Source of the DNA: Phocaeicola oris
GTDB lineage: Bacteria > Bacteroidota > Bacteroidia > Bacteroidales > Bacteroidaceae
Direction: 5' to 3'
Length of the DNA: 64,000 nt
Assembly: GCF_021295095.1 (NCBI RefSeq)
Contig: NZ_JAJLQX010000002.1
Location: 124,001 to 188,000 of the forward strand
Shown: one piece after another, positions 1-64,000 of the stretch
Layout of the letters: each line of letters starts with the position of its first letter
Numbering within the stretch: the first letter of the stretch is position 1
Notes under the pieces: model-generated
What the model was told of the DNA's origin: nothing
Databases searched by the model: none
Seen by the model: only the letters and a program-made list of their open reading frames with translations
Made by a program: the position numbers and the translations under genes

Positions 1-382
1 TTTTGAAAAGAATTGCATATATTAAGGATTTTTGCGAAATTCGCATATAAGTTGTGCATACGGATTATTGAACTTAGTGTGTTGGTTATTACTAAGTTAC
101 AAAACATCTTTTATATGCAACTTTTCTTGCATATTAATTTATCCTTTAATTTAATTCCGCCAACGAGTTATATATAATAAATAATACAGCAAATATAGTG
201 AAAATACTAAGGAAATACATTTTTTTTGAAAAAAACTTGTTTTTCTTGTTTTAAACAATATAAATTTATATATTTGTGACAGAATATCTTATTCAGATAG
301 TTAAAGGAACAATAAGGCTTTAATCGGTCTTAGATGCTAAGATAATAATGCTAAAAATAATAAAAACTTAAAATAAGATTCT
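1..382. other. AT-rich intergenic region upstream of the cargo block
   Basis: No convincing gene is seen in this very AT-rich stretch. It contains a small perfect palindrome (GCGAAATTCGC near position 35), several GCATATA/TATATGC words in both orientations between 15 and 135, and a promoter-like element near 246-276 (listed separately). The left end of the mobile element is not recognisable here. Confidence 0.5.
246..276 (+). promoter_or_regulatory. Bacteroidales-type promoter for the cargo block
   Basis: The element TATATTTG at 269-276 matches the Bacteroides -7 consensus TAnnTTTG. A TTGTTTT word at 246-252 lies about 20 bp upstream, the right spacing for the -33 TTTG box. Transcription would start near 283 and leave a leader of about 100 nt before the ATG at 383. 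Confidence 0.55.
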
Positions 383-1272
383 ATGGTACAGATATTTAAA
401 AAGCTGGTGAAATTAGATGCATATAAATATGCCTATATATTTGTTATAGTTATTTTATTTGTAAGTTATTTTTCTGATGCGAAAAGAACTGTTGTATGGA
501 GTACGTCGGATGCATCAATTGGAACCATTAATCAAAATGGGATACTTACCATATCTAAAAATGGTTGTGTATATGTAATTGGTGAAACTAATGGGATGAA
601 GTTTAGCAAATTGGTATATATAGGAGTCCCAACTTATTTGCTTTCTTCCAAACATAAACCAGATGGTTTTGAAATTGAAGCAAAATGCATAGATGAAACC
701 TACAAAGCCAATATTGATAATATAAATGCATCGTTAATATTTAGATGGGGAGTAAAATTTCCAAACAAAGATATACGATGGATTGATACCAATAGCCCAT
801 CAGTATTCATACCTATAGAAGACAAAGATGCTGTTGTATTTCTTAAAATTATAGACAGTAATGGAAAAGAATCTCCACTTCAATCTGTAAAGTGTACAGC
901 GACGGATATTTTTTACGCATCAAATAATAGGCTGTTACTTGACACAGCAAAAAAATATACAAAGAAGATGGGACTACGTATTCATACAAATACGGCAAGA
1001 TATACCTTACTAGAGATATTTCTTTGTCTAAAGAATATGAAGGTGACATCTGGACTTCTACGAAAGCTAAAGTATATAGCCCGTTTAATAGTACCTACAT
1101 AATACCTGTGTCAAGAGGGGAAATGTCCATTAAAGATGTTCTTCCACAAGAAGAATTGGACTATATTGCACACAACATGCAGGTTGATCATACATGCCTT
1201 TATACGATAGCATTGCTAAACCCGGAGGACAAGTTTATACAAATTATTCCTGTAACTATAAAAATAAAATAA
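383..1272 (+). pseudogene. Membrane-anchored Big_2-like protein, split by a -1 frameshift at an A7 tract
   Basis: The first frame (383-1102) begins with a single hydrophobic segment at residues 17-31 (YAYIFVIVILFVSYF), followed by a stretch resembling a bacterial Ig-like Big_2 repeat (VVWSTSDASIGTINQNG, residues 37-53). After residue ~190 it turns into unlikely protein. The -1 frame from the run of seven A at 949-955 continues smoothly (IYKEDGTTYSYKYG, then the frame ending at 1272). I infer one original protein of about 296 residues, now out of frame. The tract reads A AAA AAA in the zero frame, so it is also a perfect -1 slippery heptamer. A missing A in the sequence, a real mutation, phase variation or programmed slippage would all fit. 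Function unknown; the stop lies 1 bp before the next gene, suggesting an operon. Confidence 0.6.
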
Positions 1273-1273
1273 T

Positions 1274-1909
1274 ATGTTCAAGTACATTTTAATTTTCTCT
1301 ACAACATTGCTTATTACGTGTAGCTTGATAGGTTGTTCAAAAGATAAAGATGGAACCATTACTGTGTATGGATATGCTAGCGTTAATGGTGTCGCATATA
1401 AAGATTATGTGTCTATACATGATGCTTTCCACCCTGATCTTCCAATAAAGCCAACATTGTTCAATGGTGATAGATTAGGTGTTTATAACGATAGTATTTT
1501 TATTTTCCAATTTATGTTTAGAAGTATTCAAAGTCAAACACCATTATGGTTGTTTGGAGCTTTTCGTATCCCTCAAGGTGAAGTCTTTCCAAATTTGGAT
1601 AAATCTTACCAATTATCAAAGAATTTAATGTACGATAAAGACAGAACTATCTTTGAAGATTTCTTGAAATATATACCAGTTTCTGAAAACAACAATGATA
1701 GTAGGGGTATCGCTATTATTATAGATTATAATAAGTTGCCATCAGCAACATCTATAGATGGCACTATTATTTTTAAGAAATTTAATAATAGAACTAAAAA
1801 GTTAGACGGTGAGATTTATCTCTATTCCAATGATGAATTCCCTATTTCATATAAGTTAGAGGGACATTTTTCTGATGTTTTATCCTATAACAAAGTACAA
1901 TTACAATGA
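1274..1909 (+). CDS. Putative lipoprotein of unknown function
   Basis: This 211-residue protein has a clear lipoprotein signal: a hydrophobic segment ending in the lipobox LIGC (Cys21) followed by Ser-Lys-Asp, the kind of sequence that sends lipoproteins to the Bacteroidetes outer membrane. The mature part is rich in beta-strand-type sequence (GTITVYGYASVNGVAYKD; DGTIIFKKF) and resembles the many Bacteroides lipoproteins of unknown-function families; I do not assign a family. It starts directly behind the Big_2-like gene and its stop overlaps the ATG at 1906 as ATGA, so the downstream gene was probably translationally coupled to it. Confidence 0.7.
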   Translation: MFKYILIFSTTLLITCSLIGCSKDKDGTITVYGYASVNGVAYKDYVSIHDAFHPDLPIKPTLFNGDRLGVYNDSIFIFQFMFRSIQSQTPLWLFGAFRIPQGEVFPNLDKSYQLSKNLMYDKDRTIFEDFLKYIPVSENNNDSRGIAIIIDYNKLPSATSIDGTIIFKKFNNRTKKLDGEIYLYSNDEFPISYKLEGHFSDVLSYNKVQLQ

Positions 1910-2216
1910 AAAAAGTGTTTTTAGAATTATTCCGTTATTTGCTCTAATGTTTTTCTTTACAGCTTGCCATGACGATATTTACTCAGATATAACTAATGGC
2001 GGGAATGGTGTAGAGCATAATAGACAGCCTTTGGACAGTATGGATTTATACAATATCCAAATAGACAAGAGTACTATCCTGACTAATCTTATCCGCAATA
2101 ATAATGGCAGATATTATCTCGACCTTACAGAACAGGATGCAGAAATTTTAGGTATAAAATCAGAGCTTTACAACAACGCTCTTCGAAATGTTGAGCAAAT
2201 GAATAACAATAAATAA
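1875..2216 (+). CDS. Small putative lipoprotein with a displaced start (poly-A indel)
   Basis: The reading frame encodes a lipoprotein-like N-terminus (IIPLFALMFFFTAC, then HDD) and a soluble tail of about 80 residues. The best start, ATG 1906, overlaps the previous stop as ATGA but is out of frame with the body: from ATG 1906 the six A at 1909-1914 give a 13-residue dead end. One more A would give MKKSVFRIIPLFALMFFFTAC, a textbook signal peptide. In the present sequence the only in-frame starts are ATG 1875, inside the previous gene, or ATG 1947. The gene is therefore either frameshifted or in an off state. The body contains NNNGRYYLDLTEQDAEILGI, which I do not recognise. Confidence 0.5.
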   Translation: MFYPITKYNYNEKSVFRIIPLFALMFFFTACHDDIYSDITNGGNGVEHNRQPLDSMDLYNIQIDKSTILTNLIRNNNGRYYLDLTEQDAEILGIKSELYNNALRNVEQMNNNK

Positions 2217-2255
2217 TTTTTACAAATATTTACAAATCGGTATATTCAAGTTGTC

Positions 2256-3308
2256 ATGAACTCTTTATTGACAACAGTATTAGCTTTATCTGCGGCATCA
2301 TGCTCTAATGATGATGCTATACAAACAGAAACAACTCACAGTGAGAAACATGTTGCGTACGTTGCAACATTGAGTACAGAACAGCAAAAGTTGCTACTAT
2401 CAACAGGAAATCCTTTTGGTAACGCCCAACAAAAGGATGCATGGACAACAACCATTGCATCTACAATTCCAACACGTTGGGGATTGTTTGACGATCCGCG
2501 TATTTCTGTTTCTACAAGAGCAATTGGCATATATGGATTTTATCCTGCACAATATTGGACAATGCTTAGAGTGAAGTTCCTTAAGCTCCCTGGGAAGATA
2601 AAAGATGGGGCTATTCTTGCTATAGCAGAAATGGAAGAACAGACAAATGTACGTTTCTATAACTCTATAGAGGATCCGGAATACTATGAGCCATATCACA
2701 TAAAACTTCCAAACATTGCTGTCAGAATGGATTCTGGTAGAGAAGGAAGCGGTAACTACGGCTTAGTAGGTGGTGAACAATATATAAATGTCCCAACAAC
2801 TCTTGAGAATGCAGACGCAAATGAGATAAAGCGATTCTTCTTGCATGCATTCTGTAATGCTGCAGGAATGTTCAATGAACAACAGCGACCAGATCGTGAT
2901 AATTACGTGAAAATTGATTTTAACAATGTCAAGGACAATTGCAAGTCGGCTTTTGATAAGATAAAGAGCAACTACACTACTATGGGAATGTTTGATATGT
3001 TCTCCATTACCCTTGCATCGTCAAAAGATTTCTCAAAGAATGGATTAAATACTATAACTACAAAAACGGGACTTGGTATTGCTATAAATTATACACTTTC
3101 TACACAGGATAAGGCTTTCCTGAATTCTCATTATCTACCTTACATAGCAAGAAAAGACAACTATGTTGAATTAGATGATGTGTATGATCAATCAGGCAGA
3201 CGCCTAACAGAAGAAGAGCGTTTACAGCTACAGAACCAAATAAATGCCCAAAGAGGACTTTATGGAGTTCCTCCTGCAAATGGTCGTACAGAGTTGGTAG
3301 ACTGGTAA
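2256..3308 (+). CDS. Astacin-like (M12A) lipoprotein with a dead zinc site
   Basis: A 350-residue protein with a short signal and lipobox-like Cys16 (SAASC, then SNDD). Residues ~85-260 follow the astacin fold: RWG near residue 73, a helix MEEQTNVRFY, VGGEQYINVP in place of the VGGGQ strand, then HAFCNAAGMFNE (197-208) followed by RPDRDNYVKI, which is the signature that follows the zinc motif in astacins. The zinc motif HExxHxxGxxHE is altered: His197 and Gly204 remain, but Glu198 is Ala, His201 is Asn and His207 is Asn. The Met-turn SxMHY is SITLA at 250-254, so its Met and Tyr are also lost. By family knowledge it cannot bind zinc or cleave peptides. It may be a binding or decoy protein; this is inference. 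The start is uncertain because the n-region lacks a positive charge. Confidence 0.75.
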   Translation: MNSLLTTVLALSAASCSNDDAIQTETTHSEKHVAYVATLSTEQQKLLLSTGNPFGNAQQKDAWTTTIASTIPTRWGLFDDPRISVSTRAIGIYGFYPAQYWTMLRVKFLKLPGKIKDGAILAIAEMEEQTNVRFYNSIEDPEYYEPYHIKLPNIAVRMDSGREGSGNYGLVGGEQYINVPTTLENADANEIKRFFLHAFCNAAGMFNEQQRPDRDNYVKIDFNNVKDNCKSAFDKIKSNYTTMGMFDMFSITLASSKDFSKNGLNTITTKTGLGIAINYTLSTQDKAFLNSHYLPYIARKDNYVELDDVYDQSGRRLTEEERLQLQNQINAQRGLYGVPPANGRTELVDW

Positions 3309-3759
3309 TTAAAATTTGTCTTTATCTGCAAAACATTTGTTAGTTGTCCTCTATGTGTTACCATATTTGTAAGAGGAAATATGTAGTACACCCCCTAATT
3401 ATGGTCAGTAATTCACATAACGAAATATCAAAATAGTATTTAATATATGTTAGAGGAATTGTCTTTTATTAGATAACATAGCGATGGAGGACAATATTTC
3501 TTTCTGTTTATGACAGAGCAAGAGAGTCTTTCTCTCTTTAGCTCACGATGGTTGGCTTCGATAGTCTCTTTGAGGTTATCGGAGCCGACTTCGTTTTGGA
3601 AAGGCTTGATTTCGGGAATAGATATAGAGACATTTATCTCTGCTGAAGCCTTTTCGAAATCTGCGCCATTCTTATTTGGGCAGATGATAAAACTGTTCTA
3701 CAGCATATGATAGGATAGTAAATGATGGCATATACAAAAATGTTCTGTATTTATCAGAA
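3309..3759. other. Intergenic region containing a gene remnant
   Basis: No intact gene is seen between the cargo block and mobC. The right half (3440-3697) is open on the minus strand and resembles the C-terminal coding part of the adjacent coupling protein (listed separately). The left part (3309-3440) is AT-rich with nothing I can name. Confidence 0.5.
3440..3697 (-). pseudogene. Remnant of a type IV coupling protein C-terminus
   Basis: Read on the minus strand, this stretch is open for 85 codons without a usable start. It encodes SAEINVSISIPEIKPF, then NEVGSDNLKETIEAN. The neighbouring MobC has SAEMKAYQPIPVINIF, then NENSSDNLKEAIEAN near its C-terminus. The nucleotide match is also visible (3550-3585 against 3863-3898). 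After the match the remnant continues with unrelated residues (ERLSCSVINRKKYCPP). I infer a decayed, divergent second copy of the end of a mobC gene, left by recombination between related elements or by a partial duplication. Confidence 0.6.
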
Positions 3760-5766
3760 CTATAATTCTTTTAATAAATATTTTAACCGAGGCTCATTTT
3801 TGATTCGTTCAATCTCAAAATCAACGAGGAAAAGTATATCCTGTTTGATTCTCTTATAATTGGCTTCGATAGCCTCTTTGAGGTTATCGGAGCTATTTTC
3901 GTTTCGGAATATATTGATTACCGGGATGGGCTGGTATGCTTTCATTTCGGCAGAAACTTTGGCACTATCCACAACAATCTCTGCGTGGAAAATCTTCTGC
4001 TCAATTCGCTCATCAAAGTTGTCGGACACAGCTCCTACAAACATACCTTGGGTAAGGTTGCTAATCTTACTGGCAGGAATCAAACTGTCCAACTGCGTAG
4101 ATATGGACGTGGACTTATCGTTGCGGTTGATAGTCATTGATTGACGTTGCTGGAGGACTTTGCCAAAGCGTTCCGAGAGCGTTTTGGCTGTTTCTCCAAC
4201 TACCTGCCCCGAGAACACATTACCAACGGTGTTTTGTATCACCTTGCTTTCTTTGTCTCCATAATCGCGGGTAAGTTGTGAGAAGTCCTGAAAGCCCAAA
4301 CACACCGCCACTTTATTGCTTCGTGCAGTAGCAATAAGGTTGTCAAGCCCACGAAAGTAGATGGTCGGCAACTCGTCGATTATCACAGACGATTTGAGCT
4401 GCTTCTTCTTATTGATGAGCTTCACGATACGGCTATTGTAAAGTCCGAGTGCTGCCGAATAGATATTCTGTCGGTCAGGGTTGTTACCTACAACAAGGAC
4501 TTTCGGCTCATTGGGATTGTTTATGTCAAGTGAAAAATCATCGCCCGTCATCACCCAATAGAGAGCAGGGCTTATCATACGAGACAGTGGTATTTTGGCA
4601 CTGGCTATCTGTCCCTGCAACTGGTCCTGCGCTCCGCCTTCCCAAGCATCCATAAAGGGTGAAAGGTAGTTGGCAAGCTCATCGTAGGAGGTGAGTATCG
4701 GGAATATCTGTGCGTAGGGACGGTTCAGGAACTCAATAGCATGTGGAAACGTGCAATACTTCCCGTCCTCATAGATTTTCAGAAACCAAATGATGGCAGC
4801 CAGCAAGATAATCGGTGACTCTACAAAGAAATCTCCCTGCTTTTGTATCCACGAACGGTTCAAGTTGAGCATGATGGTGTAGGCACTTTCGTAAGCATCC
4901 GATATATCCGTCATAAAGGCAGGATTGATAGGATTGCACCGATGCGATTTCCTCGGATCGTCAAAGTTAATTACATAGAACTGTGGTTTTACCTTGTAGG
5001 CATCTAAATGATGAAGCAGGTGATTGTAAGCTATCTCTGAAAGGTCGGGAAATTTATAGTCGTAGATGTACATGGCAAAGCCTTTCTCTATCTGCTGCTT
5101 GATGTAGTTGTTCACGATAGCGTAGGACTTACCCGAACCCGGTGTTCCAAGTACCATTGAGGCACGAAAGGGGTTGACTACGTTAATCCAACCGTTGTTC
5201 CACTTCTTCTTATAGTAAAAACGTGTAGGCAGATTGACAGAATACTCATTCTCCATCAGTCGGGTTTCCTGCATGAAGCTTTCATTTTCCGTGTTGAACA
5301 CATCGTCCATCAGGTTGTTTTTGAGTAAACGGCTCATCCATACACCTCCCATCAGCAGACAGATATAGCCCACAGAGAGCGTGAAGATATAAAGCGAGGC
5401 TGCACCGACCTTACCGATCGGCAATGCTAAGAGCCACCAGTTGAGGAAGAAAAGCACAAAACCGGAGAAAAGTATTGTCCAAATCTTCGGCCATGTAATT
5501 TTCTCTTCCTTCACGCCTTTTGTCCCCAAACAGGACAGTGCAAGGAATACCACACAAAAGAGTTTCGTCCAAAGTATGGACGAGAACAAGCCCGCCGTGT
5601 GTTGGAAATTCATCAGAATTCTGTTGACGACGCCGAGTGTAAAATGCCACTCCTGAAATGCCTCGTAGCAGAACCAATAGCAGTTGGTAAGTAGGAATAT
5701 CACTGATATGCCCCGCATAAAGTCCATCACCTTACCCAATGCCCTTAAATCATCTTCTTGTGCCAT
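3760..5766 (-). CDS. mobC: MobC, type IV coupling protein (TraG/VirD4 family)
   Basis: This 668-residue inner-membrane ATPase links the relaxosome to the conjugation channel. Four hydrophobic segments occupy roughly residues 15-150 (for example WTILFSGFVLFFLNWWLLAL). Walker A GTPGSGKS sits near residue 207, and Walker B VIIDELP near 460; QDFSQLTRDYGDKE and the following NTVGNVFSG are typical of the family. Its length fits Bacteroides MobC proteins. It is the last gene of the minus-strand run mobA-mobB-mobC, separated from mobB by 83 bp. A remnant of a related gene lies just downstream. Confidence 0.93.
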   Translation of the reverse strand: MAQEDDLRALGKVMDFMRGISVIFLLTNCYWFCYEAFQEWHFTLGVVNRILMNFQHTAGLFSSILWTKLFCVVFLALSCLGTKGVKEEKITWPKIWTILFSGFVLFFLNWWLLALPIGKVGAASLYIFTLSVGYICLLMGGVWMSRLLKNNLMDDVFNTENESFMQETRLMENEYSVNLPTRFYYKKKWNNGWINVVNPFRASMVLGTPGSGKSYAIVNNYIKQQIEKGFAMYIYDYKFPDLSEIAYNHLLHHLDAYKVKPQFYVINFDDPRKSHRCNPINPAFMTDISDAYESAYTIMLNLNRSWIQKQGDFFVESPIILLAAIIWFLKIYEDGKYCTFPHAIEFLNRPYAQIFPILTSYDELANYLSPFMDAWEGGAQDQLQGQIASAKIPLSRMISPALYWVMTGDDFSLDINNPNEPKVLVVGNNPDRQNIYSAALGLYNSRIVKLINKKKQLKSSVIIDELPTIYFRGLDNLIATARSNKVAVCLGFQDFSQLTRDYGDKESKVIQNTVGNVFSGQVVGETAKTLSERFGKVLQQRQSMTINRNDKSTSISTQLDSLIPASKISNLTQGMFVGAVSDNFDERIEQKIFHAEIVVDSAKVSAEMKAYQPIPVINIFRNENSSDNLKEAIEANYKRIKQDILFLVDFEIERIKNEPRLKYLLKEL

Positions 5767-5812
5767 AATCGTATTGCTTTTATATTTGTTGTATTATCGT
5801 TATTTGAATTGC

Positions 5813-5831
5813 GTTTGAATACTGTTCAAAC
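5813..5831. repeat. Inverted repeat between mobB and mobC
   Basis: GTTTGAA (5813-5819) and TTCAAAC (5825-5831) form a perfect 7-bp inverted repeat with a 5-bp loop in the 83-bp gap between mobB and mobC. It could be a weak hairpin or a dyad operator; no function can be assigned. Confidence 0.4.
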
Positions 5832-5849
5832 AAAATTTGAAATACCTAC

Positions 5850-7130
5850 TTATCTTTTCCTCCGTCTGAGATTGACTTTGCTTTGCCTGCGAAGTTTACG
5901 CTGCCAAGCCGCTTCTTTCCAATCATCGTTGTTCGTAGATGTGGATGGGTCGCCCATCATGTCCTCGATTAGTTCATTGACAAGGTTGTCACCTTCCTCA
6001 GCATTGGATTGTAAAGGTTGGCCAGTTGCCGATTGTTCCAAACGAGCAAACGGACTGCCATACAGCGTTTCGTCCAAGAATGAGTTATGAGCAGGATTGG
6101 AAAAATAGCCATTGAATACATTGGCGGCATATCCCTTGCCCAATCTGGAACCATTGAGTGCAACACCCTGCTCGTCATCAATAAAGGTAATGCCGTAAAT
6201 TCTTCCATTATCATTCTTTCGGATTACCACACGCAAGCCTTGTTCCTCCAATCTTTGCCGAAGTTCTTTCTCCGTATTGGGAGAGGTACGCATTGTTTGT
6301 AACACCTTGTTCCTTATGGTTGGTATCAGTGGCTTGATGGTTTGCTTGGACTTTTGCATCCTGTTCTGTACGGCAGTATAGCCCACACCACGACCGATGT
6401 CCGATGCGTTGATGGGTGTACTTATTTTGCCTCCCTTATCATCAGTCGGAACATAGACCAGTCCATCGTATTTCTTTCCCCGAAACTCCGTCTTTACTTC
6501 TTCTACGGCAAGGTTATATTTGCTCAGAATGGCGTTCAGTTCTCCTAATGAACAAAACTTATAATGTTTCAGCACCATGCGGACAACGCTTGCCACCTGC
6601 TCCTTGATATTCCTTTTACCAATATCTACCTTGGGCGTTTCTGCTACTGCCTTCTCAGTAACCTTTGAACTTGGAATGAGACCAAATTTTCTTTCCAAGG
6701 CATCGGTAATTTGCTTGCTCCGCCGTTTCTCAAACTTATCATTAATCTTCTGCCCACGACTGTCCACCCGAAGTGATACGATGTGTATATGCTCACGGGC
6801 GATGTCGCTGTGCTTGAATACGATATAAGGTTGATTGCCGTAGCCGAGTGCCTCCATATACTCCTTGGCAATCTGCGTGAGTGTTTCATCTGAGAGCTTC
6901 TCGTCTGGATGCGGGTTAAGGGAACAATGGAACACCGTCTTCTTCGTTCGGCATTTCTTGGGTATCAATGCCTCCATGTCGGCAAGCACGTCCTCCATCG
7001 TATAACGTCCCTCTCTGTCCTGATACAACTCAGCGGCAAGGAGAATGCTTGCTTCCCCTTTCTCCACCTTTTTGAAGTTATAGCCGAGTGCCCCTCCAAG
7101 GTTTTCCGTGGCAGAAATCTTGGCAATCAT
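5850..7130 (-). CDS. mobB: MobB, relaxase / mobilisation nuclease
   Basis: A 426-residue relaxase that would nick oriT and pilot the single strand into the recipient. The N-terminal ~150 residues carry the relaxase fold: FHCSLNPHPDEKLSD, then the metal-binding motif HSDIAREHIHIVSLRVD around residues 104-120 with the spaced histidines of the family (PF03432 type). The C-terminal half is basic and probably DNA-binding. The GTG/ATG region overlaps mobA by 4 bp, indicating translational coupling. The order mobA-mobB-mobC matches Bacteroides conjugative transposons. Confidence 0.92.
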   Translation of the reverse strand: MIAKISATENLGGALGYNFKKVEKGEASILLAAELYQDREGRYTMEDVLADMEALIPKKCRTKKTVFHCSLNPHPDEKLSDETLTQIAKEYMEALGYGNQPYIVFKHSDIAREHIHIVSLRVDSRGQKINDKFEKRRSKQITDALERKFGLIPSSKVTEKAVAETPKVDIGKRNIKEQVASVVRMVLKHYKFCSLGELNAILSKYNLAVEEVKTEFRGKKYDGLVYVPTDDKGGKISTPINASDIGRGVGYTAVQNRMQKSKQTIKPLIPTIRNKVLQTMRTSPNTEKELRQRLEEQGLRVVIRKNDNGRIYGITFIDDEQGVALNGSRLGKGYAANVFNGYFSNPAHNSFLDETLYGSPFARLEQSATGQPLQSNAEEGDNLVNELIEDMMGDPSTSTNNDDWKEAAWQRKLRRQSKVNLRRRKR

Positions 7131-7540
7131 TTCTTGCGGTAGTCTATGGTCAGACGGATAGCCTGTTCTTGCAAGACAATGATTTGAGCCGACAACTCCT
7201 CCAACTTTTCAAGTAGGATTTGTGCTGTCTTTACGCTATGATAGCTGTTGATGGCACGCACGGTCTGATTATATAGCACGCCAATCTTATGGATTTGTGC
7301 CGTCAATTCTGAGAGCTTCCGGTAATATTCCACTGCGGATTTATCCACCGTAATCACCTTGAAACTCTCTCCAAGAATACGACCACGCACGAAATCTGAC
7401 TTTGTTTCTGCACCCGAACGCTGAAACAAATCGATTGCCCGTTGCTGGTCTTTGGGGTTGGGCAACCGTACATGCCAGTTGTCCCAACGGGGCTTTTCCG
7501 CTTGTTTTCGTTCTGAACCGTGTTCCGTGTCCTTATTCAT
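7127..7540 (-). CDS. mobA: MobA, relaxosome accessory protein
   Basis: A 137-residue small basic protein. It has the ribbon-helix-helix-like N-terminus (VRLPNPKDQQRAIDLFQRSG, then KSDFVRGRIL) and a helical C-terminal half ending in QEQAIRLTIDYRKK, the pattern of MobA/BmgB/MobC-type auxiliary proteins that bind oriT next to the nick and help the relaxase. It is the first gene of the mob operon and lies directly downstream of the palindromic region proposed as oriT. Confidence 0.85.
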   Translation of the reverse strand: MNKDTEHGSERKQAEKPRWDNWHVRLPNPKDQQRAIDLFQRSGAETKSDFVRGRILGESFKVITVDKSAVEYYRKLSELTAQIHKIGVLYNQTVRAINSYHSVKTAQILLEKLEELSAQIIVLQEQAIRLTIDYRKK

Positions 7541-7591
7541 GTCCCTTCTGTTTTTTAATTACGACTTTGGAGTAATTCATCTCCCCTTCGG

Positions 7592-7646
7592 GGCAAGGGT
7601 CTTTGTGGTACAAACGGCGGTTTGTGTTACAAAGACACACCTTGCC
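7592..7646. other. Nested palindrome, candidate oriT / relaxase site
   Basis: Three nested pairs of complementary arms are present: GGCAAGG (7592-7598) with CCTTGCC (7640-7646), GTCTTTGT (7599-7606) with ACAAAGAC (7629-7636), and ACAAAC (7610-7615) with GTTTGT (7620-7625) around the 4-base loop GGCG. Only a 3-nt bulge on each side interrupts the stem. The structure starts 52 bp in front of the mobA start. Such extruded hairpins beside the relaxase gene are typical of oriT sites, but a leader-RNA structure is an alternative. Confidence 0.6.
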
Positions 7647-7959
7647 AATATCAAGAGTTGATACGATTGAAGTATCCACCCTTTCAGGGTGTCCGCTTCG
7701 GGGAGATCACCTCCACATTCTCTATCCGCCTGCAAAGTTACGGCGGATTTCCAAATATCTCATTATCAATGATATTCACTCTTTTTCCTTTCATTTCCCT
7801 GCATTTCCCCAAGGGTTGGAAATAACTAAATTACTGACTTATTTTGCAGTGGATTTAGGTCAAAACATACCAATTTATCAACTCATCTACCGACCGACAA
7901 AACTCAGCTAAAGAGTTCTTCAGGAAGTTGGACAGACGGTAATAAAGTCTATAGATCAG

Positions 7960-7994
7960 TCAGTCAAAAAGTAATTATGACACTCAGTCAAAAA
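7960..7994. repeat. Direct repeats TCAGTCAAAAA upstream of traA
   Basis: Two identical 11-bp copies lie at 7960-7970 and 7984-7994, start-to-start 24 bp. Related words (CAGTTC, GACTGACTGAA near 8045) follow. They may bind a relaxosome or regulatory protein that controls the tra promoter. No standard TAnnTTTG box is visible directly before traA. Confidence 0.45.
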
Positions 7995-8106
7995 TTCTGT
8001 CAGTTCAAGGCTCGATACCTATCTACCAACTCACTGTCTATCCGACTGACTGAACTCGGTCTGTAAGAAAGTAACAATAGAGTTAATCATACAATATTCA
8101 ACAACG

Positions 8107-8898
8107 ATGAAGCAGAAAGTTAAAAATCAGCCCGTCTATCTGGGCTTCGCATCGCAAAAAGGAGGGGTTGGCAAGAGTAGCCTTGCCGAAATCCTCGCGT
8201 CCATTCTATATTACGAAAAAGGAATATCTCTTCTTGTCGTAGATTGTGACGGAACGCAAGAGTCGTTCTTTAAGTTGAGGCAGAGAGAACGCCGCGTGAT
8301 AGAGGGAAGTGAAACCATTTCTAAACAGATGAAGGATTTCTTCACCAAGTTTGGGAAACATGCCTATCCCATTATTCGCTCGACACCGAGAAACGTCATT
8401 AAATATGTGAACGAATACATCAGGACGCATGATATAAAGGTAAACCTCGTAATTTTTGATTTTCCCGGTCATGCTTCAACCGAGGATTTGCTCCAACTCT
8501 CCATAGACATGGACTATATCATCACCCCTATAGAGGCGGATCCCCAATCTTTGGTGTCCAGCTTTGCCTATGCCAGGACCATCAGGGATTTGGGAGTCGG
8601 ACTTAGCGATGCCCGTATCCGTGACCTGCTCTTACTATGGAACAAAATCAACCGTAGCGCCAGTTCCATCGTTATGGACTATTACACACAATATGCAAAG
8701 GAAGAGGACATCAGTATATTTGATGCCCGCATATACCATTCCGTGAGATTCTCCAGGGAATTGGAGTTAGGTGGCGTGAAGGGTGTCTTCCGCAGTTCTT
8801 ACTTACCTCCGGCACTTACCTTACGCCTTCCTACTGGTATAGACTTGTGGGTGGAGGAAGTAATCGAAAAATGCCATCTCATTCCGGATAGCCTATGA
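8107..8898 (+). CDS. traA: TraA, ParA-family ATPase
   Basis: A 263-residue ParA/MinD-type ATPase. The deviant Walker A KGGVGKS is at residues 18-24, the next acidic motif LLVVDCDGTQ near 40, and VIFDFPGHAST near 117. It is the first gene of the tra operon, as in CTnDOT-type elements, where its exact role in transfer is not settled; positioning of DNA or of the apparatus is an inference from the family. The stop overlaps traB by 4 bp (ATGA). Confidence 0.9.
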   Translation: MKQKVKNQPVYLGFASQKGGVGKSSLAEILASILYYEKGISLLVVDCDGTQESFFKLRQRERRVIEGSETISKQMKDFFTKFGKHAYPIIRSTPRNVIKYVNEYIRTHDIKVNLVIFDFPGHASTEDLLQLSIDMDYIITPIEADPQSLVSSFAYARTIRDLGVGLSDARIRDLLLLWNKINRSASSIVMDYYTQYAKEEDISIFDARIYHSVRFSRELELGGVKGVFRSSYLPPALTLRLPTGIDLWVEEVIEKCHLIPDSL

Positions 8899-9416
8899 CC
8901 TCCATTAGTGAAGAACGAAAGAAAGTCCTCCGGAGCAAACTCAAGGAGATGGGCAATTACGGTGTACAGGAACGTTCTCCGGAAGAATCCCCCTTTTATG
9001 ACCGGCCCACAGATCTTGAGCGTGATTTGGAAAAACTCCAATCGGATGAACCGCAAGAAGCGAAAGAAGAAGAACCTGTTGCAAGGACTTCTGCAGCAGA
9101 ACAGACAGCAGAACCTTTACGGGCTAAAAAAAATAAAGACAAAGGAAGCAGGGAAGATGCCCTGTCTGCCAAACTCTCTTTTGAGGAATATCGTGAACGC
9201 TACCTTAGCCATTCTCAATGCAGTAATGGTAAATCCGGATTCACCATTAACAGTGAGGTCTTGCAGTTGCTCAGAGATGTCCTTCGGGATGTCCGTGCAA
9301 AGACGACCCTCACTGCCTACATTGAAAATATCCTTCTTGAGCATTTGAAAGAAAACCAAGCCATGCTGAACAAGACAGCGGCACAGTATAAACGTAATCA
9401 AACACTTAATTTATGA
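8895..9416 (+). CDS. traB: TraB-like protein, DUF3408 family
   Basis: A 173-residue soluble protein with a charged, low-complexity N-terminal half (repeated Glu/Lys) and a C-terminal DUF3408-type domain: SGFTINSEVLQLLRDVLRDV, then TAYIENILLEHLKENQ. The domain recalls ribbon-helix-helix-type segments of partition or relaxosome proteins. It overlaps both neighbours by 4 bp, so it is coupled in the operon. The following gene has the same C-terminal domain, so the two are paralogues. Confidence 0.8.
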   Translation: MTSISEERKKVLRSKLKEMGNYGVQERSPEESPFYDRPTDLERDLEKLQSDEPQEAKEEEPVARTSAAEQTAEPLRAKKNKDKGSREDALSAKLSFEEYRERYLSHSQCSNGKSGFTINSEVLQLLRDVLRDVRAKTTLTAYIENILLEHLKENQAMLNKTAAQYKRNQTLNL

Positions 9417-9850
9417 TAAAAACATTGTTATTGGATACATTTCTCCTCATGGGGATTATCTGGATGCTTATCAGCATTGTCTATTTCTGTATTCGCTTGG
9501 ACAGGCTTTTGTCTTCTATGGAAAAACCTGTTGTGGAAACCATGGAGGAAACAGCAGAGGTAGTATTATCAGAAGAAGATACTTCTTCCCCTTCCGTACA
9601 TTCGGACTACAATAGTTTTGAAGATTATCGCAATCGTTTTCTTCATACTTCACGCTTTCCAAGGAAAACAGCCTTTACCATGAATGTCGAAACCTTGCAG
9701 GTGCTTCGCAATATTCTACATGATTTGAATCAGCGTGTGTCTATGACTTCCTACATAGAGAATATCCTGCGTGAACATTTACGGGAACATCAGAAATTAA
9801 TCAATGATGCAGCCGATAAACAGAGAAGTAAAACCACCGTAACACTGTAA
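9413..9850 (+). CDS. traC: TraC-like membrane-anchored DUF3408 protein
   Basis: A 145-residue protein with an N-terminal membrane helix (LLDTFLLMGIIWMLISIVYF, residues 5-24), an acidic linker, and a DUF3408-type C-terminus (FTMNVETLQVLRNILHDL, then SYIENILREHLREHQ). The C-terminal domain is clearly related to that of the previous protein, and the anchor is related to that of the next one. It overlaps traB by 4 bp and is followed after 3 bp by traD. Confidence 0.78.
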   Translation: MIKTLLLDTFLLMGIIWMLISIVYFCIRLDRLLSSMEKPVVETMEETAEVVLSEEDTSSPSVHSDYNSFEDYRNRFLHTSRFPRKTAFTMNVETLQVLRNILHDLNQRVSMTSYIENILREHLREHQKLINDAADKQRSKTTVTL

Positions 9851-9853
9851 GTA

Positions 9854-10633
9854 ATGGAAACAATTCTATTAGATATTCTCCTTTTCTTGGGTGTGATATG
9901 GCTATTTTTAGGTATCGCATACCTCTGGAAAATCTGCTTACGACCAGTCCCCAAATCTGTGGATGAAACCACAGGAAAGCCTATTGTCACAAAAGAACAG
10001 GTAGAACATGCCAGGCACGTTTTGGTGGGCAGGAGTAAACCCTTTACTTCCCCGTCTGTCCCCGAAACTCCCGCTGTTTCCTCGTCTGAAAATTCAGCCG
10101 ATAATCCCAGTACCTTTGCGACGCAAAATGTACGCAAGGAAGATGAAACAGAGGCAACTAATACACCTCAATCCGCACCCGAACATACGGATGAAAAGGA
10201 CGAGGGCAATGAAATGCAGGTTGACTACACAATGGACGAACCGGACGAAGACACTATCATCCGTGAGGAACTGCAGATTGCAGACGATTCTTTACCCGAA
10301 GTCTCATCATCAGCTATTCTTACAAGGGACTTGTCCCGTGTAAACGGCTGGCACAGGAATGATGACACGCTTGATGAGGAAAACGAAGCCGAAGTGCAGG
10401 ATACGCTGCAAAGCATACGGGGCACACAGCTCATGGACTATATCAAGGAGGCAACGCTCAAGCAGGAAAAAGACCATCAAAGGCTCCTTGCTGCCATTCG
10501 CAAAGCGGAGGAAGCGGAATTAGAGGAAAGTAATATAAGCTCTTCTCCTGATTCTGAAACAGACTCAAACGTAGAGAGCTGCAACAACGATGTTTTGGAA
10601 GAAGCCGACCGTCCACTGTCATACTATCTGTAA
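9854..10633 (+). CDS. traD: TraD-like membrane protein with an acidic coiled tail
   Basis: A 259-residue protein with an N-terminal membrane helix (LLDILLFLGVIWLFLGIAYL, residues 5-24) much like that of TraC, then a long acidic, Ser/Thr/Glu-rich region and a helical stretch around residues 195-225 (LMDYIKEATLKQEKDHQRLL). No enzymatic motif is visible. Position and architecture match the third small gene after traA in CTnDOT-like operons. It ends the first translational block; a 154-bp gap with a large inverted repeat separates it from traE. Confidence 0.7.
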   Translation: METILLDILLFLGVIWLFLGIAYLWKICLRPVPKSVDETTGKPIVTKEQVEHARHVLVGRSKPFTSPSVPETPAVSSSENSADNPSTFATQNVRKEDETEATNTPQSAPEHTDEKDEGNEMQVDYTMDEPDEDTIIREELQIADDSLPEVSSSAILTRDLSRVNGWHRNDDTLDEENEAEVQDTLQSIRGTQLMDYIKEATLKQEKDHQRLLAAIRKAEEAELEESNISSSPDSETDSNVESCNNDVLEEADRPLSYYL

Positions 10634-10666
10634 GGCTAATGTTTTTATTCATATTGTAAAGTGATC

Positions 10667-10732
10667 AAGGGGTGGCTCAAAAGCAAAACAATCAAACTAT
10701 ATCTGTCATACGATAAAACCGAGCCACCCCTT
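10667..10732. repeat. 12-bp perfect inverted repeat between traD and traE
   Basis: AAGGGGTGGCTC (10667-10678) and GAGCCACCCCTT (10721-10732) are perfectly complementary, with a 42-nt loop. There is no T-run after the stem, so it is not a classical terminator. It may be a processing or attenuation structure that sets the relative level of traA-D and traE onward. Confidence 0.6.
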
Positions 10733-10787
10733 ACCATCTCTACCCAAAAGAAAACAATTCATTTAACAACATAAAATAAAAAGAACA

Positions 10788-11090
10788 ATGAACAACAAAA
10801 AGAAAATCACAATGCTGCTCCTGATGGCACTGACCACAGCAGGAGCATACGCACAGGGCAACGGCATTGCCGGAATCAATGAAGCAACGAAAATGGTAAC
10901 CTCCTACTTCGATCCCGGCACGAAACTCATTTATGCCGTGGGGGCGGTAGTGGGGTTGATAGGAGGAATAAAAGTGTACAACAAGTTCTCAAGTGGTGAC
11001 CCCGATACGAGCAAGACCGCAGCCTCTTGGTTCGGTGCGTGTATCTTTCTCATTGTGGCTGCCACTATCCTGAGAAGCTTCTTCCTGTAA
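10788..11090 (+). CDS. traE: TraE, DUF4134 (VirB2-like pilin candidate)
   Basis: A 100-residue protein with a cleavable signal peptide ending around AYAQG (residues 20-23) and two hydrophobic helices (TKLIYAVGAVVGLIGGIKVY and WFGACIFLIVAATILRSFF). The arrangement of a signal peptide plus two short membrane helices is that of VirB2-type pilins. The position just before the VirB3-like and VirB4-like genes supports this. It is preceded by its own ribosome-binding region and the intergenic repeat. Confidence 0.85.
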   Translation: MNNKKKITMLLLMALTTAGAYAQGNGIAGINEATKMVTSYFDPGTKLIYAVGAVVGLIGGIKVYNKFSSGDPDTSKTAASWFGACIFLIVAATILRSFFL

Positions 11091-11094
11091 GGCG

Positions 11095-11430
11095 ATGGCA
11101 GCATTTGAAATCAACAAAGGTGTAGGCCGGACGGTAGAGTTCAAGGGCTTGAAGGCACAGTATCTCTTCCTCTTTGCAGGAGGCTTGCTTGCCGTCTTCA
11201 TTCTTGTGGTCATTCTCTATCTCTGTGGAGTCAGCCAAATTACCTGTCTTGTCATAGGCGTAGTGGGTGCCAGCCTTGTGGTATGGCAAACGTTCACCAT
11301 GAATAGAAAGTACGGGCAATATGGGCTGATGAAAAAAGGAGCAGTACGTATGCACCCACGCTACCTTGTGAACCGCCGTACGGTCTGCCACCTTATCCGT
11401 AACCTTCAACCAAAAAAAGCGAAGCAATGA
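11095..11430 (+). CDS. traF: TraF, DUF4133 (VirB3-like)
   Basis: A 111-residue inner-membrane protein with two adjacent helices near residues 21-62 (YLFLFAGGLLAVFILVVILY and CLVIGVVGASLVVWQTF). It ends with a basic tail. The small two-helix protein directly before the VirB4 ATPase matches VirB3 in type IV secretion systems. It overlaps traG by 4 bp. Confidence 0.85.
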   Translation: MAAFEINKGVGRTVEFKGLKAQYLFLFAGGLLAVFILVVILYLCGVSQITCLVIGVVGASLVVWQTFTMNRKYGQYGLMKKGAVRMHPRYLVNRRTVCHLIRNLQPKKAKQ

Positions 11431-13940
11431 GAAATAAAAGCAAGATAACCACCTTGGAGTCGAAGTTTCCGCTGCTCTCCATCGAGCAGGGCTGCATGGT
11501 GAGCAAGGATGCTGACATCACGGTGGCTTTCCGTGTGGAGCTGCCCGAACTCTTTACCGTTACCTCTACAGAATACGAAGCAATGCACTCTGCCTGGCAC
11601 AAGGCTATAAAAGTGCTACCCAATTACAGCATCGTACACAAGCAGGACTGGTTCATCAAGGAGGACTATCAAGGGAAGCTCTCTGATAGCGGACTGAGTT
11701 TCCTTGCCCGTTCCTCTGAGCGGCACTTCAATGAGCGTCCGTATCTCCACCACTCAGTCTATCTCTTCCTGACCAAGACGAACAAGCAGCGTATGGCGCA
11801 GCAGAGCAATTTTTCTTCGCTCTGCCGTGGACACCTGCTACCAAAAGAGATTACCAACAAGGATGAAGTGATGAAGTTTATGGAAGCAGTGGACCAGTTC
11901 GAGCGTATCATCAATGATACCGAACAGATAAGGATTATCCGCATGATTGAAGACGAGTTGGTTGGCACAAATGAAAAGGGTGGACTACTCGACAGGTATT
12001 TCTCTCTATCAGAAGAAGGGCATGCGTCTTTGGAAGATATCCGCTTGGGAGCAGATCTTGTGCGCGTGGGCGACAATCGCCTGTGCCTGCATACGCTTTC
12101 CGATACGGATGACCTGCCGACAACGGTAAGTACGGATAGCCGATATGAGCGACTGTCCACTGACCGCTCGGATTGCAGGTTGTCCTTTGCCTCGCCCGTA
12201 GGGCTGATGTTGCCCTGCAACCATATCTATAACCAGTATCTCTTCATCGAGGATAGCGATGTCAACTTGGAACGCTTCGAGAAGCAGGCAAGAAACATGC
12301 ACTCGCTGGCACGCTACAGCCGTAGCAACCAAATCAACGAGGAATGGATACAGGAGTATCTCAATATTGCCCACTCACAGGGATTGACCTCTATCCGTGC
12401 CCACTTCAACGTATTGGCATGGAGCAGCGATAAGGAAGAACTTCGCCAGATCAAGAATGACGTGGGCTCTGCACTTGCTCTTATGGAATGCCATCCTCGC
12501 CACAACACCATTGATGCGGCAACGCTCTACTGGGCAGGCATACCCGGCAATGCGGCAGACTTTCCTGCAGAAGAGTCGTTCTATACTTTCATCGAGCCTG
12601 CCCTCTGCTTCTTTACGGCAGAGACGAACTATAAGGATTCGCTCTCGCCCTTCGGCATCAAGATGGCAGACCGCCTTTCAGGAAAGCCTGTCCACTTAGA
12701 TATATCGGATTTGCCGATGAAAAAGGGAGTCATCACCAACCGTAACAAGTTTATCTTGGGTCCTTCGGGTAGCGGCAAGTCTTTCTTCACCAACCACATG
12801 GTACGCCAGTATTACGAGCAGGGGGCGCACGTCCTCTTGGTCGATACGGGTAACTCATATCAGGGATTGTGTGAACTTATCCACCGCAAGACCAAGGGCG
12901 AGGACGGTGTGTATTTCACCTATACCAATGAAAGTCCGATTTCCTTCAATCCTTTTTATACTGATGATTACTTCTTCGATGTAGAGAAAAGGGAGAGTAT
13001 CTGTACGCTGCTGCTCACGCTCTGGAAGAGTGCTGATGAGCATATCACGAAGACCGAGGCAGGCGAACTTGGTTCAGCCGTAAACTCCTATATCGAGCTG
13101 ATATGTGCTGACCACAGCGTTACGCCCTGTTTTAATACCTTCTATGAGTATCTGCGGGACGTGTACCGAAAGGATATGGAAAAGCGAGACATCAAGGTAA
13201 CCCTCTCGGACTTCAATATCAATAACCTCCTTACGACATTGAAGCAATACTATCGTGGTGGTCGATATGATTTCCTGCTGAACTCGGACAAGAACATCGA
13301 CCTGCTCTCTAAACGTTTCATCGTCTTTGAAATCGACCAAGTAAAGGATAATAAAGACCTCTTTCCTGTGGTAACGATTATCATCATGGAAGCCTTCATC
13401 AACAAGATGCGCCGATTAAAGGGTATCCGCAAGATGATACTCATTGAGGAAGCGTGGAAGGCGATTGCTTCGGCAAACATGGCGGACTACATTAAGTATT
13501 TGTATAAGACGGTGAGAAAGTATTTCGGGGAAGCCATTGTCGTAACGCAGGAGGTGGACGATATCATTCAGTCGCCCATAGTCAAGGAAAGTATTATTAA
13601 TAACTCTGACTGCAAGATACTGCTTGACCAGCGCAAGTACATGACCAAGTTCGATGGTATACAGGCGATGCTCGGCTTGTCTGAAAAGGAAAAGAGCCAG
13701 ATACTCTCCATCAATCAAAACAACGACCCGAACCGACTCTACAAGGAAGTGTGGATAGGGCTGGGCGGTATGCAGAGTGCAGTCTATGCCACGGAAGTGA
13801 GCATGGAGGAATACCTGACCTACACCACGGAGGAAACCGAGAAGGTGGAGGTGATGAACAGGGCGGCACAGCTCGGTGGTGATATCGAAACGGCTATCCG
13901 TCAGCTTGCCATAGAGAAAAGAAACAATAAAAAGAAATAA
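11427..13940 (+). CDS. traG: TraG, VirB4-family conjugation ATPase
   Basis: An 837-residue ATPase of the VirB4/TrbE family that powers assembly of the transfer channel. Walker A GPSGSGKS lies near residue 444 and Walker B MILIEEAW near 670. The N-terminal half contains the typical VirB4 accessory domain and AATLYWAGIPGNAADFPAEE. Motifs near the end (QEVDDIIQSPIVKESIINN) are also conserved in the family. It is the largest gene of the operon and is tightly coupled to traF. Confidence 0.95.
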   Translation: MRNKSKITTLESKFPLLSIEQGCMVSKDADITVAFRVELPELFTVTSTEYEAMHSAWHKAIKVLPNYSIVHKQDWFIKEDYQGKLSDSGLSFLARSSERHFNERPYLHHSVYLFLTKTNKQRMAQQSNFSSLCRGHLLPKEITNKDEVMKFMEAVDQFERIINDTEQIRIIRMIEDELVGTNEKGGLLDRYFSLSEEGHASLEDIRLGADLVRVGDNRLCLHTLSDTDDLPTTVSTDSRYERLSTDRSDCRLSFASPVGLMLPCNHIYNQYLFIEDSDVNLERFEKQARNMHSLARYSRSNQINEEWIQEYLNIAHSQGLTSIRAHFNVLAWSSDKEELRQIKNDVGSALALMECHPRHNTIDAATLYWAGIPGNAADFPAEESFYTFIEPALCFFTAETNYKDSLSPFGIKMADRLSGKPVHLDISDLPMKKGVITNRNKFILGPSGSGKSFFTNHMVRQYYEQGAHVLLVDTGNSYQGLCELIHRKTKGEDGVYFTYTNESPISFNPFYTDDYFFDVEKRESICTLLLTLWKSADEHITKTEAGELGSAVNSYIELICADHSVTPCFNTFYEYLRDVYRKDMEKRDIKVTLSDFNINNLLTTLKQYYRGGRYDFLLNSDKNIDLLSKRFIVFEIDQVKDNKDLFPVVTIIIMEAFINKMRRLKGIRKMILIEEAWKAIASANMADYIKYLYKTVRKYFGEAIVVTQEVDDIIQSPIVKESIINNSDCKILLDQRKYMTKFDGIQAMLGLSEKEKSQILSINQNNDPNRLYKEVWIGLGGMQSAVYATEVSMEEYLTYTTEETEKVEVMNRAAQLGGDIETAIRQLAIEKRNNKKK

Positions 13941-13967
13941 GTACAAACCATCAAAACTATAGTAACA

Positions 13968-14597
13968 ATGAAAAAGTACATTTTCATGGCTCTCTTAGGA
14001 TTGAGCCTTTCTGTTCCCAAAGCCCACGCACAGTGGGTAGTAACCGATCCCGGTAACTTCGCCGGCAACATCGTCAATTCGGTCAAGGAGATTGCCACCG
14101 CCTCCAAGACGGTGAAGAACACCTTGGACGGGTTCAAGGAAGTGGAGAAACTCTACAACGACACCAAGAAGTATTACGATGCGCTGAAGAAGGTGAACAA
14201 CCTCATCGGCGATGCCTACAAAGTCAAGGAGTGCATCCTGATGGTGGGCGATATCTCGGAGATTTACGTTACCTCGTATAAGAAAATGCTCTCGGACAAG
14301 AACTTCCGCCCTTCGGAACTCGCTGCGATGGCTTCGGGCTATGCCAAGCTTCTGGAGCAGAGCGGTGAGAGTCTCAAGGAACTCAAGTCCATCGTCAAGT
14401 CGGGTGTTCTCTCGATGAACGACCACGAGCGTATGCAGGCAATCGACCGTATTTATACCACGCTTAGGGAAAACCGTTCGCTCGTGTCCTACTACACAAG
14501 GAAAAATATTTCCGTAAGCTACGTGCGTGCAAGGGAAAAGAACAACCTTGCTTCTGTCAAGGCGCTCTATGGTAATACGGCAAGCAGGTATTGGTAA
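13968..14597 (+). CDS. traI: TraI, DUF4141 (VirB5-like)
   Basis: A 209-residue exported protein with a signal peptide (residues 1-21, ending AHAQ) and a mostly helical mature part (VKNTLDGFKEVEKLYNDTKK). This is the VirB5-like type found after the VirB4 ATPase in Bacteroides conjugative transposons. Only 27 bp separate it from traG, so there is no room for a traH gene here. Confidence 0.85.
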   Translation: MKKYIFMALLGLSLSVPKAHAQWVVTDPGNFAGNIVNSVKEIATASKTVKNTLDGFKEVEKLYNDTKKYYDALKKVNNLIGDAYKVKECILMVGDISEIYVTSYKKMLSDKNFRPSELAAMASGYAKLLEQSGESLKELKSIVKSGVLSMNDHERMQAIDRIYTTLRENRSLVSYYTRKNISVSYVRAREKNNLASVKALYGNTASRYW

Positions 14598-14633
14598 ATC
14601 TACAGAATAAAAAAGAACTTTCATAAAAAACTT

Positions 14634-15677
14634 TTGCTTATGGATTTTGCCAGTTTACATGAGCTGCTCCGCTCCACCTATGATGAGATGATGCCGCTCT
14701 GTGCCCAGATGACGGGCATTGCCAAGGGTATTGCGGGCTTGGGTGCACTCTTTTATATTGCCCTTCGGGTATGGGCTTCCATTGCCCGTGCCGAGGCGAT
14801 AGACGTTTTTCCGCTTCTCCGTCCCTTCGTGCTGGGCTTTTGCATCATGTTCTTCCCGACAGTCGTACTGGGTACGATGAATGCCGTTCTCTCGCCCGTA
14901 GTGCAGGGAACGGAGATGATGGTACACCAGCAGGAGGGGAACCTTGCAGAACTTACTGCCAAGCGGGACAAGTTGCAGGAGGAAGCCTACCTTAGGAATC
15001 CTGAAACAGCCTACCTTGTTTCCAACGAGAAGTTCGATGAGAAGATAGAGGAAATGGGCATCATCGGACCTGAAGATGCCGTGACGATAGCGGGTATGTA
15101 TGCCGAGCGTGCTGCCTATCAGACCAAGCAGTGGGTGATGAAAATGGTGCACGACCTCATGGAGCTGCTGTTCCATGCCGCAGGACTTATCATCGACACG
15201 CTACGCACCTTCATACTCATCGTTCTTGCCATTCTCGGTCCGATAGTCTTCGGCATTGCCGTATGGGATGGTCTTGCAGGCTCACTTACGGCATGGTTCT
15301 CACGCTATATCTCTGTCTACCTGTGGCTGCCTGTCAGTTCTATTCTAACGGCACTGCTTACGAAAATACAGGTGCTGATGATAGAGAAGGATATCGAAGC
15401 GCTCAGTGACCCTAACTACCTGCCTGATTCGGGGACGTGGTACTACATCGTCTTCTTCCTTATCGGTATTGTAGGCTACTTCTGTGTACCTACCGTGGCA
15501 GGTTGGATTATCGAAGCTGGAGGCGGTATCGGCTCTTATGGTCGCAATGTCAATCAAGCTGCACAGCGCGGTGCGCAAAGTGCCTACACGGGCGGACGAT
15601 ATGCCGCAGCAGGTGCCGGGTCGGTTATCGGCAATGTCGGTGGACGTATCAAGGGTGCGCTGCTCAAAGGAAAATAG
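14634..15677 (+). CDS. traJ: TraJ, VirB6-like polytopic membrane protein
   Basis: A 347-residue inner-membrane protein with several hydrophobic segments: residues 25-45, 55-80, 180-215 (TLRTFILIVLAILGPIVFGI), 225-250 and 270-290. A Gly/Ala-rich tail (GRYAAAGAGSVIGNVGG) follows. The central periplasmic part and the many helices match VirB6-like channel components of the TraJ family. It sits between the VirB5- and VirB8-like genes. Confidence 0.88.
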   Translation: MLMDFASLHELLRSTYDEMMPLCAQMTGIAKGIAGLGALFYIALRVWASIARAEAIDVFPLLRPFVLGFCIMFFPTVVLGTMNAVLSPVVQGTEMMVHQQEGNLAELTAKRDKLQEEAYLRNPETAYLVSNEKFDEKIEEMGIIGPEDAVTIAGMYAERAAYQTKQWVMKMVHDLMELLFHAAGLIIDTLRTFILIVLAILGPIVFGIAVWDGLAGSLTAWFSRYISVYLWLPVSSILTALLTKIQVLMIEKDIEALSDPNYLPDSGTWYYIVFFLIGIVGYFCVPTVAGWIIEAGGGIGSYGRNVNQAAQRGAQSAYTGGRYAAAGAGSVIGNVGGRIKGALLKGK

Positions 15678-15727
15678 AAATCAAGCAACTATGCTTAATT
15701 AATCAACAGCTATAAAAGGAAAAAGAA

Positions 15728-16351
15728 ATGGAATTCAAATCACTTGGTAATATCGAGACCTCATTCAGACAGATAAGGCTCTACGCCTTTGTCTTTGCCA
15801 TCGTCTGCGTGGCAGTGAGCGTTTATGCCGTCTATGCCTCGTACAGCTTCGCCAAGGAGCAACGGGAGAAAATCTATGTGCTTGACCAGGGAAAGTCGCT
15901 CATGCTTGCCCTCAGTCAGGATGCAAGCCGAAACCGTCCCGTAGAGGCAAGGGAGCATGTACGTCGCTTTCATGAGCTGTTCTTCACCATTGCGCCTGAC
16001 AAGGATGCTATTGAGAAGAATATGGAACGTGCCTTCGTGCTGTGTGACAAGTCGGCTTTCAACTATTACAAAGACTTGGCAGAGAAGGGCTATTATAACC
16101 GTGCCATATCGGGTAATGTCAATCAGCGCATAGAGGTGGACTCTATCCACTGTAACTTTAATACTTACCCTTATGCGGTAACGACTTATGCACGGGAGTT
16201 TATCGTCCGTCAGAGTAACGTTACAGAGCGCAGTCTTGTTACGACCTGCACGCTGCAGAACTCTGTCCGTTCGGACAACAATCCGCAAGGCTTCCTGATG
16301 GAGAACTTCCTCGTCAAGGAGAACAGGGACATACAGACCTATAAACGATAA
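15728..16351 (+). CDS. traK: TraK, VirB8-like core component
   Basis: A 207-residue bitopic protein with a short cytoplasmic N-terminus, one membrane helix at residues 20-40 (FVFAIVCVAVSVYAVYASYSF), and a periplasmic domain with the mixed alpha/beta pattern of VirB8. NIETSFRQIRLYAF at the start is characteristic of TraK. It is followed after 4 bp by traL. Confidence 0.9.
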   Translation: MEFKSLGNIETSFRQIRLYAFVFAIVCVAVSVYAVYASYSFAKEQREKIYVLDQGKSLMLALSQDASRNRPVEAREHVRRFHELFFTIAPDKDAIEKNMERAFVLCDKSAFNYYKDLAEKGYYNRAISGNVNQRIEVDSIHCNFNTYPYAVTTYAREFIVRQSNVTERSLVTTCTLQNSVRSDNNPQGFLMENFLVKENRDIQTYKR

Positions 16352-16355
16352 GGCT

Positions 16356-16658
16356 ATGGCAAGGAAAAGAAACTTTTTACTCTCGCGTCACTATCTGCGC
16401 TTTCACCTGTGGCTCCGCCATCGTTGTGAAAGGCTCACGATAAGGCAGAGAAAGGAAATCGTCTATGGGCTGAGCTTCATCTATCTGCTCTGCTCACTCT
16501 GGATGATAGCGCAGTTTTTCCTTCCTCCAAAGAAGGAGAAACTACCCATCCCCACGGGAAAGCTGACGGACAGTCCGATACGGACGGACAGTACTTTACA
16601 AGAGTTACACGGCAATTTTTACCTACAACATCATCAAACAATCAAAGAAAATGGATAA
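16356..16658 (+). CDS. traL: TraL, DUF3989 protein
   Basis: A 100-residue protein with a basic N-terminus (arginine-rich, residues 3-33) and one membrane helix near residues 35-55 (YGLSFIYLLCSLWMIAQFF). Small proteins of this kind lie between traK and traM in CTnDOT-like operons. It overlaps traM by 8 bp. Specific role unknown. Confidence 0.82.
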   Translation: MARKRNFLLSRHYLRFHLWLRHRCERLTIRQRKEIVYGLSFIYLLCSLWMIAQFFLPPKKEKLPIPTGKLTDSPIRTDSTLQELHGNFYLQHHQTIKENG

Positions 16659-17919
16659 TAAACAGAAAGAACAAATGAAGAAAGGCTTGGTCTTCGGAGG
16701 ATTAGGACTGCTGTTTGCCCTTTCGATGTGGTTTATCTTCGCCCCTTCGGGCAAGGATAAGACTGCAGCGGAGCAGGGACTCAATGACAGCATCCCGCAG
16801 GCAACGACAGAAAAGCTCACCGAAAACAAGCTCAAAGCCTATGAATTAGGCGACAAGGCACACGAGGAGGAACAGACCCGCGAGGAGATGGGCAGGCTAT
16901 CGGACTATTTTGCACAGAACACTGCTCCATCAGAGGAGCAGCGTGCAGAGACAGCTGCTTCTACGGCAAAGATAGAAAGCTCCATGCATCGCTATGAGGA
17001 GAACAATCGGCTCTTAAACTCCTTTTACGCTCCCGACCCACACGAGCAGGAGCGTGAAGCCCTGCGCTCGGAAATAGATAACCTTAAAAAGGAACTCTCC
17101 GCCAAAGACAGCAGGGAGGACAATGAAGAGAAACGGCAGCTTGCCTTGATGGAAAAGAGCTATCAGATGGCAGCGAAGTATCTCCCTAAAGCATCAACTC
17201 CACCTACCTTCAATAATGGTCTGACGGAAGGAAAGGAGAAGACGGAAGGAGCTGCTGGTGGCTCTGACGCTACTAAGGGCAAGACCATGCAGAATGAGAA
17301 GCCTGCAATGGAAGTTCTGCCGGAGCGTAGACAGATAGTATCCTCACTTGACCAGCCTATGAGCGATGTGTACTTTATGGAGGAATACGGCAAGAAGGCT
17401 CGTAATATGGGCTTTCATTCGCTCGTAAACACAGCTGTACCTACAATGCGCAATACGCTTAAAGTTGTAGTGGACAGGACTACTGTTCTTAAGGAGGGTG
17501 ACAATGTCGTACTCCGTCTGCTGGAAAGTGCCAAGGTACAGGGACTGCACATTCCACGTCAGAGCCGACTAATAGCCGTTGCCAAGATTGAGGGTAACCG
17601 TATGCACCTGCTTGTCAAAAGCATTGAGGTGGACGGCCATATCATAGCCGTCAAGCTCTCAGCATACGATACAGACGGACAGGAGGGCGTATATATACCA
17701 GGTTCGGAGGATATCAATGCGCTTAAGGAAGTTGGGGCGAACATCGGTGGTTCAATGGGCACATCCTTTACCTTCGCTTCCTCTGCCAAGGACCAGATTA
17801 TCTCCGAGGCTGCACGTGGGGTGATGCAGGGTGCAAGTCAGCTGCTTCAGAAGAAACTGCGCACCATCAAGGTAACGCTCAAGGGTGGTTACCGCCTTTT
17901 CTTGGTTCAGTCCAAATAA
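16651..17919 (+). CDS. traM: TraM, VirB10-like scaffold protein
   Basis: A 422-residue protein with one membrane helix near residues 11-30, a long charged and coiled-coil region (NNLLNSFYAP and following, residues 105-170), and a C-terminal beta-rich domain of about 170 residues. That domain (VLKEGDNVVLRLLESAKVQG, then IPRQSRLIAVAKIEGNRM) is the VirB10-like conjugation TraM domain, which spans the periplasm and contacts the outer-membrane ring. Confidence 0.9.
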   Translation: MDNKQKEQMKKGLVFGGLGLLFALSMWFIFAPSGKDKTAAEQGLNDSIPQATTEKLTENKLKAYELGDKAHEEEQTREEMGRLSDYFAQNTAPSEEQRAETAASTAKIESSMHRYEENNRLLNSFYAPDPHEQEREALRSEIDNLKKELSAKDSREDNEEKRQLALMEKSYQMAAKYLPKASTPPTFNNGLTEGKEKTEGAAGGSDATKGKTMQNEKPAMEVLPERRQIVSSLDQPMSDVYFMEEYGKKARNMGFHSLVNTAVPTMRNTLKVVVDRTTVLKEGDNVVLRLLESAKVQGLHIPRQSRLIAVAKIEGNRMHLLVKSIEVDGHIIAVKLSAYDTDGQEGVYIPGSEDINALKEVGANIGGSMGTSFTFASSAKDQIISEAARGVMQGASQLLQKKLRTIKVTLKGGYRLFLVQSK

Positions 17920-17968
17920 AACAATCGAAAATGATAAGTAAAAAATAACATCAAATAAAAAAGGAACA

Positions 17969-18919
17969 ATGAAGAAAATTATTTTATCAATGGCTATGCT
18001 TGCCATGGTGGGAGCAACAGCCACAGCACAGGAAAACAATGATGGTCTGACACCGAGCCGTCCGCTTACTTCGGGAGAGCTTTTTCAAGGTATGAGCCGT
18101 TCCATTCCTAACGGGCGTGTCGTCCTGCCGTATGGCCTTGACGTTACCTTTGACAAGACTGTGCATCTTATCTTCCCTTCTGCCATCCGATATGTAGACT
18201 TAGGTTCACAGAACATCATCGCAGGGAAGGCAGAGGATGCCGAGAATGTACTGCGTGTAAAGGCTTCAGTGAAGGATTTTGAAACGGAGACAAATATGAG
18301 TGTTATCTGCGAGGACGGCTCTTTCTATGCTTTCAACGTCAAGTATGCTGATGAACCGGAGAAACTCAGCATTGAGATGAAAGACTTTCTGTCACCAACG
18401 GACGGACGACTACCAAGCAATCGCTCTGACATTTACTTCAAGGAACTTGGCAACGAGTCGCCCATATTAGTAAAGCTGATGATGCAGACTATCTATCAGA
18501 ACGACAGACGCTGCATCAAGCACATCGGTGCACAGCAGTTCGGTATGAAGTTCCTGCTTCGTGGCTTGTACGCCAATAACGGCTTGCTGTATTTCCACAC
18601 CCGAATGGAGAATGGCACGAATATACCGTACTCGGTGGACTTCATCACCTTTAAGGTGGTGGATAAGAAGGTGGCAAAACGCACCGCCATTCAAGAACAG
18701 GTGCTACAGCCACTTCGCGCCTATCATCAGGTGATGCAGGTGCGTGGCATGGGTAGTGAGCACAGTGTGTTTGCGCTCGAGCAGTTCTCTCTTGCAGAAG
18801 ACAAGCAGCTTGAAGTGACGCTCTATGAGAGAAATGGTGGTCGTAGGCTGACCTTTTATGTAACGGCAGAAGACCTGCAGATTGCAAAGAAGATTGATAA
18901 CCTTAAACTCAAATGGTAA
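17969..18919 (+). CDS. traN: TraN, DUF4138 (VirB9-like)
   Basis: A 316-residue exported protein with a signal peptide (residues 1-20, ending TATAQ) and a beta-rich mature domain. VTFDKTVHLIFPSAIRYVDL near residue 55 is the hallmark of TraN and recalls the VirB9 N-terminal domain, which is positioned at the outer-membrane complex. It overlaps traO by 7 bp. Confidence 0.9.
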   Translation: MKKIILSMAMLAMVGATATAQENNDGLTPSRPLTSGELFQGMSRSIPNGRVVLPYGLDVTFDKTVHLIFPSAIRYVDLGSQNIIAGKAEDAENVLRVKASVKDFETETNMSVICEDGSFYAFNVKYADEPEKLSIEMKDFLSPTDGRLPSNRSDIYFKELGNESPILVKLMMQTIYQNDRRCIKHIGAQQFGMKFLLRGLYANNGLLYFHTRMENGTNIPYSVDFITFKVVDKKVAKRTAIQEQVLQPLRAYHQVMQVRGMGSEHSVFALEQFSLAEDKQLEVTLYERNGGRRLTFYVTAEDLQIAKKIDNLKLKW

Positions 18920-19503
18920 AGATGAAACATCATATTACAGTGATAGTTTGTGTGGCGGTGGCAATGCTCTTTAGCTTGCCATCGCATGCACAGCGGCTTA
19001 TTCCAAAACAACGTGGGATTGAAGTCCTGGGCAGTGTTCCCCTTATCAAGGGAGAGAAACTCTTTGCAGGTGATAATTTCGGTGTAGGCATATCGCTTAC
19101 CCGTTATCTCAAAAGGGAGAACTACACCTTTGCGTCTTTGGAATATGAACAACAGAATATGCCTTATCGCAGTTACAATATCCCGATGAAAGACATATTG
19201 CTGCACTTGGGCTATATGCAACCCGTCCTTGCAGATAGAGGAAAGAATGTGTTGGTTTACGTGGGTGTTTCTGCCCTGTGTGGTTATGAAGAACTAAATA
19301 GAGATAAGAAGTTGCTGCCCGATGGGGCGACACTGCTCGACCGCTCCCGCTTTGTCTATGGCGGTGCCGTGCATGGTTCGGTGGAAGTGTTTCTGACGGA
19401 CAGGGTGCTCTTTCTTGTAAAGGCACAGGGACGTTTCCTCTTTGGATCGGACGTGCATCGTTTTCATCCTGCGCTATTAGCAGGATTTAGGTTTAATCTT
19501 TAA
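18913..19503 (+). CDS. traO: TraO, outer-membrane beta-barrel-like conjugation protein
   Basis: A 196-residue exported protein (signal peptide up to SHAQ near residue 26). The mature part alternates hydrophobic and polar residues and ends in phenylalanine-containing strands (ALLAGFRFNL), as in small outer-membrane beta-barrels. It overlaps traN and is followed after 12 bp by the traQ-like gene. In CTnDOT a primase gene traP follows traO; none is present here. Confidence 0.82.
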   Translation: MVKMKHHITVIVCVAVAMLFSLPSHAQRLIPKQRGIEVLGSVPLIKGEKLFAGDNFGVGISLTRYLKRENYTFASLEYEQQNMPYRSYNIPMKDILLHLGYMQPVLADRGKNVLVYVGVSALCGYEELNRDKKLLPDGATLLDRSRFVYGGAVHGSVEVFLTDRVLFLVKAQGRFLFGSDVHRFHPALLAGFRFNL

Positions 19504-19515
19504 CTGGTAAAAACA

Positions 19516-19986
19516 ATGAAGAAAAAGATATTAAGTTCAATATGGGTAATGGGTGTGCTAATCCTTGCCGTGTTTTGCCTATCTGCTTGTGATAGGGAGT
19601 TGGATGTGGAGCAGTCTTATCCATTTACGGTGGAGACAATGCCGGTTCAGAAGGACATCGTCAAGGGACAGACGGCAGAAATCAGGTGTACGCTCAAACG
19701 TGAAGGCAACTTTGCCGACACTCGCTACACCATCCGATATTTTCAGCCGGATGGAAAAGGAACGCTAAGAATGGACAACGGGACGGCATTCAGGCCTAAC
19801 GACCGCTATCCGCTCACCAAGGAAGTGTTCCGACTCTACTACACCTCTGCTTCCACAGACCGACAAACCATTGATGTGTATGTGGAGGACAACTTTGGGC
19901 AGACCGTTAAACTATCATTCAATTTCAAAAACGAAAAGAATGAGGACACGCCAAAAGTGATAGAAAAAGTACCGATACGACAATGA
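19516..19986 (+). CDS. traQ: TraQ, DUF3872 lipoprotein-like protein
   Basis: A 156-residue protein with a lipoprotein signal (lipobox LSAC near residue 25, then DRELD) and a single beta-sandwich-like domain with FTVETMPVQKDIVKGQTAEI near its start. This is the TraQ/DUF3872 pattern. It directly follows traO and overlaps the lysozyme gene by 4 bp. Confidence 0.82.
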   Translation: MKKKILSSIWVMGVLILAVFCLSACDRELDVEQSYPFTVETMPVQKDIVKGQTAEIRCTLKREGNFADTRYTIRYFQPDGKGTLRMDNGTAFRPNDRYPLTKEVFRLYYTSASTDRQTIDVYVEDNFGQTVKLSFNFKNEKNEDTPKVIEKVPIRQ

Positions 19987-20492
19987 ATTTCGCCAAGACA
20001 ATCCTATCTTTTTGCTTGCTTTTAATGTGTTTCCAACCATTGTCTGCTCAAAGTAAGCGGAGACGGCTTGCCGATCTTCTGCCCTTTGAGCGGGCGGTGG
20101 TCTGCATCAAATACTTCGAGGGAATGCACGGCAAGAAGGATTACCCATACGTTGGGTATGGTCATCAACTATTGCCAGGCGAACACTTCACGGCAGCAAT
20201 GACGGAACGGCAGGCGGACTCTCTCCTGCGTGCTGACCTTTGGAAATGCTTTGGATACTTCAAAGGATATGGAAAAGATGCCCTATTACTTGCCGTCTTA
20301 TCCTACAATGTCGGAGTAGGCAGGTTGCTGGGATATAGCAAACGTCCCAAGAGCAGATTACTACGAAAGATAGAGTCGGGCGACAGGAACTATTATCGTG
20401 AATTTGTCTCTTTCTGCCGATACAAAGGAAAGGTGCTACGAGGACTTGTCAAACGACGAAATGTGGAGTTTGCCCTGTTTTATATACCCTGA
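19983..20492 (+). CDS. Phage-type lysozyme (GH24) of the conjugation operon
   Basis: A 169-residue exported muramidase with a signal peptide ending LSAQ near residue 23. The catalytic Glu lies in YFEGMHGKKDYPYVGYGHQL (around residues 44-63), the arrangement of T4-type lysozymes. Enzymes of this kind locally open the peptidoglycan for the conjugation apparatus, like VirB1. It is the last gene of the tra operon and is followed by a strong terminator. Confidence 0.88.
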   Translation: MNFAKTILSFCLLLMCFQPLSAQSKRRRLADLLPFERAVVCIKYFEGMHGKKDYPYVGYGHQLLPGEHFTAAMTERQADSLLRADLWKCFGYFKGYGKDALLLAVLSYNVGVGRLLGYSKRPKSRLLRKIESGDRNYYREFVSFCRYKGKVLRGLVKRRNVEFALFYIP

Positions 20493-20504
20493 TTATCAAA
20501 TACA

Positions 20505-20546
20505 CCCCTTGCGACATTTTTATGCTCCGCAAGGGGCGTTTTCTTG
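20505..20546 (+). terminator. Terminator of the tra operon
   Basis: CCCCTTGCG (20505-20513) and CGCAAGGGG (20528-20536) form a perfect 9-bp stem followed by CGTTTTCTTG. It lies 12 bp downstream of the lysozyme stop. Confidence 0.75.
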
Positions 20547-20578
20547 TCGTTTTAGTCGCCTTCTTCGTTATGATTGAG

Positions 20579-20586
20579 TAACTTTG
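20579..20586 (+). promoter_or_regulatory. Promoter element of the AbiH gene
   Basis: TAACTTTG matches the Bacteroides -7 consensus and ends 7 bp before the ATG at 20594. Transcription would start at or within one or two bases of the start codon, so the message would be leaderless or nearly so. A clear -33 TTTG at normal spacing is not seen. Confidence 0.5.
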
Positions 20587-20593
20587 CAAAAAA

Positions 20594-21490
20594 ATGGATA
20601 CACTATGTATAATCGGCAATGGTTTTGACCTCCATCACGGCATAGCATCTTCTTATGAAGATTTTAGACAGTATGCATGGAAAAAATGTGGCTTAGATGG
20701 TTATTGGATAGGACAATTAGAAGCATGCTACCCTACAAAAAATAAAGATGGGAAACTTGAACTATGGTGCGACCTTGAATACGCATTAGGGAATATAGAT
20801 TTCCAAAATGCATTTGATGAATCAACAGAAGATGTCGAATTAGAGGAAGACCATGAAATGCGTTATCAGGCACAAATGGAGGATGCTCCAGAATACTATT
20901 TGGAAATGATGTTTGAAGTGTTTCATCGTATATTTGAAGAATGGGTTAATCAAATAGATATAAATGTCTCACCTGTTTCTTTGCCAAATTTTGATAGAAA
21001 CAGTCTGTTTCTTTCTTTCAACTATACAGATACATTAGAGAAACTTTACAGCATTCCTCAAAGACAGATTAATTATATACACGGAAGACGCTGCTGTTCT
21101 AACAATTTAGTTGTTGGGCATATAAATAACCTTAATGGAAATGATTTCCTTTCTGCAGACCCAATGATATATGAATATGCAGCATACGATAATATTGCAA
21201 AAGTTGTAAATGAACAACGTAAAAGCATTTCTGACATAATTAGTAATAATGCGAGATATTGGAATAATTTAGCTGGAATTAGAAGAATTGTTGTTTATGG
21301 GCACTCTTTATCCGATATTGATTTTGGATATTTTGTGGAGATAGCTAAAAATGTTGCATCAAACACTCAATGGCTTTTTTCAGTTTACTATAATAATCCC
21401 CAAGAGCGTAATAGAGAAGTTAAGCGAGTCAAAGACTTTATTAACAAATTAGGACTTACGTGTTCGAATTGTCAGACTTTTTGTATGTAA
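20594..21490 (+). CDS. AbiH-family abortive phage-infection protein
   Basis: A 298-residue protein starting with MDTLCIIGNGFDLHHG and SSYEDFRQYAWKKCG, the signature of AbiH (PF14253), a lactococcal-type abortive infection family. Other matching segments are FLSFNYTDTLEKLYSIP (residues ~138-154), YIHGRRCCSNNLVVGHINN (~160-178), and VVYGHSLSDIDFGYF (~235-249). AbiH is thought to act against phages through cell suicide or arrest; the mechanism is not known. The gene is AT-rich compared with the tra operon, has its own promoter and lies between terminators, so it is a cargo gene acquired separately. Confidence 0.85.
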   Translation: MDTLCIIGNGFDLHHGIASSYEDFRQYAWKKCGLDGYWIGQLEACYPTKNKDGKLELWCDLEYALGNIDFQNAFDESTEDVELEEDHEMRYQAQMEDAPEYYLEMMFEVFHRIFEEWVNQIDINVSPVSLPNFDRNSLFLSFNYTDTLEKLYSIPQRQINYIHGRRCCSNNLVVGHINNLNGNDFLSADPMIYEYAAYDNIAKVVNEQRKSISDIISNNARYWNNLAGIRRIVVYGHSLSDIDFGYFVEIAKNVASNTQWLFSVYYNNPQERNREVKRVKDFINKLGLTCSNCQTFCM

Positions 21491-21523
21491 TTAAATTATA
21501 ATGCAATTATTGTGACTTTCTTT

Positions 21524-21595
21524 TGCTTCTTTTCTTTGGTCGCCTGCTCGCTCAAAGAAAAAGAAAAGAAGCCGCGCAATTTTTGAAGTTGCGTG
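21524..21595. terminator. Double hairpin between convergent genes
   Basis: Two stems occupy the gap between the AbiH stop and the minus-strand accessory operon: CTTCTTTTCTTT (about 21526-21537) pairs with AAAGAAAAGAAG-type sequence (about 21555-21571), and GCCGCGCAA (about 21571-21579) pairs with TTGCGTGGC (about 21589-21597) with one wobble. They probably end transcription from both sides. Confidence 0.5.
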
Positions 21596-21605
21596 GCTCA
21601 TTGTG

Positions 21606-21872
21606 TTAGGGCTTTTCGGTTGTTTCAATTATTCGTTCTTCAGGATGGGTATCAAAAGCCCAATTGATTTGTTCATCGGGCAGGGTGCTGTGTACCCCTC
21701 TGCCCATCACCATTCCACAATCTTCAAGGATTTTGCCGTTCGGCTTCCTCTCGGTCTGTGGCTGCGACCTCAAATACACTTTCAAAACGTATAGGGTGCG
21801 TGCTCTGTAAACTATCCTTTCCATATCTTCAAAATTCAGCAATGAGTAATCTGTGTTCCATTGGTTCGCCAT
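21606..21872 (-). CDS. Small conserved-type accessory protein, unknown function
   Basis: I take the ATG at 21872, giving 88 residues (MANQWNTDYSLLNFEDMERI and so on); an upstream ATG at 21938 lies deep inside the preceding gene and is less likely. The start overlaps the end of the upstream gene by 44 bp in another frame. The sequence is soluble and acidic near the end (PDEQINWAF), without motifs I recognise. It is the last gene of the leftward PcfK-ArdA-PcfJ run. Confidence 0.5.
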   Translation of the reverse strand: MANQWNTDYSLLNFEDMERIVYRARTLYVLKVYLRSQPQTERKPNGKILEDCGMVMGRGVHSTLPDEQINWAFDTHPEERIIETTEKP

Positions 21873-22083
21873 TCGATAATCTGCGGTGGGTAAGCCAAAA
21901 ATGGTGCGCTCCGTAACCATAGACAAAGAACTTGTCAAGTTCCGTTTCTTGGGAGATTTGGAGGAGTGCGGTCTGCAACTCCTCCTTGTTCTCGGCTATG
22001 CTTATGGCATTGATAATTCTCACGATGATGTTGGGTTTTTCGTCTGTCCAATTACAAATTATGCCTTCTACCTGTACTTTCAT
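21829..22083 (-). CDS. Small accessory protein of unknown function
   Basis: An 84-residue protein starting MKVQVEGIICNWTDEKPNII. It contains FVYGYGAHHFWLTHRRL and ends HRLLIAEF. No domain is recognised. It begins 23 bp downstream of the pcfJ stop and overlaps the next gene. A frameshift joining it to the next frame is possible but not needed, since both ends look natural. Confidence 0.55.
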   Translation of the reverse strand: MKVQVEGIICNWTDEKPNIIVRIINAISIAENKEELQTALLQISQETELDKFFVYGYGAHHFWLTHRRLSNGEPMEHRLLIAEF

Positions 22084-22105
22084 ATTTTTTATTTGATGGG
22101 TTATA

Positions 22106-23377
22106 TCATGCGGTTGCTCTCTGCGCTATCATTCTCATATTCTTCTGCATCAAGGCGAGTATCTGCTCGTGGTACTCAGTGTTCTTGTTGCACACTCCAC
22201 GACTTTGTACCACTTTCATTGTTTCCAATGATACCTCGATGGTCTCGATGCGCTCTCCGTCCTTTGTTGCAGAGAAGATAAGCGACTGCGGTTTGCTGTA
22301 ATAGTGTGCGTCATATACGCAATGGTGCATTGCTGTGCCTTCTTCTAAATGCTCCTGCACACTCTCCAAAACGTGGATGCGGATAATGCCGTCCGTAAAC
22401 TCAATGCCAAAGAATTTTGCTTTGAGTTGCTTGTATGCTTGCTCGGCTTCCATCGCTTCCTTACGTTTCTTGATGATGTTCTCACGCTCTCTCATGGCCC
22501 TGCGCTTAGCTTGGTAATGGTCGTGTGCTGCTCTTAGGTCGGTGGGGCAAACATACTTCGGACTGCGTATATCCTTGTTGAGTGTCGCAAGTGTATCAAT
22601 CATATCACACCACAAATTGCCGTCCTCCACTTTGTAGCCATTGCGCAAACAGATACGGATAGATGCCCAATATTTGTCAATCTTGGCAAATCTGTCCCTA
22701 ATGAAGTGGCGAAATAGGGAGATTTGTCCAGACTTCAATAAGGTTTCCGCCTTGTTGTCCGTAAGAATGGAATGAAACAACTCAAAGGGGGTAAGGTCGT
22801 GGAATGCTCCTTTAAAACCATTGCGCCTGATGTCTTTCAACACTCCATAACGTGGGTAAATGCCGTGTGGGAGTATGTCGTACAATGGCTTGTCGGGGCG
22901 GATTTCCAAATCACTGCCAAACTGCCACGTATCATACCAACAACTCATCGGGCGAAGTCGTGCCAACACTGCGCTTTTGCCGTCGGGTGCCATCCAACGC
23001 TCAACCACCTCCGAACAAAATCGTCTTATCGGTTGCCCTTGCTTGCGGTACACCTCCATATAGAAGTAACGTATCACTTGATAACCTTTGAAAGCGGTAA
23101 GTATGCAATAGTATGCCGTTTCCTTGAATACCCTCTGCCGTTCTGTATGTATGGTGAGTTTCGCTCCGCAATGGGGGCAAATGGCGGTCTTGCCTTTGTG
23201 CTGTGTGTCCGTCCATTTGTGTCCACACTCCAAACAAGTGTGTTCGCTTTTCGTGTTGCGCTTGGCAATATGCTCAAAAAGGTGCGTGCATGCCCACTGA
23301 CTTTGCTTGTCGGTAATGGTGGGGAGTTGGATTGCCAACTCCGCCACTTGCTTCTGAAATTTATTTCTTGGTTTCAT
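22106..23377 (-). CDS. pcfJ: PcfJ-domain protein
   Basis: A 423-residue protein. The N-terminal part carries a rubredoxin-like zinc ribbon, CLECGHKW...CPHCGAKL (Cys pairs around residues 48-73). The C-terminal part has the PcfJ signature EGTAMHHCVYDAHYYSK near residue 350, then IETIEVSLETMKVVQSRG. PcfJ proteins occur on conjugative plasmids and transposons beside PcfK; the role in transfer is not established. Here it follows ardA by 17 bp. Confidence 0.85.
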   Translation of the reverse strand: MKPRNKFQKQVAELAIQLPTITDKQSQWACTHLFEHIAKRNTKSEHTCLECGHKWTDTQHKGKTAICPHCGAKLTIHTERQRVFKETAYYCILTAFKGYQVIRYFYMEVYRKQGQPIRRFCSEVVERWMAPDGKSAVLARLRPMSCWYDTWQFGSDLEIRPDKPLYDILPHGIYPRYGVLKDIRRNGFKGAFHDLTPFELFHSILTDNKAETLLKSGQISLFRHFIRDRFAKIDKYWASIRICLRNGYKVEDGNLWCDMIDTLATLNKDIRSPKYVCPTDLRAAHDHYQAKRRAMRERENIIKKRKEAMEAEQAYKQLKAKFFGIEFTDGIIRIHVLESVQEHLEEGTAMHHCVYDAHYYSKPQSLIFSATKDGERIETIEVSLETMKVVQSRGVCNKNTEYHEQILALMQKNMRMIAQRATA

Positions 23378-23394
23378 TTTCTATCCTCCTTGTC

Positions 23395-23925
23395 TTACTC
23401 GTCACGGAATACATATCCGCTCTCAAACCAATACCCCTCGTCAAAGAGTTCGTCCGCATACTTGTCATAATCGAAGTATCGCTCTGCAAATTCGGATAGT
23501 TCGTGCTCCATACCTACCATTTCCCTTGCAAACTCTTCTTTGTTCACATATCTGCCGACAAATGCGGAATGGAATTGCTTCATTAGTTGATATACGGAAC
23601 TGGTCAAATCCTTGCCGGTATTCTCCACCCAAATCCAAAAGGCACTCACGTTCATACCGTCCAACTTCTCCAACTCGTCCCTCAGTTCAAAGAAGTTGTC
23701 GTCCAAATGCCCCTCGTCAATGAGTTCTTCGGGAATGTTCTCCCAATCTTGAAACATCAATTCGGGGTCTTCCTCGTCTTGGTGGAGTTCGTGGCATACC
23801 TCCATAAACTCGTCTTGGTCGTAACAATTAGAAAGGTCTATCCACTTACCTCTTAGTGAGCCTTTGTTGTATTTGGCGTAAGTGCCTACATAGATGCGTG
23901 CTTCGCTTAAATCGTATCGTTCCAT
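23395..23925 (-). CDS. ardA: ArdA antirestriction protein
   Basis: A 176-residue very acidic protein with the ArdA family pattern: ARIYVGTYAKYNKGSLRGKW near the start, LDLSN-type motif, then DEEDPELMFQDWENIP around residues 51-66. ArdA is a DNA mimic that blocks type I restriction enzymes and protects incoming single- or double-stranded DNA after conjugation. Its place between pcfK and pcfJ fits establishment functions of the element. Confidence 0.92.
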   Translation of the reverse strand: MERYDLSEARIYVGTYAKYNKGSLRGKWIDLSNCYDQDEFMEVCHELHQDEEDPELMFQDWENIPEELIDEGHLDDNFFELRDELEKLDGMNVSAFWIWVENTGKDLTSSVYQLMKQFHSAFVGRYVNKEEFAREMVGMEHELSEFAERYFDYDKYADELFDEGYWFESGYVFRDE

Positions 23926-23937
23926 AGTCTTTGCTTT

Positions 23938-24354
23938 TTAGAAGTCAAACAATGAAGGTTGTGCAACCTCTGTCGTTTCTTTCTTTTGAGGTCTTGCGTT
24001 ACGGCTCTGTATCTTGGCAAGTTCCTCGCGTTGGTACTGCGCAATGGCTTCCTGCCGTGCTTCGGCTTTCTCCTCCTCTGTGAGTTCCACAATATGGTTT
24101 ACTGCCACTCTGCAAGTGATTGCCTTACCCACTTCAATTTCGTCCTCGTCATAGTAGTGGACTGCCATTGAGTAGATTTCATCGTCCTCAAAGCCATTGC
24201 ACCCACTCGCCTGTACTTGGTTCAAGATGTAGGTTACACACTCCTCGATGCTCTTGTTAGGCTTCATCAAGTTGGGCGCAAATAAAGGGTCTGTCGCTAC
24301 ACGTCCGTTGAGATACTCGGCTATTGCTCTCGTAAAATGTTCTGTTCCTTTCAT
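23938..24354 (-). CDS. pcfK: PcfK-like protein
   Basis: A 138-residue protein starting MKGTEHFTRAIAEYLNGRVA, with SIEECVTYILNQVQASGCNG and DEIYSMAVHYYDEDEIEVG, which matches the PcfK-like family seen next to PcfJ in conjugative elements. It ends in a basic and acidic helical tail. The stop is 12 bp before the ardA start and it follows the next upstream gene by 6 bp, so the genes form an operon. Confidence 0.85.
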   Translation of the reverse strand: MKGTEHFTRAIAEYLNGRVATDPLFAPNLMKPNKSIEECVTYILNQVQASGCNGFEDDEIYSMAVHYYDEDEIEVGKAITCRVAVNHIVELTEEEKAEARQEAIAQYQREELAKIQSRNARPQKKETTEVAQPSLFDF

Positions 24355-24360
24355 TGTCGT

Positions 24361-24792
24361 TTAATGTTTGGGGATTTCTACAATTTGAATTATCTGTCCG
24401 CAAAGAAAACTTCTTAGGCTGATGCGGTCGGGTGCGTAATACTCTGCCCAATGTCCGTATTGATTGACCAAATACTTCTTCAATACGTCCATAAAGTCAA
24501 ACCGATAACCCATAAGGGGTACGGCTGTACGGAAGTAGGTGTTAGTGTTCACCGCTTCGGCAAGCCAATTCTTTTCCTCACGGCTCATTCGCTCCCCACG
24601 ATTGAGTTTCACACGCAGGAGATACACCTTACTGCCACTCAGTCTGTCCAATGGCTCAACGTCCCACTGCACAAACTTAGTCGCCACCAAACGCTCACTT
24701 TCATCAACCACCGAACTTATGCGGTAATGAGAGGAGGAGCTATATCCTTTTTCTTTCATCGAAGATGTTGTAGTTACTTTTTGCTTATCCAT
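24361..24792 (-). CDS. Accessory protein of unknown function in the PcfK operon
   Basis: A 143-residue soluble protein. It contains KVYLLRVKLNRGERMSREEK and WLAEAVNTNTYFRTAVPLMG. I know similar proteins only as conserved hypothetical genes of Bacteroides conjugative transposons. It is the first gene of the leftward accessory operon; the start ATG at 24792 follows a long upstream leader. Confidence 0.6.
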   Translation of the reverse strand: MDKQKVTTTSSMKEKGYSSSSHYRISSVVDESERLVATKFVQWDVEPLDRLSGSKVYLLRVKLNRGERMSREEKNWLAEAVNTNTYFRTAVPLMGYRFDFMDVLKKYLVNQYGHWAEYYAPDRISLRSFLCGQIIQIVEIPKH

Positions 24793-25073
24793 AGCGACAT
24801 TTTTTTTATGCGTCCAAAGATCGGAGTATGCTGATTCCTTTTTGTAGCAAAATCAAGGTAGCGGGGTGGGCTTGCACAAGGTTTTGTCGGAAAATACAAC
24901 CCGTAGGTGTGGAGATTTTCCAGACAAACCAAGCGGCACAGACCTTTTGAAAGCCACAAGCCCCGTACTACCTTTGCGGATAAAAAGGGAACAGCATCCG
25001 TCTCCTTGTCATCGCATATCGTGGAGCATTGGAAAAGAAGCAAAAGTGCAACGCTCGTAGTGGAAAATAGAAA
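24793..25073. other. Gene-poor region upstream of the PcfK operon
   Basis: No gene is convincing here. The stretch holds the presumed promoter and leader of the leftward accessory operon. TACCTTTG at 24971-24978 matches the Bacteroides -7 consensus but faces right, away from that operon, and no rightward gene follows. An 89-codon minus-strand open frame (24774-25043) has no recognisable features and ends out of frame inside the next gene. Confidence 0.4.
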
Positions 25074-25106
25074 AGGTGGCTATCTCAATATGCGAGATAA
25101 CCACCT
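25074..25106 (-). terminator. Terminator of the int-side operon
   Basis: AGGTGGCTATCTC (25074-25086) and GAGATAACCACCT (25094-25106) form a 13-bp stem with one mismatch and a 7-nt loop. On the minus strand it is followed by TTTTCTATTTT, so it terminates the leftward run of integrase, DUF1896 and membrane-protein genes. Confidence 0.7.
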
Positions 25107-25144
25107 GATGAAATAAGATAAAAGGTCTTACAGGACTGTGCTTC

Positions 25145-25492
25145 TCAAAGCACGCATAGCAGGATGGCACAGAGAATTGCCAGCCAGAAGAGAATGCTCA
25201 GCAGCGTAAATGTCACTTTTAGAATTACCCTGACTATAAAGCGTAGTATCAGAAAACCTGCAATGACTGACACGACAGTTACGACTTGCGGTGTTACCAT
25301 CTTCGAGATAAGCCAAATGGCACCGATAACGACGGAAAGCAGGATAGCGAGTTCGATGAAGCGTGTCCAAGAGAAGCGGCGGACTTGCTTGGGAGAAGTC
25401 GGCTGCTGCTTGATATTATCGGTTTTGTTCGATGCGTCTGCCTTGATGAAGGTAGGTGTGTAGATGTCTTGATTCATGATGATTGTATTCAT
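25145..25492 (-). CDS. Small two-helix membrane protein of unknown function
   Basis: I take the start at 25492 (MNTIIMNQDIYTPTF), giving 115 residues; upstream extension to 25606 is open but unlike the rest of the protein. A second ATG at 25477 is also possible. A basic segment (PKQVRRFSW) precedes two or three hydrophobic segments covering residues 50-115 (FIELAILLSVVIGAIWLI; LSILFWLAILCAILLCVL). It lies downstream of the DUF1896 gene in the integrase-proximal region of the element. Function unknown. Confidence 0.6.
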   Translation of the reverse strand: MNTIIMNQDIYTPTFIKADASNKTDNIKQQPTSPKQVRRFSWTRFIELAILLSVVIGAIWLISKMVTPQVVTVVSVIAGFLILRFIVRVILKVTFTLLSILFWLAILCAILLCVL

Positions 25493-25631
25493 ATCGGAGC
25501 TTTTAATAGTTTCAAGAGCAATAACAAGATACTCTTCCACACAAAGCCAAGTGTTTGCCCAAACTCTTGGTGTGTGGGGAAGAATAGTTATCTTGGCTCT
25601 TGACACTACAAAAGCTCCCGATGGTGTTACA

Positions 25632-26099
25632 TCAAGTCATGTTCTCGCTATTGACGGTTGGCAGACCATTGACCTCAATGAGCAAAACGATTGTCCCTGT
25701 CAGTTCAGTGTAGAGTTTCTCATACTCTGGACTTGCACCAAAATCGTCTGTCAGTTCATACTTATCGAAAACGCTTTGCACAGCCTTATTCTTCAAAAGT
25801 ATCGGTGTTAGTCTTTCAGGAAGAGGAGAAGGAAGTTCTTTCTCGAACTCATTCTCTAAGACAGACACAAGCGTGTCATACTTGGAAAAATGCAAATCTT
25901 GGTATAATACTTCGCTTGACATTACCTCCGCCTCTGGGTGGGAAAAACCTTGTGCTATAGCATCGCAGTAAGTTGTCAATGCTTCGTCTGCGCGAGCAGT
26001 TATAAACGTATTTTCATTCACTCTCTCTGGATAATGCTCTCCGAGATACGCTTCCAACTTCAAACGGAAGTAAGAAAGCTCTTTCTTTGTTGTTGTCAT
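25632..26099 (-). CDS. DUF1896-family protein
   Basis: A 155-residue soluble protein starting MTTTKKELSYFRLKLEAYLG, with PEAEVMSSEVLYQDLHFSK and ELTDDFGASPEYEKLYTEL. This is the DUF1896 type, common beside integrases in Bacteroides mobile elements and of unknown function. It begins 25 bp after the integrase stop and could be co-transcribed with it. Confidence 0.75.
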   Translation of the reverse strand: MTTTKKELSYFRLKLEAYLGEHYPERVNENTFITARADEALTTYCDAIAQGFSHPEAEVMSSEVLYQDLHFSKYDTLVSVLENEFEKELPSPLPERLTPILLKNKAVQSVFDKYELTDDFGASPEYEKLYTELTGTIVLLIEVNGLPTVNSENMT

Positions 26100-26124
26100 A
26101 ATCTTCTTAGTTTAGGGTTGTACA

Positions 26125-27357
26125 TTATTTTGAGTTGATGCCCATAGCAACATTGAACTTGTCTAACTTGCCAGCCAGCTGTTCCATATCGTGTTCTATC
26201 TTCTTGTTGGTTATACGGGCATAAATTTGTGTAGTTTTAATGTTGGTATGTCCCAGCATCTTCGACACGCTTTCCATAGGAACGCCCTTGCTGAGCGACA
26301 TGGTCGCAAATGTATGTCGGGCAAGATGGAAGGTCAGATTCTTCTTGACACCGCAAAGGTCGGCAATTTCTTTTAAATATGCGTTGGTTTTCTGATTCGT
26401 TAGGATGGGAAATAGTTTGCCGTCCCGATAGGTCTTATGACTGTACTTGGCAATGATAGTCTTGGGAATGTCAAGCAATAAAACATTTGTCTCCACACTT
26501 GTTTTCTGCCTCTTGGTCATAATCCACTGCTTATCGTCAAGCGTAACGATGTTGTCCGGCGTAAGGTTGGACACGTCTATATATGCCAGACCTGTAAAGC
26601 AAGAGAAGATGAAAACATCCCTTACCAGTTCCAGGCGATGGATACCGAAATCTTTGTTGGCAATCTTCATGATTTCCTCGTCCGTAAGGAAGCCACGGTT
26701 TACCGGCTCCAAGTGGAAACGATGATTGAGGAATGGGTCGTGAAGAAGATAGCCACGCTTTTGCGCATAGATGGTCACGGTTTTCAGTGCCTTCAATTTC
26801 TTGACTGATGTGTTATAGGCACACCCAGCCGCCGTACTCAGATATAACTCAAAATCCTGTACTACGGATGGCGTGAACTCTGCCAGTCCAATATCTTTCT
26901 TCCCATACTTATAGATAAGGAATTCTGCGAAATGCCTTCTTAAAACGCTGTACTTTTGCAGGCTGTCCTTGCTGATGGTATGTCCGACACGCTGTCTGAC
27001 ATCTTCGTTGAACTTGTCGAATATAGGGAGAAAGGTCGTGTACTCCCTGTCTTTCCCGACAAAGAATGAGCGGATTTTATCCAATGACAAGGATTCATCA
27101 TCCTCGAATTTGTGGTAAATGTTATTCAGCATTGTGGAAATGGAGTCCAATGCGGCATTAGCGGATAAGGCTTCTGCCGTCCGACCTTTGAGCCTGCTGG
27201 TAGTGTTATTCCACAGCGACTTGTCCACGAATATTTTCGTAGATCCGAAATTAGCCATCTCTCCGTTAAGGAATACTCGGAGCATTACAGGCGACTTTCC
27301 TTCTTTGTTCTCATAGTTTGAACGTAGGTAGAAGGACACCTTAAAATTTGTTCTCAT
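26125..27357 (-). CDS. int: Tyrosine integrase of the conjugative element
   Basis: A 410-residue integrase with an N-terminal arm-binding domain (residues 1-100), a SAM-like core-binding domain (YGKKDIGLAEFTPSVVQDFE) and a tyrosine-recombinase catalytic domain. Arg-II and its His lie in HLARHTFATMSLSKG (about 341-355), His-III in MLGHTNIKTTQIYARI, and the likely nucleophile Tyr is near residue 379. At the Arg-I position the motif reads CFTGLAYIDV, with Ala in place of the usual Arg, as also happens in IntDOT-type enzymes. It would excise and integrate the element. It is the last gene before the tRNA-Ser. Confidence 0.93.
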   Translation of the reverse strand: MRTNFKVSFYLRSNYENKEGKSPVMLRVFLNGEMANFGSTKIFVDKSLWNNTTSRLKGRTAEALSANAALDSISTMLNNIYHKFEDDESLSLDKIRSFFVGKDREYTTFLPIFDKFNEDVRQRVGHTISKDSLQKYSVLRRHFAEFLIYKYGKKDIGLAEFTPSVVQDFELYLSTAAGCAYNTSVKKLKALKTVTIYAQKRGYLLHDPFLNHRFHLEPVNRGFLTDEEIMKIANKDFGIHRLELVRDVFIFSCFTGLAYIDVSNLTPDNIVTLDDKQWIMTKRQKTSVETNVLLLDIPKTIIAKYSHKTYRDGKLFPILTNQKTNAYLKEIADLCGVKKNLTFHLARHTFATMSLSKGVPMESVSKMLGHTNIKTTQIYARITNKKIEHDMEQLAGKLDKFNVAMGINSK

Positions 27358-27372
27358 AATGCATCATTCTTT

Positions 27373-27512
27373 TGTGTAGCACTCGGCTGCAAAGTTAATA
27401 CTTAATACATTGAAAAAGAAAGAGTTGACGCCGTCAATATGGTATTCAAAATCCCGTCACTGCTACATTTTTTGCTACTGCAATTTTTGTGTAGCAGTAA
27501 GTGTAGCAGAAT
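27373..27512. repeat. Repeated TGTGTAGCA / CTGCTAC words, candidate integrase arm sites
   Basis: TGTGTAGCA occurs at about 27373 and 27490, AGTGTAGCAG at about 27500, and the complementary words CTGCTACA and TGCTACTG at about 27460-27482. Such direct and inverted short repeats next to an integrase gene are typical of arm-type binding sites near the attachment site. The assignment is inferred. Confidence 0.45.
27390..27397 (-). promoter_or_regulatory. Integrase promoter element
   Basis: On the minus strand the sequence reads TAACTTTG, a match to the -7 consensus, with a TTTTTCAATG word about 18 bp upstream as a weak -33 box. The leader to the integrase ATG (27357) would be about 26 nt. Confidence 0.55.
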
Positions 27513-27580
27513 TTGACCGAAAGATGACTGTCAAAATATAGGATTATGCCGTCAGGCAATGGAGGTATATACAAAGAAAA

Positions 27581-27610
27581 ATCGTTGTAAAACCTTAATT
27601 TTACAACGAT
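27581..27610. repeat. Perfect 12-bp hairpin between int and tRNA-Ser
   Basis: ATCGTTGTAAAA (27581-27592) and TTTTACAACGAT (27599-27610) are exact complements with a 6-nt loop. The symmetrical A/T ends could serve as a bidirectional terminator, or as part of the attachment region. Confidence 0.55.
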
Positions 27611-27669
27611 TAGCTAATTTTTGAAGGCTAAATTGACAACCCTTGTGAAGACCTTTTAAAGCCTATTAG

Positions 27670-27754
27670 CGGAGAGACAGGGATTCGAACCCCGGGAACC
27701 TTGCAGTTCAACGGTTTTCAAGACCGCCGCTATCGACCACTCAGCCACCTCTCC
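27670..27754 (-). tRNA. tRNA-Ser (UGA)
   Basis: The minus strand shows a complete tRNA: acceptor arm GGAGAGG at 27754-27748 pairing with the 3' end at 27671, a type II long variable arm, an anticodon loop containing TTGAAAA with anticodon TGA, and the T-loop GGTTCGAATCC. The 3' CCA is not encoded. It lies between the integrase gene and the chromosome; no partial copy of its 3' end is seen elsewhere in the window, so its use as the integration target is only a possibility. Confidence 0.93.
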
Positions 27755-27791
27755 AAACCCTTTCGGATTACTTTCTCGTGCGAAAGCGGTG

Positions 27792-27799
27792 CAAAGATA
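27792..27799 (-). promoter_or_regulatory. Promoter of tRNA-Ser
   Basis: The minus strand reads TATCTTTG, a perfect -7 element, with GTTG about 20 bp upstream as the -33 box. It is placed about 40 bp before the tRNA 5' end. Confidence 0.6.
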
Positions 27800-27886
27800 C
27801 GACTTTTATTTGTATCTACAACTTTTTTAAAGAAAAATTTTTCTATTGAACTATTTTTATGGTAAGAATCGCTTATCATACCTCGC

Positions 27887-27982
27887 AGTGAGGAAATTAC
27901 ATTTTAACAGGTACACGGAAAGCAGGGACGCTGTCTTATTATATCTCCTTTATTATATACCTACATTTGTAATTTCCTCACT
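27887..27982. repeat. 96-bp segment with perfect 14-bp inverted ends
   Basis: AGTGAGGAAATTAC (27887-27900) and GTAATTTCCTCACT (27969-27982) are exact inverted repeats enclosing 68 bp. The right end overlaps a rightward TACATTTG element (27962-27969), a match to the -7 consensus. No target-site duplication is evident. It could be a small transposon relic, a stable RNA structure, or an invertible promoter segment. It lies beyond the 3' end of the fimbrillin-like gene. Confidence 0.6.
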
Positions 27983-28030
27983 ATTCATAGAGGTATTGCA
28001 ATATGCTTTGAGAATAGCACACGCGGGGAA

Positions 28031-28864
28031 TCATTCCTTTGTCCATCCCTTGAGATCACTCTTTGTAGGACCGGCTATCTTTATGGCGGATTTCCATTTT
28101 AACGTTTTTCCCGTGAATGTCTTGGTATAGGTATCGGTGCCGTTAGTCAATGTAAAGGTAGGATTGGGAACTCCCCCAATTTTCACACTCCCAATAAAAT
28201 AATAGCCATCCGATGCCGGATGTCCCGTGATGGTATCACCATAATCACCACTGCCAGCATAGGAGACACTCAGGTAGTTTGTATTTATACAGGGGAAAAG
28301 TTTATTGAGCATATCCTGTTCACTCAGTTTCCATGTTCCCTTGGCTAACCCTGTAACCGTGATTTTGACGATAGAAGAATTTATTCCCAACGTTAAATTC
28401 AGTCGGATGGTCTTCGTTTTATCGTCCACCGTATAAGGTTGCTCTGATGCCACCAAGATGTCCGGTACAGGTATTGAGTCCCATACGAAAAAATCTTTGC
28501 CCCAAGACGGAATTTTCGGCTCCGTTGTGACTCCGTCTATCCAAACAGCGGCACATCGTTTCTCGTCAGCCGTAACAATCTGATCGTTGGTCAGTGTCCC
28601 TGTGCATGAAGGCGTCCACTCCGTCCCGTCGTACGTCAATTTAAGCACACCGTTCATATTATCTTTAAATCCTACCCATACCACGTCGCCGTTTACAAAC
28701 GTCTGTTTCACCGCGCGCGTTTCCGCTGCTCCGGCAGCCTGCTCGGTTGTTATGTTCACTTCAAACCGATATTGCTCATCCGTCTGCCGGGTTACTTCTT
28801 CCTCACTCGAGCAACTGCACAGCAAGGCTGTGCATGCCATCAAAGTTCCTAATGTCTTCTTCAT
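28031..28864 (-). CDS. Fimbrillin-family lipoprotein
   Basis: I use the ATG at 28864 (MKKTLGTLMACTALLCSCSS), which gives 277 residues; an upstream ATG at 28906 would put a charged extension before the signal. The lipobox is LCSC with a Ser-Ser-Glu-Glu tail. The body (ETRAVKQTFVNGDVVWVGF, then LTYDGTEWTPSC) is the Mfa_like_1/fimbrillin pattern of Bacteroidetes type V pili or anchored fimbrillin-like lipoproteins. It follows a short peptide gene, with 91 bp between, and the pair may be one operon. No anchor or usher genes are adjacent. Confidence 0.75.
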   Translation of the reverse strand: MKKTLGTLMACTALLCSCSSEEEVTRQTDEQYRFEVNITTEQAAGAAETRAVKQTFVNGDVVWVGFKDNMNGVLKLTYDGTEWTPSCTGTLTNDQIVTADEKRCAAVWIDGVTTEPKIPSWGKDFFVWDSIPVPDILVASEQPYTVDDKTKTIRLNLTLGINSSIVKITVTGLAKGTWKLSEQDMLNKLFPCINTNYLSVSYAGSGDYGDTITGHPASDGYYFIGSVKIGGVPNPTFTLTNGTDTYTKTFTGKTLKWKSAIKIAGPTKSDLKGWTKE

Positions 28865-28955
28865 TGTCTTTGCGATTTTAATGTTTTGTTTTGATTCTGT
28901 AATCACTTTCCATCAGACCTGCTGCGAGGTCAATCGGGAGATTCACGGCAAGCAT

Positions 28956-29090
28956 TTAGCCCCAATCTTCTTCCTCAATAGGTTCGATACTTAAACTGGT
29001 AGATAAAATGGCTCCGACTGCTTGCAGGAGCACTACGGTGCAGCAAGGGGATTGATACTCCGCGTTTTTCACGTCTTGTAAATCTTTCAT
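28956..29090 (-). CDS. 44-residue peptide gene upstream of the fimbrillin-like gene
   Basis: From ATG 29090 the frame gives MKDLQDVKNAEYQSPCCTVV, then LLQAVGAILSTSLSIEPIEEEDWG in shorter words. It is short, has adjacent Cys residues and ends in an acidic tail with Trp-Gly. Similar short proteins with an EY-S/P-P...V motif and an acidic tail ending in Trp occur next to fimbrillin-like genes in Bacteroidetes as far as I recall. The role is unknown. The longer open frame starting at 29210 is not needed. Confidence 0.55.
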   Translation of the reverse strand: MKDLQDVKNAEYQSPCCTVVLLQAVGAILSTSLSIEPIEEEDWG

Positions 29091-29382
29091 AAAAGTAGAT
29101 ATTGTTAAATGAATAATCGTTTGTACCTTCTGACTATCTTTCCCTACCCTGCTCCTACTTCTTTCGGAAAAGGTATAAAAAGCATAAGAAGTCCGTAAAA
29201 ATACAAACAATTCCGGTTTTACCCCCCCATTTAGTTAAATAAGGTTAATAAATAAAACTAATAAGATTGAAACATTTCGTAGACGGGTAAAGAGAGAGAG
29301 AAAAGAAATTAAGTTCAGGCGACCGTACGACTTTATAACCTTAAACTGACGGTTCAACAACGTCGTCAAGAGAGCTTTAAAA

Positions 29383-29514
29383 AGTGATGCGTATGAACTG
29401 CTCAACTCATGCGGACGAGTTGCCCGGTTCATGCGGATGAGTTACTCAACTCATGCTGATGAGTTTGCCAATTCATGCGTATGAGTTTATCCGTTCATGC
29501 GTATCGAATCAGCA
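29383..29514. repeat. 22-bp tandem repeat array A (6 units)
   Basis: Six units of exactly 22 bp start at 29383, 29405, 29427, 29449, 29471 and 29493. The core is TCATGCGKATGAGTT, which is close to the palindrome ACTCATNCGNATGAGT; the 7 bp between cores vary. No coding potential is visible. The same core recurs in array C at 57188. Confidence 0.85.
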
Positions 29515-29626
29515 GCTTATATAATTGACTTTTAAATCGGTCGCGTAACCATATAAAAAGAGATTCTGAGATACCGGGCATCTTGTTTTAATTCACCGGA
29601 CTTGCATTAAAATATACAAATGATAA

Positions 29627-29658
29627 TTTTATAATTAAACTCCTTTACACTATCTTTG
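29627..29658 (+). promoter_or_regulatory. dsbD promoter
   Basis: TATCTTTG (29651-29658) is a perfect -7 element, with TTTT (29627-29630) at the -33 spacing of about 20 bp. The leader to the ATG at 29680 is about 15-20 nt. Confidence 0.6.
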
Positions 29659-29679
29659 CAACATTAATATGAAGGAATT

Positions 29680-31677
29680 ATGAAAAAGAATATTATCCTG
29701 TCACTTCTTCTGTTGATTTGCGTAACCATCTCAGCGCAGATGCCAAAGCCGGTTCAGTTTATCACATCGCTCAAGAATATATCGGACAATGAAATTCAAA
29801 TTCAATTTAAAGGAACCATCGAGAATGGTTGGCATGTTTATTCTACGGATTTGCCGAATGGCGGTCCCATCTCCGCTACTTTCAATACAGATAAACTGGA
29901 AGGTGCCCGACTCAATGGAAAGTTAAAACATGCAGGCAATGAAATAGAAAAGTTCGACCAAGTATTCGAAATGAAATTACGCTACTTTGAAAAAGAAGTC
30001 ATTTTCACTCAAAATATTCAACTCACCTCTCCTATTTATCATATAGAAGGCTATTTGGAATATGGTGCTTGCAATGACGAGACTTGCCTGCCTCCAACCG
30101 AAGTTCCATTCAACTATTCAGGTAAAGGAATAAATGCATCCGACCAGCCAATGGCCGGTGAAAAAGAAGTAACCAAAGACATTACGTCTGCCGACAGCAT
30201 AAAAGCAGAGACTTTACCTGTTGCAAAAACAGCAGATACGGATAATCGGTGGCAATCGGTAGTGAAAGAACTTCAAGCATTCGGCAAACAGCAAGCCTCA
30301 CAAAATCATTCATGGATATACATTTTCCTTGCCGGACTGGCAGGTGGTTTAATCGCGTTATTCACACCTTGTGTATGGCCTATTATCCCGATGACCGTCA
30401 GCTTCTTCCTGAAACGGGCGAAAGATAAGAAGAAAGGCATAAGAGACGCGGTTATATACGGCATTTCTATTGTTGTTATTTATGTTACATTAGGAATTGT
30501 CATTACGCTGCTTTTCGGAGGAAACGCACTGAACGCACTGTCTACCAACGCGATATTCAACTTATTCTTGTTTGCCTTACTGATTGTCTTTGCCGCTTCC
30601 TTCTTCGGAGGATTCGACCTTACGCTTCCGTCGAAATGGAATAACGCAGTCGATAATAAAGCAGAGCAAACCGGCGGACTACTCAGCATTTTCCTCATGG
30701 CATTTACGCTGGTACTCGTTTCTTTTTCATGTACGGCGCCGGTAATCGGACTGTTGCTTGCCGGAGTTTCTACCACCGGTAACATGATTGCGCCCATTAT
30801 CGGCATGCTCGGATTCGCTATTGCCTTAGCCCTTCCATTCACCATCTTTGCCCTCTTCCCTTCGTGGTTGAAATCAATGCCGAAGTCGGGAGGTTGGATG
30901 AATGTTGTAAAGGTCGTGCTCGGATTTATAGAGTTAGCGTTCTCGCTCAAGTTCCTATCGGTTGCCGACTTAGCTTACGGCTGGCACCTGCTCGACCGTG
31001 AAACGTTCCTTGCTTTATGGATAGTCACCTTTGCTTTGCTCGGACTTTATCTGTTGAACATCATCAAGTTCCCGCACGATGACGACGAGACACATACCTC
31101 TGTTCCACGCTTTTTCATGGCTTTGGTTTCATTGGCCTTCGCCATTTATATGATTCCGGGACTTTGGGGAGCGCCATTGAAAGCGGTCAGCGCGTTTGCC
31201 CCCCCCATGACTACTCAGGATTTCAACTTAAACAATAAAGTAGTTCATGCAAAATTCGACGATTTCGATGCCGGAATGGACTATGCAAAAGAAAACGGAA
31301 AACCTGTAATGATAGACTTTACCGGATACGGATGTGTGAATTGCCGAAAGATGGAAGCTGCTGTTTGGACCGATCCACGCGTGTACAGTTTAATCAATGA
31401 CGATTATGTTTTAATATCTTTATATGTAGATAATAAAAAGAAACTGCCTGAGCCGATTAAAGTAACAGAGAATGGAAAAGAACGGACACTTCGCACGGTA
31501 GGTGACAAATGGAGTCATTTACAAATGACCAAGTTCGGAGCACTGACTCAACCATTCTACGTATTGATAGACAATAACGGAAAGCCATTAAACAAATCGT
31601 ATTCGTACGACGAAGATATTAACAAATACCTTGAATTTTTACAGACCGGCTTGAATAATTACAAGTCGGGCAAGTAA
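29680..31677 (+). CDS. dsbD: DsbD, thiol:disulfide interchange protein
   Basis: A 665-residue protein that carries reducing power from the cytoplasm to the periplasm. A signal peptide ends near SAQ (residue 20). The N-terminal DsbD-alpha domain ends with CNDETCLPPTEVPF around residue 131. Eight membrane segments contain the two active Cys in FTPCVWPIIPM and FSCTAPVIGL. The C-terminal thioredoxin-like domain has GYGCVNC near residue 550. All redox Cys pairs are present and the length is normal. A cysteine desulfidase-type gene follows after 11 bp. Confidence 0.93.
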   Translation: MKKNIILSLLLLICVTISAQMPKPVQFITSLKNISDNEIQIQFKGTIENGWHVYSTDLPNGGPISATFNTDKLEGARLNGKLKHAGNEIEKFDQVFEMKLRYFEKEVIFTQNIQLTSPIYHIEGYLEYGACNDETCLPPTEVPFNYSGKGINASDQPMAGEKEVTKDITSADSIKAETLPVAKTADTDNRWQSVVKELQAFGKQQASQNHSWIYIFLAGLAGGLIALFTPCVWPIIPMTVSFFLKRAKDKKKGIRDAVIYGISIVVIYVTLGIVITLLFGGNALNALSTNAIFNLFLFALLIVFAASFFGGFDLTLPSKWNNAVDNKAEQTGGLLSIFLMAFTLVLVSFSCTAPVIGLLLAGVSTTGNMIAPIIGMLGFAIALALPFTIFALFPSWLKSMPKSGGWMNVVKVVLGFIELAFSLKFLSVADLAYGWHLLDRETFLALWIVTFALLGLYLLNIIKFPHDDDETHTSVPRFFMALVSLAFAIYMIPGLWGAPLKAVSAFAPPMTTQDFNLNNKVVHAKFDDFDAGMDYAKENGKPVMIDFTGYGCVNCRKMEAAVWTDPRVYSLINDDYVLISLYVDNKKKLPEPIKVTENGKERTLRTVGDKWSHLQMTKFGALTQPFYVLIDNNGKPLNKSYSYDEDINKYLEFLQTGLNNYKSGK

Positions 31678-31688
31678 TCTTTATATAC

Positions 31689-32981
31689 ATGAAAAAACAA
31701 GAGAGAGAAAAGATTATTTCACTGATAAACAAAGAAGTAGTTCCGGCTATCGGTTGCACAGAACCTATTGCCGTCGCGCTTTGCGTAGCTAAAGCAACAG
31801 AGACGTTAAACAAACATCCCGATAAAATTCAAGTTCTACTCAGCGCGAATATTTTAAAGAACGCTATGGGGGTGGGAATACCCGGAACAGGAATGATAGG
31901 TTTACCCATTGCCATAGCGTTAGGCGCGCTCATCGGAAAGTCGGAATACGGGCTCGAAGTGCTGAAAGATTGTACTCCGGCTTCAGTGAAAGAAGGTAAA
32001 AAGATGATTGCAGATAATATCATCTGCATCGGTCTGAAAGAAAATATCACGGAAAAGCTCTATATTGAAGTAACTTGCGATTCAGGTGAAGACCACGCGA
32101 AAGCAATCATATCCGGCGGACATACCAACTTTATTTACGCAGCATATAATAATAAGGTATTACTGGATAAAAAGCAGAAAGCCTCATCCGAAGCGAAAGA
32201 TGATGATATTCAACTAACATTCAGAAAGGTGTATGAATTTGCCACTACCGCCCCACTGGATGAAATTCGCTTTATGCTTGAATCGGGCGAAATGAATAAA
32301 AAAGCAGCGGAGCAATCGTTCAAAGGAACGTTTGGACACCAATTGGGATGTATCTTGAAAGACAGCGAATTGAAGCAAAAAATCCTCGGAAGAAATACGT
32401 TCTCTGAAATACTCTCCTACACTTCTGCCGCATGCGATGCCCGAATGGCAGGAGCAATGATTCCGGTAATGAGTAATTCGGGCAGTGGCAATCAAGGCAT
32501 TACAGCTACTTTACCTGTCATGATTTACGCGAAAAACAACCAAAAATCGGAAGAAGAACTCATTCGTGCGCTCACACTCAGTAACCTCACCGTTATCTAT
32601 ATCAAACAAAGCTTAGGACGTTTGTCAGCACTTTGTGGTTGTGTGGTTGCTTCCACAGGCTCAAGCTGCGGAGTCACTTATCTGATGGGAGGCACGTACG
32701 AACAGATTACGTATGCCATTAAAAATATGATTGGCAATATTACCGGCATGATTTGCGATGGAGCTAAACCAAGCTGCGCGCTGAAAGTGACAAGCGGAAC
32801 ATCTACCGCGATGCTCTCCGCGCTTTTAGCAATGGAAAATCAATGTGTCACTTCCGTCGAAGGGATTATTGATGATGATGTGGACAAAACTATCCGTAAC
32901 CTGACGCAAATAGGAAAAGACGCTATGTGTGAGACCGATAAGCTGGTACTTAATATCATGACACATAAACATTGCGACTAA
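31689..32981 (+). CDS. L-cysteine desulfidase-type protein (UPF0597)
   Basis: A 430-residue enzyme with IGCTEPIAVALCVAKA near residue 19 and GMICDGAKPSCALK near 350, the cysteine-rich motifs that bind an Fe-S cluster in serine-dehydratase alpha-type and cysteine desulfidase (CyuA/UPF0597) enzymes. It would break L-cysteine down to pyruvate, ammonia and sulfide. Three further Cys-rich segments (VVASTGSSCGVTY) are present. It is placed close behind dsbD, and both fit thiol handling. Confidence 0.88.
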   Translation: MKKQEREKIISLINKEVVPAIGCTEPIAVALCVAKATETLNKHPDKIQVLLSANILKNAMGVGIPGTGMIGLPIAIALGALIGKSEYGLEVLKDCTPASVKEGKKMIADNIICIGLKENITEKLYIEVTCDSGEDHAKAIISGGHTNFIYAAYNNKVLLDKKQKASSEAKDDDIQLTFRKVYEFATTAPLDEIRFMLESGEMNKKAAEQSFKGTFGHQLGCILKDSELKQKILGRNTFSEILSYTSAACDARMAGAMIPVMSNSGSGNQGITATLPVMIYAKNNQKSEEELIRALTLSNLTVIYIKQSLGRLSALCGCVVASTGSSCGVTYLMGGTYEQITYAIKNMIGNITGMICDGAKPSCALKVTSGTSTAMLSALLAMENQCVTSVEGIIDDDVDKTIRNLTQIGKDAMCETDKLVLNIMTHKHCD

Positions 32982-32989
32982 ATAAAATA

Positions 32990-33643
32990 ATGAAAAAGCT
33001 TACCGATAAAGAATACATACAAGAACTTATTGCGGAAGGAGAACATGAGCATCAAGATTTTAAGTTTGAAATCTCGGACGCACGAAAAATCGCAAAAAGT
33101 TTCTCTGCGTTCGCGAATACAAAAGGCGGACGACTGTTGGTAGGCGTAAAAGATAACGGGAAAATCGCGGGAGTTCGTTCAGAAGAAGAGATTTATATGA
33201 TTCAGGCAGCGGCTTCCATGTATTGCCAGCCCAAAATCTCCATTAAGACGAAACCATTTAATGTAGAAGGAAAGACTGTATTGGAAGTTGACATCGAAGA
33301 GTCACCCATAAAGCCTGTCTACGCGCTTGATGAACAGAATAAACCTTGGGCATACGTTAGAATTAAAGATGAGAACATTCAGGCAACCATTGTCCACATG
33401 AAAGTCTGGCAACAAATCAAAGCCCCGAATGGAACACTGCTCACATTTACCGAAAAAGAAGAATTACTACTCCGTGAGCTCAAAGAAAGAAGACGGATTT
33501 CCCTGTCGCAATGCTGTAAACTCTGCAAATTGAATCGGCAAAAAGCAACAGATTTATTGGCCGACTTTATTCGTTTCGGCATTATCTCGCCTATCTTTGT
33601 CAACCATCATTTTATGTACGAATGGAATAAAAAGGAGTTATAA
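32990..33643 (+). CDS. AlbA_2 / Schlafen-like putative DNA-binding protein
   Basis: A 217-residue protein starting MKKLTDKEYIQELIAEGE; the alternative ATG at 32972 overlaps the previous gene and adds MRLNKI. The N-terminal part (EHQDFKFEISDARKIAKSF, then SAFANTKGGRLLVGV and DNGKIAGV) is the AlbA_2 domain shared with Schlafen proteins. The C-terminal part is a winged-helix-like segment (LRELKERRRISLSQCCKLC). It probably acts in nucleic-acid regulation; the target is unknown. Confidence 0.8.
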   Translation: MKKLTDKEYIQELIAEGEHEHQDFKFEISDARKIAKSFSAFANTKGGRLLVGVKDNGKIAGVRSEEEIYMIQAAASMYCQPKISIKTKPFNVEGKTVLEVDIEESPIKPVYALDEQNKPWAYVRIKDENIQATIVHMKVWQQIKAPNGTLLTFTEKEELLLRELKERRRISLSQCCKLCKLNRQKATDLLADFIRFGIISPIFVNHHFMYEWNKKEL

Positions 33644-33711
33644 AAGAAATTCTAATGCTTTCTGCCCTGAATTCTTATATTATAATAAGGTAATACTTCC
33701 CAAAGTTTTAC

Positions 33712-33719
33712 TATCTTTG
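33712..33719 (+). promoter_or_regulatory. Promoter element before the gene at 33750
   Basis: TATCTTTG is an exact match to the -7 consensus, with its likely start of transcription about 25 nt before the ATG at 33750. The -33 box is weak. Confidence 0.55.
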
Positions 33720-33749
33720 CGACTATAAAAGAAAAAAAGAATATTAATT

Positions 33750-34394
33750 ATGGGTATCATAGATTCTATTAAGCGTCTCTTAGGTAAAAAGAATACTGAA
33801 GAAACAACCAAAGTTGGTGGCATGGAAGATTTCATGACACTGATTCGTGTATATTATCAGTCGGTCATGGCAAGTAATTTGGGCATTACCAACATCAACT
33901 TCCTTCCCGACTTGGCCGTATTCAAACGTACATTGAAAGTCCCAACCTCCAATAACAAGTTAGGCTTAGCAGAGAAATCACGTTGTAAGAAAATGTTGAT
34001 TGATATCTATGGAATCAACAACAAATTCTTCTCAGAAATAGACGCGTCCATTAAAAAGAATTGCCACAATCCTAATGACATTCAGAGCTACCTCTATATG
34101 TTTCAGGGATTTAGCAACGATCTGATGATGGTTATCGGCAACCTGATGCAATGGAAATTCCGAATGCCAAGCGCCATGAAAAAGACACTCCGTGCTATGA
34201 CGGAAAAGACCATTAACGATATTATGACAAAGAACGACTTTAAAGATGCCGGTGTTACCAAGACTGCCCGCAACATCCGTACATATATTAGCAAATTGAA
34301 CTACTCAGAAGCCTGGATGACAGAATATGCTTACAACATTGTCATGCTGGCAAAGAAAGAACCGAAACCTAAAGAACCAAAAGATACGAAATAA
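33750..34394 (+). CDS. Conserved Bacteroidales-type hypothetical protein
   Basis: A 214-residue soluble, helical, basic protein with no membrane segment or signal. Recognisable stretches are FLPDLAVFKRTLKVPTSNNK, KLGLAEKSRCKKMLIDIYG and IGNLMQWKFRMPSAMKKTLR. I cannot name a domain. Its stop codon overlaps the next start (ATAATGG), so it is coupled to the uracil-DNA glycosylase-type gene. Confidence 0.7.
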   Translation: MGIIDSIKRLLGKKNTEETTKVGGMEDFMTLIRVYYQSVMASNLGITNINFLPDLAVFKRTLKVPTSNNKLGLAEKSRCKKMLIDIYGINNKFFSEIDASIKKNCHNPNDIQSYLYMFQGFSNDLMMVIGNLMQWKFRMPSAMKKTLRAMTEKTINDIMTKNDFKDAGVTKTARNIRTYISKLNYSEAWMTEYAYNIVMLAKKEPKPKEPKDTK

Positions 34395-34969
34395 TGGATG
34401 TAGAGCAACATCCGTTTAAACCGTTTCTCCCTGTAAACGCACAACTGCTGATGCTTGGGAGTTTCCCTCCACAGCCTAAACGGTGGAAGATGAATTTTTA
34501 TTATCCGAATTTCATCAATGATATGTGGCGTATCTTCGGACTCATCTTCTTTGGAGACAAAAATCACTTCATTATTCCCGATCAAAAAATATTCGACGAA
34601 CAACATCTCATTCAGTTTCTCAATGAAAAAGGTGTCGCACTCTTTGATACGGCCATGACCATCCGCCGCCTGAAGGATAATGCTTCGGATAAATTCTTGG
34701 AAATTGTTCAACCTACGGACATCCCCGATCTATTGGAAAAGATTCCACAATGCAAAGCCATCGTTACAACCGGCGAGAAAGCAACAGAAACATTGCAAAC
34801 GCAAATACAAGTCGCGATTCCAAAGGTGGGAACATACGAGACCTTCCGGTTTAACAATAAAGAAATGCGACTCTACCGAATGCCTTCATCCAGCAGAGCA
34901 TATCCAATGAGTGTGGAAAACAAGGCAAATATCTACCGGAAAATGTTCGAAGATTTAGAAATGCTTTAA
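34394..34969 (+). CDS. Uracil-DNA glycosylase superfamily protein
   Basis: A 191-residue protein with the N-terminal motif LLMLGSFPPQPKRWKMNFYY, where GSFPP stands for the GxxPG-type motif of the fold. NFINDMWRIFG follows, and MPSSSRAYPM near residue 173 corresponds to the C-terminal Leu-loop motif. The family includes mismatch-specific (MUG/TDG) glycosylases and related enzymes of unclear specificity. It is the second gene of a pair with the hypothetical protein at 33750. Confidence 0.8.
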   Translation: MDVEQHPFKPFLPVNAQLLMLGSFPPQPKRWKMNFYYPNFINDMWRIFGLIFFGDKNHFIIPDQKIFDEQHLIQFLNEKGVALFDTAMTIRRLKDNASDKFLEIVQPTDIPDLLEKIPQCKAIVTTGEKATETLQTQIQVAIPKVGTYETFRFNNKEMRLYRMPSSSRAYPMSVENKANIYRKMFEDLEML

Positions 34970-35089
34970 GTCCAAAAGGCTAATCAATTCATCCTCAAAA
35001 ACTTTTTTAACAAGATTTTCTGAAATTCTTAAAAAAATATTTCTTTATTTGACTTCAACCATTTATATTTGTATAGAATTTTGGTTTAA

Positions 35090-35383
35090 ATGGCTGAAAA
35101 GAATAAAAATCTATTATCAACTTTCGAATCAAGACTTCGACAACTCATTCATTTATATGAAGAGTTACAAAAAGAAAACGAAAGTCTTAAGCAACTTCTC
35201 GTAAAAAAAGACGAAGAAGTTAGTATGTTAGCGGATAGTAAAAAAGATTTGGAAGCCATGTATACCAACCTTCGAATAGCCAAGACAATCGGTATTCATG
35301 ATCAGGATATTACTGAAACAAGAAAACGATTGTCAAAGCTTGTGCGTGAAGTTGACCGCTGCATCGCTTTATTGAATGAATAA
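35090..35383 (+). CDS. Coiled-coil protein upstream of zapA (ZapB-like)
   Basis: A 97-residue protein that is largely coiled coil (LIHLYEELQKENESLKQLL, then EVSMLADSKKDLEAMY). It overlaps zapA by 8 bp. Bacteroidetes often have a small coiled-coil gene before zapA, which may work as a ZapB-like partner in division-ring assembly; that role is inferred from context. A -7-like TATATTTG element lies near 35067-35074. Confidence 0.65.
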   Translation: MAEKNKNLLSTFESRLRQLIHLYEELQKENESLKQLLVKKDEEVSMLADSKKDLEAMYTNLRIAKTIGIHDQDITETRKRLSKLVREVDRCIALLNE

Positions 35384-35693
35384 CAACCCTAATAAAACGA
35401 TTGAGATGGACGACAATATGTTAAAAATAAATTTACTGATTGACAACGACAATTACCCTATGAGAATTCGTCGCAATGACGAAATCTTTTATCGTGAAGC
35501 TGCCAAACAGATTAATTATAAACTAAACAGGTATCGCACCCTTTACCCACAAATGAACGATAAAAGACATTGGGCAATGGCTGCGTTAGAATTGGCATTT
35601 GAGAGTGCTTCTCTGAAAAGCTCTACAGATGTAAAGCCGTATGAGGAGAAACTTGAGGAACTGACAAATTTGATAGACAAATTTATCAAATAA
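35376..35693 (+). CDS. zapA: ZapA, FtsZ-ring stabiliser
   Basis: A 105-residue protein with the ZapA pattern: [20 protein letters not shown], then [15 protein letters not shown] and [17 protein letters not shown]. The family bundles FtsZ protofilaments at the septum. The start ATG at 35376 lies within the end of the upstream gene; a second in-frame ATG at 35406 is also possible. It is followed after 109 bp by rny. Confidence 0.88.
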
Positions 35694-35728
35694 TCACCTG
35701 TTTCGTTACATATTTAGAAATTACACGC

Positions 35729-35786
35729 ACATCCTAAAAGGAAAGGACCATAACCTTAACCTTTTGGAATGTGCGCTTTTTATTAT
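35729..35786 (+). terminator. Hairpin terminator or attenuator between zapA and rny
   Basis: GCACATCCTAAAAGG pairs with CCTTTTGGAATGTGC at about 35731-35776 with one mismatch and one wobble. CTTTTTATTAT follows directly. It ends 30 bp before the rny ATG, so it could also attenuate rny transcription. Confidence 0.65.
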
Positions 35787-35802
35787 ATATAAATTAATAA
35801 CA

Positions 35803-37335
35803 ATGGTAACAGTAATAATTGCAGTTGTGTGCCTTATAATAGGTGCGGGAGCATCCTACTTGATCTTCAAATATGGCATGAAGAACAAAACAGCCGCTAT
35901 CCTACAGGATGCACAAAATGAAGCAGAAGTCATAAAAAAGAACAAACTTCTTGAAGTAAAAGAACAATTCTTAAATAAAAAAGCTGAACTGGAAAAGGAG
36001 GTTACAGCACGTAACCAACGTATTCAGCAAGAAGTAAACAAGCTAAAACAACGTGAGCTCATGCTCAAACAGCGTCAGGAAGAAATTCAACGCAAGCGTG
36101 CTGAAACTGAAGCATACAAAACTAATCTTGATAATCAACTTATTATAATCGATAAGAAGAAAGAGGAACTTGACAAGATGCAACAGCAAGAGCGTGAAAA
36201 ACTGGAAACAATTTCCGGTCTGTCGGCGGAAGAGGCTAAAGAACACTTGGTCGAGTCCATGAAGGAAGAAGCTAAAACACAAGCCCAATCGTACATCAAC
36301 GATATTATAGACGACGCTAAGCTGACTGCAAATAAAGAAGCTAAGAAAATTGTCATTGAAACCATACAACGAGTTGCCAGTGAAACAGCTATCGAGAACT
36401 CTGTCACTGTATTCCACATTGATAACGATGAAGTCAAAGGACGAATCATCGGGCGTGAAGGACGTAATATCCGTGCTCTTGAAGCAGCTACAGGTGTCGA
36501 AATCGTTGTCGATGATACACCGGAAGCTATCGTTCTCTCCGCTTTCGACCCTGTTCGCCGTGAGATTGCCCGCTTAGCCTTACACCAATTGGTAACCGAT
36601 GGACGTATCCATCCGGCTCGTATCGAGGAGGTGGTTGCCAAAGTGAAAAAACAAGTTGAAGATGAAATTATTGAAACAGGTAAACGTACGACGATCGATT
36701 TAGGTATTCATGGTTTGCATCCTGAGCTGATTCGCATTATCGGAAAGATGAAATACCGTTCTTCCTATGGTCAGAACTTATTGCAACATGCTCGCGAAAC
36801 TGCTAATCTTTGTGCTATCATGGCTTCTGAATTAGGTTTGAACCCGAAGAAAGCAAAACGCGCCGGTCTGTTACACGATATAGGTAAGGTTCCTGATGAC
36901 GAACCGGAATTGCCACACGCGCTGCTCGGTATGAAACTCGCGGAAAAGTATAAAGAGAAACCGGAAATCTGCAATGCTATCGGTGCTCACCATGATGAAG
37001 TTGAGATGACTACGTTGCTTGCTCCCATCGTTCAAGTCTGTGATGCTATCTCAGGTGCTCGTCCGGGGGCACGTCGCGAAATTGTTGAAGCATATATTAA
37101 ACGATTGAACGACTTAGAGCAATTAGCGATGTCTTACCCCGGTGTTACCAAAACGTATGCTATTCAAGCCGGACGTGAACTCCGCGTCATAGTTGGCGCT
37201 GACAAAATCGATGATAAGGAAACTGAACAACTTTCCGGCGAAATAGCTAAGAAGATTCAGGACGAGATGACTTATCCGGGACAAGTTAAAATCACTGTTA
37301 TCCGTGAGACTCGTTCCGTAAGCTACGCAAAATAA
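35803..37335 (+). CDS. rny: RNase Y, membrane-bound endoribonuclease
   Basis: I use ATG 35803 ([20 protein letters not shown]), giving 510 residues; the upstream ATG at 35764 lies in the terminator. Order of domains: N-terminal membrane helix (residues 3-22), long coiled coil (30-170), KH domain with [19 protein letters not shown] near 215, and an HD domain with [17 protein letters not shown] and LLHDIGK near 330-370. RNase Y starts mRNA decay at the inner membrane. Confidence 0.95.
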
Positions 37336-37352
37336 TATTATTACATTTATAG

Positions 37353-37393
37353 AATCCCTCCCGTCTATTATAAAGTCGGAGGGATTATTTTTT
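37353..37393 (+). terminator. rny terminator
   Basis: AATCCCTCC (37353-37361) and GGAGGGATT (37378-37386) form a perfect 9-bp stem followed by ATTTTTTA. It lies just downstream of rny and upstream of the beta-galactosidase gene. Confidence 0.75.
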
Positions 37394-37406
37394 AAATCTA
37401 ATTTAT

Positions 37407-39944
37407 ATGAAAAGAATTTTCCATCTATCGTTTGTTTGCTGTCTACTTATATTAGTATGCAGTTGTGCAAATCAATCGGAGAAACTGGAACGTGACAATG
37501 ATTTCAATGCCGATTGGACTTTCCAATTAGGAAATGACTCTTCTGCCATCAGTCCGGATTTTGATGATTCCGGTTGGCGTAAATTAAACCTCCCCCACGA
37601 TTGGGCTATCGAAGGTGACTTCAGCAAAGACAATCCGTCAGGTACATCAGGTGGAGCACTCCCGGGAGGTATCGGTTGGTATAGAAAAACATTCTCCGTT
37701 GCCAACAAAGAATTAAAGTATTACATCTACTTCGAAGGCGTTTACATGAACTCCACTGTCTATCTGAACGGTCAAAAGTTAGGTTCCCGACCTTATGGCT
37801 ATATCTCATTCAGTTACGATATGACTCCATATCTGAAGTTTAACGAAAAAAATGTTTTGGTTGTCAAAGTAGATAACGAAAAGCAACCAAACTCCCGGTG
37901 GTATTCGGGCTGTGGCATTTACCGTCCGGTTCATCTGATGGCGGTTAATCCTGTCCATATCGCCCAATGGGGAACATACGTTACAGCTGAAAAAGTTTCG
38001 GAACAAAGTGCCACACTGACTATCCGCGCTACCATAGAAAATGCCATGAAAGCGGAAAAAAATATATCAACTGACGTTTCCATTAAAGTACATACCATAG
38101 TGCAAAATAAGGATGGACAAACGGTTGCGGAGGTTTCTTCCGATAACCGGAATATCCTTTCCGGACAAAGCCAAGAGATTGTTCAGGAACTCAACATAGC
38201 CAATCCAACACTCTGGAACATAGACAATCCGTATATGTATAATATAAAGACTGAATTATGTGCTTATGATGACAATCGTATCATTGACACCTATAATACA
38301 CCTTTCGGCATCCGTACATTCGAGTTTAGTGCAGAGAAAGGATTCATTCTCAACGGAAAACAAATAAAAATTAACGGAGTATGCCTGCATCACGACTTGG
38401 GTTCATTGGGCGCCGCGTTTAATACACGTGCTATGGAAGCTCACTTAGAGATGTTGAAAGAAATGGGATGCAACGGAATACGCTGTTCACATAATCCGCC
38501 CGCGCCGGAAATGCTCGACCTTTGCGACCGCATGGGCTTTATCGTTATGGATGAAACTTTTGATATGTGGTATCTAAAGAAAACAAAATACGATTACGGA
38601 AATTATTTCGAAGAATGGTATGAACAAGATATGACAGACCTACTGCTCCGCGACAGAAATCATCCGTCGGTATTTATGTGGAGCATCGGTAACGAGGTGC
38701 GTGAACAGAATACCCGTAGAGGTGAAGAGGATAATCTGTCGGAAACAGAAGTTAACTTCGCGCTCAACTTTCCTAAAGCGAATGCCGGTCTGAATAAAGA
38801 AGGTGAAGAACTAAATGTCAATGCTTTATTAACAAGAAAGTTATGCGACATCGCTAAAAAACTTGACCCAACCCGTCCTACTATTGCCGCATGTAACTAT
38901 CATGGTAAGGATAACAATCTGTTCTTAGCTAACAGTCTGGATATTCTCGGGTTCAACTATGGCGAAAAAGATTATAAAGACGTGCCGAAAGAGTTTCCCG
39001 AAAAGCCTTTTGTCGTGACTGAAAGTGTATCCGGACTGGCAACCAGAGGCTATTACCGAATGCCTTCCGACTCTATGTTTATATGGCCAAAAGACTGGCG
39101 TCATCCATTCAATGACCCGTCGCTCCAATGCTCCGATTACGACAATTGTCACGTGCCTTGGGGCAGTACGCAGGAGGATACATGGCGCGAAGTGAAGAAG
39201 TATGACTTTGTGGCAGGACAATATATCTGGACCGGTTACGACTATATAGGCGAACCAACTCCATATCCATGGCCGGCCCGCAGCTCTTACTTCGGTATCA
39301 TCGACTTGGCCGGCTTCCCGAAAGACATATATTATATGTATCAGTCGGAATGGCGTCCTGATAAAACCGTACTTCACCTATTCCCCCATTGGAACTGGAC
39401 AGAAGGACAGGATATTGATATATGGTGCTACTATAACAATGCCGACGAAGCGGAACTATTCATTAATGGCAAATCGCAAGGCGTCAAAACAAAAGAACCG
39501 GAAATCTTCCATGTTTGGTGGCGTGTTAAATTCGAGCCGGGAACTGTCAAGGTTGTTTCACGTAAAGATGGAAAAGTGGTTGCCGAACAAGAGATTCATA
39601 CAGCCGGAGCACCCGCTCAAATCCGCCTGACTCCTGACAGAACAGAAATAACTGCCGACGGAAAAGACATCAGCTATATTACCGTAGAAGTGCTTGACAA
39701 GGACGGTAACCTCTGCCCAAATGCCGATAACGACATTTCCTTTGATGTTCAAGGCTGTGGCTTTAACGCAGGCGTAGACAATGGTTGTCAAACATCCATG
39801 GAGCACTTCAAAGCCAACCATCGTAAAGCGTTTTACGGCAAATGCATGCTCACCGTTATGAGTAATGGTAAGCAAGGAACTGTCGGCATTACAGCAACAG
39901 CCGATGGTTTAAATAAAGCAACAACTACTATTCATGCAAAATAA
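37407..39944 (+). CDS. Exported GH2 beta-galactosidase-type enzyme
   Basis: An 845-residue lipoprotein-type glycoside hydrolase (lipobox LVCSC near residue 19-20). Domains in order: sugar-binding jelly roll (residues ~35-200), Ig-like domain, TIM barrel (~310-600), and C-terminal beta domains including a DUF4982-like region and an Ig-like tail. The acid/base Glu lies in FMWSIGNEV near 430 and the nucleophile Glu in VVTESVSG near 537. GH2 beta-galactosidases of this size serve glycan breakdown at the cell surface or periplasm; the precise substrate is not visible. Confidence 0.88.
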   Translation: MKRIFHLSFVCCLLILVCSCANQSEKLERDNDFNADWTFQLGNDSSAISPDFDDSGWRKLNLPHDWAIEGDFSKDNPSGTSGGALPGGIGWYRKTFSVANKELKYYIYFEGVYMNSTVYLNGQKLGSRPYGYISFSYDMTPYLKFNEKNVLVVKVDNEKQPNSRWYSGCGIYRPVHLMAVNPVHIAQWGTYVTAEKVSEQSATLTIRATIENAMKAEKNISTDVSIKVHTIVQNKDGQTVAEVSSDNRNILSGQSQEIVQELNIANPTLWNIDNPYMYNIKTELCAYDDNRIIDTYNTPFGIRTFEFSAEKGFILNGKQIKINGVCLHHDLGSLGAAFNTRAMEAHLEMLKEMGCNGIRCSHNPPAPEMLDLCDRMGFIVMDETFDMWYLKKTKYDYGNYFEEWYEQDMTDLLLRDRNHPSVFMWSIGNEVREQNTRRGEEDNLSETEVNFALNFPKANAGLNKEGEELNVNALLTRKLCDIAKKLDPTRPTIAACNYHGKDNNLFLANSLDILGFNYGEKDYKDVPKEFPEKPFVVTESVSGLATRGYYRMPSDSMFIWPKDWRHPFNDPSLQCSDYDNCHVPWGSTQEDTWREVKKYDFVAGQYIWTGYDYIGEPTPYPWPARSSYFGIIDLAGFPKDIYYMYQSEWRPDKTVLHLFPHWNWTEGQDIDIWCYYNNADEAELFINGKSQGVKTKEPEIFHVWWRVKFEPGTVKVVSRKDGKVVAEQEIHTAGAPAQIRLTPDRTEITADGKDISYITVEVLDKDGNLCPNADNDISFDVQGCGFNAGVDNGCQTSMEHFKANHRKAFYGKCMLTVMSNGKQGTVGITATADGLNKATTTIHAK

Positions 39945-40034
39945 CGCGTTTCTCTACATAAAAATGGGGGGATTCATAAAGAGTCTCCCTATTTTTTATC
40001 CGTCAGTTAACCTTTTTCTATGTACAAAGAAATC

Positions 40035-40144
40035 GTACCACGTGCGTGATACACATGCATCACCTGCGTGAGTAACGTGCATCACGTGCGTAGTACACAT
40101 GCATCACGTGCGTGGTACACATGCATCACGTGCGTGGTACACTT
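40035..40144. repeat. 22-bp tandem repeat array B (5 units)
   Basis: Five units of exactly 22 bp start at 40035, 40057, 40079, 40101 and 40123. The most regular unit contains CATCACGTGCGTGGTACAC; the last three are almost identical. The repeat carries CACGTG and, across unit borders, ATGCAT palindromes. It has the same period as arrays A and C but a different sequence except for a shared TGCGT word. Confidence 0.88.
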
Positions 40145-40195
40145 TTTTATCCACAATAAAAACACTAACAGATGTCCATCAAATGACTAAAAGAA

Positions 40196-40227
40196 AAGGC
40201 GGGTGAACCAAACGATCCATCCGCCTT
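40196..40227 (-). terminator. Terminator of the CoA-transferase gene
   Basis: AAGGCGG (40196-40202) and CCGCCTT (40221-40227) form a 7-bp stem; on the minus strand TTTTCTTTTAG follows it. Confidence 0.6.
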
Positions 40228-40251
40228 CATTAATTATAGATACAATTTTTA

Positions 40252-41760
40252 TTATGCCTTTACATATTCCGAAAAGTCAGTTAACCTCATATCACCCTTA
40301 CGAGTTAAAGTATCGTGCATAGCGAATGCTGCGGGCAAATAATGGTGAGTCTGTCCGCCTTTGGCAATCTTCAGATATTCACGGAGAACCGGCTTATAAT
40401 CCGGATGAGCACAATTTTCAATAATAATTTCCGCACGCTCCATCGGGCATTTGCCACGCAAATCCGCAACACCTTGTTCGGTAACGATGATATTGACATC
40501 GTGCTCAGTATGATCGATATGACTACAGAAAGGAACAATGGAACTAATCATACCTCCCTTCGCAGTTGAAGGACAAGTAAAGATACTGATGTATGCATTA
40601 CGCTCAAAATCTCCGGAACCTCCGATACCATTCATCATCTTGGTTCCGCTGATATGAGTTGAGTTCGCATTACCATAAATATCACATTCCAAAGCAGTAT
40701 TGATGGCGATGACACCTAAACGGCGCATTACCTCAGGAGAGTTTGAGATTTCACTTTGACGTAATGTCAGGTGATCCTTAAAATAATCCATATTATCGTA
40801 CACCTGCATCAGACACTCGTTAGAAACTGTCAGAGAACAAGCAGAAGCATCCTTTACGCGACCATTCAACATCATCTCAATAACTGAGTTCTGAATAACC
40901 TCTGTATAAATGTTGAATACCGGAACGTTCTTATCATTGCCCAAAGCACCAAGAATAGCATTAGCCGTACTGCCCACACCGCTCTGCAAAGGTAAGAATG
41001 AAGACGGAATAATACCACGCTTCATATCGCTAACCAAAAACTCTGCCGTCAAATGTCCTATTTTATCGGTTAATGGGTCACTGTCCTTAAACGCACGAGC
41101 CTCATCAGGAATGTTACATTCAACAACGCCAACAATCTTCTTCGGATCAATATCAACATAAGGTTTACCGATACGGTCTCCCACATGAGTGATAGGAATT
41201 GGCTGACGATAAGGTGGGTCGAGTGGCTCGTATACGTCATGAATGAACTTAGAATTAGGATTATGAAAAGTGTTCAACTCAAGAATTACGTGCTTAGCCA
41301 AGCGAGCAGCAGTAGGACTGATACCGCCTGCGGCAGTTAAATAAGCTTTACATGAATCAGCCCCCTCGTCGATATCACTAACTTCAAGAATTGCCCAATC
41401 AACTTCTCCCATGAAACCATAACGGAGCTCCTGAGCCATCTGACTTAAATGCAAGTCATTATAAGCAATTTCATTCATATTGACATGCTTACGGAAATCA
41501 GGGTTAGTTGTATATGGAGCACGATATTTGATAGCGTGAGCATTTGCCAAGTCACCATCCGTACTCTGACCGGTTGACGCACCTGTATAGATACCAACCT
41601 GAAACGGACGTCCAGCCTGATGTTCCGTCTCAGCAATCTTTGCCAACTCTTTAGTTACTGCCTTAGCGACACCTGCAGGTGTAAATCCACTAAGCGCAAT
41701 GTTCTCTCCATTCTTAATCATTAATGCAGCTTCTACTGCAGATATACGTTTGTAAGCCAT
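40252..41760 (-). CDS. Acetyl-CoA hydrolase/transferase family protein (succinate CoA-transferase type)
   Basis: A 502-residue CoA-transferase. The N-terminal motif GENIALSGFTPAGVAKAVTK and the active-site region NVPVFNIYTEVIQ (catalytic Glu in YTEV, near residue 286) match the Cat1/acetyl-CoA hydrolase family. LPLQSGVGSTANAILGALGN precedes it. In Bacteroidales such enzymes exchange CoA between succinate, propionate and acetate at the end of the succinate-propionate pathway; the exact acceptor cannot be read from the sequence. A TACCTTTG -7 element (minus strand, 41801-41808) lies about 40 bp upstream. Confidence 0.88.
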   Translation of the reverse strand: MAYKRISAVEAALMIKNGENIALSGFTPAGVAKAVTKELAKIAETEHQAGRPFQVGIYTGASTGQSTDGDLANAHAIKYRAPYTTNPDFRKHVNMNEIAYNDLHLSQMAQELRYGFMGEVDWAILEVSDIDEGADSCKAYLTAAGGISPTAARLAKHVILELNTFHNPNSKFIHDVYEPLDPPYRQPIPITHVGDRIGKPYVDIDPKKIVGVVECNIPDEARAFKDSDPLTDKIGHLTAEFLVSDMKRGIIPSSFLPLQSGVGSTANAILGALGNDKNVPVFNIYTEVIQNSVIEMMLNGRVKDASACSLTVSNECLMQVYDNMDYFKDHLTLRQSEISNSPEVMRRLGVIAINTALECDIYGNANSTHISGTKMMNGIGGSGDFERNAYISIFTCPSTAKGGMISSIVPFCSHIDHTEHDVNIIVTEQGVADLRGKCPMERAEIIIENCAHPDYKPVLREYLKIAKGGQTHHYLPAAFAMHDTLTRKGDMRLTDFSEYVKA

Positions 41761-41800
41761 ATAATTAGATTAATATTATTTGAATTTTTCAACAATTGTG

Positions 41801-41808
41801 CAAAGGTA
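41801..41808 (-). promoter_or_regulatory. Promoter element of the CoA-transferase gene
   Basis: The minus strand reads TACCTTTG, matching TAnnTTTG, with the start ATG about 41 bp downstream. A clear -33 box is not seen. Confidence 0.5.
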
Positions 41809-41858
41809 TATCATTTTTTTTAAAGGACATTCTTTTTCTTTATAAAAAAAGTACTTAA

Positions 41859-43151
41859 TTATCGGCTATTAAATTCTATCACACTCTTTACAGTCATCGA
41901 CTCATCATCCGCTGTCAGATAAGTGATAGAATATCTCTTTCCATCCGGCTCCACATTCAAAATGATATGTCCTCCATCAAACGAGTCCTTATTAATATCA
42001 CTCATCCAAATTTTACCGGCATCCTCTTCCCTGCGCTCATTAGGGAATATCCCCGGACAAATGATTCTGTCATCAGGATAAATAGAGCGGTCGGCCAACC
42101 GTTCCATCACCGGAGCCACATTATGCAATTGGTCCCAAACACAACTCACATAGACACGTGCCTGAAGAACCTCAATCAGTTTGCGTGGCATGGAATAATG
42201 TCCGTGATGATTAATCTTGGCGACATTCACTTTCTCACAAGCATCAGCAATAGCATCCTCTATTTCATATTCCGCTCCATCGGGCAATTTCCATTTATCC
42301 GAGAAATCGCCTGCGGTATAAAATTTGAACTCTCCGTATGTAAAAATCATTCCGAGACTCATTCCGTTCTCGTTCAACGTCTTCGGATGTTCTTTTGCAA
42401 TGCGATCTTTATATAAGTCTTTTATAGTTCCATCAGGGTACGCAATACTCCCGTTCGCGCAAATATTACGTACCGAAAAATTTTTATATTCTGAAGGATT
42501 CTTCAACATAGCGATCTGATTCACGGCACCAAGTTTGAATTTTTCCATCTGCATTCCACGATGTTTCTGCATATATTCGTAAAAGCGCTTCATGTGCCCG
42601 ACCGTTCCTCCATCTGATTCGTCATTTATCGGAATAGGATCATCATACGTTGGCCAACTTCGGTCGAAAGCCTTTCCAAAGTTCAGTGATTCTGCTGCTT
42701 GAGAGAATCCACTCAAGAAATAATCCTGTTCGTCACGTCTATCTTTCGACGCATAGAAAGTCGAACATCCGGCATGATCGGAATGATAATGCGAGAGCAT
42801 CATATAATCCACGTCACTTCCCGAAGGATTTACCCGCTGCACGTAACGAGCAATCCATTCGCCCGCATGCCTGTCAGGATTAGGTAAGACAGGAACTGCT
42901 AATTTCCCCCTCCCGATAGCATTATGATCACCACAATCGAGTAACATAGTTGTTCCGTCAGGGAATATGTAAAACATTGATTCCGCTACACCTGTATAAA
43001 TAAAGTGAACTTGGAATTGTCCCTTCTTCCAACCTCTCCAAGGCTTCCCTACGCTCTTATCGTTTTGCCCTGCGGCAAAGGCTCTATCAAAATCAACGAG
43101 ACAAGCTAAACCTGTCCACACTGAGGTCTGAATAAATTCTCGTCTGTCCAT
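41859..43151 (-). CDS. Exported metallo-beta-lactamase-fold hydrolase
   Basis: A 430-residue protein that starts MDRREFIQTSVWTGLACLVD, a Tat-like twin-arginine signal. The metal-binding motif HYHSDHAG lies near residue 120, preceded by TTMLLDCGDH (the first strand motif) and followed by FYTAGDFSDKW and INHHGHYSMPRKL, the second and third metal-ligand motifs. It resembles ComEC/Rec2-like stand-alone MBL hydrolases of unknown substrate. Being Tat-exported suggests it binds metal before export. Confidence 0.82.
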   Translation of the reverse strand: MDRREFIQTSVWTGLACLVDFDRAFAAGQNDKSVGKPWRGWKKGQFQVHFIYTGVAESMFYIFPDGTTMLLDCGDHNAIGRGKLAVPVLPNPDRHAGEWIARYVQRVNPSGSDVDYMMLSHYHSDHAGCSTFYASKDRRDEQDYFLSGFSQAAESLNFGKAFDRSWPTYDDPIPINDESDGGTVGHMKRFYEYMQKHRGMQMEKFKLGAVNQIAMLKNPSEYKNFSVRNICANGSIAYPDGTIKDLYKDRIAKEHPKTLNENGMSLGMIFTYGEFKFYTAGDFSDKWKLPDGAEYEIEDAIADACEKVNVAKINHHGHYSMPRKLIEVLQARVYVSCVWDQLHNVAPVMERLADRSIYPDDRIICPGIFPNERREEDAGKIWMSDINKDSFDGGHIILNVEPDGKRYSITYLTADDESMTVKSVIEFNSR

Positions 43152-43255
43152 AGTAATAAAATTGATGCGCTAAGATAAACATTTTTATTAACTTATATTC
43201 ACGATAGGATTGAAATTTAAGCGATTGAAAGTTAACAATGAATAATATTTCAGTT

Positions 43256-43263
43256 TATCTTTG
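43256..43263 (+). promoter_or_regulatory. Promoter element before the gene at 43283
   Basis: TATCTTTG matches the -7 consensus exactly and lies 19 bp before the ATG, so the leader would be short. Confidence 0.5.
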
Positions 43264-43282
43264 CGCAGATTATTTTTGAAGA

Positions 43283-43711
43283 ATGAATACGAAAGACTTC
43301 TTACATCTAATCATTTTATTCATCGCCCTGACATTCGCATGTGCCGGTAAAGTCGCATGTCTTGACATTCCGCGTTTGACCGGAGAATGGAAAACAGCGG
43401 AAGCGGTTCAACATACCAAACAGGAAAAACAGACCAATGATTATGCTTTCGACTCTTTTTCACATAACAAAAACGGCGTTGCAAATATTCAAGATGTTCA
43501 AAATATTTATCGAATTTGCAACTCACGCCCACAACGTGTTCTTCCCTCTTTCAGAACAAATAAGCCTATGGGCAAAATGCCCTTATTCTATAAATACACA
43601 AAATATATAAAATCGAATGCCGCAGGTAAGTTTAAGTTGGAAACAGCCCCTTATCAAACGGAAGCCGTATGCGATTATTATGTAATTGCGTTACGACATA
43701 TTTTGTGTTAG
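43283..43711 (+). CDS. Small exported protein of unknown function
   Basis: A 142-residue protein with an N-terminal hydrophobic segment (LHLIILFIALTFACAGKVAC, residues 7-26), which may be a signal or lipoprotein peptide. The rest is polar with several Cys (IYRICNSRP, EAVCDYYVIALRHILC) and no motif I recognise. It overlaps an upstream-extended frame of the next gene, but the real start of that gene lies 63 bp beyond its stop. Confidence 0.55.
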   Translation: MNTKDFLHLIILFIALTFACAGKVACLDIPRLTGEWKTAEAVQHTKQEKQTNDYAFDSFSHNKNGVANIQDVQNIYRICNSRPQRVLPSFRTNKPMGKMPLFYKYTKYIKSNAAGKFKLETAPYQTEAVCDYYVIALRHILC

Positions 43712-43773
43712 CCATAAGTATCTTTTTATCCGTCTTACTTTTCAAATTTTTATTCATAAAAAGAAACATTATT

Positions 43774-44169
43774 ATGGCAAATATAAAAAACATGGAGATA
43801 GGTGAGGCTATCTCTAAAAATGAGCATATACTTATTAAAAGCAGTCTGTTCGGATTAAAACAGACTATAATATTCAAACCGACTCAAAGTCCTATCGACG
43901 TATTTCAATTCGAATACACCAATGAAGGCGGTGCCAAGATAGAAAAGATTTTGAGTACTCCTCCCGATAAGTTAGAAGAAGCAATCAAATCTGTCGGCAA
44001 GATAGAGCATTCACAAGTAGGTAGTATCCATGTGGAGGCGTGCATAGCTCGGGATCATCAATTTGTAGCCATCCAGCCATTCACTTACTCCGGTTTCTAC
44101 TACCATCCTGTTGTAGATTTAAAAGTCTATGAAGGAAAAGAGGCTGAACTTATCGCTACATTATTCTAA
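43774..44169 (+). CDS. Small conserved-type hypothetical protein
   Basis: A 131-residue soluble protein starting MANIKNMEIGEAISKNEHIL; the open frame upstream to 43669 is hydrophobic and not needed. Contains SSLFGLKQTIIFKPTQSPID and FVAIQPFTYSGFYYHPVVDL. I do not recognise a family. It lies just before nhaD with 65 bp between. Confidence 0.55.
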   Translation: MANIKNMEIGEAISKNEHILIKSSLFGLKQTIIFKPTQSPIDVFQFEYTNEGGAKIEKILSTPPDKLEEAIKSVGKIEHSQVGSIHVEACIARDHQFVAIQPFTYSGFYYHPVVDLKVYEGKEAELIATLF

Positions 44170-44234
44170 CGAATAAACGATTGATAAACTTGGTAACTCA
44201 CTTGTAATGTAGCATAATATTTAAAGTTTATAAT

Positions 44235-45575
44235 ATGTCTGTTTTAACTATTGCAATCGTAATCGCCTTTATCTTGGGCTATGCCTGTATAGCTTTAGAG
44301 GGTGTTACAAAAGTCAACAAGGCTGCTGTTGCATTGCTGATGTTTGTTGTCTGCTGGACAATCTATATGATCAACCCCGGACAATACATTACAGGAGTCG
44401 AACCCGATCAGATTAACAACGCTGTAAACGATATTATTGAGCGTCACTTGGGGAGTACATCCACTACATTGTTTTTCCTGATGGGTGCCATGACCATTGT
44501 TGAGATTGTCGACCAGAACGGAGGATTTAACTTTGTCCGAGAGACTATGAAGACAAAGTCGAAACGAACACTTCTTTGGCGTATAGCATTCATGACCTTT
44601 ATTCTTAGTGCTATTTTAGATAACATGACCACTACTATCGTAATGGTTATGGTACTTCGCAAATTGGTTCAAGAACATACGGACAGAATCATTTATGCCG
44701 CGCTTGTCATCATTGCAGCCAATTCAGGTGGGGCTTTCTCTCCTATCGGAGATGTGACAACCATCATGCTTTGGAACCGCAACCTGATTAGTGCTGCCGG
44801 AGTCATTAAAGAGGTATTATTGCCATCTATTGTTTCAATGGTCATTCCTGCTTTAATACTGCAAACACAGTTGAAAGGTGAATTGACCACTCCGGATACG
44901 TCCATCACGAACAAAGGGGCGGAAGATTTCACGTCAAAGCAACGCAAAACCATCTTCTTTCTTGGTGTAGGCGGTCTCTGTTTCGTTCCTATCTTCCGTT
45001 ATCTGACAAATCTTCCTCCATTCGTAGGCATTCTGCTCATCCTTTCTGTTCTGTGGGTTACTACAGAGTTGTTCTATCATCATTTGCAGAAAGATGAAAA
45101 AGGTGGAATGAATAAGCGAGTTACCAACTTGCTCACGCACATTGACTTAAGTACTATTCTTTTCTTTCTTGGCATTCTGATGGCTGTCAGCTGTCTGGAA
45201 GAGGTTGGGGTGCTGACTACTGCCGGTCAATGGCTGAACGACGTATCGCATGGTAATCATTATATCGTAACCGGTGTCATTGGCGTTATCTCCAGCATTG
45301 TTGATAATGTTCCGTTAGTTGCCGGATGTATGGGTATGTATCCGTTACAGGTTGCAGGCGATTTTGCTATTGATGGAATCTTCTGGCAACTGTTGGCTTA
45401 CTGTGCCGGTGTAGGCGGTTCAATGCTGATTATTGGCAGTGCTGCCGGCGTTATTGCCATGGGATTGGAAAAGATTTCGTTTGGTTGGTACATGAAGCAT
45501 ATTACATGGATTGCCTTTGTCGGTTATATAGGCGGTATATTCACTTATTATCTGCTGAAGACATTTGTTTACTAA
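44235..45575 (+). CDS. nhaD: NhaD-type Na+/H+ antiporter
   Basis: A 446-residue membrane protein with about 12 hydrophobic segments. The NhaD signature ANSGGAFSPIGDVTTIMLW lies near residue 160, and IVDNVPLVAGCMGMYPLQVA near 355 is also family-specific. It exchanges sodium for protons at the inner membrane. A strong terminator follows. Confidence 0.9.
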   Translation: MSVLTIAIVIAFILGYACIALEGVTKVNKAAVALLMFVVCWTIYMINPGQYITGVEPDQINNAVNDIIERHLGSTSTTLFFLMGAMTIVEIVDQNGGFNFVRETMKTKSKRTLLWRIAFMTFILSAILDNMTTTIVMVMVLRKLVQEHTDRIIYAALVIIAANSGGAFSPIGDVTTIMLWNRNLISAAGVIKEVLLPSIVSMVIPALILQTQLKGELTTPDTSITNKGAEDFTSKQRKTIFFLGVGGLCFVPIFRYLTNLPPFVGILLILSVLWVTTELFYHHLQKDEKGGMNKRVTNLLTHIDLSTILFFLGILMAVSCLEEVGVLTTAGQWLNDVSHGNHYIVTGVIGVISSIVDNVPLVAGCMGMYPLQVAGDFAIDGIFWQLLAYCAGVGGSMLIIGSAAGVIAMGLEKISFGWYMKHITWIAFVGYIGGIFTYYLLKTFVY

Positions 45576-45589
45576 TCCCAACTATACAG

Positions 45590-45626
45590 AAAAGACCATA
45601 GGAATTTCTTTCTTATGGTCTTTTTT
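45590..45626 (+). terminator. nhaD terminator
   Basis: AAAAGACCATA (45590-45600) and TATGGTCTTTT (45614-45624) form a perfect 11-bp stem, ending in a T-run. Confidence 0.8.
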
Positions 45627-45755
45627 ATATCCATTGAATAGGGTGTGTATTACAAGATGAGCCTTTGAACTTATAATATCTCTTCAATATATCCTTACGT
45701 ATTAGAATGGCAACTGCTATGCGTCACCAGATGCACGTTAATGACATCCGATTTA

Positions 45756-48700
45756 CTATTCCGATGGAAGACTTTCCATCTCTTTTAAAATTCCTACTGC
45801 TTTCTCTACGGAGTTAACATCTCTTATAATCATACTGCGCTTTCCGTTTTTATCACGCAAATTACAGTTCCTCGGATGCTTTCCGATATAAGCAATCAGT
45901 TTCCCGAAAGCATTGCTCTGATAATAAGGGCTGTCAAGTCTGGACACCAAAAAGAGCGTCATCTTACCTGCTTTAAGGAATACTCTTTCTATGCCCAAAT
46001 GTTGTGCCATTCTTCGTAACGGAACCACTTTCAGCAACTCCTGCCCTTCTTTCGGAATTTTTCCAAACCGATCTTCCAAACGAACTTTGAAAGCCTCTAC
46101 ATCTTCGTCTTTTTCCAATCCGTCCAGCTCACGATAAAGTAACATTCGCTCACTGCTGCTCGGTATATATTGGTCGGGAAACAGCAGCTCCAAGTCACTT
46201 TCTATCTGACAATCATCCACAAAGTTCTCTCCGCTGAATAGCTTACCGTTATTCTTGATCTTATCTTGATCGGCAAACAGTTCCGCGAACTCATCCTCTT
46301 TCAGTTCATGAACAGCTTCATTCAGAATCTTCTGATAAGTCTCATAACCTAAGTCGGCAATGAATCCGCTTTGCTCCGCGCCCAACATATTTCCGGCACC
46401 ACGAATATCAAGGTCCTGCATTGCCAAATGAATACCACTGCCTAAATCACTGAAATTCTCAATGGCCTCCAAACGACGACGAGCCTCCGGTGTCAAACTT
46501 TCTCTTGATGGAGCCAACAGATAACAGAATGCTTTTTTATTACTTCGTCCTACACGCCCCCGCATCTGATGTAAATCACTCAATCCAAAGTTTTGCGCGT
46601 TATTAATGATGATGGTATTCGCATTCGAAATGTCTATTCCATTCTCCACTATCGTAGTGGAGAGCAATACATCATAATCATAATTAATAAATCCGGTAAT
46701 AATCTCTTCCAACTTCTCCGGATCCATCTGTCCATGACCAATGGCCACACGGCAGTCCGGAATATTCTTTTGAATCAAAGCTTGTAAATCAGGCAAACTT
46801 TCTATTCGGTTGTTCACAAAAAAGACCTGACCGTTACGACTCATCTCAAAGTTAATAGCCTCGGTAATAATTTCCGCGTTAAATGCATGTACTTCCGTCT
46901 GAATAGGATAACGATTAGGAGGAGGAGTCTGAATAACAGACAGATCGCGTGCCCCCATCAAAGAGAATTGCAGTGTACGAGGAATGGGAGTAGCGGTCAT
47001 GGTCAACGTATCCACATTAACTTTCATCTGACGGAGTTTCTCCTTTACACTTACGCCAAACTTCTGTTCCTCATCAATAATCAACAAGCCCAAATCTTTA
47101 AACTTAACAGACTTTCCTATCAGTTTATGAGTACCGATTATAATATCTATCTTCCCGCTTGCCAATTCTTCCTTTATACACGATACATCCTTTGCCGAAC
47201 GAGCACGCGTCAAGTAATCCACCTTACAAGGGAAATTCTTCAAACGCTCCGTAAATGTTTTATAATGCTGGAAAGCCAAAACAGTAGTTGGCACTAATAC
47301 GGCCACTTGTTTCCCATCGGTTATCGCTTTAAAAGCCGCCCGAATGGATACCTCTGTCTTACCGAAACCGACATCGCCACAAATCAATCGATCCATCGGA
47401 CGGTCACTCTCCATATCTTTCTTGACATCTTGAGTGGCTTTCAACTGGTCGGGGGTGTCTTCATAAATAAAGCTGGTTTCCAGCTCCTGTTGCAAATAAC
47501 TATCAGGAGAATATTGAAAACCTTTTTCTTTCTTCCGCTGAGAATAAAGCTTTATCAAGTCGCGGGCAATATCCTTAATCTTGGTCTTTGTCCGGTCTTT
47601 CATCTTTTCCCATGCGCCGGTACCCAATTTGCTCAGACGAGGTTCCTCACCTTCCTTACCTTTATATTTTGAAATCTTATGAAGGTTATGAATAGAAACA
47701 AAAACGATGTCATCATTCTGATAAATAATTCTGATAACCTCCTGTGTAGAATTCCCATTAGGAATCCGCGCCAGTCCGCCAAACTTGCCAATACCGTGAT
47801 CGATATGAACAATATAATCGCCTATTTCAAACTCATTCAGTTCCTTTAGCGTAAGAGCAACTTTACCACTACGAGCCTTGTCACTCTTTAAATTATATTT
47901 ATGAAAACGATCAAAAATCTGATGGTCGGTAAATACGCAACACTTCAGCTGATTATCCGAAAAGCCTTCGTGAAGGGTTTTATTGACCGGAGTAAATGTA
48001 ATTTTATCCCCTCGTTCCTCAAAAATATCTTTCAGACGATCGTTCTGCTTTTGACTATCAGAACACATATATATGGTATAGTTCTCCGAAAGATAATCCT
48101 TCAGAGAAGTGCTTACCAAATCAAAATTCTTATGATATATAGGTTGAGGAGCTACGTCAAATTTTAAAGAACCCTGAGGAGTTCCTGTCGGTTTCAATCC
48201 AAACTCTATCCGCTTAAAATCCAACACTTCTTCAGTAAACTTCGAGCCGTCTATCAACTTCTTATTCAAATCCATCAACTCCTGCTTATCGCCTTCGTAT
48301 GCTTGTAAAGCTTGAGGGGATACTGCTTCATCATGAATAGACTGAATATTCTCGCGAACCCAAAGTAAATCTTTCAAAGCAATGATAGTATCCTCCTGAA
48401 TAAATTTAAAAAAAGAAACACCTTTCAATAAATCTTCCTTTGTGAACTCAGGAACAATAGATATACTATCCTTTTTCTCTTTAGACAACTGCGATTCAAC
48501 CTCAAAAGTTCGAATACTATCTATCTCATTTCCAAAGAAATCAATACGAAAAGGATATTCGGACGCAAAAGAATACACGTCAATGATACTGCCACGCACA
48601 GCATATTGACCAGGTTCATAAACATAATCTACCAAATTAAAACCAAAATCGAACAATTGCTTCTCTAAAGATTCTACTTCAACATGCTGGCCTACACTAA

Positions 48701-49133
48701 ACTCAAGAGTTTTTGCGCTCATCTCCAACTTAGACACTACTTTCTCAGCCAATGCCTGAGGATAAGTAACAATTGCTATTGCATCGCCCGATTGCAATCT
48801 ATTAAGCACTTCTGTACGGAGTATCTCGTTAGCTTTATCTTTTTGTCCGTACTTAATAGCCCGTCGGTAAGACGAAGGGAAAAAAAGAATATCAGCATCG
48901 CCATTTATCTGAACCAAATCATGATAGAAAAAACCGGCCGATTCTAAATCGTTCAAAATAAAAACAATCGTTTTCTTATTTTCTTTGATAACAAAAGAAA
49001 AGAATAAGGTTGCCGAAGAGCCACGTAGTCCGCTCAGGAAAATTGTTCTTACCGATTTTTTTTCCAATAATGAAACCAGTCCCTTTCGGTTCGGATGACC
49101 GGCATAAATTCGTTGAATTTCCGAAATGTCCAT
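45756..49133 (-). CDS. mfd: Mfd, transcription-repair coupling factor
   Basis: A 1125-residue helicase that removes RNA polymerase stalled at DNA damage and recruits UvrA. An N-terminal UvrB-like part is followed by the RNAP-interaction domain (GDYIVHIDHGIGKFGGL), a RecG-like helicase (Walker A GDVGFGKTEV, DEEQ box LLIIDEEQKFG, motif MTATPIPRTLQFSLMGARDL), and the C-terminal TRCF domain. Its length is normal. The leader is very short: a TACCTTTG element (minus strand, 49152-49159) lies about 19 bp before the start. Confidence 0.95.
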   Translation of the reverse strand: MDISEIQRIYAGHPNRKGLVSLLEKKSVRTIFLSGLRGSSATLFFSFVIKENKKTIVFILNDLESAGFFYHDLVQINGDADILFFPSSYRRAIKYGQKDKANEILRTEVLNRLQSGDAIAIVTYPQALAEKVVSKLEMSAKTLEFSVGQHVEVESLEKQLFDFGFNLVDYVYEPGQYAVRGSIIDVYSFASEYPFRIDFFGNEIDSIRTFEVESQLSKEKKDSISIVPEFTKEDLLKGVSFFKFIQEDTIIALKDLLWVRENIQSIHDEAVSPQALQAYEGDKQELMDLNKKLIDGSKFTEEVLDFKRIEFGLKPTGTPQGSLKFDVAPQPIYHKNFDLVSTSLKDYLSENYTIYMCSDSQKQNDRLKDIFEERGDKITFTPVNKTLHEGFSDNQLKCCVFTDHQIFDRFHKYNLKSDKARSGKVALTLKELNEFEIGDYIVHIDHGIGKFGGLARIPNGNSTQEVIRIIYQNDDIVFVSIHNLHKISKYKGKEGEEPRLSKLGTGAWEKMKDRTKTKIKDIARDLIKLYSQRKKEKGFQYSPDSYLQQELETSFIYEDTPDQLKATQDVKKDMESDRPMDRLICGDVGFGKTEVSIRAAFKAITDGKQVAVLVPTTVLAFQHYKTFTERLKNFPCKVDYLTRARSAKDVSCIKEELASGKIDIIIGTHKLIGKSVKFKDLGLLIIDEEQKFGVSVKEKLRQMKVNVDTLTMTATPIPRTLQFSLMGARDLSVIQTPPPNRYPIQTEVHAFNAEIITEAINFEMSRNGQVFFVNNRIESLPDLQALIQKNIPDCRVAIGHGQMDPEKLEEIITGFINYDYDVLLSTTIVENGIDISNANTIIINNAQNFGLSDLHQMRGRVGRSNKKAFCYLLAPSRESLTPEARRRLEAIENFSDLGSGIHLAMQDLDIRGAGNMLGAEQSGFIADLGYETYQKILNEAVHELKEDEFAELFADQDKIKNNGKLFSGENFVDDCQIESDLELLFPDQYIPSSSERMLLYRELDGLEKDEDVEAFKVRLEDRFGKIPKEGQELLKVVPLRRMAQHLGIERVFLKAGKMTLFLVSRLDSPYYQSNAFGKLIAYIGKHPRNCNLRDKNGKRSMIIRDVNSVEKAVGILKEMESLPSE

Positions 49134-49151
49134 AATCTACTTATACCGCCA

Positions 49152-49159
49152 CAAAGGTA
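49152..49159 (-). promoter_or_regulatory. mfd promoter element
   Basis: The minus strand reads TACCTTTG, matching TAnnTTTG, about 19 bp before the mfd ATG. Confidence 0.5.
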
Positions 49160-49265
49160 TAACATTTATCTAATTCCTTTTCTTTTCTTAGGAAGTATTT
49201 AGGAAAATAGGTACTTTTGTAAACATCATGGCATAAAATTTGCGATAATTGAAGAAAAAACTAAT

Positions 49266-51476
49266 ATGATTGGATTTAAAATATATAATGATGAAGAGAC
49301 AACGATTCTGGATCTGATTGCAAAACATCGAATCAAAGAAGCGCTTGTCCAAATCCATACGATGGCTTCAGAATCACAGAATTGGAGACTTCTCAGTGAT
49401 ATTGATGAACTACAGACATCATACAATTTAATGCTGGACTATTCCCGAAAGGGTATAAACGATCCTGACTTTAAAGAAGTGTACGACAAAATGATTCGAA
49501 AAGTTTATGACTTATGGGATGTGGCACGCATTGAGAAAAGCGTACTCACAGATCCGAATAAGTACTTCAGTCGAATCAAAAGGAACTATGACAAAATTAA
49601 TTCACATGAATATTACAATCTTCAACTATATTTAGAGAATTATACGGAAGATATGGCAACAGCTCCCGGGCTTTACCCTGATGAAGCAAAGCGGAAAGAG
49701 GAAATTGACCATATCAAGCAGCAACACGAGCTCGCAGTGACCGAACTGTTTGAAAAAGTATGGACTTCATCGCATTGGAATGATGAAACAGAAGCGACAA
49801 TGTATTCTATACTCAATTCTATGCTCATTTCGGTAAACGACCTTTGTGTACTTGTCAGTGCTGTTACCATGGCCTTATTGAAACTTTTTGATATAAAGAA
49901 ATACATGTTCCTGATCAAGGCTTACCAACACAAGAACATCATGATCAATCAGCGTGCTATCGTTGGTCTGGCATTCGTTTCTATCGTTTATGACTGGCGA
50001 GTTATCCTTTTTCGTCAAGCAAAATCAGCCTTGGAAGAGTTATGTGCTGATGAGAAATTCATCAACAATCTTTACACTATCCAAATGCAACTCTTGCTAA
50101 CTCGTGAAACGGAAAAAATAGATCGAAAAATGAAAGAGGAGATTATTCCGGGAATGATGCGTAATACCGGTCGCGGTCAGCATATTGGCTTCGAAGAAAA
50201 TGATGATGACGAGAATTTTAATCCTGAATGGGAAAAGCAAATGATGGATTCCCGCTTAGCTGATGAACTACGAGCCATGGGAGAACTCCAAATGGCAGGA
50301 GCTGACGTATATATGAGCTCTTTCGCTCAATTCAAGCATTATCGATTCTTTAAAAAAATGTCTCATTGGTTCTACCCTTTCGATCTTCAGTACCATGAAC
50401 TTTCAGCACTTAACGAATTTGATGACGAAAAAGAATTTTCATTGATGTGGATGCTAAAATCAGACTTATTCTGTAACTCTGACAAATATTCTTTCTGCTT
50501 TAATCTGATAGGAGCCCCCGCTTCTATCCGGAAAATGATAGTCTCTCAATTAAACCAGAATATAAATAACCTCAGCGAGGAAGAACAAGAGCAATTAAAA
50601 GAACAATTAGGCGGTCAACTCAATCAACAACAAATTAGTCGTCAGTATATTCACGATTTATATCGTTTCTTCAAACTATGGGATTACAGAAATGAATATA
50701 TTGACATATTCCGAACCGGCTGTCAACTTTGGCATAGCAAAGATTTGAAAGATGCATTAAGCGATATAAAAGAACAAAAAGCAATTGCCGATTATTTGTT
50801 GCAAAACGGATACTTGGATGAAGCTTTTACCTTATATTCTACACTTTCTGAATCAGATAAGAGCAATTCTGAATATTACCAGAAACTGGGCTACATACAA
50901 GAAGTTAATAAGAAATTAGACGCAGCCATTAATTGGTATAAAAAATCTGAATTACTGCATCCTGATGACAAGTGGACATTAAGACATTTAGCATTATGTT
51001 ATATGAAAACCGAACAATATCGTCAGGCTTACGATTATTATAAACAACTGATAACTATAGATCAGAATAACTTAAAACTTACCATGGAAATGGGGCGTTG
51101 CCTGATCATGATGCAACAGTTCGAAGAAGCATTACCTTATTTCTTTAAAGTAGAATATCTGTCTGATAAACCAAACGAAGCCCGACGAGCTATTGCATGG
51201 TGCTCTTTCGTAACCGGCAAACATGAGCAAGCACAGAAATATTACGAGTTATTATTACAAGAACCTACTCCAAAACTGCAAGACTGGATGAATGCAGGTC
51301 ACTTGTATCAAGTTCTTAACATGAACGATAAAGCGATCACATGCTATAAAAATGCCATGAACCTGAGCGATAGCTTTGATAAGTTCACCCGTTTGTATCA
51401 AGAAGATGAACCTTATCTGAAAGCACAAGGTCTAAGCGAAGAAAAGATTCGTATCTTACCCGATGAACTATTGTAA
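49266..51476 (+). CDS. Tetratricopeptide-repeat protein
   Basis: A 736-residue soluble, largely helical protein. The C-terminal ~220 residues hold TPR-like repeats (YYQKLGYIQEVNKKLDAAIN, then WYKKSELLHPDDKWTLRHLA and YKQLITIDQNNLKLTMEMGR). The N-terminal half (FDIKKYMFLIKAYQHKNIMI) is a long helical domain of unknown fold. Proteins of this type are conserved in Bacteroidales beside mfd; the partner is unknown. A TACTTTTG promoter element (49212-49219) precedes it. Confidence 0.75.
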   Translation: MIGFKIYNDEETTILDLIAKHRIKEALVQIHTMASESQNWRLLSDIDELQTSYNLMLDYSRKGINDPDFKEVYDKMIRKVYDLWDVARIEKSVLTDPNKYFSRIKRNYDKINSHEYYNLQLYLENYTEDMATAPGLYPDEAKRKEEIDHIKQQHELAVTELFEKVWTSSHWNDETEATMYSILNSMLISVNDLCVLVSAVTMALLKLFDIKKYMFLIKAYQHKNIMINQRAIVGLAFVSIVYDWRVILFRQAKSALEELCADEKFINNLYTIQMQLLLTRETEKIDRKMKEEIIPGMMRNTGRGQHIGFEENDDDENFNPEWEKQMMDSRLADELRAMGELQMAGADVYMSSFAQFKHYRFFKKMSHWFYPFDLQYHELSALNEFDDEKEFSLMWMLKSDLFCNSDKYSFCFNLIGAPASIRKMIVSQLNQNINNLSEEEQEQLKEQLGGQLNQQQISRQYIHDLYRFFKLWDYRNEYIDIFRTGCQLWHSKDLKDALSDIKEQKAIADYLLQNGYLDEAFTLYSTLSESDKSNSEYYQKLGYIQEVNKKLDAAINWYKKSELLHPDDKWTLRHLALCYMKTEQYRQAYDYYKQLITIDQNNLKLTMEMGRCLIMMQQFEEALPYFFKVEYLSDKPNEARRAIAWCSFVTGKHEQAQKYYELLLQEPTPKLQDWMNAGHLYQVLNMNDKAITCYKNAMNLSDSFDKFTRLYQEDEPYLKAQGLSEEKIRILPDELL

Positions 51477-51518
51477 TCCGGAAGAAAATTTGTAGTTTTG
51501 GCAAAAATATGTTTGAAC

Positions 51519-52913
51519 ATGAATAAGTTTATCCGCGTTTTATCATTATTCAGCTTAATAATTTTTATGGCATCTTGTTTCGGCGAAGACCGTACGGAAG
51601 AATATAATAACCTTGTATCCGACGACAAGTGGATTGATGAAGTGCTGGAAAAATATTATCTCTGGAATGATAGTTTAACAGAAGTTTCTGAATCAGACTA
51701 TTTCAATGACGCTAACGATTTTCTTGCTAAACGAGTCTATAAAAAGGCTTTAGATGGAAAAGGTGATACGTTTTCTTATATTGAGTGGAAAGATACAATT
51801 TCAACTCGCGTCAACATCAACCGTACTTCGGGCTACGGATTTGAATTTGAAGTGATGACCGACCCGTTAAGAACTACAGCTCATACCATGGCTCGCGTTC
51901 TTTATGTCATGCCGAACTCTCCGGCTTCGGAAGCCGGACTGAAACGTGGAGACTGGATCACAGCTGTCGGCGGAGATCAGCTAACTGTTAATAATTACAC
52001 CAAACTAATTGATGGGGATGCCACTTCACTTTCCCGTTCCAAAATAGTTTATGATCAAGACAGCGTACGCTTATGGAAATCTTTAGATATAGTACCAATC
52101 GGAAAATCTCGTTTCGTTGAGCTGAATCCTTTCTATCTGGATTCCGTCTACACCATCGACAATCAAAAAATTGCTTACATGGTTTATAATGAGTTCAGTA
52201 CAGGACCCAAAAATCAGAGTGGAGAAACAGAATATGGGAACCGGATGCTGAATATTTTCGAACGGTTTAAAGCCATAGGTACCGATACTTTTATTCTCGA
52301 CCTGCGCTATAATTCAGGAGGATACCTGACTTGTGCGCAGGAATTGGCAAGCCTGTTAGTCCCCGCTTCCGCACTTGGAAAAACATTCTGTACATTAAAG
52401 TATAATGAAACCGGAAACTTAAAAGATGAAACAATTCTTTTAGACCCAAAATATCAAATGGGAAACCTCAACTTAAACAAATTGTATATTATAACGTCTC
52501 GTTATACGGCATCAGCTTCCGAGGCTGTCATCAACTGCTTGAAACCTTACTTCGGAAAAGATAACATCATCGTTGTGGGCGAGACTACTTATGGGAAGCC
52601 CGTCGGTATGCAAGCCTTCAATGACGAAAAGCATAAGTTCATTATCTGGCCTGTCGTTGCATATATTTTAAATGCCGAAAATACAGCAAATTATAATAAT
52701 GGAATCGCTCCAAATTATGAGTTAAACGAACGAAAGCTTATAGATTCGCTTTATCCTTTGGGTGATACACGCGAATATTTGCTGCATAACACACTCGCCC
52801 TTATTACCACCGGATCTGTCAGCAATAAAAGTTATAGTTTTAATAATAACACCACTACGATTCTGCAAACATCCCTCAACAAACATAATAAACGCGGAAT
52901 TATCATTCACTGA
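51519..52913 (+). CDS. S41-family peptidase with PDZ domain, lipoprotein
   Basis: I use ATG 51519 (MNKFIRVLSLFSLIIFMASC), giving a clear lipobox MASC; the ATG at 51498 adds MAKICLN. The 464-residue protein has a helical N-part, a PDZ domain (VLYVMPNSPASEAGLKRGDW, around residues 127-146), and the S41 catalytic core: DLRYNSGGYLT, then RYTASASEAVINCL with the nucleophile Ser near residue 332, and VVGETTYGKPVG with the general-base Lys near 360. It is a tail-specific (CtpA-like) protease on the cell surface or in the periplasm. Confidence 0.88.
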   Translation: MNKFIRVLSLFSLIIFMASCFGEDRTEEYNNLVSDDKWIDEVLEKYYLWNDSLTEVSESDYFNDANDFLAKRVYKKALDGKGDTFSYIEWKDTISTRVNINRTSGYGFEFEVMTDPLRTTAHTMARVLYVMPNSPASEAGLKRGDWITAVGGDQLTVNNYTKLIDGDATSLSRSKIVYDQDSVRLWKSLDIVPIGKSRFVELNPFYLDSVYTIDNQKIAYMVYNEFSTGPKNQSGETEYGNRMLNIFERFKAIGTDTFILDLRYNSGGYLTCAQELASLLVPASALGKTFCTLKYNETGNLKDETILLDPKYQMGNLNLNKLYIITSRYTASASEAVINCLKPYFGKDNIIVVGETTYGKPVGMQAFNDEKHKFIIWPVVAYILNAENTANYNNGIAPNYELNERKLIDSLYPLGDTREYLLHNTLALITTGSVSNKSYSFNNNTTTILQTSLNKHNKRGIIIH

Positions 52914-52962
52914 CTTTTGAATAAATTGCAAGAAAATAAGATTATTTTCAGAATTATTTCCT

Positions 52963-52970
52963 TATTTTTG
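52963..52970 (+). promoter_or_regulatory. Promoter element of the mannosyltransferase operon
   Basis: TATTTTTG matches TAnnTTTG and lies 22 bp before the ATG at 52992. It would drive the coupled genes up to 55950. Confidence 0.45.
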
Positions 52971-52991
52971 TGGTATTAAACTATTTACCCT

Positions 52992-53741
52992 ATGGGAACA
53001 AATGACAGTATTGTAATCATTCCTACTTACAACGAAAAAGAAAACATTGAGAATATTATCCGGGCCGTCTTTAGCTTGGAAAAACAATTCGATATTCTTA
53101 TCATCGAAGATAATTCACCTGATGGGACGGCCGGCATCGTTCGCCAAATGCAACAGGAGTTTCCAGACCGTCTGTTCATGATTGAAAGAAAAGGAAAATT
53201 GGGATTAGGAACAGCTTATATTGCAGGATTCAAATGGGCTATTGAACAGAAATACGAATTTATCTTTGAGATGGACGCCGATTTCAGCCATAACCCGAAC
53301 GACTTGCCACGTTTATATGAAAAATGCGCGAAAGAAGGCTATGACGCAGCTATCGGATCACGCTATATCTCAGGTGTCAACGTTGTAAACTGGCCGATGG
53401 GACGCGTTCTCATGTCTTACTTCGCCTCAAAGTACGTACATATTATTACAGGCATCCCTATACATGATACAACAGCCGGATTTATGTGTTACCGACGTGA
53501 AGTTTTAGAAACCATTAACCTCGACAAAATACGTTTCAAAGGGTATGCTTTCCAAATAGAAATGAAATTCACTGCTTACAAATGTGGATTTAAGATTGCC
53601 GAAGTGCCGGTTATTTTTGTAAACCGACGATTGGGAACATCAAAAATGAACTCCAGTATCTTTGGTGAAGCTTTCTTCGGCGTTATTCAACTGAAACTAT
53701 TTAGTCTACACCATAAATATCCTCAAAAAAAACAAGCATGA
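52992..53741 (+). CDS. Polyprenyl-phosphate mannose/glycose synthase (Dpm1-like GT2)
   Basis: A 249-residue glycosyltransferase 2-fold protein: VIIPTYNEKENIENIIRAVF at the start, ILIIEDNSPDGTAGIV, FEMDADFSHNPNDLPRLYEK (DxD type) and YISGVNVVNWPMGRV. This is the Dpm1-type polyprenol monophosphomannose synthase, without the C-terminal membrane helix. It would supply lipid-linked sugar for glycosylation. Its stop overlaps the pyrC start by 4 bp. Confidence 0.88.
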   Translation: MGTNDSIVIIPTYNEKENIENIIRAVFSLEKQFDILIIEDNSPDGTAGIVRQMQQEFPDRLFMIERKGKLGLGTAYIAGFKWAIEQKYEFIFEMDADFSHNPNDLPRLYEKCAKEGYDAAIGSRYISGVNVVNWPMGRVLMSYFASKYVHIITGIPIHDTTAGFMCYRREVLETINLDKIRFKGYAFQIEMKFTAYKCGFKIAEVPVIFVNRRLGTSKMNSSIFGEAFFGVIQLKLFSLHHKYPQKKQA

Positions 53742-55078
53742 AAAGAACATGGATTCAACATGCACAGATAGTCAACGAAGGTAAGACGCAAAAAGGTGGA
53801 CTTGTCATCGAGGACGAGGTTATTGCTGAAATCCTTAAAGACGATGAACAGCCTTTTGCTCCCGTTGACGAACAGATAAACGCAGAAGGTCTTCATCTTC
53901 TTCCGGGAGTAATAGACGAACACGTTCATTTTCGTGACCCCGGATTGACTTACAAGGCCGATATCCATTCGGAAAGTATTGCTGCCGCTGCCGGAGGCGT
54001 TACTTCGTTTATGGATATGCCAAATACAAATCCTCAGACAACCTCATTCGAAGCATTAGAAAACAAATTTTCCGATGCAGCAACAAAGAGTATAGTCAAT
54101 TATTCCTTTTATTTCGGAGCAACGAATACCAATGCCGATTTGCTCCATCAGTTGGATAAGCAACGAATATGCGGTGTAAAACTATTTATGGGCGCATCAA
54201 CCGGTAATATGTTAGTTGACCGTATGGAAATACTGAAACAAGTATTTCAACGCTCGCCCATCATCATCGCTACACATTGCGAAGAACAGTCGATTATTAA
54301 AACAAATACGGAACATTTTCGTGAAGAATACGGGGATGATCCCGATATATGTTACCATCCGCTTATACGCAGTGAGGAAGCCTGTTATCACTCGTCTGCA
54401 TTAGCTGTTAAATTAGCTAAGGATTATGGCAGCCGACTACATATCCTGCACATCAGCACGGGAAAAGAACTGAATCTTTTTGAAGACAAGCCTTTGGAAA
54501 AGAAAAAAATTACCGCGGAAGCAACCGTTTCTCACCTTTATTTTTGCGATAAAGATTATAAAACGCTGGGAACCCGTATCAAATGTAATCCGGCTATCAA
54601 GTCGGAAACAGACCGTAACGCATTGCGTAAAGCACTGCGTACCAACATTATTGATACTATTGCCACCGACCATGCGCCTCATCTTTTAAACGAGAAGCAA
54701 GGTGGCGCGCTCAAAGCTGTTTCGGGTATGCCAATGATTCAATTCTCACTTCCGGCTATGCTGGAACTCGCATATCAGGGAGTACTTTCCATTGAACAAG
54801 TAGTCTGGAAAATGACTCATGCTCCTGCTTCAATTTATCAGGTAAAACATCGCGGCTTCATACGGAAAGGATTTAAAGCAGATCTGGTGCTGGTTGATTT
54901 GAATAATCCGTGGACTGTTACATCCGACGATATTCTTAGCAAATGTAAATGGAGTCCGATGGAAGGACAAACATTCCATTCGAAGGTGATGAAAACTTTC
55001 TGTAACGGACATCCGGTATTCGACGGAACAAAAGTGGATGAAGATGTTCACGGTGAAGAATTGAGGTTTACGCGATGA
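53738..55078 (+). CDS. pyrC: Dihydroorotase
   Basis: A 446-residue amidohydrolase of pyrimidine synthesis. Motif DEHVHFRDPGLTYKADIHSE near residue 65 contains the metal-binding HxH; FGATNTNADLLHQL and ATHCEEQSII follow, and IATDHAPHLLNEKQGG near 307 is the C-terminal metal-ligand motif. It overlaps both neighbours by 4 bp and is part of an operon with a sugar transferase and a methionine-synthase reactivation protein. Confidence 0.92.
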   Translation: MKRTWIQHAQIVNEGKTQKGGLVIEDEVIAEILKDDEQPFAPVDEQINAEGLHLLPGVIDEHVHFRDPGLTYKADIHSESIAAAAGGVTSFMDMPNTNPQTTSFEALENKFSDAATKSIVNYSFYFGATNTNADLLHQLDKQRICGVKLFMGASTGNMLVDRMEILKQVFQRSPIIIATHCEEQSIIKTNTEHFREEYGDDPDICYHPLIRSEEACYHSSALAVKLAKDYGSRLHILHISTGKELNLFEDKPLEKKKITAEATVSHLYFCDKDYKTLGTRIKCNPAIKSETDRNALRKALRTNIIDTIATDHAPHLLNEKQGGALKAVSGMPMIQFSLPAMLELAYQGVLSIEQVVWKMTHAPASIYQVKHRGFIRKGFKADLVLVDLNNPWTVTSDDILSKCKWSPMEGQTFHSKVMKTFCNGHPVFDGTKVDEDVHGEELRFTR

Positions 55079-55950
55079 TCAGACATTTTCAAATACACGA
55101 AGTTAGTGATTATATTCATTGGATCTATTTTTTCCATGCATGGGGCTTTACTCCTAAATTCGCCGGAATAGCTGATATACACGAATGTGATGCCTGTCGG
55201 ACACAATGGATTCATTCTTTTCCTTTAGAAGAACAGTCGAAAGCTGCAGAAGCATCTAATCTTTACCGAGAGGCGGTGAGGATGCTGAATGAACTCGACC
55301 GGCAATACCAAACACATGGGATTTTCATTCTGGCAGATGCCAATTCCGATGGTGACGATCTGATACTTAATGATATACGCCTGCCATTACTTCGTCAGCA
55401 ATCCGATAATTCCGATTTCCTTTGCCTAAGCGATTTTGTCCGCCCGCTATCGTCCGGAATAAAAGATCAGGTGGGCGTATTCGCCACCACTATCGACGCA
55501 AAGGTAGAACACCTTTTTGATAATGATGACTATAAACGCCTGTTAGTACAGGTTCTTTGCGACCGTCTGGCTGAAGCTACTGCTGAATGTTTCCATGAGC
55601 AGATACGTAAATCTGTCTGGGGATACGCGCCCGATGAACATCTCACTATAGATCAATTGCACAAAGAGGAATATCAAGGCATCCGTCCGGCTGTCGGTTA
55701 CCCATCTATGCCTGATGTATCGGTTAATTTTATCCTTGACAAACTAATCGATATGAAACAAATCGGCATCCATCTCACAGAAAATGGAATGATGCAGCCT
55801 CACGCTTCGGTCAGCGGACTCATGTTCGCCCATCCTAAAGCTCATTACTTCGAAGTAGGTAAAATAGGCATGGACCAATTAGAAGATTATGCTCGTCGGA
55901 AAGAAGTATCGACGGAACAAGCGAAAAAATATTTAGCAAATAATTTATAA
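55075..55950 (+). CDS. Free-standing methionine synthase activation-domain protein
   Basis: A 291-residue protein that matches the C-terminal activation domain of MetH (Met_synt_B12): ECFHEQIRKSVWGYAPDEHL, then IRPAVGYPSMPDV near residue 208 and LTENGMMQPHASVSGLMFAH near 240, the AdoMet-binding motif. In Bacteroidetes this domain often exists as a separate gene that reactivates a shorter MetH. The N-terminal ~150 residues are less typical. It overlaps pyrC by 4 bp. Confidence 0.85.
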   Translation: MIRHFQIHEVSDYIHWIYFFHAWGFTPKFAGIADIHECDACRTQWIHSFPLEEQSKAAEASNLYREAVRMLNELDRQYQTHGIFILADANSDGDDLILNDIRLPLLRQQSDNSDFLCLSDFVRPLSSGIKDQVGVFATTIDAKVEHLFDNDDYKRLLVQVLCDRLAEATAECFHEQIRKSVWGYAPDEHLTIDQLHKEEYQGIRPAVGYPSMPDVSVNFILDKLIDMKQIGIHLTENGMMQPHASVSGLMFAHPKAHYFEVGKIGMDQLEDYARRKEVSTEQAKKYLANNL

Positions 55951-55956
55951 TATATT

Positions 55957-57117
55957 ATGGTATTAATCAGAACTTTAATTTTCCTTTTCATCATATTGAT
56001 TCTCCCCGATTGGTATATATACCAACGGTTTATTTGTAAATCGGACAAGCGATGGATAAAAATCTGTTATTGGATTCCAACCACACTGTTGCTGCTTGGT
56101 ATAGTCACCATTGCTATTACGCACGACTTCTACCCTGCAAGTATGCAACGACTGAGTTACTTCATACTCATCTTCTTCATACTCATATTCCCCAAGTTGA
56201 TTTTCACGCTTATCTCGTTAATACTTACACCCATACGGAAAATATGGAAAGGAAATAAAACAGGAGAATATATCGCATTGGCTGTTGCTGCCTTTGCGCT
56301 TGGCGAATTGATTTACGGGGCCACAGAGGGTAAACAGCACTTCATGGTGCGTAATGTGACCATTCCGTTCAAAGATTTGCCTCAAGCATTCGACGGATAC
56401 CGCATTCTTCAGATTTCCGATATTCATTCAGGTAGTTGGACAGGTAACGCAAAAGCCATTCAAAAAGCAATCAACATTTGTAATGCTCAACATGCCGACC
56501 TCGCTCTATTTACCGGCGATATGGTCAATAATCTCGCCTCGGAATTGGACGAGTTTATCCCTATTCTCAGTCAACTCCGGGCAAAAGACGGAGTATATTC
56601 CGTACTGGGTAACCACGACTATTCTACTTATATACATTGGAAAGACAAACGGATGCAGGAAAAACAAATTCAAGACCTTATTAATAAAGAAAATAATATG
56701 GGGTGGCACATGCTTATTAATGACCATGTCATACTGCACCACGGAAACGACAGCATTGCTATAGCAGGAGTGGAGAACAGCGGTAACCCTCCTTTCCCCG
56801 ATCGAGGCGACTTGCCGAAGACGCTGAAAGGTTGCGATGGAGTGTTTACAGTGCTGATGAGCCATGACCCAACGCATTGGGATAGGAATATTCTCCCGGA
56901 AACCAAGGTGCAACTCACCCTCTCCGGACATACACATGAGATGCAATTCAGCATACTCGGATTCAGCCCCATCATGTTCAAATATAAAGAACATAACGGA
57001 CTCTATTGGAACGGCAACCGCGCGCTGTTTGTCAATGTCGGCTTAGGATATGTCATGTTCCCGTTCCGCATAGGAGCATGGCCGGAAATCACGGTCATCA
57101 CGCTGAAAAAAGCATAA
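55957..57117 (+). CDS. Membrane metallophosphoesterase
   Basis: A 386-residue protein with about four N-terminal hydrophobic segments (residues 3-120; TLIFLFIILILPDWYI and LLLLGIVTIAITHDFY), then a calcineurin-like phosphoesterase domain: LQISDIHSGSW near residue 150, LALFTGDMVNN near 185, VLGNHDYSTY near 215, VLMSHDPTHW near 300 and LTLSGHTHEMQF near 325. All metal-ligand motifs are present. The catalytic domain probably faces the periplasm; the substrate is unknown. Confidence 0.88.
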   Translation: MVLIRTLIFLFIILILPDWYIYQRFICKSDKRWIKICYWIPTTLLLLGIVTIAITHDFYPASMQRLSYFILIFFILIFPKLIFTLISLILTPIRKIWKGNKTGEYIALAVAAFALGELIYGATEGKQHFMVRNVTIPFKDLPQAFDGYRILQISDIHSGSWTGNAKAIQKAINICNAQHADLALFTGDMVNNLASELDEFIPILSQLRAKDGVYSVLGNHDYSTYIHWKDKRMQEKQIQDLINKENNMGWHMLINDHVILHHGNDSIAIAGVENSGNPPFPDRGDLPKTLKGCDGVFTVLMSHDPTHWDRNILPETKVQLTLSGHTHEMQFSILGFSPIMFKYKEHNGLYWNGNRALFVNVGLGYVMFPFRIGAWPEITVITLKKA

Positions 57118-57187
57118 CTTTGGTATTTTTTTGATGAAATGAATCATTCACTTTGTCTTCCGGATATTCCATGGGCATGAAACATGA

Positions 57188-57319
57188 AACTCATACGTAT
57201 GAGTTACTCAACTGATGCGGATGAGTTGATCAAATGATACGCATGAGTTGATCAAATGATACGCATGAGTTGTTCAAGTGATACGCATGAGTTACAGAGA
57301 TAACACGTATGCTTCAATC
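57188..57319. repeat. 22-bp tandem repeat array C (6 units)
   Basis: Six units of exactly 22 bp start at 57188, 57210, 57232, 57254, 57276 and 57298; the last is degenerate. The consensus core is TGATACGCATGAGTT. The first unit contains the exact palindrome ACTCATACGTATGAGT. The core is the same as in array A (29383), so both belong to one repeat family. Confidence 0.85.
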
Positions 57320-57373
57320 AAATGTTCATCAAAAAAATATCCCTTCTTCTGATGGTTTAACAACTTTAATTCC

Positions 57374-57381
57374 TATCTTTG
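57374..57381 (+). promoter_or_regulatory. plsC promoter element
   Basis: TATCTTTG is an exact -7 match, placed 23 bp before the ATG. Confidence 0.55.
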
Positions 57382-57403
57382 CTCAACAAGCTTAAAAAAA
57401 GAT

Positions 57404-58168
57404 ATGAGTAAAGTATTAACACCCCTATACATTCTCTATCAGATATGCATTGCCGCGCCCATTCTGCTGGTATGCACTATCATTACGGCACTTGTTACAG
57501 TAATAGGATGCAAATTAGGCGATGGTCACTTCTGGGGATATTATCCGGGAAGAATTTGGTCGAAAATCTTTTGTTTTGTTCTGCTCATACCCATCAAGGT
57601 TGAATGCCCGACAGAAATAAAAAAGAAAACGTCGTACGTTTTTGTTGCCAATCACCAAGGCTATTTCGATATATTTCTTGTCTACGGATTCTTAGGAAGA
57701 AATTTTAAATGGATGATGAAAAAAGGACTTCGCAAATGGCCTTTCATCGGTGCCGCATGCGAAGCTGCCGGACATATCTTTGTCGACCGATCGGGTCCTT
57801 CAAAAGTTCGGGCTACCATTACACAGGCTTATAAAGTGCTGCAAGGAGGAACCTCATTAGTTGTATTCCCCGAAGGATCGCGTACGTTTACGGGGCACAT
57901 GGGATTCTTCAGAAGAGGAGCGTTCTCTTTGGCTGATGAACTACAACTTCCCGTCGTTCCCATGACTATAAACGGATCGTTTAATGTACTGTCACGTACA
58001 TCCAAGTATGTTCACCATCATCCCATGGAATTGATTATTCATAAGCCGATTTATCCAAAAGGAAAAGGTAGCGAAAATATAGATTATCTGATGGAATCAT
58101 CCTATAAAGCCATAGAGGACGGACTTCCGGATGTATATAAAGGTGAGGTTGAAAATCCCGACCAATAA
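57404..58168 (+). CDS. plsC: 1-acyl-sn-glycerol-3-phosphate acyltransferase
   Basis: A 254-residue acyltransferase of phospholipid synthesis with a membrane segment near residues 5-35. The catalytic HxxxxD motif NHQGYFDIF is near residue 83, FVDRSGPSK near 126, and FPEGSRT near 159; all are family motifs. The stop ends directly against the convergent activase gene. Confidence 0.9.
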   Translation: MSKVLTPLYILYQICIAAPILLVCTIITALVTVIGCKLGDGHFWGYYPGRIWSKIFCFVLLIPIKVECPTEIKKKTSYVFVANHQGYFDIFLVYGFLGRNFKWMMKKGLRKWPFIGAACEAAGHIFVDRSGPSKVRATITQAYKVLQGGTSLVVFPEGSRTFTGHMGFFRRGAFSLADELQLPVVPMTINGSFNVLSRTSKYVHHHPMELIIHKPIYPKGKGSENIDYLMESSYKAIEDGLPDVYKGEVENPDQ

Positions 58169-61100
58169 TTAAACCATTGAATCGATAAACAGTAACAGAC
58201 GATTTGATACGTTTACACTGCTGACACCGGAATCGAAATCCAACGAAAGGAAATTCAGATTCGGGTTAATCTTATGCAATGCTTTTTCTATTCCCTTGGC
58301 AACAACATGATTAGCTATGCATCCGAACGGCTGAAGACTGATAACATTCTCCACCCCCTCTTTCATCAACGAAACAATCTCCGATGGTAACAGCCAACCT
58401 TCACCAAACTGAGCAGCCAGCGAAACAAGTCCCTTGGCACCTTTAGCCTCTTCATAAATATCCTCGAACGGACGGAAAAATCGGAACGAAGAAGAGACTT
58501 CATTAATTTTATCCATTTGTTTGGAAATCAGTTTATATATTCCATGTATCAGAGGAACAGGAATCTTGTTTTTCATCAAATGCATCTTCCGCTTTACTTC
58601 CAAATTGACAAATTCCTGCAAGAAGAACGGAGTTAGTATAGGTGGCACCACCTCCACTCCACGATTAATCATAAAGTTGGCAATACGCTGATGAGCAAAA
58701 GAATTAAACTTCAGGAATATCTCTCCCACGATACCCACCTTTGGACATTCTTTATCCATAGCCGCTTTATCAAACTCTTTCGCGGCCTGCGCCAACAATT
58801 CAACCACTTTATCCGAATCATTCTCCATTATATACCTTCCGACGGCATTCATATAGGCATCGCGCAACTTGGCAGCAATACCGGATTCACATTCTCTGAC
58901 AACCGTAGCATGATACATCTTCGATATAGCATCGGCATAATACAGCGAGTACACTATTATCTTCGAATACTTCAGCCATGGAATATCAAATCCCTCCTGA
59001 TCGTTATCAATGCCTTTCGTACTCACGCCAAGCGTTATCAAAGGCACATCGGCAAATCCGGCAGAGACCATCGCACGCTTTATCAGCGACGCATAGTTCG
59101 TAGCACGGCATTGCCCACCCGTCTGACTCATAGCGAAAGCAATCTCATTCGGGTCATACTTGCCCGACTTTAATGCTTTGATAATATCGCCAACTATCAA
59201 GGTTGCCGGATAACATACCTCGTTATTCGCATACTGCAATCCGTAGGCTGCACTTATCTCATCGCTTTGCGGAAGAATCTCCACATCATAACCGGCCAAT
59301 GACATGAGTTGAGGCAGAATAGGTGTCAGATAATCTGTAAAGAATGGGGCGAGAATCTTACGGTGACGGTCTTCTTTTCGGAATACTTTTGTAGAAACAA
59401 ATGGCAGAACATGTTGTCTATCGGTATGATACTGAAGACTCTCAATCAAAGAACGGACACGAAGCTTTAAAGAACCGATATTGCTCACATCATCTATCTT
59501 AAGCATCGTAAAAGGTTTATTATGTCGGTTCATAATGTCGCGCACTTCATCAAGGATAAACGCATCCGGCCCGCAACCGAACGAGGTCATCTGGACTAAA
59601 TGGACTTTACTGTCTTGAGCAGCCGTCCACTGAGCCGCTTTTACTATGCGGTTCATGTACGCCCATTGCTTTATCAGATAAGTTTCTCCTGTGCTGATGC
59701 TGTTATTACCACGGACAATATCATCGCTGATGACATTAACACCAAGCGAAGCAATCATTTCACTGAGCTTATGCTGAACAAGCGGGTCGGTATGGTAAGG
59801 ACGACCTACCAGTACAATGGTCGTCTCATTATACTTTCTACTTTCCTCCAGAATCTCTTCTGCTCGCTTACGAATAGTTCGACTATATTCCTCTTCTGCT
59901 TCGATAGCAGCTTTAAATGCTTTCTTTATGGTAGCATGCGGAATACCCAAGCTCTTCAAATAATCGGTAACCTGAATCTCCAACAAATCCGTATTCTGAA
60001 AGGTAATCACCGGATTATCTATCGGAATTTTCCCTTCAATAACACTTTTGATAACATCGGAATAACCGGAAACAATAGGGCAATTGAAACTGTTTGTTGT
60101 ACGCTTGTCATCCATGTGCTCATAAACGACATAAGGCATCAGAATACGCTCTACATTCTTCTTTTGCAAATCCTCAATGTGACTATGAACCAACTTGGCC
60201 GGAAAACAAATATTGTCGCTCATCACGGTACAGAGAGCTTTTTCATAACGAGTGTAGGTAGATGAATCGGAAAGTACGACTTTAAAACCGCAATCCGTCA
60301 GCAAACGATGCCAAAAAGGATAGTCCTCGTACATATTAAGTATGCGGGGGATACCGATGGCACGCTCGGCCGCCTCGTTAACCGGACGGTCGAAAAGGAG
60401 TTTATACTTCTCTGTATAGATATTGATTCCGGTACGCGACATGTTTCCCTTATTATTGAACACACGTTCGCACTTATTCCCGCTAAAGAACTTGTTTCCG
60501 TTAGGAAAATTATATCGAGTGACAAAGCAATGATTCTCACAACCGCCACATTGCGTCTGTTTGGTAGTAAACCGAGCTCCGTTGAGCAGCACATCAATGC
60601 TGACAGGCTCATGCAGCGTGGAAATAGCATGCAAGGCACAACCGTATGCCCCCATCAATTCAGGCATATTGCCACGTAATACCTGACGTCCGGAAAGAAT
60701 CTCGAATGCACGAACTACGGCATCGTTACGCATGGTACCACCCTGAACAACGATTTCTTTTCCCATCTCATCTTTACTCTTCAGCTTCAGTACCTTATAT
60801 AAGCAATTCTTCACTACCGAATAAGCCAAGCCCGCCGAGATATCCGCAATAGTAGCCCCTTCGCGCAATACCTGTTTTACTTTCGAATTCATAAAAACAG
60901 TGCATCGTGTTCCCAAATCACACGGATTCCACGCAGTACATGCCATTTTCGCGAAGTGTTCCACATCGTAACCCAAGTTGGTCGCAAAGGTCTGAATAAA
61001 TGTTCCGCACCCTGACGAGCATGCTTCGTTCAATTCCATTCGAACAACAACACCCTGCTCCACAAAAATGGCTTTCATATCCTGACCGCCAATATCGAGA

Positions 61101-62362
61101 ATAAAAGAAACATTCGGATTTAATTTGGAAGCAGCACGGTAATGCGCCATCGTCTCAATAATTCCGCTATCAAAATTGAACGCAGCTTTTATCAACTCCT
61201 CACCATAACCTGTTGAGCAGGTTCCCACAATAGCAAGTTCTGTGCCCGCTTCCTGTGCCTTTTTATTAAGTTCATCCAAGCCATCACGAACAGCTTGAAT
61301 AGGATTACCAAAGTTCTGAGAATAAAAAGAGAACACCAAATCACCATTCGGACGGACAGCTACAACCTTGGTTGTTGTTGAGCCTGAATCCACTCCGATA
61401 ACCACTTCTTCCTTGCCGACATGAAAAGGTTTTTGATCCATTGCCACTGTCGATTTCTCCTTTATCCATTGCTCGTGTTCGGATGCATCCTTAAATAACG
61501 GTTGGAGTCCCCCTTTAGCTACAGTGATGGTGGTATCAGCCAAACGACTCAACAACTCCGATACCTTCATTGTCTCATCACCGCAACGTAACGCACAGCC
61601 TTCGGCAGGAATCAAATTTCCGTTTTCCGGAGATATAAAGTCGGATGGCAACATGTCAAGGTAATCTTCAAAAGCCTTACGCAATGCCGGGAGGAATGTT
61701 AACGGTCCGCCACACAACAGAATGGGTGCCGTAAACTGACAACCGTGACTAAGTGTTACCACTGTTTGAACTGCAATGGCATGAAAAATAGAAGCAGCAA
61801 TATCCGTCTCAGGGACATTACGGCTCATCAAGTTCTGAATATCGGTTTTAGAGAATACCCCACAACGGGCAGCGATTTGATATACATGAGTAGCTTTCAA
61901 AGCGGCTTCGTTCATTTCATCAATACTGATACCCATCAAAACAGACATCTGATCAATAAAAGAACCGGTTCCACCTGCACAGTTACCATTCATACGAAGT
62001 TCTGTACTCTTGCCATTAAAAAAAACAACTTTCGCGTCCTCTCCGCCTATATCAATCAACGCTTTTGCCTCGGGATGGATTCGATGGGAATATGCAGTGG
62101 CAGCAACCACTTCTTGTACAAAATTTACCTTTAGAGAAGAGGCGGTAGCCATACCTACCGAACCGGTAACCGTCAGAGATACATCAGCATCGCCCAACTG
62201 TTGCATAATTTCATTGAAATAGCGTGCAACCAATTGGTTGACCTGAGCATTATGACGTTCATAATGAGAGTATACTATTTTACCCTCAGTATCTAATACA
62301 ACAATTTTTGCCGTTGTAGAACCAACATCCAATCCAATTCTATAGCAATTCAACATTCTCAT
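58169..62362 (-). CDS. Giant acyl-CoA dehydratase activase (BadF/BcrA/HgdC type)
   Basis: A 1397-residue fusion. Two ASKHA ATPase domains of the BadF/BcrAD type come first: YRIGLDVGSTTAKIVVLD at residue 7 with NGNCAGGTGSF near 127, and VIGVDSGSTTTKVVAV near 321 with NEACSSGCGTF near 450, each with the Cys that binds an [4Fe-4S] cluster between subunits. A DUF2229 part follows (GIPRILNMYEDYPFWHRLL near 683), then an HgdB-like domain. Proteins of this type energise electrons for 2-hydroxyacyl-CoA dehydratases; its own partner is not adjacent, and the function in Bacteroidales is not settled. Confidence 0.85.
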   Translation of the reverse strand: MRMLNCYRIGLDVGSTTAKIVVLDTEGKIVYSHYERHNAQVNQLVARYFNEIMQQLGDADVSLTVTGSVGMATASSLKVNFVQEVVAATAYSHRIHPEAKALIDIGGEDAKVVFFNGKSTELRMNGNCAGGTGSFIDQMSVLMGISIDEMNEAALKATHVYQIAARCGVFSKTDIQNLMSRNVPETDIAASIFHAIAVQTVVTLSHGCQFTAPILLCGGPLTFLPALRKAFEDYLDMLPSDFISPENGNLIPAEGCALRCGDETMKVSELLSRLADTTITVAKGGLQPLFKDASEHEQWIKEKSTVAMDQKPFHVGKEEVVIGVDSGSTTTKVVAVRPNGDLVFSFYSQNFGNPIQAVRDGLDELNKKAQEAGTELAIVGTCSTGYGEELIKAAFNFDSGIIETMAHYRAASKLNPNVSFILDIGGQDMKAIFVEQGVVVRMELNEACSSGCGTFIQTFATNLGYDVEHFAKMACTAWNPCDLGTRCTVFMNSKVKQVLREGATIADISAGLAYSVVKNCLYKVLKLKSKDEMGKEIVVQGGTMRNDAVVRAFEILSGRQVLRGNMPELMGAYGCALHAISTLHEPVSIDVLLNGARFTTKQTQCGGCENHCFVTRYNFPNGNKFFSGNKCERVFNNKGNMSRTGINIYTEKYKLLFDRPVNEAAERAIGIPRILNMYEDYPFWHRLLTDCGFKVVLSDSSTYTRYEKALCTVMSDNICFPAKLVHSHIEDLQKKNVERILMPYVVYEHMDDKRTTNSFNCPIVSGYSDVIKSVIEGKIPIDNPVITFQNTDLLEIQVTDYLKSLGIPHATIKKAFKAAIEAEEEYSRTIRKRAEEILEESRKYNETTIVLVGRPYHTDPLVQHKLSEMIASLGVNVISDDIVRGNNSISTGETYLIKQWAYMNRIVKAAQWTAAQDSKVHLVQMTSFGCGPDAFILDEVRDIMNRHNKPFTMLKIDDVSNIGSLKLRVRSLIESLQYHTDRQHVLPFVSTKVFRKEDRHRKILAPFFTDYLTPILPQLMSLAGYDVEILPQSDEISAAYGLQYANNEVCYPATLIVGDIIKALKSGKYDPNEIAFAMSQTGGQCRATNYASLIKRAMVSAGFADVPLITLGVSTKGIDNDQEGFDIPWLKYSKIIVYSLYYADAISKMYHATVVRECESGIAAKLRDAYMNAVGRYIMENDSDKVVELLAQAAKEFDKAAMDKECPKVGIVGEIFLKFNSFAHQRIANFMINRGVEVVPPILTPFFLQEFVNLEVKRKMHLMKNKIPVPLIHGIYKLISKQMDKINEVSSSFRFFRPFEDIYEEAKGAKGLVSLAAQFGEGWLLPSEIVSLMKEGVENVISLQPFGCIANHVVAKGIEKALHKINPNLNFLSLDFDSGVSSVNVSNRLLLFIDSMV

Positions 62363-62512
62363 TCATCTCATTAGTGTTACAAAATTACTAATTATTTTTG
62401 ACAATGTATAAAAGGCATTCCATTGAAAATATCCTATTTGTAAGATATTTTAAACAATAAGAACGAATGATAGCAGCCCTGTTAAAAGTATTAACTTATT
62501 AATAAAAAATAA

Positions 62513-62541
62513 AGGCTGCATCGTGCACTACGATACAGCCT
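62513..62541 (-). terminator. Terminator of the gene at 62611
   Basis: AGGCTGCATCGT (62513-62524) and ACGATACAGCCT (62530-62541) form a 12-bp stem with one mismatch. On the minus strand TTTATTTTTTATT follows. Confidence 0.7.
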
Positions 62542-62610
62542 CAAATCCTTTCGAAAAAGATTACTTTATAATTTTTATTATATGTTCATCATACAATCGC
62601 GATGATGCTT

Positions 62611-63048
62611 TTATGAAACATTCTTCAATTTATCCAAATCGCAAGTAACCAACCAATTGTGAGAAAATACTTCCCCCGGTTCCCTTACTAAAGCCTGAAT
62701 CATATAAGGGTCATGCATATATTGAGGTTTAATACTATAGTAAGATTTATGTTTATCCAAATATGTGGTAGAATTATATGCATGTCGCACAATAAACGCA
62801 TTGTACCCAGGCCTTTCTACAGATTCGAACGTATGCCATTTGTAGCACTGTCCGTGCTCATATTTGTCATAAGAATGATTCTCGGCAGGATCTAACACGC
62901 CGTTATTATTTACATCAAAAAATATAAGACCTCTCTGATTACATTGCGCTTTCCATTGCGTAGTGCATACTGCTACATATTCCTGTGGAATAAACAATTG
63001 AGTTTGAAGCATAGGATATTCCCATTTTCTCTTTTTCTCTTTTTTCAT
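62611..63048 (-). CDS. Small protein with an EYVAVC-type segment and an EF-hand-like loop
   Basis: A 145-residue protein with a basic start (MKKEKKRKWEYPMLQTQLFI), PQEYVAVCTTQWKAQC, and FDVNNNGVLDPAENHSYD, which is an EF-hand-like or dockerin-like calcium loop (D-x-N-x-N-G-x-L-D-P-x-E). No signal peptide is evident. Bacteroidales genomes have many short proteins with an EY-V/I-A-x-C segment; their role is not known. It is followed by a strong terminator and preceded by a gap of about 112 bp to the M13 peptidase stop. Confidence 0.6.
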   Translation of the reverse strand: MKKEKKRKWEYPMLQTQLFIPQEYVAVCTTQWKAQCNQRGLIFFDVNNNGVLDPAENHSYDKYEHGQCYKWHTFESVERPGYNAFIVRHAYNSTTYLDKHKSYYSIKPQYMHDPYMIQALVREPGEVFSHNWLVTCDLDKLKNVS

Positions 63049-63160
63049 AACTTTACGTTGATAAAACTTGTTTTTAATCTATTTATATTAAATAAATAGC
63101 ATTCATTAAAATCTCCAATTACAAAACTACAAAAAAATACCTTCCCACAACTCGAAATTG

Positions 63161-64000
63161 TCACCAAATATTCACACGTTTATCAGGAGCGACGTACATC
63201 TTATCCTTCTCGGTGATGCCAAAAGCATCGTACCAAGCCTGAATATGAGGAAGAGCTCCATTAACACGCCACATTCCTAAAGCATGAGGATCGGACTTGG
63301 TACGGACACGAATCTCATTCTCACGAATATTCTGCGCCCAAACTCCGGCATAAGCAAGGAAGAAACGCTGCTCCGGGGTAAAACCGTCAACAACTCCTAA
63401 AGGATTATCTTTCGTAGCATTCTTAAATGCCTGAAAAGAAACATTCAAACCACCGTGGTCGGCAAGATTCTCACCCAAAGTGAGCTCGCCATTTCCCTTT
63501 AATCCGGGGAGAACTTCAATATTACTGAAGAAATCAGCCATCACTTTCGTACGCTCCTTAAAACGCTCTGCATCTTGCGGAGTCCACCAATCCCTAAAAT
63601 TACCATCCTTATCAAACTGACGACCTTGATCATCAAATCCGTGAGTCATTTCATGACCGATAACCACACCAATCGCGCCGTAGTTGAAAGCATCGTCAGC
63701 GTTCATATCAAAGAATGGATACTGCAAAATACCCGCGGGAAAACAAATCTCATTGGTTGTCGGATTATAATATGCGTTAACTGTCTGAGGAGTCATGTAC
63801 CACTCATCTCTATCAACCGGTTTGCCGGCCTTAGAAAGCATATAATTGATTTCAAACTCTCCTGCACGCTTCATATTCTCATAATACGAATCTTTCGCGT
63901 CAATATTCAAAGAAGAGTAGTCGCGCCACTTGTCCGGATAGCCCACTTTCACATAGAATGCATTCAATTTATCCAAAGCGTATGTCTTCGTGGTGTCACT
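63161..64000 (-). CDS. M13-family metallopeptidase (PepO/neprilysin type), C-terminal part
   Basis: Only the C-terminal about 280 residues are inside the window; the frame stays open through the edge at 64000. It contains the zinc motif VIGHEMTHGFDDQGRQFD (HExxH), the third zinc ligand in ENLADHGGL, and MTPQTVNAYYNPTTNEICFP before it, all hallmarks of M13. These are large (~680 residue) exported or lipoprotein peptidases in Bacteroidales. The ATG at 63976 is internal and not the real start. Confidence 0.92.
   Translation of the reverse strand, partial: SDTTKTYALDKLNAFYVKVGYPDKWRDYSSLNIDAKDSYYENMKRAGEFEINYMLSKAGKPVDRDEWYMTPQTVNAYYNPTTNEICFPAGILQYPFFDMNADDAFNYGAIGVVIGHEMTHGFDDQGRQFDKDGNFRDWWTPQDAERFKERTKVMADFFSNIEVLPGLKGNGELTLGENLADHGGLNVSFQAFKNATKDNPLGVVDGFTPEQRFFLAYAGVWAQNIRENEIRVRTKSDPHALGMWRVNGALPHIQAWYDAFGITEKDKMYVAPDKRVNIW

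Follow-up and report, generated by a model that had tools for sequence, protein, structure and literature searches.

We describe here a gene in a 64,000-nucleotide stretch of the Phocaeicola oris genome (the whole stretch is called the window below) whose product is, as judged from its sequence, a conserved pseudopeptidase and not an astacin peptidase. The reading we prefer, with a little better than even confidence, is that this pseudo-astacin has been kept by selection after the loss of catalysis and acts as a surface binding subunit of a four-gene hydrolase cassette. Its relatives share the dead site and, for the most part, the neighbouring genes, and it has therefore probably become a binding component within a surface enzyme system and is not a broken gene.

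The astacin ancestry of the protein is clear from several comparisons. In a profile scan, residues 193-293 match Pfam Astacin (PF01400) with an E value of 7.5e-14, scoring 52.3 bits where the cutoff is 22.5, the same profile is present in 8/8 members of set A1, and the best PDB sequence matches are astacins. Confidence in the AlphaFold model is low (pLDDT 46.6, pTM 0.48), so that the cleft cannot be inspected, but the first 23 matches that Foldseek gave with it are all astacin-family chains, and the model, poor as it is, agrees with astacin. The zinc motif reads HAFCNAAGMFNE (residues 197-208, nucleotides 2844-2879), in which the first His is retained, the Glu has become Ala, and the second and third His have become Asn. 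Every clade member found has HAFCNAAGMFNE or HALCNVAGMYNE in place of HExxHxxGxxHE, and the Met-turn SxMxY is replaced by SIT[LMI]A in 11/11 dead rows of the alignment, the seven intact-motif rows having SVMGY, SIMLY or SIMGN. The protein thus agrees with the preliminary description, which had called it an astacin homologue with zinc motif and Met-turn both lost, and it presumably binds no zinc and has no protease activity.

The altered positions are not only lost but conserved in their new state. The dead zinc-site helix is the longest invariant run (13 residues) in eight sequences that are 50-99% identical to the window protein, a run of at least 13 invariant positions arose in only 2 of 20000 column shuffles of this alignment, and the codons of the helix vary synonymously. 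When the deep member L063 is added, 3 of the 13 helix positions become variable, and the longest stretch without variation is then four residues and lies elsewhere. Sixteen residues, including A198, N201, N207, T252, and A254, are invariant across the 11 dead rows and absent from the seven intact-motif rows, and the catalytic positions were thus altered and afterwards became fixed in the dead clade. The 11 dead rows group together as a single clade (support 100/100) in a 23-row tree, and do so again, with the same support, in an 18-row tree built without the motif columns; the dead clade joins the HEICH relatives with support of 88/91 only, the root being placed by midpoint. Codon-model omega is 0.054 for the 11 dead sequences versus 0.070 for seven intact-motif sequences, and pairs with unsaturated dS have dN/dS values of 0.12-0.40, although the omega values are rough because many pairs have reached synonymous saturation and kappa did not move from 1. 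Purifying selection maintains the dead clade, as the low omega and the fixed substituted residues show. Random decay as the origin of the dead motif is rejected by the single clade, the low omega, and the fixed substitutions with synonymous codon variation, and selection, which had been proposed at the outset in place of decay, stands.

The dead clade was found in 13 genomes (G000, G092, G258, G719, G784, G822, G851, G953, G1029, G1094, G1113, G1117, and G1223), ten of which have HAFCNAAGMFNE and three HALCNVAGMYNE. The reading frame is unbroken in 12/13, the copy in G1117, of the HALCNVAGMYNE form, having a premature stop. By sample, the clade is present in 3/301 genomes of the family (two draws with agreeing listed genomes), in the window's own genome alone among 393 of the order, and in 2/61, 8/398, and 3/158 genomes of three genera; the samples overlap, and the counts are lower bounds from a whole-genome search that used no motif pattern and in which a part of the candidates in each genome was scored for the larger samples. 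Ten loci from a separate search carry HAFCNAAGMFNE, among them loci from Prevotella koreensis, P. denticola, P. histicola, Hallella, Hoylesella, a Phocaeicola MAG, and Proteiniphilum, although this search was partly seeded by a dead-motif peptide pattern and is biased towards dead relatives, and these loci and the G genomes overlap and may sample the same species. A private mutation of the window strain is rejected; the nearest relatives are dead-motif proteins and not HExxHxxGxxHE proteins.

Outside the dead clade, the nearest relatives have HEICHAxGxLHE or HEIGHAIGLxHE together with the Met-turn Met; they are termed catalytic by motif only, and L007 lacks the Met-turn Tyr. The pseudo-astacin resembles these intact-motif Bacteroidales lipoproteins (L005/L023, L006/L024, L008/L026, L034, and L043) in being a lipoprotein of similar length with a common C-terminal extension (YLPY[IVT]ARxDxYxELD ... 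LQLQ), and a profile match between the two groups has an E value of 3e-58 over 322 columns; the intact-motif proteins differ from it in keeping HEI[CG]HAxGxxHE. With the M12A astacins (crayfish astacin, LAST-MAM, meprins, and myroilysin) it has in common the fold and an R-x-D-R-D-x-Y region after the zinc helix, but unlike them it has lost the zinc ligands, the catalytic Glu, and the Met-turn, and has extra N- and C-terminal parts. Metzincin pseudoproteases are known from animals, where the pseudo-ADAMs (ADAM2, 11, 22, 23, and others, of M12) are pseudopeptidases with protein-binding roles; these belong to a different family and typically keep the Met-turn that the pseudo-astacin has lost, and the parts of the review available to us name no pseudo-astacin (PMC11266112). 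A second source, likewise available in part, describes astacins as scattered outside Holozoa and there does not use the term 'inactive' (PMC9848320). In the available portions of the open-licence literature on bacterial astacins and pseudoproteases we found no report of this pseudo-astacin.

The protein carries a lipobox, as had been predicted, and Cys16 is followed by SNDD. The pattern C-S-[ND]-[DE]-[DET], counted from the presumed lipidation Cys, is present in 13/13 distinct clade proteins (two rows read by eye), and it resembles the surface export consensus SDDDD given for B. fragilis (PMC5080379, available in part). This export-signal motif suggests that the pseudo-astacin is displayed on the outer surface.

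Table 1. Features of the pseudo-astacin cassette and its surroundings. Positions are those of the window unless a locus is named.
Feature	Position	Strand	Remarks
Hydrolase remnant, N-terminal leader joined to C-terminal Big_2-like part	383..1102	+	~2.1 kb deletion near 469-483
Last part of hydrolase C-terminus, other frame	1024..1272	+	hydrolase residues 904-1014, 69% identity
Lipoprotein LP, 211 aa	1274..1909	+	no Pfam family
Small lipoprotein SLP, 113-aa frame	1875..2216	+	no Pfam family; start altered relative to relatives
Pseudo-astacin lipoprotein (PSAST)	2256..3308	+	open frame, 350 aa; Pfam Astacin match
Lipobox Cys16 then SNDD, like a surface-lipoprotein export signal	2301..2315	+	from sequence
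Dead zinc-site helix HAFCNAAGMFNEQ, residues 197-209	2844..2882	+	13 invariant residues in a row in 8 sequences
Dead Met-turn SITLA, residues 250-254	3003..3017	+	Met to Thr, Tyr to Ala
MobC/TraG-type coupling protein	3760..5766	-	YWFCY and T4SS-DNA_transf (Pfam)
DUF4377 lipoprotein, ~120 aa	L023:8135-8503, L024:9325-9696, L022:10034-10393		
Peptide-maturation-like neighbours	L016:7471-13049, L021:911-3603, L019:6272-11373, L022:2484-5701		C39-type transporters of L016 and L021 assigned by eye and by mutual similarity

In the relatives, the cassette has the order alpha/beta hydrolase (1,011-1,036 aa where intact), lipoprotein LP (~190-214 aa), small lipoprotein SLP (102-110 aa), and, last, the pseudo-astacin. 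The order of the latter three is constant in the distinct loci read, and the hydrolase is directly upstream in all of them except L103, where it is absent, and L014, where the contig ends. The hydrolase matches PGAP1, LCAT, and DUF676 in profile scans, has a Big_2-like part at its C-terminus, and retains GxSMGG, a conserved segment that includes an Asp, and, late in the sequence, an invariant His; its profile also weakly matches intimin and collagenase domain regions. Hydrolase sequence is present in 12/13 genomes with a dead astacin versus 0/7 with only intact-motif relatives. Among the 301 genomes of the family sample (E up to 1e-20) it occurs in exactly the three that have the dead astacin, for which the probability by chance is 2e-7, ignoring relatedness, and of 17 selected genomes (E up to 1e-8) nine of the ten with dead astacin have it (not G1029), against none of the seven with only intact-motif relatives. 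In the order, a hydrolase was found in 19/247 genomes, the window's own and 18 others; the hydrolases of these 18 are distant, and no astacin lies near them in the nine loci checked (L104-L112), so that the link, as far as checked, is confined to the close hydrolase subfamily. Of the four cassette proteins the pseudo-astacin is the slowest-evolving: in six cassettes its mean identity is 50.8% versus 40.8% for the hydrolase, with the pseudo-astacin higher in 14/15 pairs. LP and SLP are weakly conserved, and the mean identity of LP is itself too high because two values of 50% are probably short-overlap artefacts. We also note that in two comparisons (L018 with L021, and L063 with L064) the hydrolase frame is broken by single-base differences close to homopolymers 7 and 9 long, and these breaks between near-identical cassettes may be phase switching or sequencing error.

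The cassette of the window is itself partly decayed, with a deletion in the hydrolase, a frame change in SLP, and a start-codon change. The hydrolase, of ~1,011 aa and intact in L009 (P. koreensis) and L010 (P. denticola), is reduced to a remnant that is 97% identical to L009 on either side of the gap, and the product of 383..1102 matches hydrolase residues 754-915. Both lipoprotein genes that the preliminary description placed beside the pseudo-astacin are there, but its Big_2-like gene is not a gene of its own; we reject the idea of an independent adhesin, since this is a deleted and frameshifted part of the hydrolase, and its identity points to a partnership with the hydrolase in place of the decoy, adhesin or inhibitor role that the preliminary description had thought possible. 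The start of the SLP frame is altered by a one-base length difference from L009 in an A-run. In L009 and L010 the pseudo-astacin begins 10 codons upstream, and the window and L103 have ATA at that position (2226-2256), so that the true start of the window copy is uncertain; translation from the ATG that follows would yield a signal peptide that lacks basic residues, and export of the window copy may therefore be impaired. Elsewhere, the hydrolase is truncated in G1117 and missing in G1029 (L103). The window copy thus does show other decay in its cassette, but its nearest relatives carry the dead motif and not HExxHxxGxxHE, and the dead motif, being common to the whole clade, is older than the lesions in the window.

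These observations suggest the following sequence of events. An ancestral Bacteroidales astacin lipoprotein would have lost the catalytic Glu, two zinc-ligand His, and the Met and Tyr of the Met-turn, most simply once, and its descendants have been retained by purifying selection since then. The pseudo-astacin is the last gene of an exported cassette carried on conjugative transposons and at some chromosomal-looking sites, and its product would be a lipoprotein displayed on the outer surface. The metzincin cleft, rebuilt around H197, N201, N207, and T252, may bind a peptide or protein that it does not cleave, and the pseudo-astacin could in this way hold or position the hydrolase, or the target of the hydrolase, at the cell surface. 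The linkage within the cassette is established by the data above, and from it we infer the role of the hydrolase as partner, as we infer the binding of a ligand. The pseudo-astacin frame persists without an intact hydrolase in the window and L103, so that either the pseudo-astacin does not depend on this partner or these two copies are being lost.

An alternative, which we regard as unlikely, is that the cassette is an effector and protection module, in which the hydrolase is an exported antibacterial lipase, the three lipoproteins including the pseudo-astacin protect the producer, and the genes for protection persist in cells after loss of the hydrolase. Among 14 distinct cassettes the hydrolase is broken or absent in six (the window, L103, L015/L065, L018, L063, and L066), intact in seven (L009, L010, L011/L013/L020, L016, L017, L021, and L064), and cut by a contig end in one (L014/L113), and the pseudo-astacin frame is broken in only one (L066), an imbalance that speaks for such a module. 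However, the hydrolase gene is ~2.8 times longer, so that more breaks are expected in it, two of the breaks are the single-base differences described above, for which sequencing errors or phase switching are possible, and SLP in the window is altered as well. There are precedents, as far as the available parts of the sources go, in the T6SS lipase effector Tle3, a lipase-type hydrolase encoded together with an outer-membrane lipoprotein immunity protein, Tli3 (PMC9860674), and in the orphan immunity genes of Bacteroidales (PMC10470768). Unlike Tle3/Tli3, no T6SS gene was noticed in the cassette loci and the hydrolase carries a signal-like leader of its own, as judged by eye; moreover, the pseudo-astacin is the slowest-evolving part of the cassette, unlike the orphan immunity genes, which evolve rapidly according to the part of the source available (PMC12247911), and PADLOC gave no credible match.

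It is quite improbable, in our view, that the pseudo-astacin is a regulator or decoy for catalytic astacins that binds their substrates, propeptides, or inhibitors. Intact-motif relatives do occur in similar surroundings, with TetR-type and PLP-acyltransferase neighbours in common, and G719 carries both the dead and intact-motif kinds. This is, though, the only one of the 13 dead-astacin genomes in which an intact-motif relative was found, a lower bound in that others may be missed, and the intact-motif L022, L023, and L024 adjoin a DUF4377 lipoprotein instead of the hydrolase cassette. By analogy with the potempins beside Tannerella proteases, we take the DUF4377 lipoprotein to be a possible inhibitor or partner. 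Less credible again is a new enzyme with a different active site made up of H197, N201, N207, C200, and T252. These residues are fixed in 11/11 dead rows, down to ~40% identity, but C200 is present in the HEICH relatives too, a binding site would show the same conservation, and we know of no chemistry that matches this set. A pseudogene that simply happens to stay open would account for the lesions in the window cassette (the hydrolase deletion, the lipoprotein frame change, and the ATA codon) and for the stop in the G1117 copy, and neutral decay is a possible near future for the window copy, but for the clade it is contradicted by omega, the fixed residues, the single clade in the tree, and the frame kept in nearly all genomes, and as a general account we consider it barely credible.

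Returning to the surface binding subunit that we prefer, its mobility is supported by the location of the cassette, and the earlier view of the gene as mobile-element cargo is well founded, in that a MobC-type coupling-protein gene adjoins the cassette in the window, L009, L010, L018, L021, and L103; other transfer genes nearby were recognised by eye. In the window we take 5850..7130 (minus strand) to be a relaxase-like mobilization gene, and 26125..27357 (minus strand) to be an integrase-like gene, probably marking the right-hand part of a conjugative transposon, both by sequence inspection. On the far side of the cassette, a fragment of the 3' end of mobC (L019:11677-12018) ends at window position 18, and such a fragment flanks the cassette in the window, L009, L010, L018, and L021 (the last two by eye), with none listed in L103; the cassette therefore sits as if inserted at the end of mobC. 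The pseudo-astacins of P. koreensis and P. denticola are 99% identical, which fits a recent transfer. L063 and L064 sit among genes that look chromosomal by eye. Protease-family cargo has a parallel in the C10 cysteine protease genes on B. fragilis mobile elements, which belong to another family (PMC2873492, available in part).

The fullest form of our proposal, which we offer tentatively and as rather less probable than its opposite, goes further. The four genes would make up a mobile surface system that conjugative transposons have carried from one Bacteroidales family to another. In it a protease fold would have been turned into a fixed non-catalytic ligand site, with H197/N201/N207/T252 where the zinc site was, and the pseudo-astacin, as the core of the system and its slowest-evolving part, would be a receptor or scaffold for the exported PGAP1/LCAT-like hydrolase. 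This would represent the first conserved pseudo-astacin clade so far as the available parts of the two reviews cited above extend. If true, a conserved pseudo-metzincin of bacteria whose dead site and operon partner are both fixed would be a simple system in which to study the function of a protease cleft that does not cut, and Bacteroidales conjugative transposons would be moving an unexplained module of hydrolase and pseudoprotease between species. Annotation by domain only would probably label the pseudo-astacin a metallopeptidase, which is misleading.

The surroundings of these loci have some further features. A PLP-dependent acyltransferase (serine palmitoyltransferase/BioF-like) flanks L023, L024, L026, and L068 as well as L017 and L103, the match in L023 falling below the NCBIfam cutoffs, and a TetR-type regulator (by eye) flanks L023, L024, L026, L068, and L103 and was not seen in L017, where a contig end is nearby; it is as if one regulated cargo site swaps its contents between dead and intact-motif loci. 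Peptide-maturation-like neighbours (radical SAM, YcaO, C39 peptidase, and outer-membrane barrel) lie near several astacin loci of both kinds. In the window, an AbiH-like gene (GNGFDLxH; 20594-21490, plus strand) near the transfer genes is a candidate phage-defence gene, and a fimbrillin-like lipoprotein gene (28031-28906, minus strand) lies just outside the integrase-like gene, both recognised by eye.
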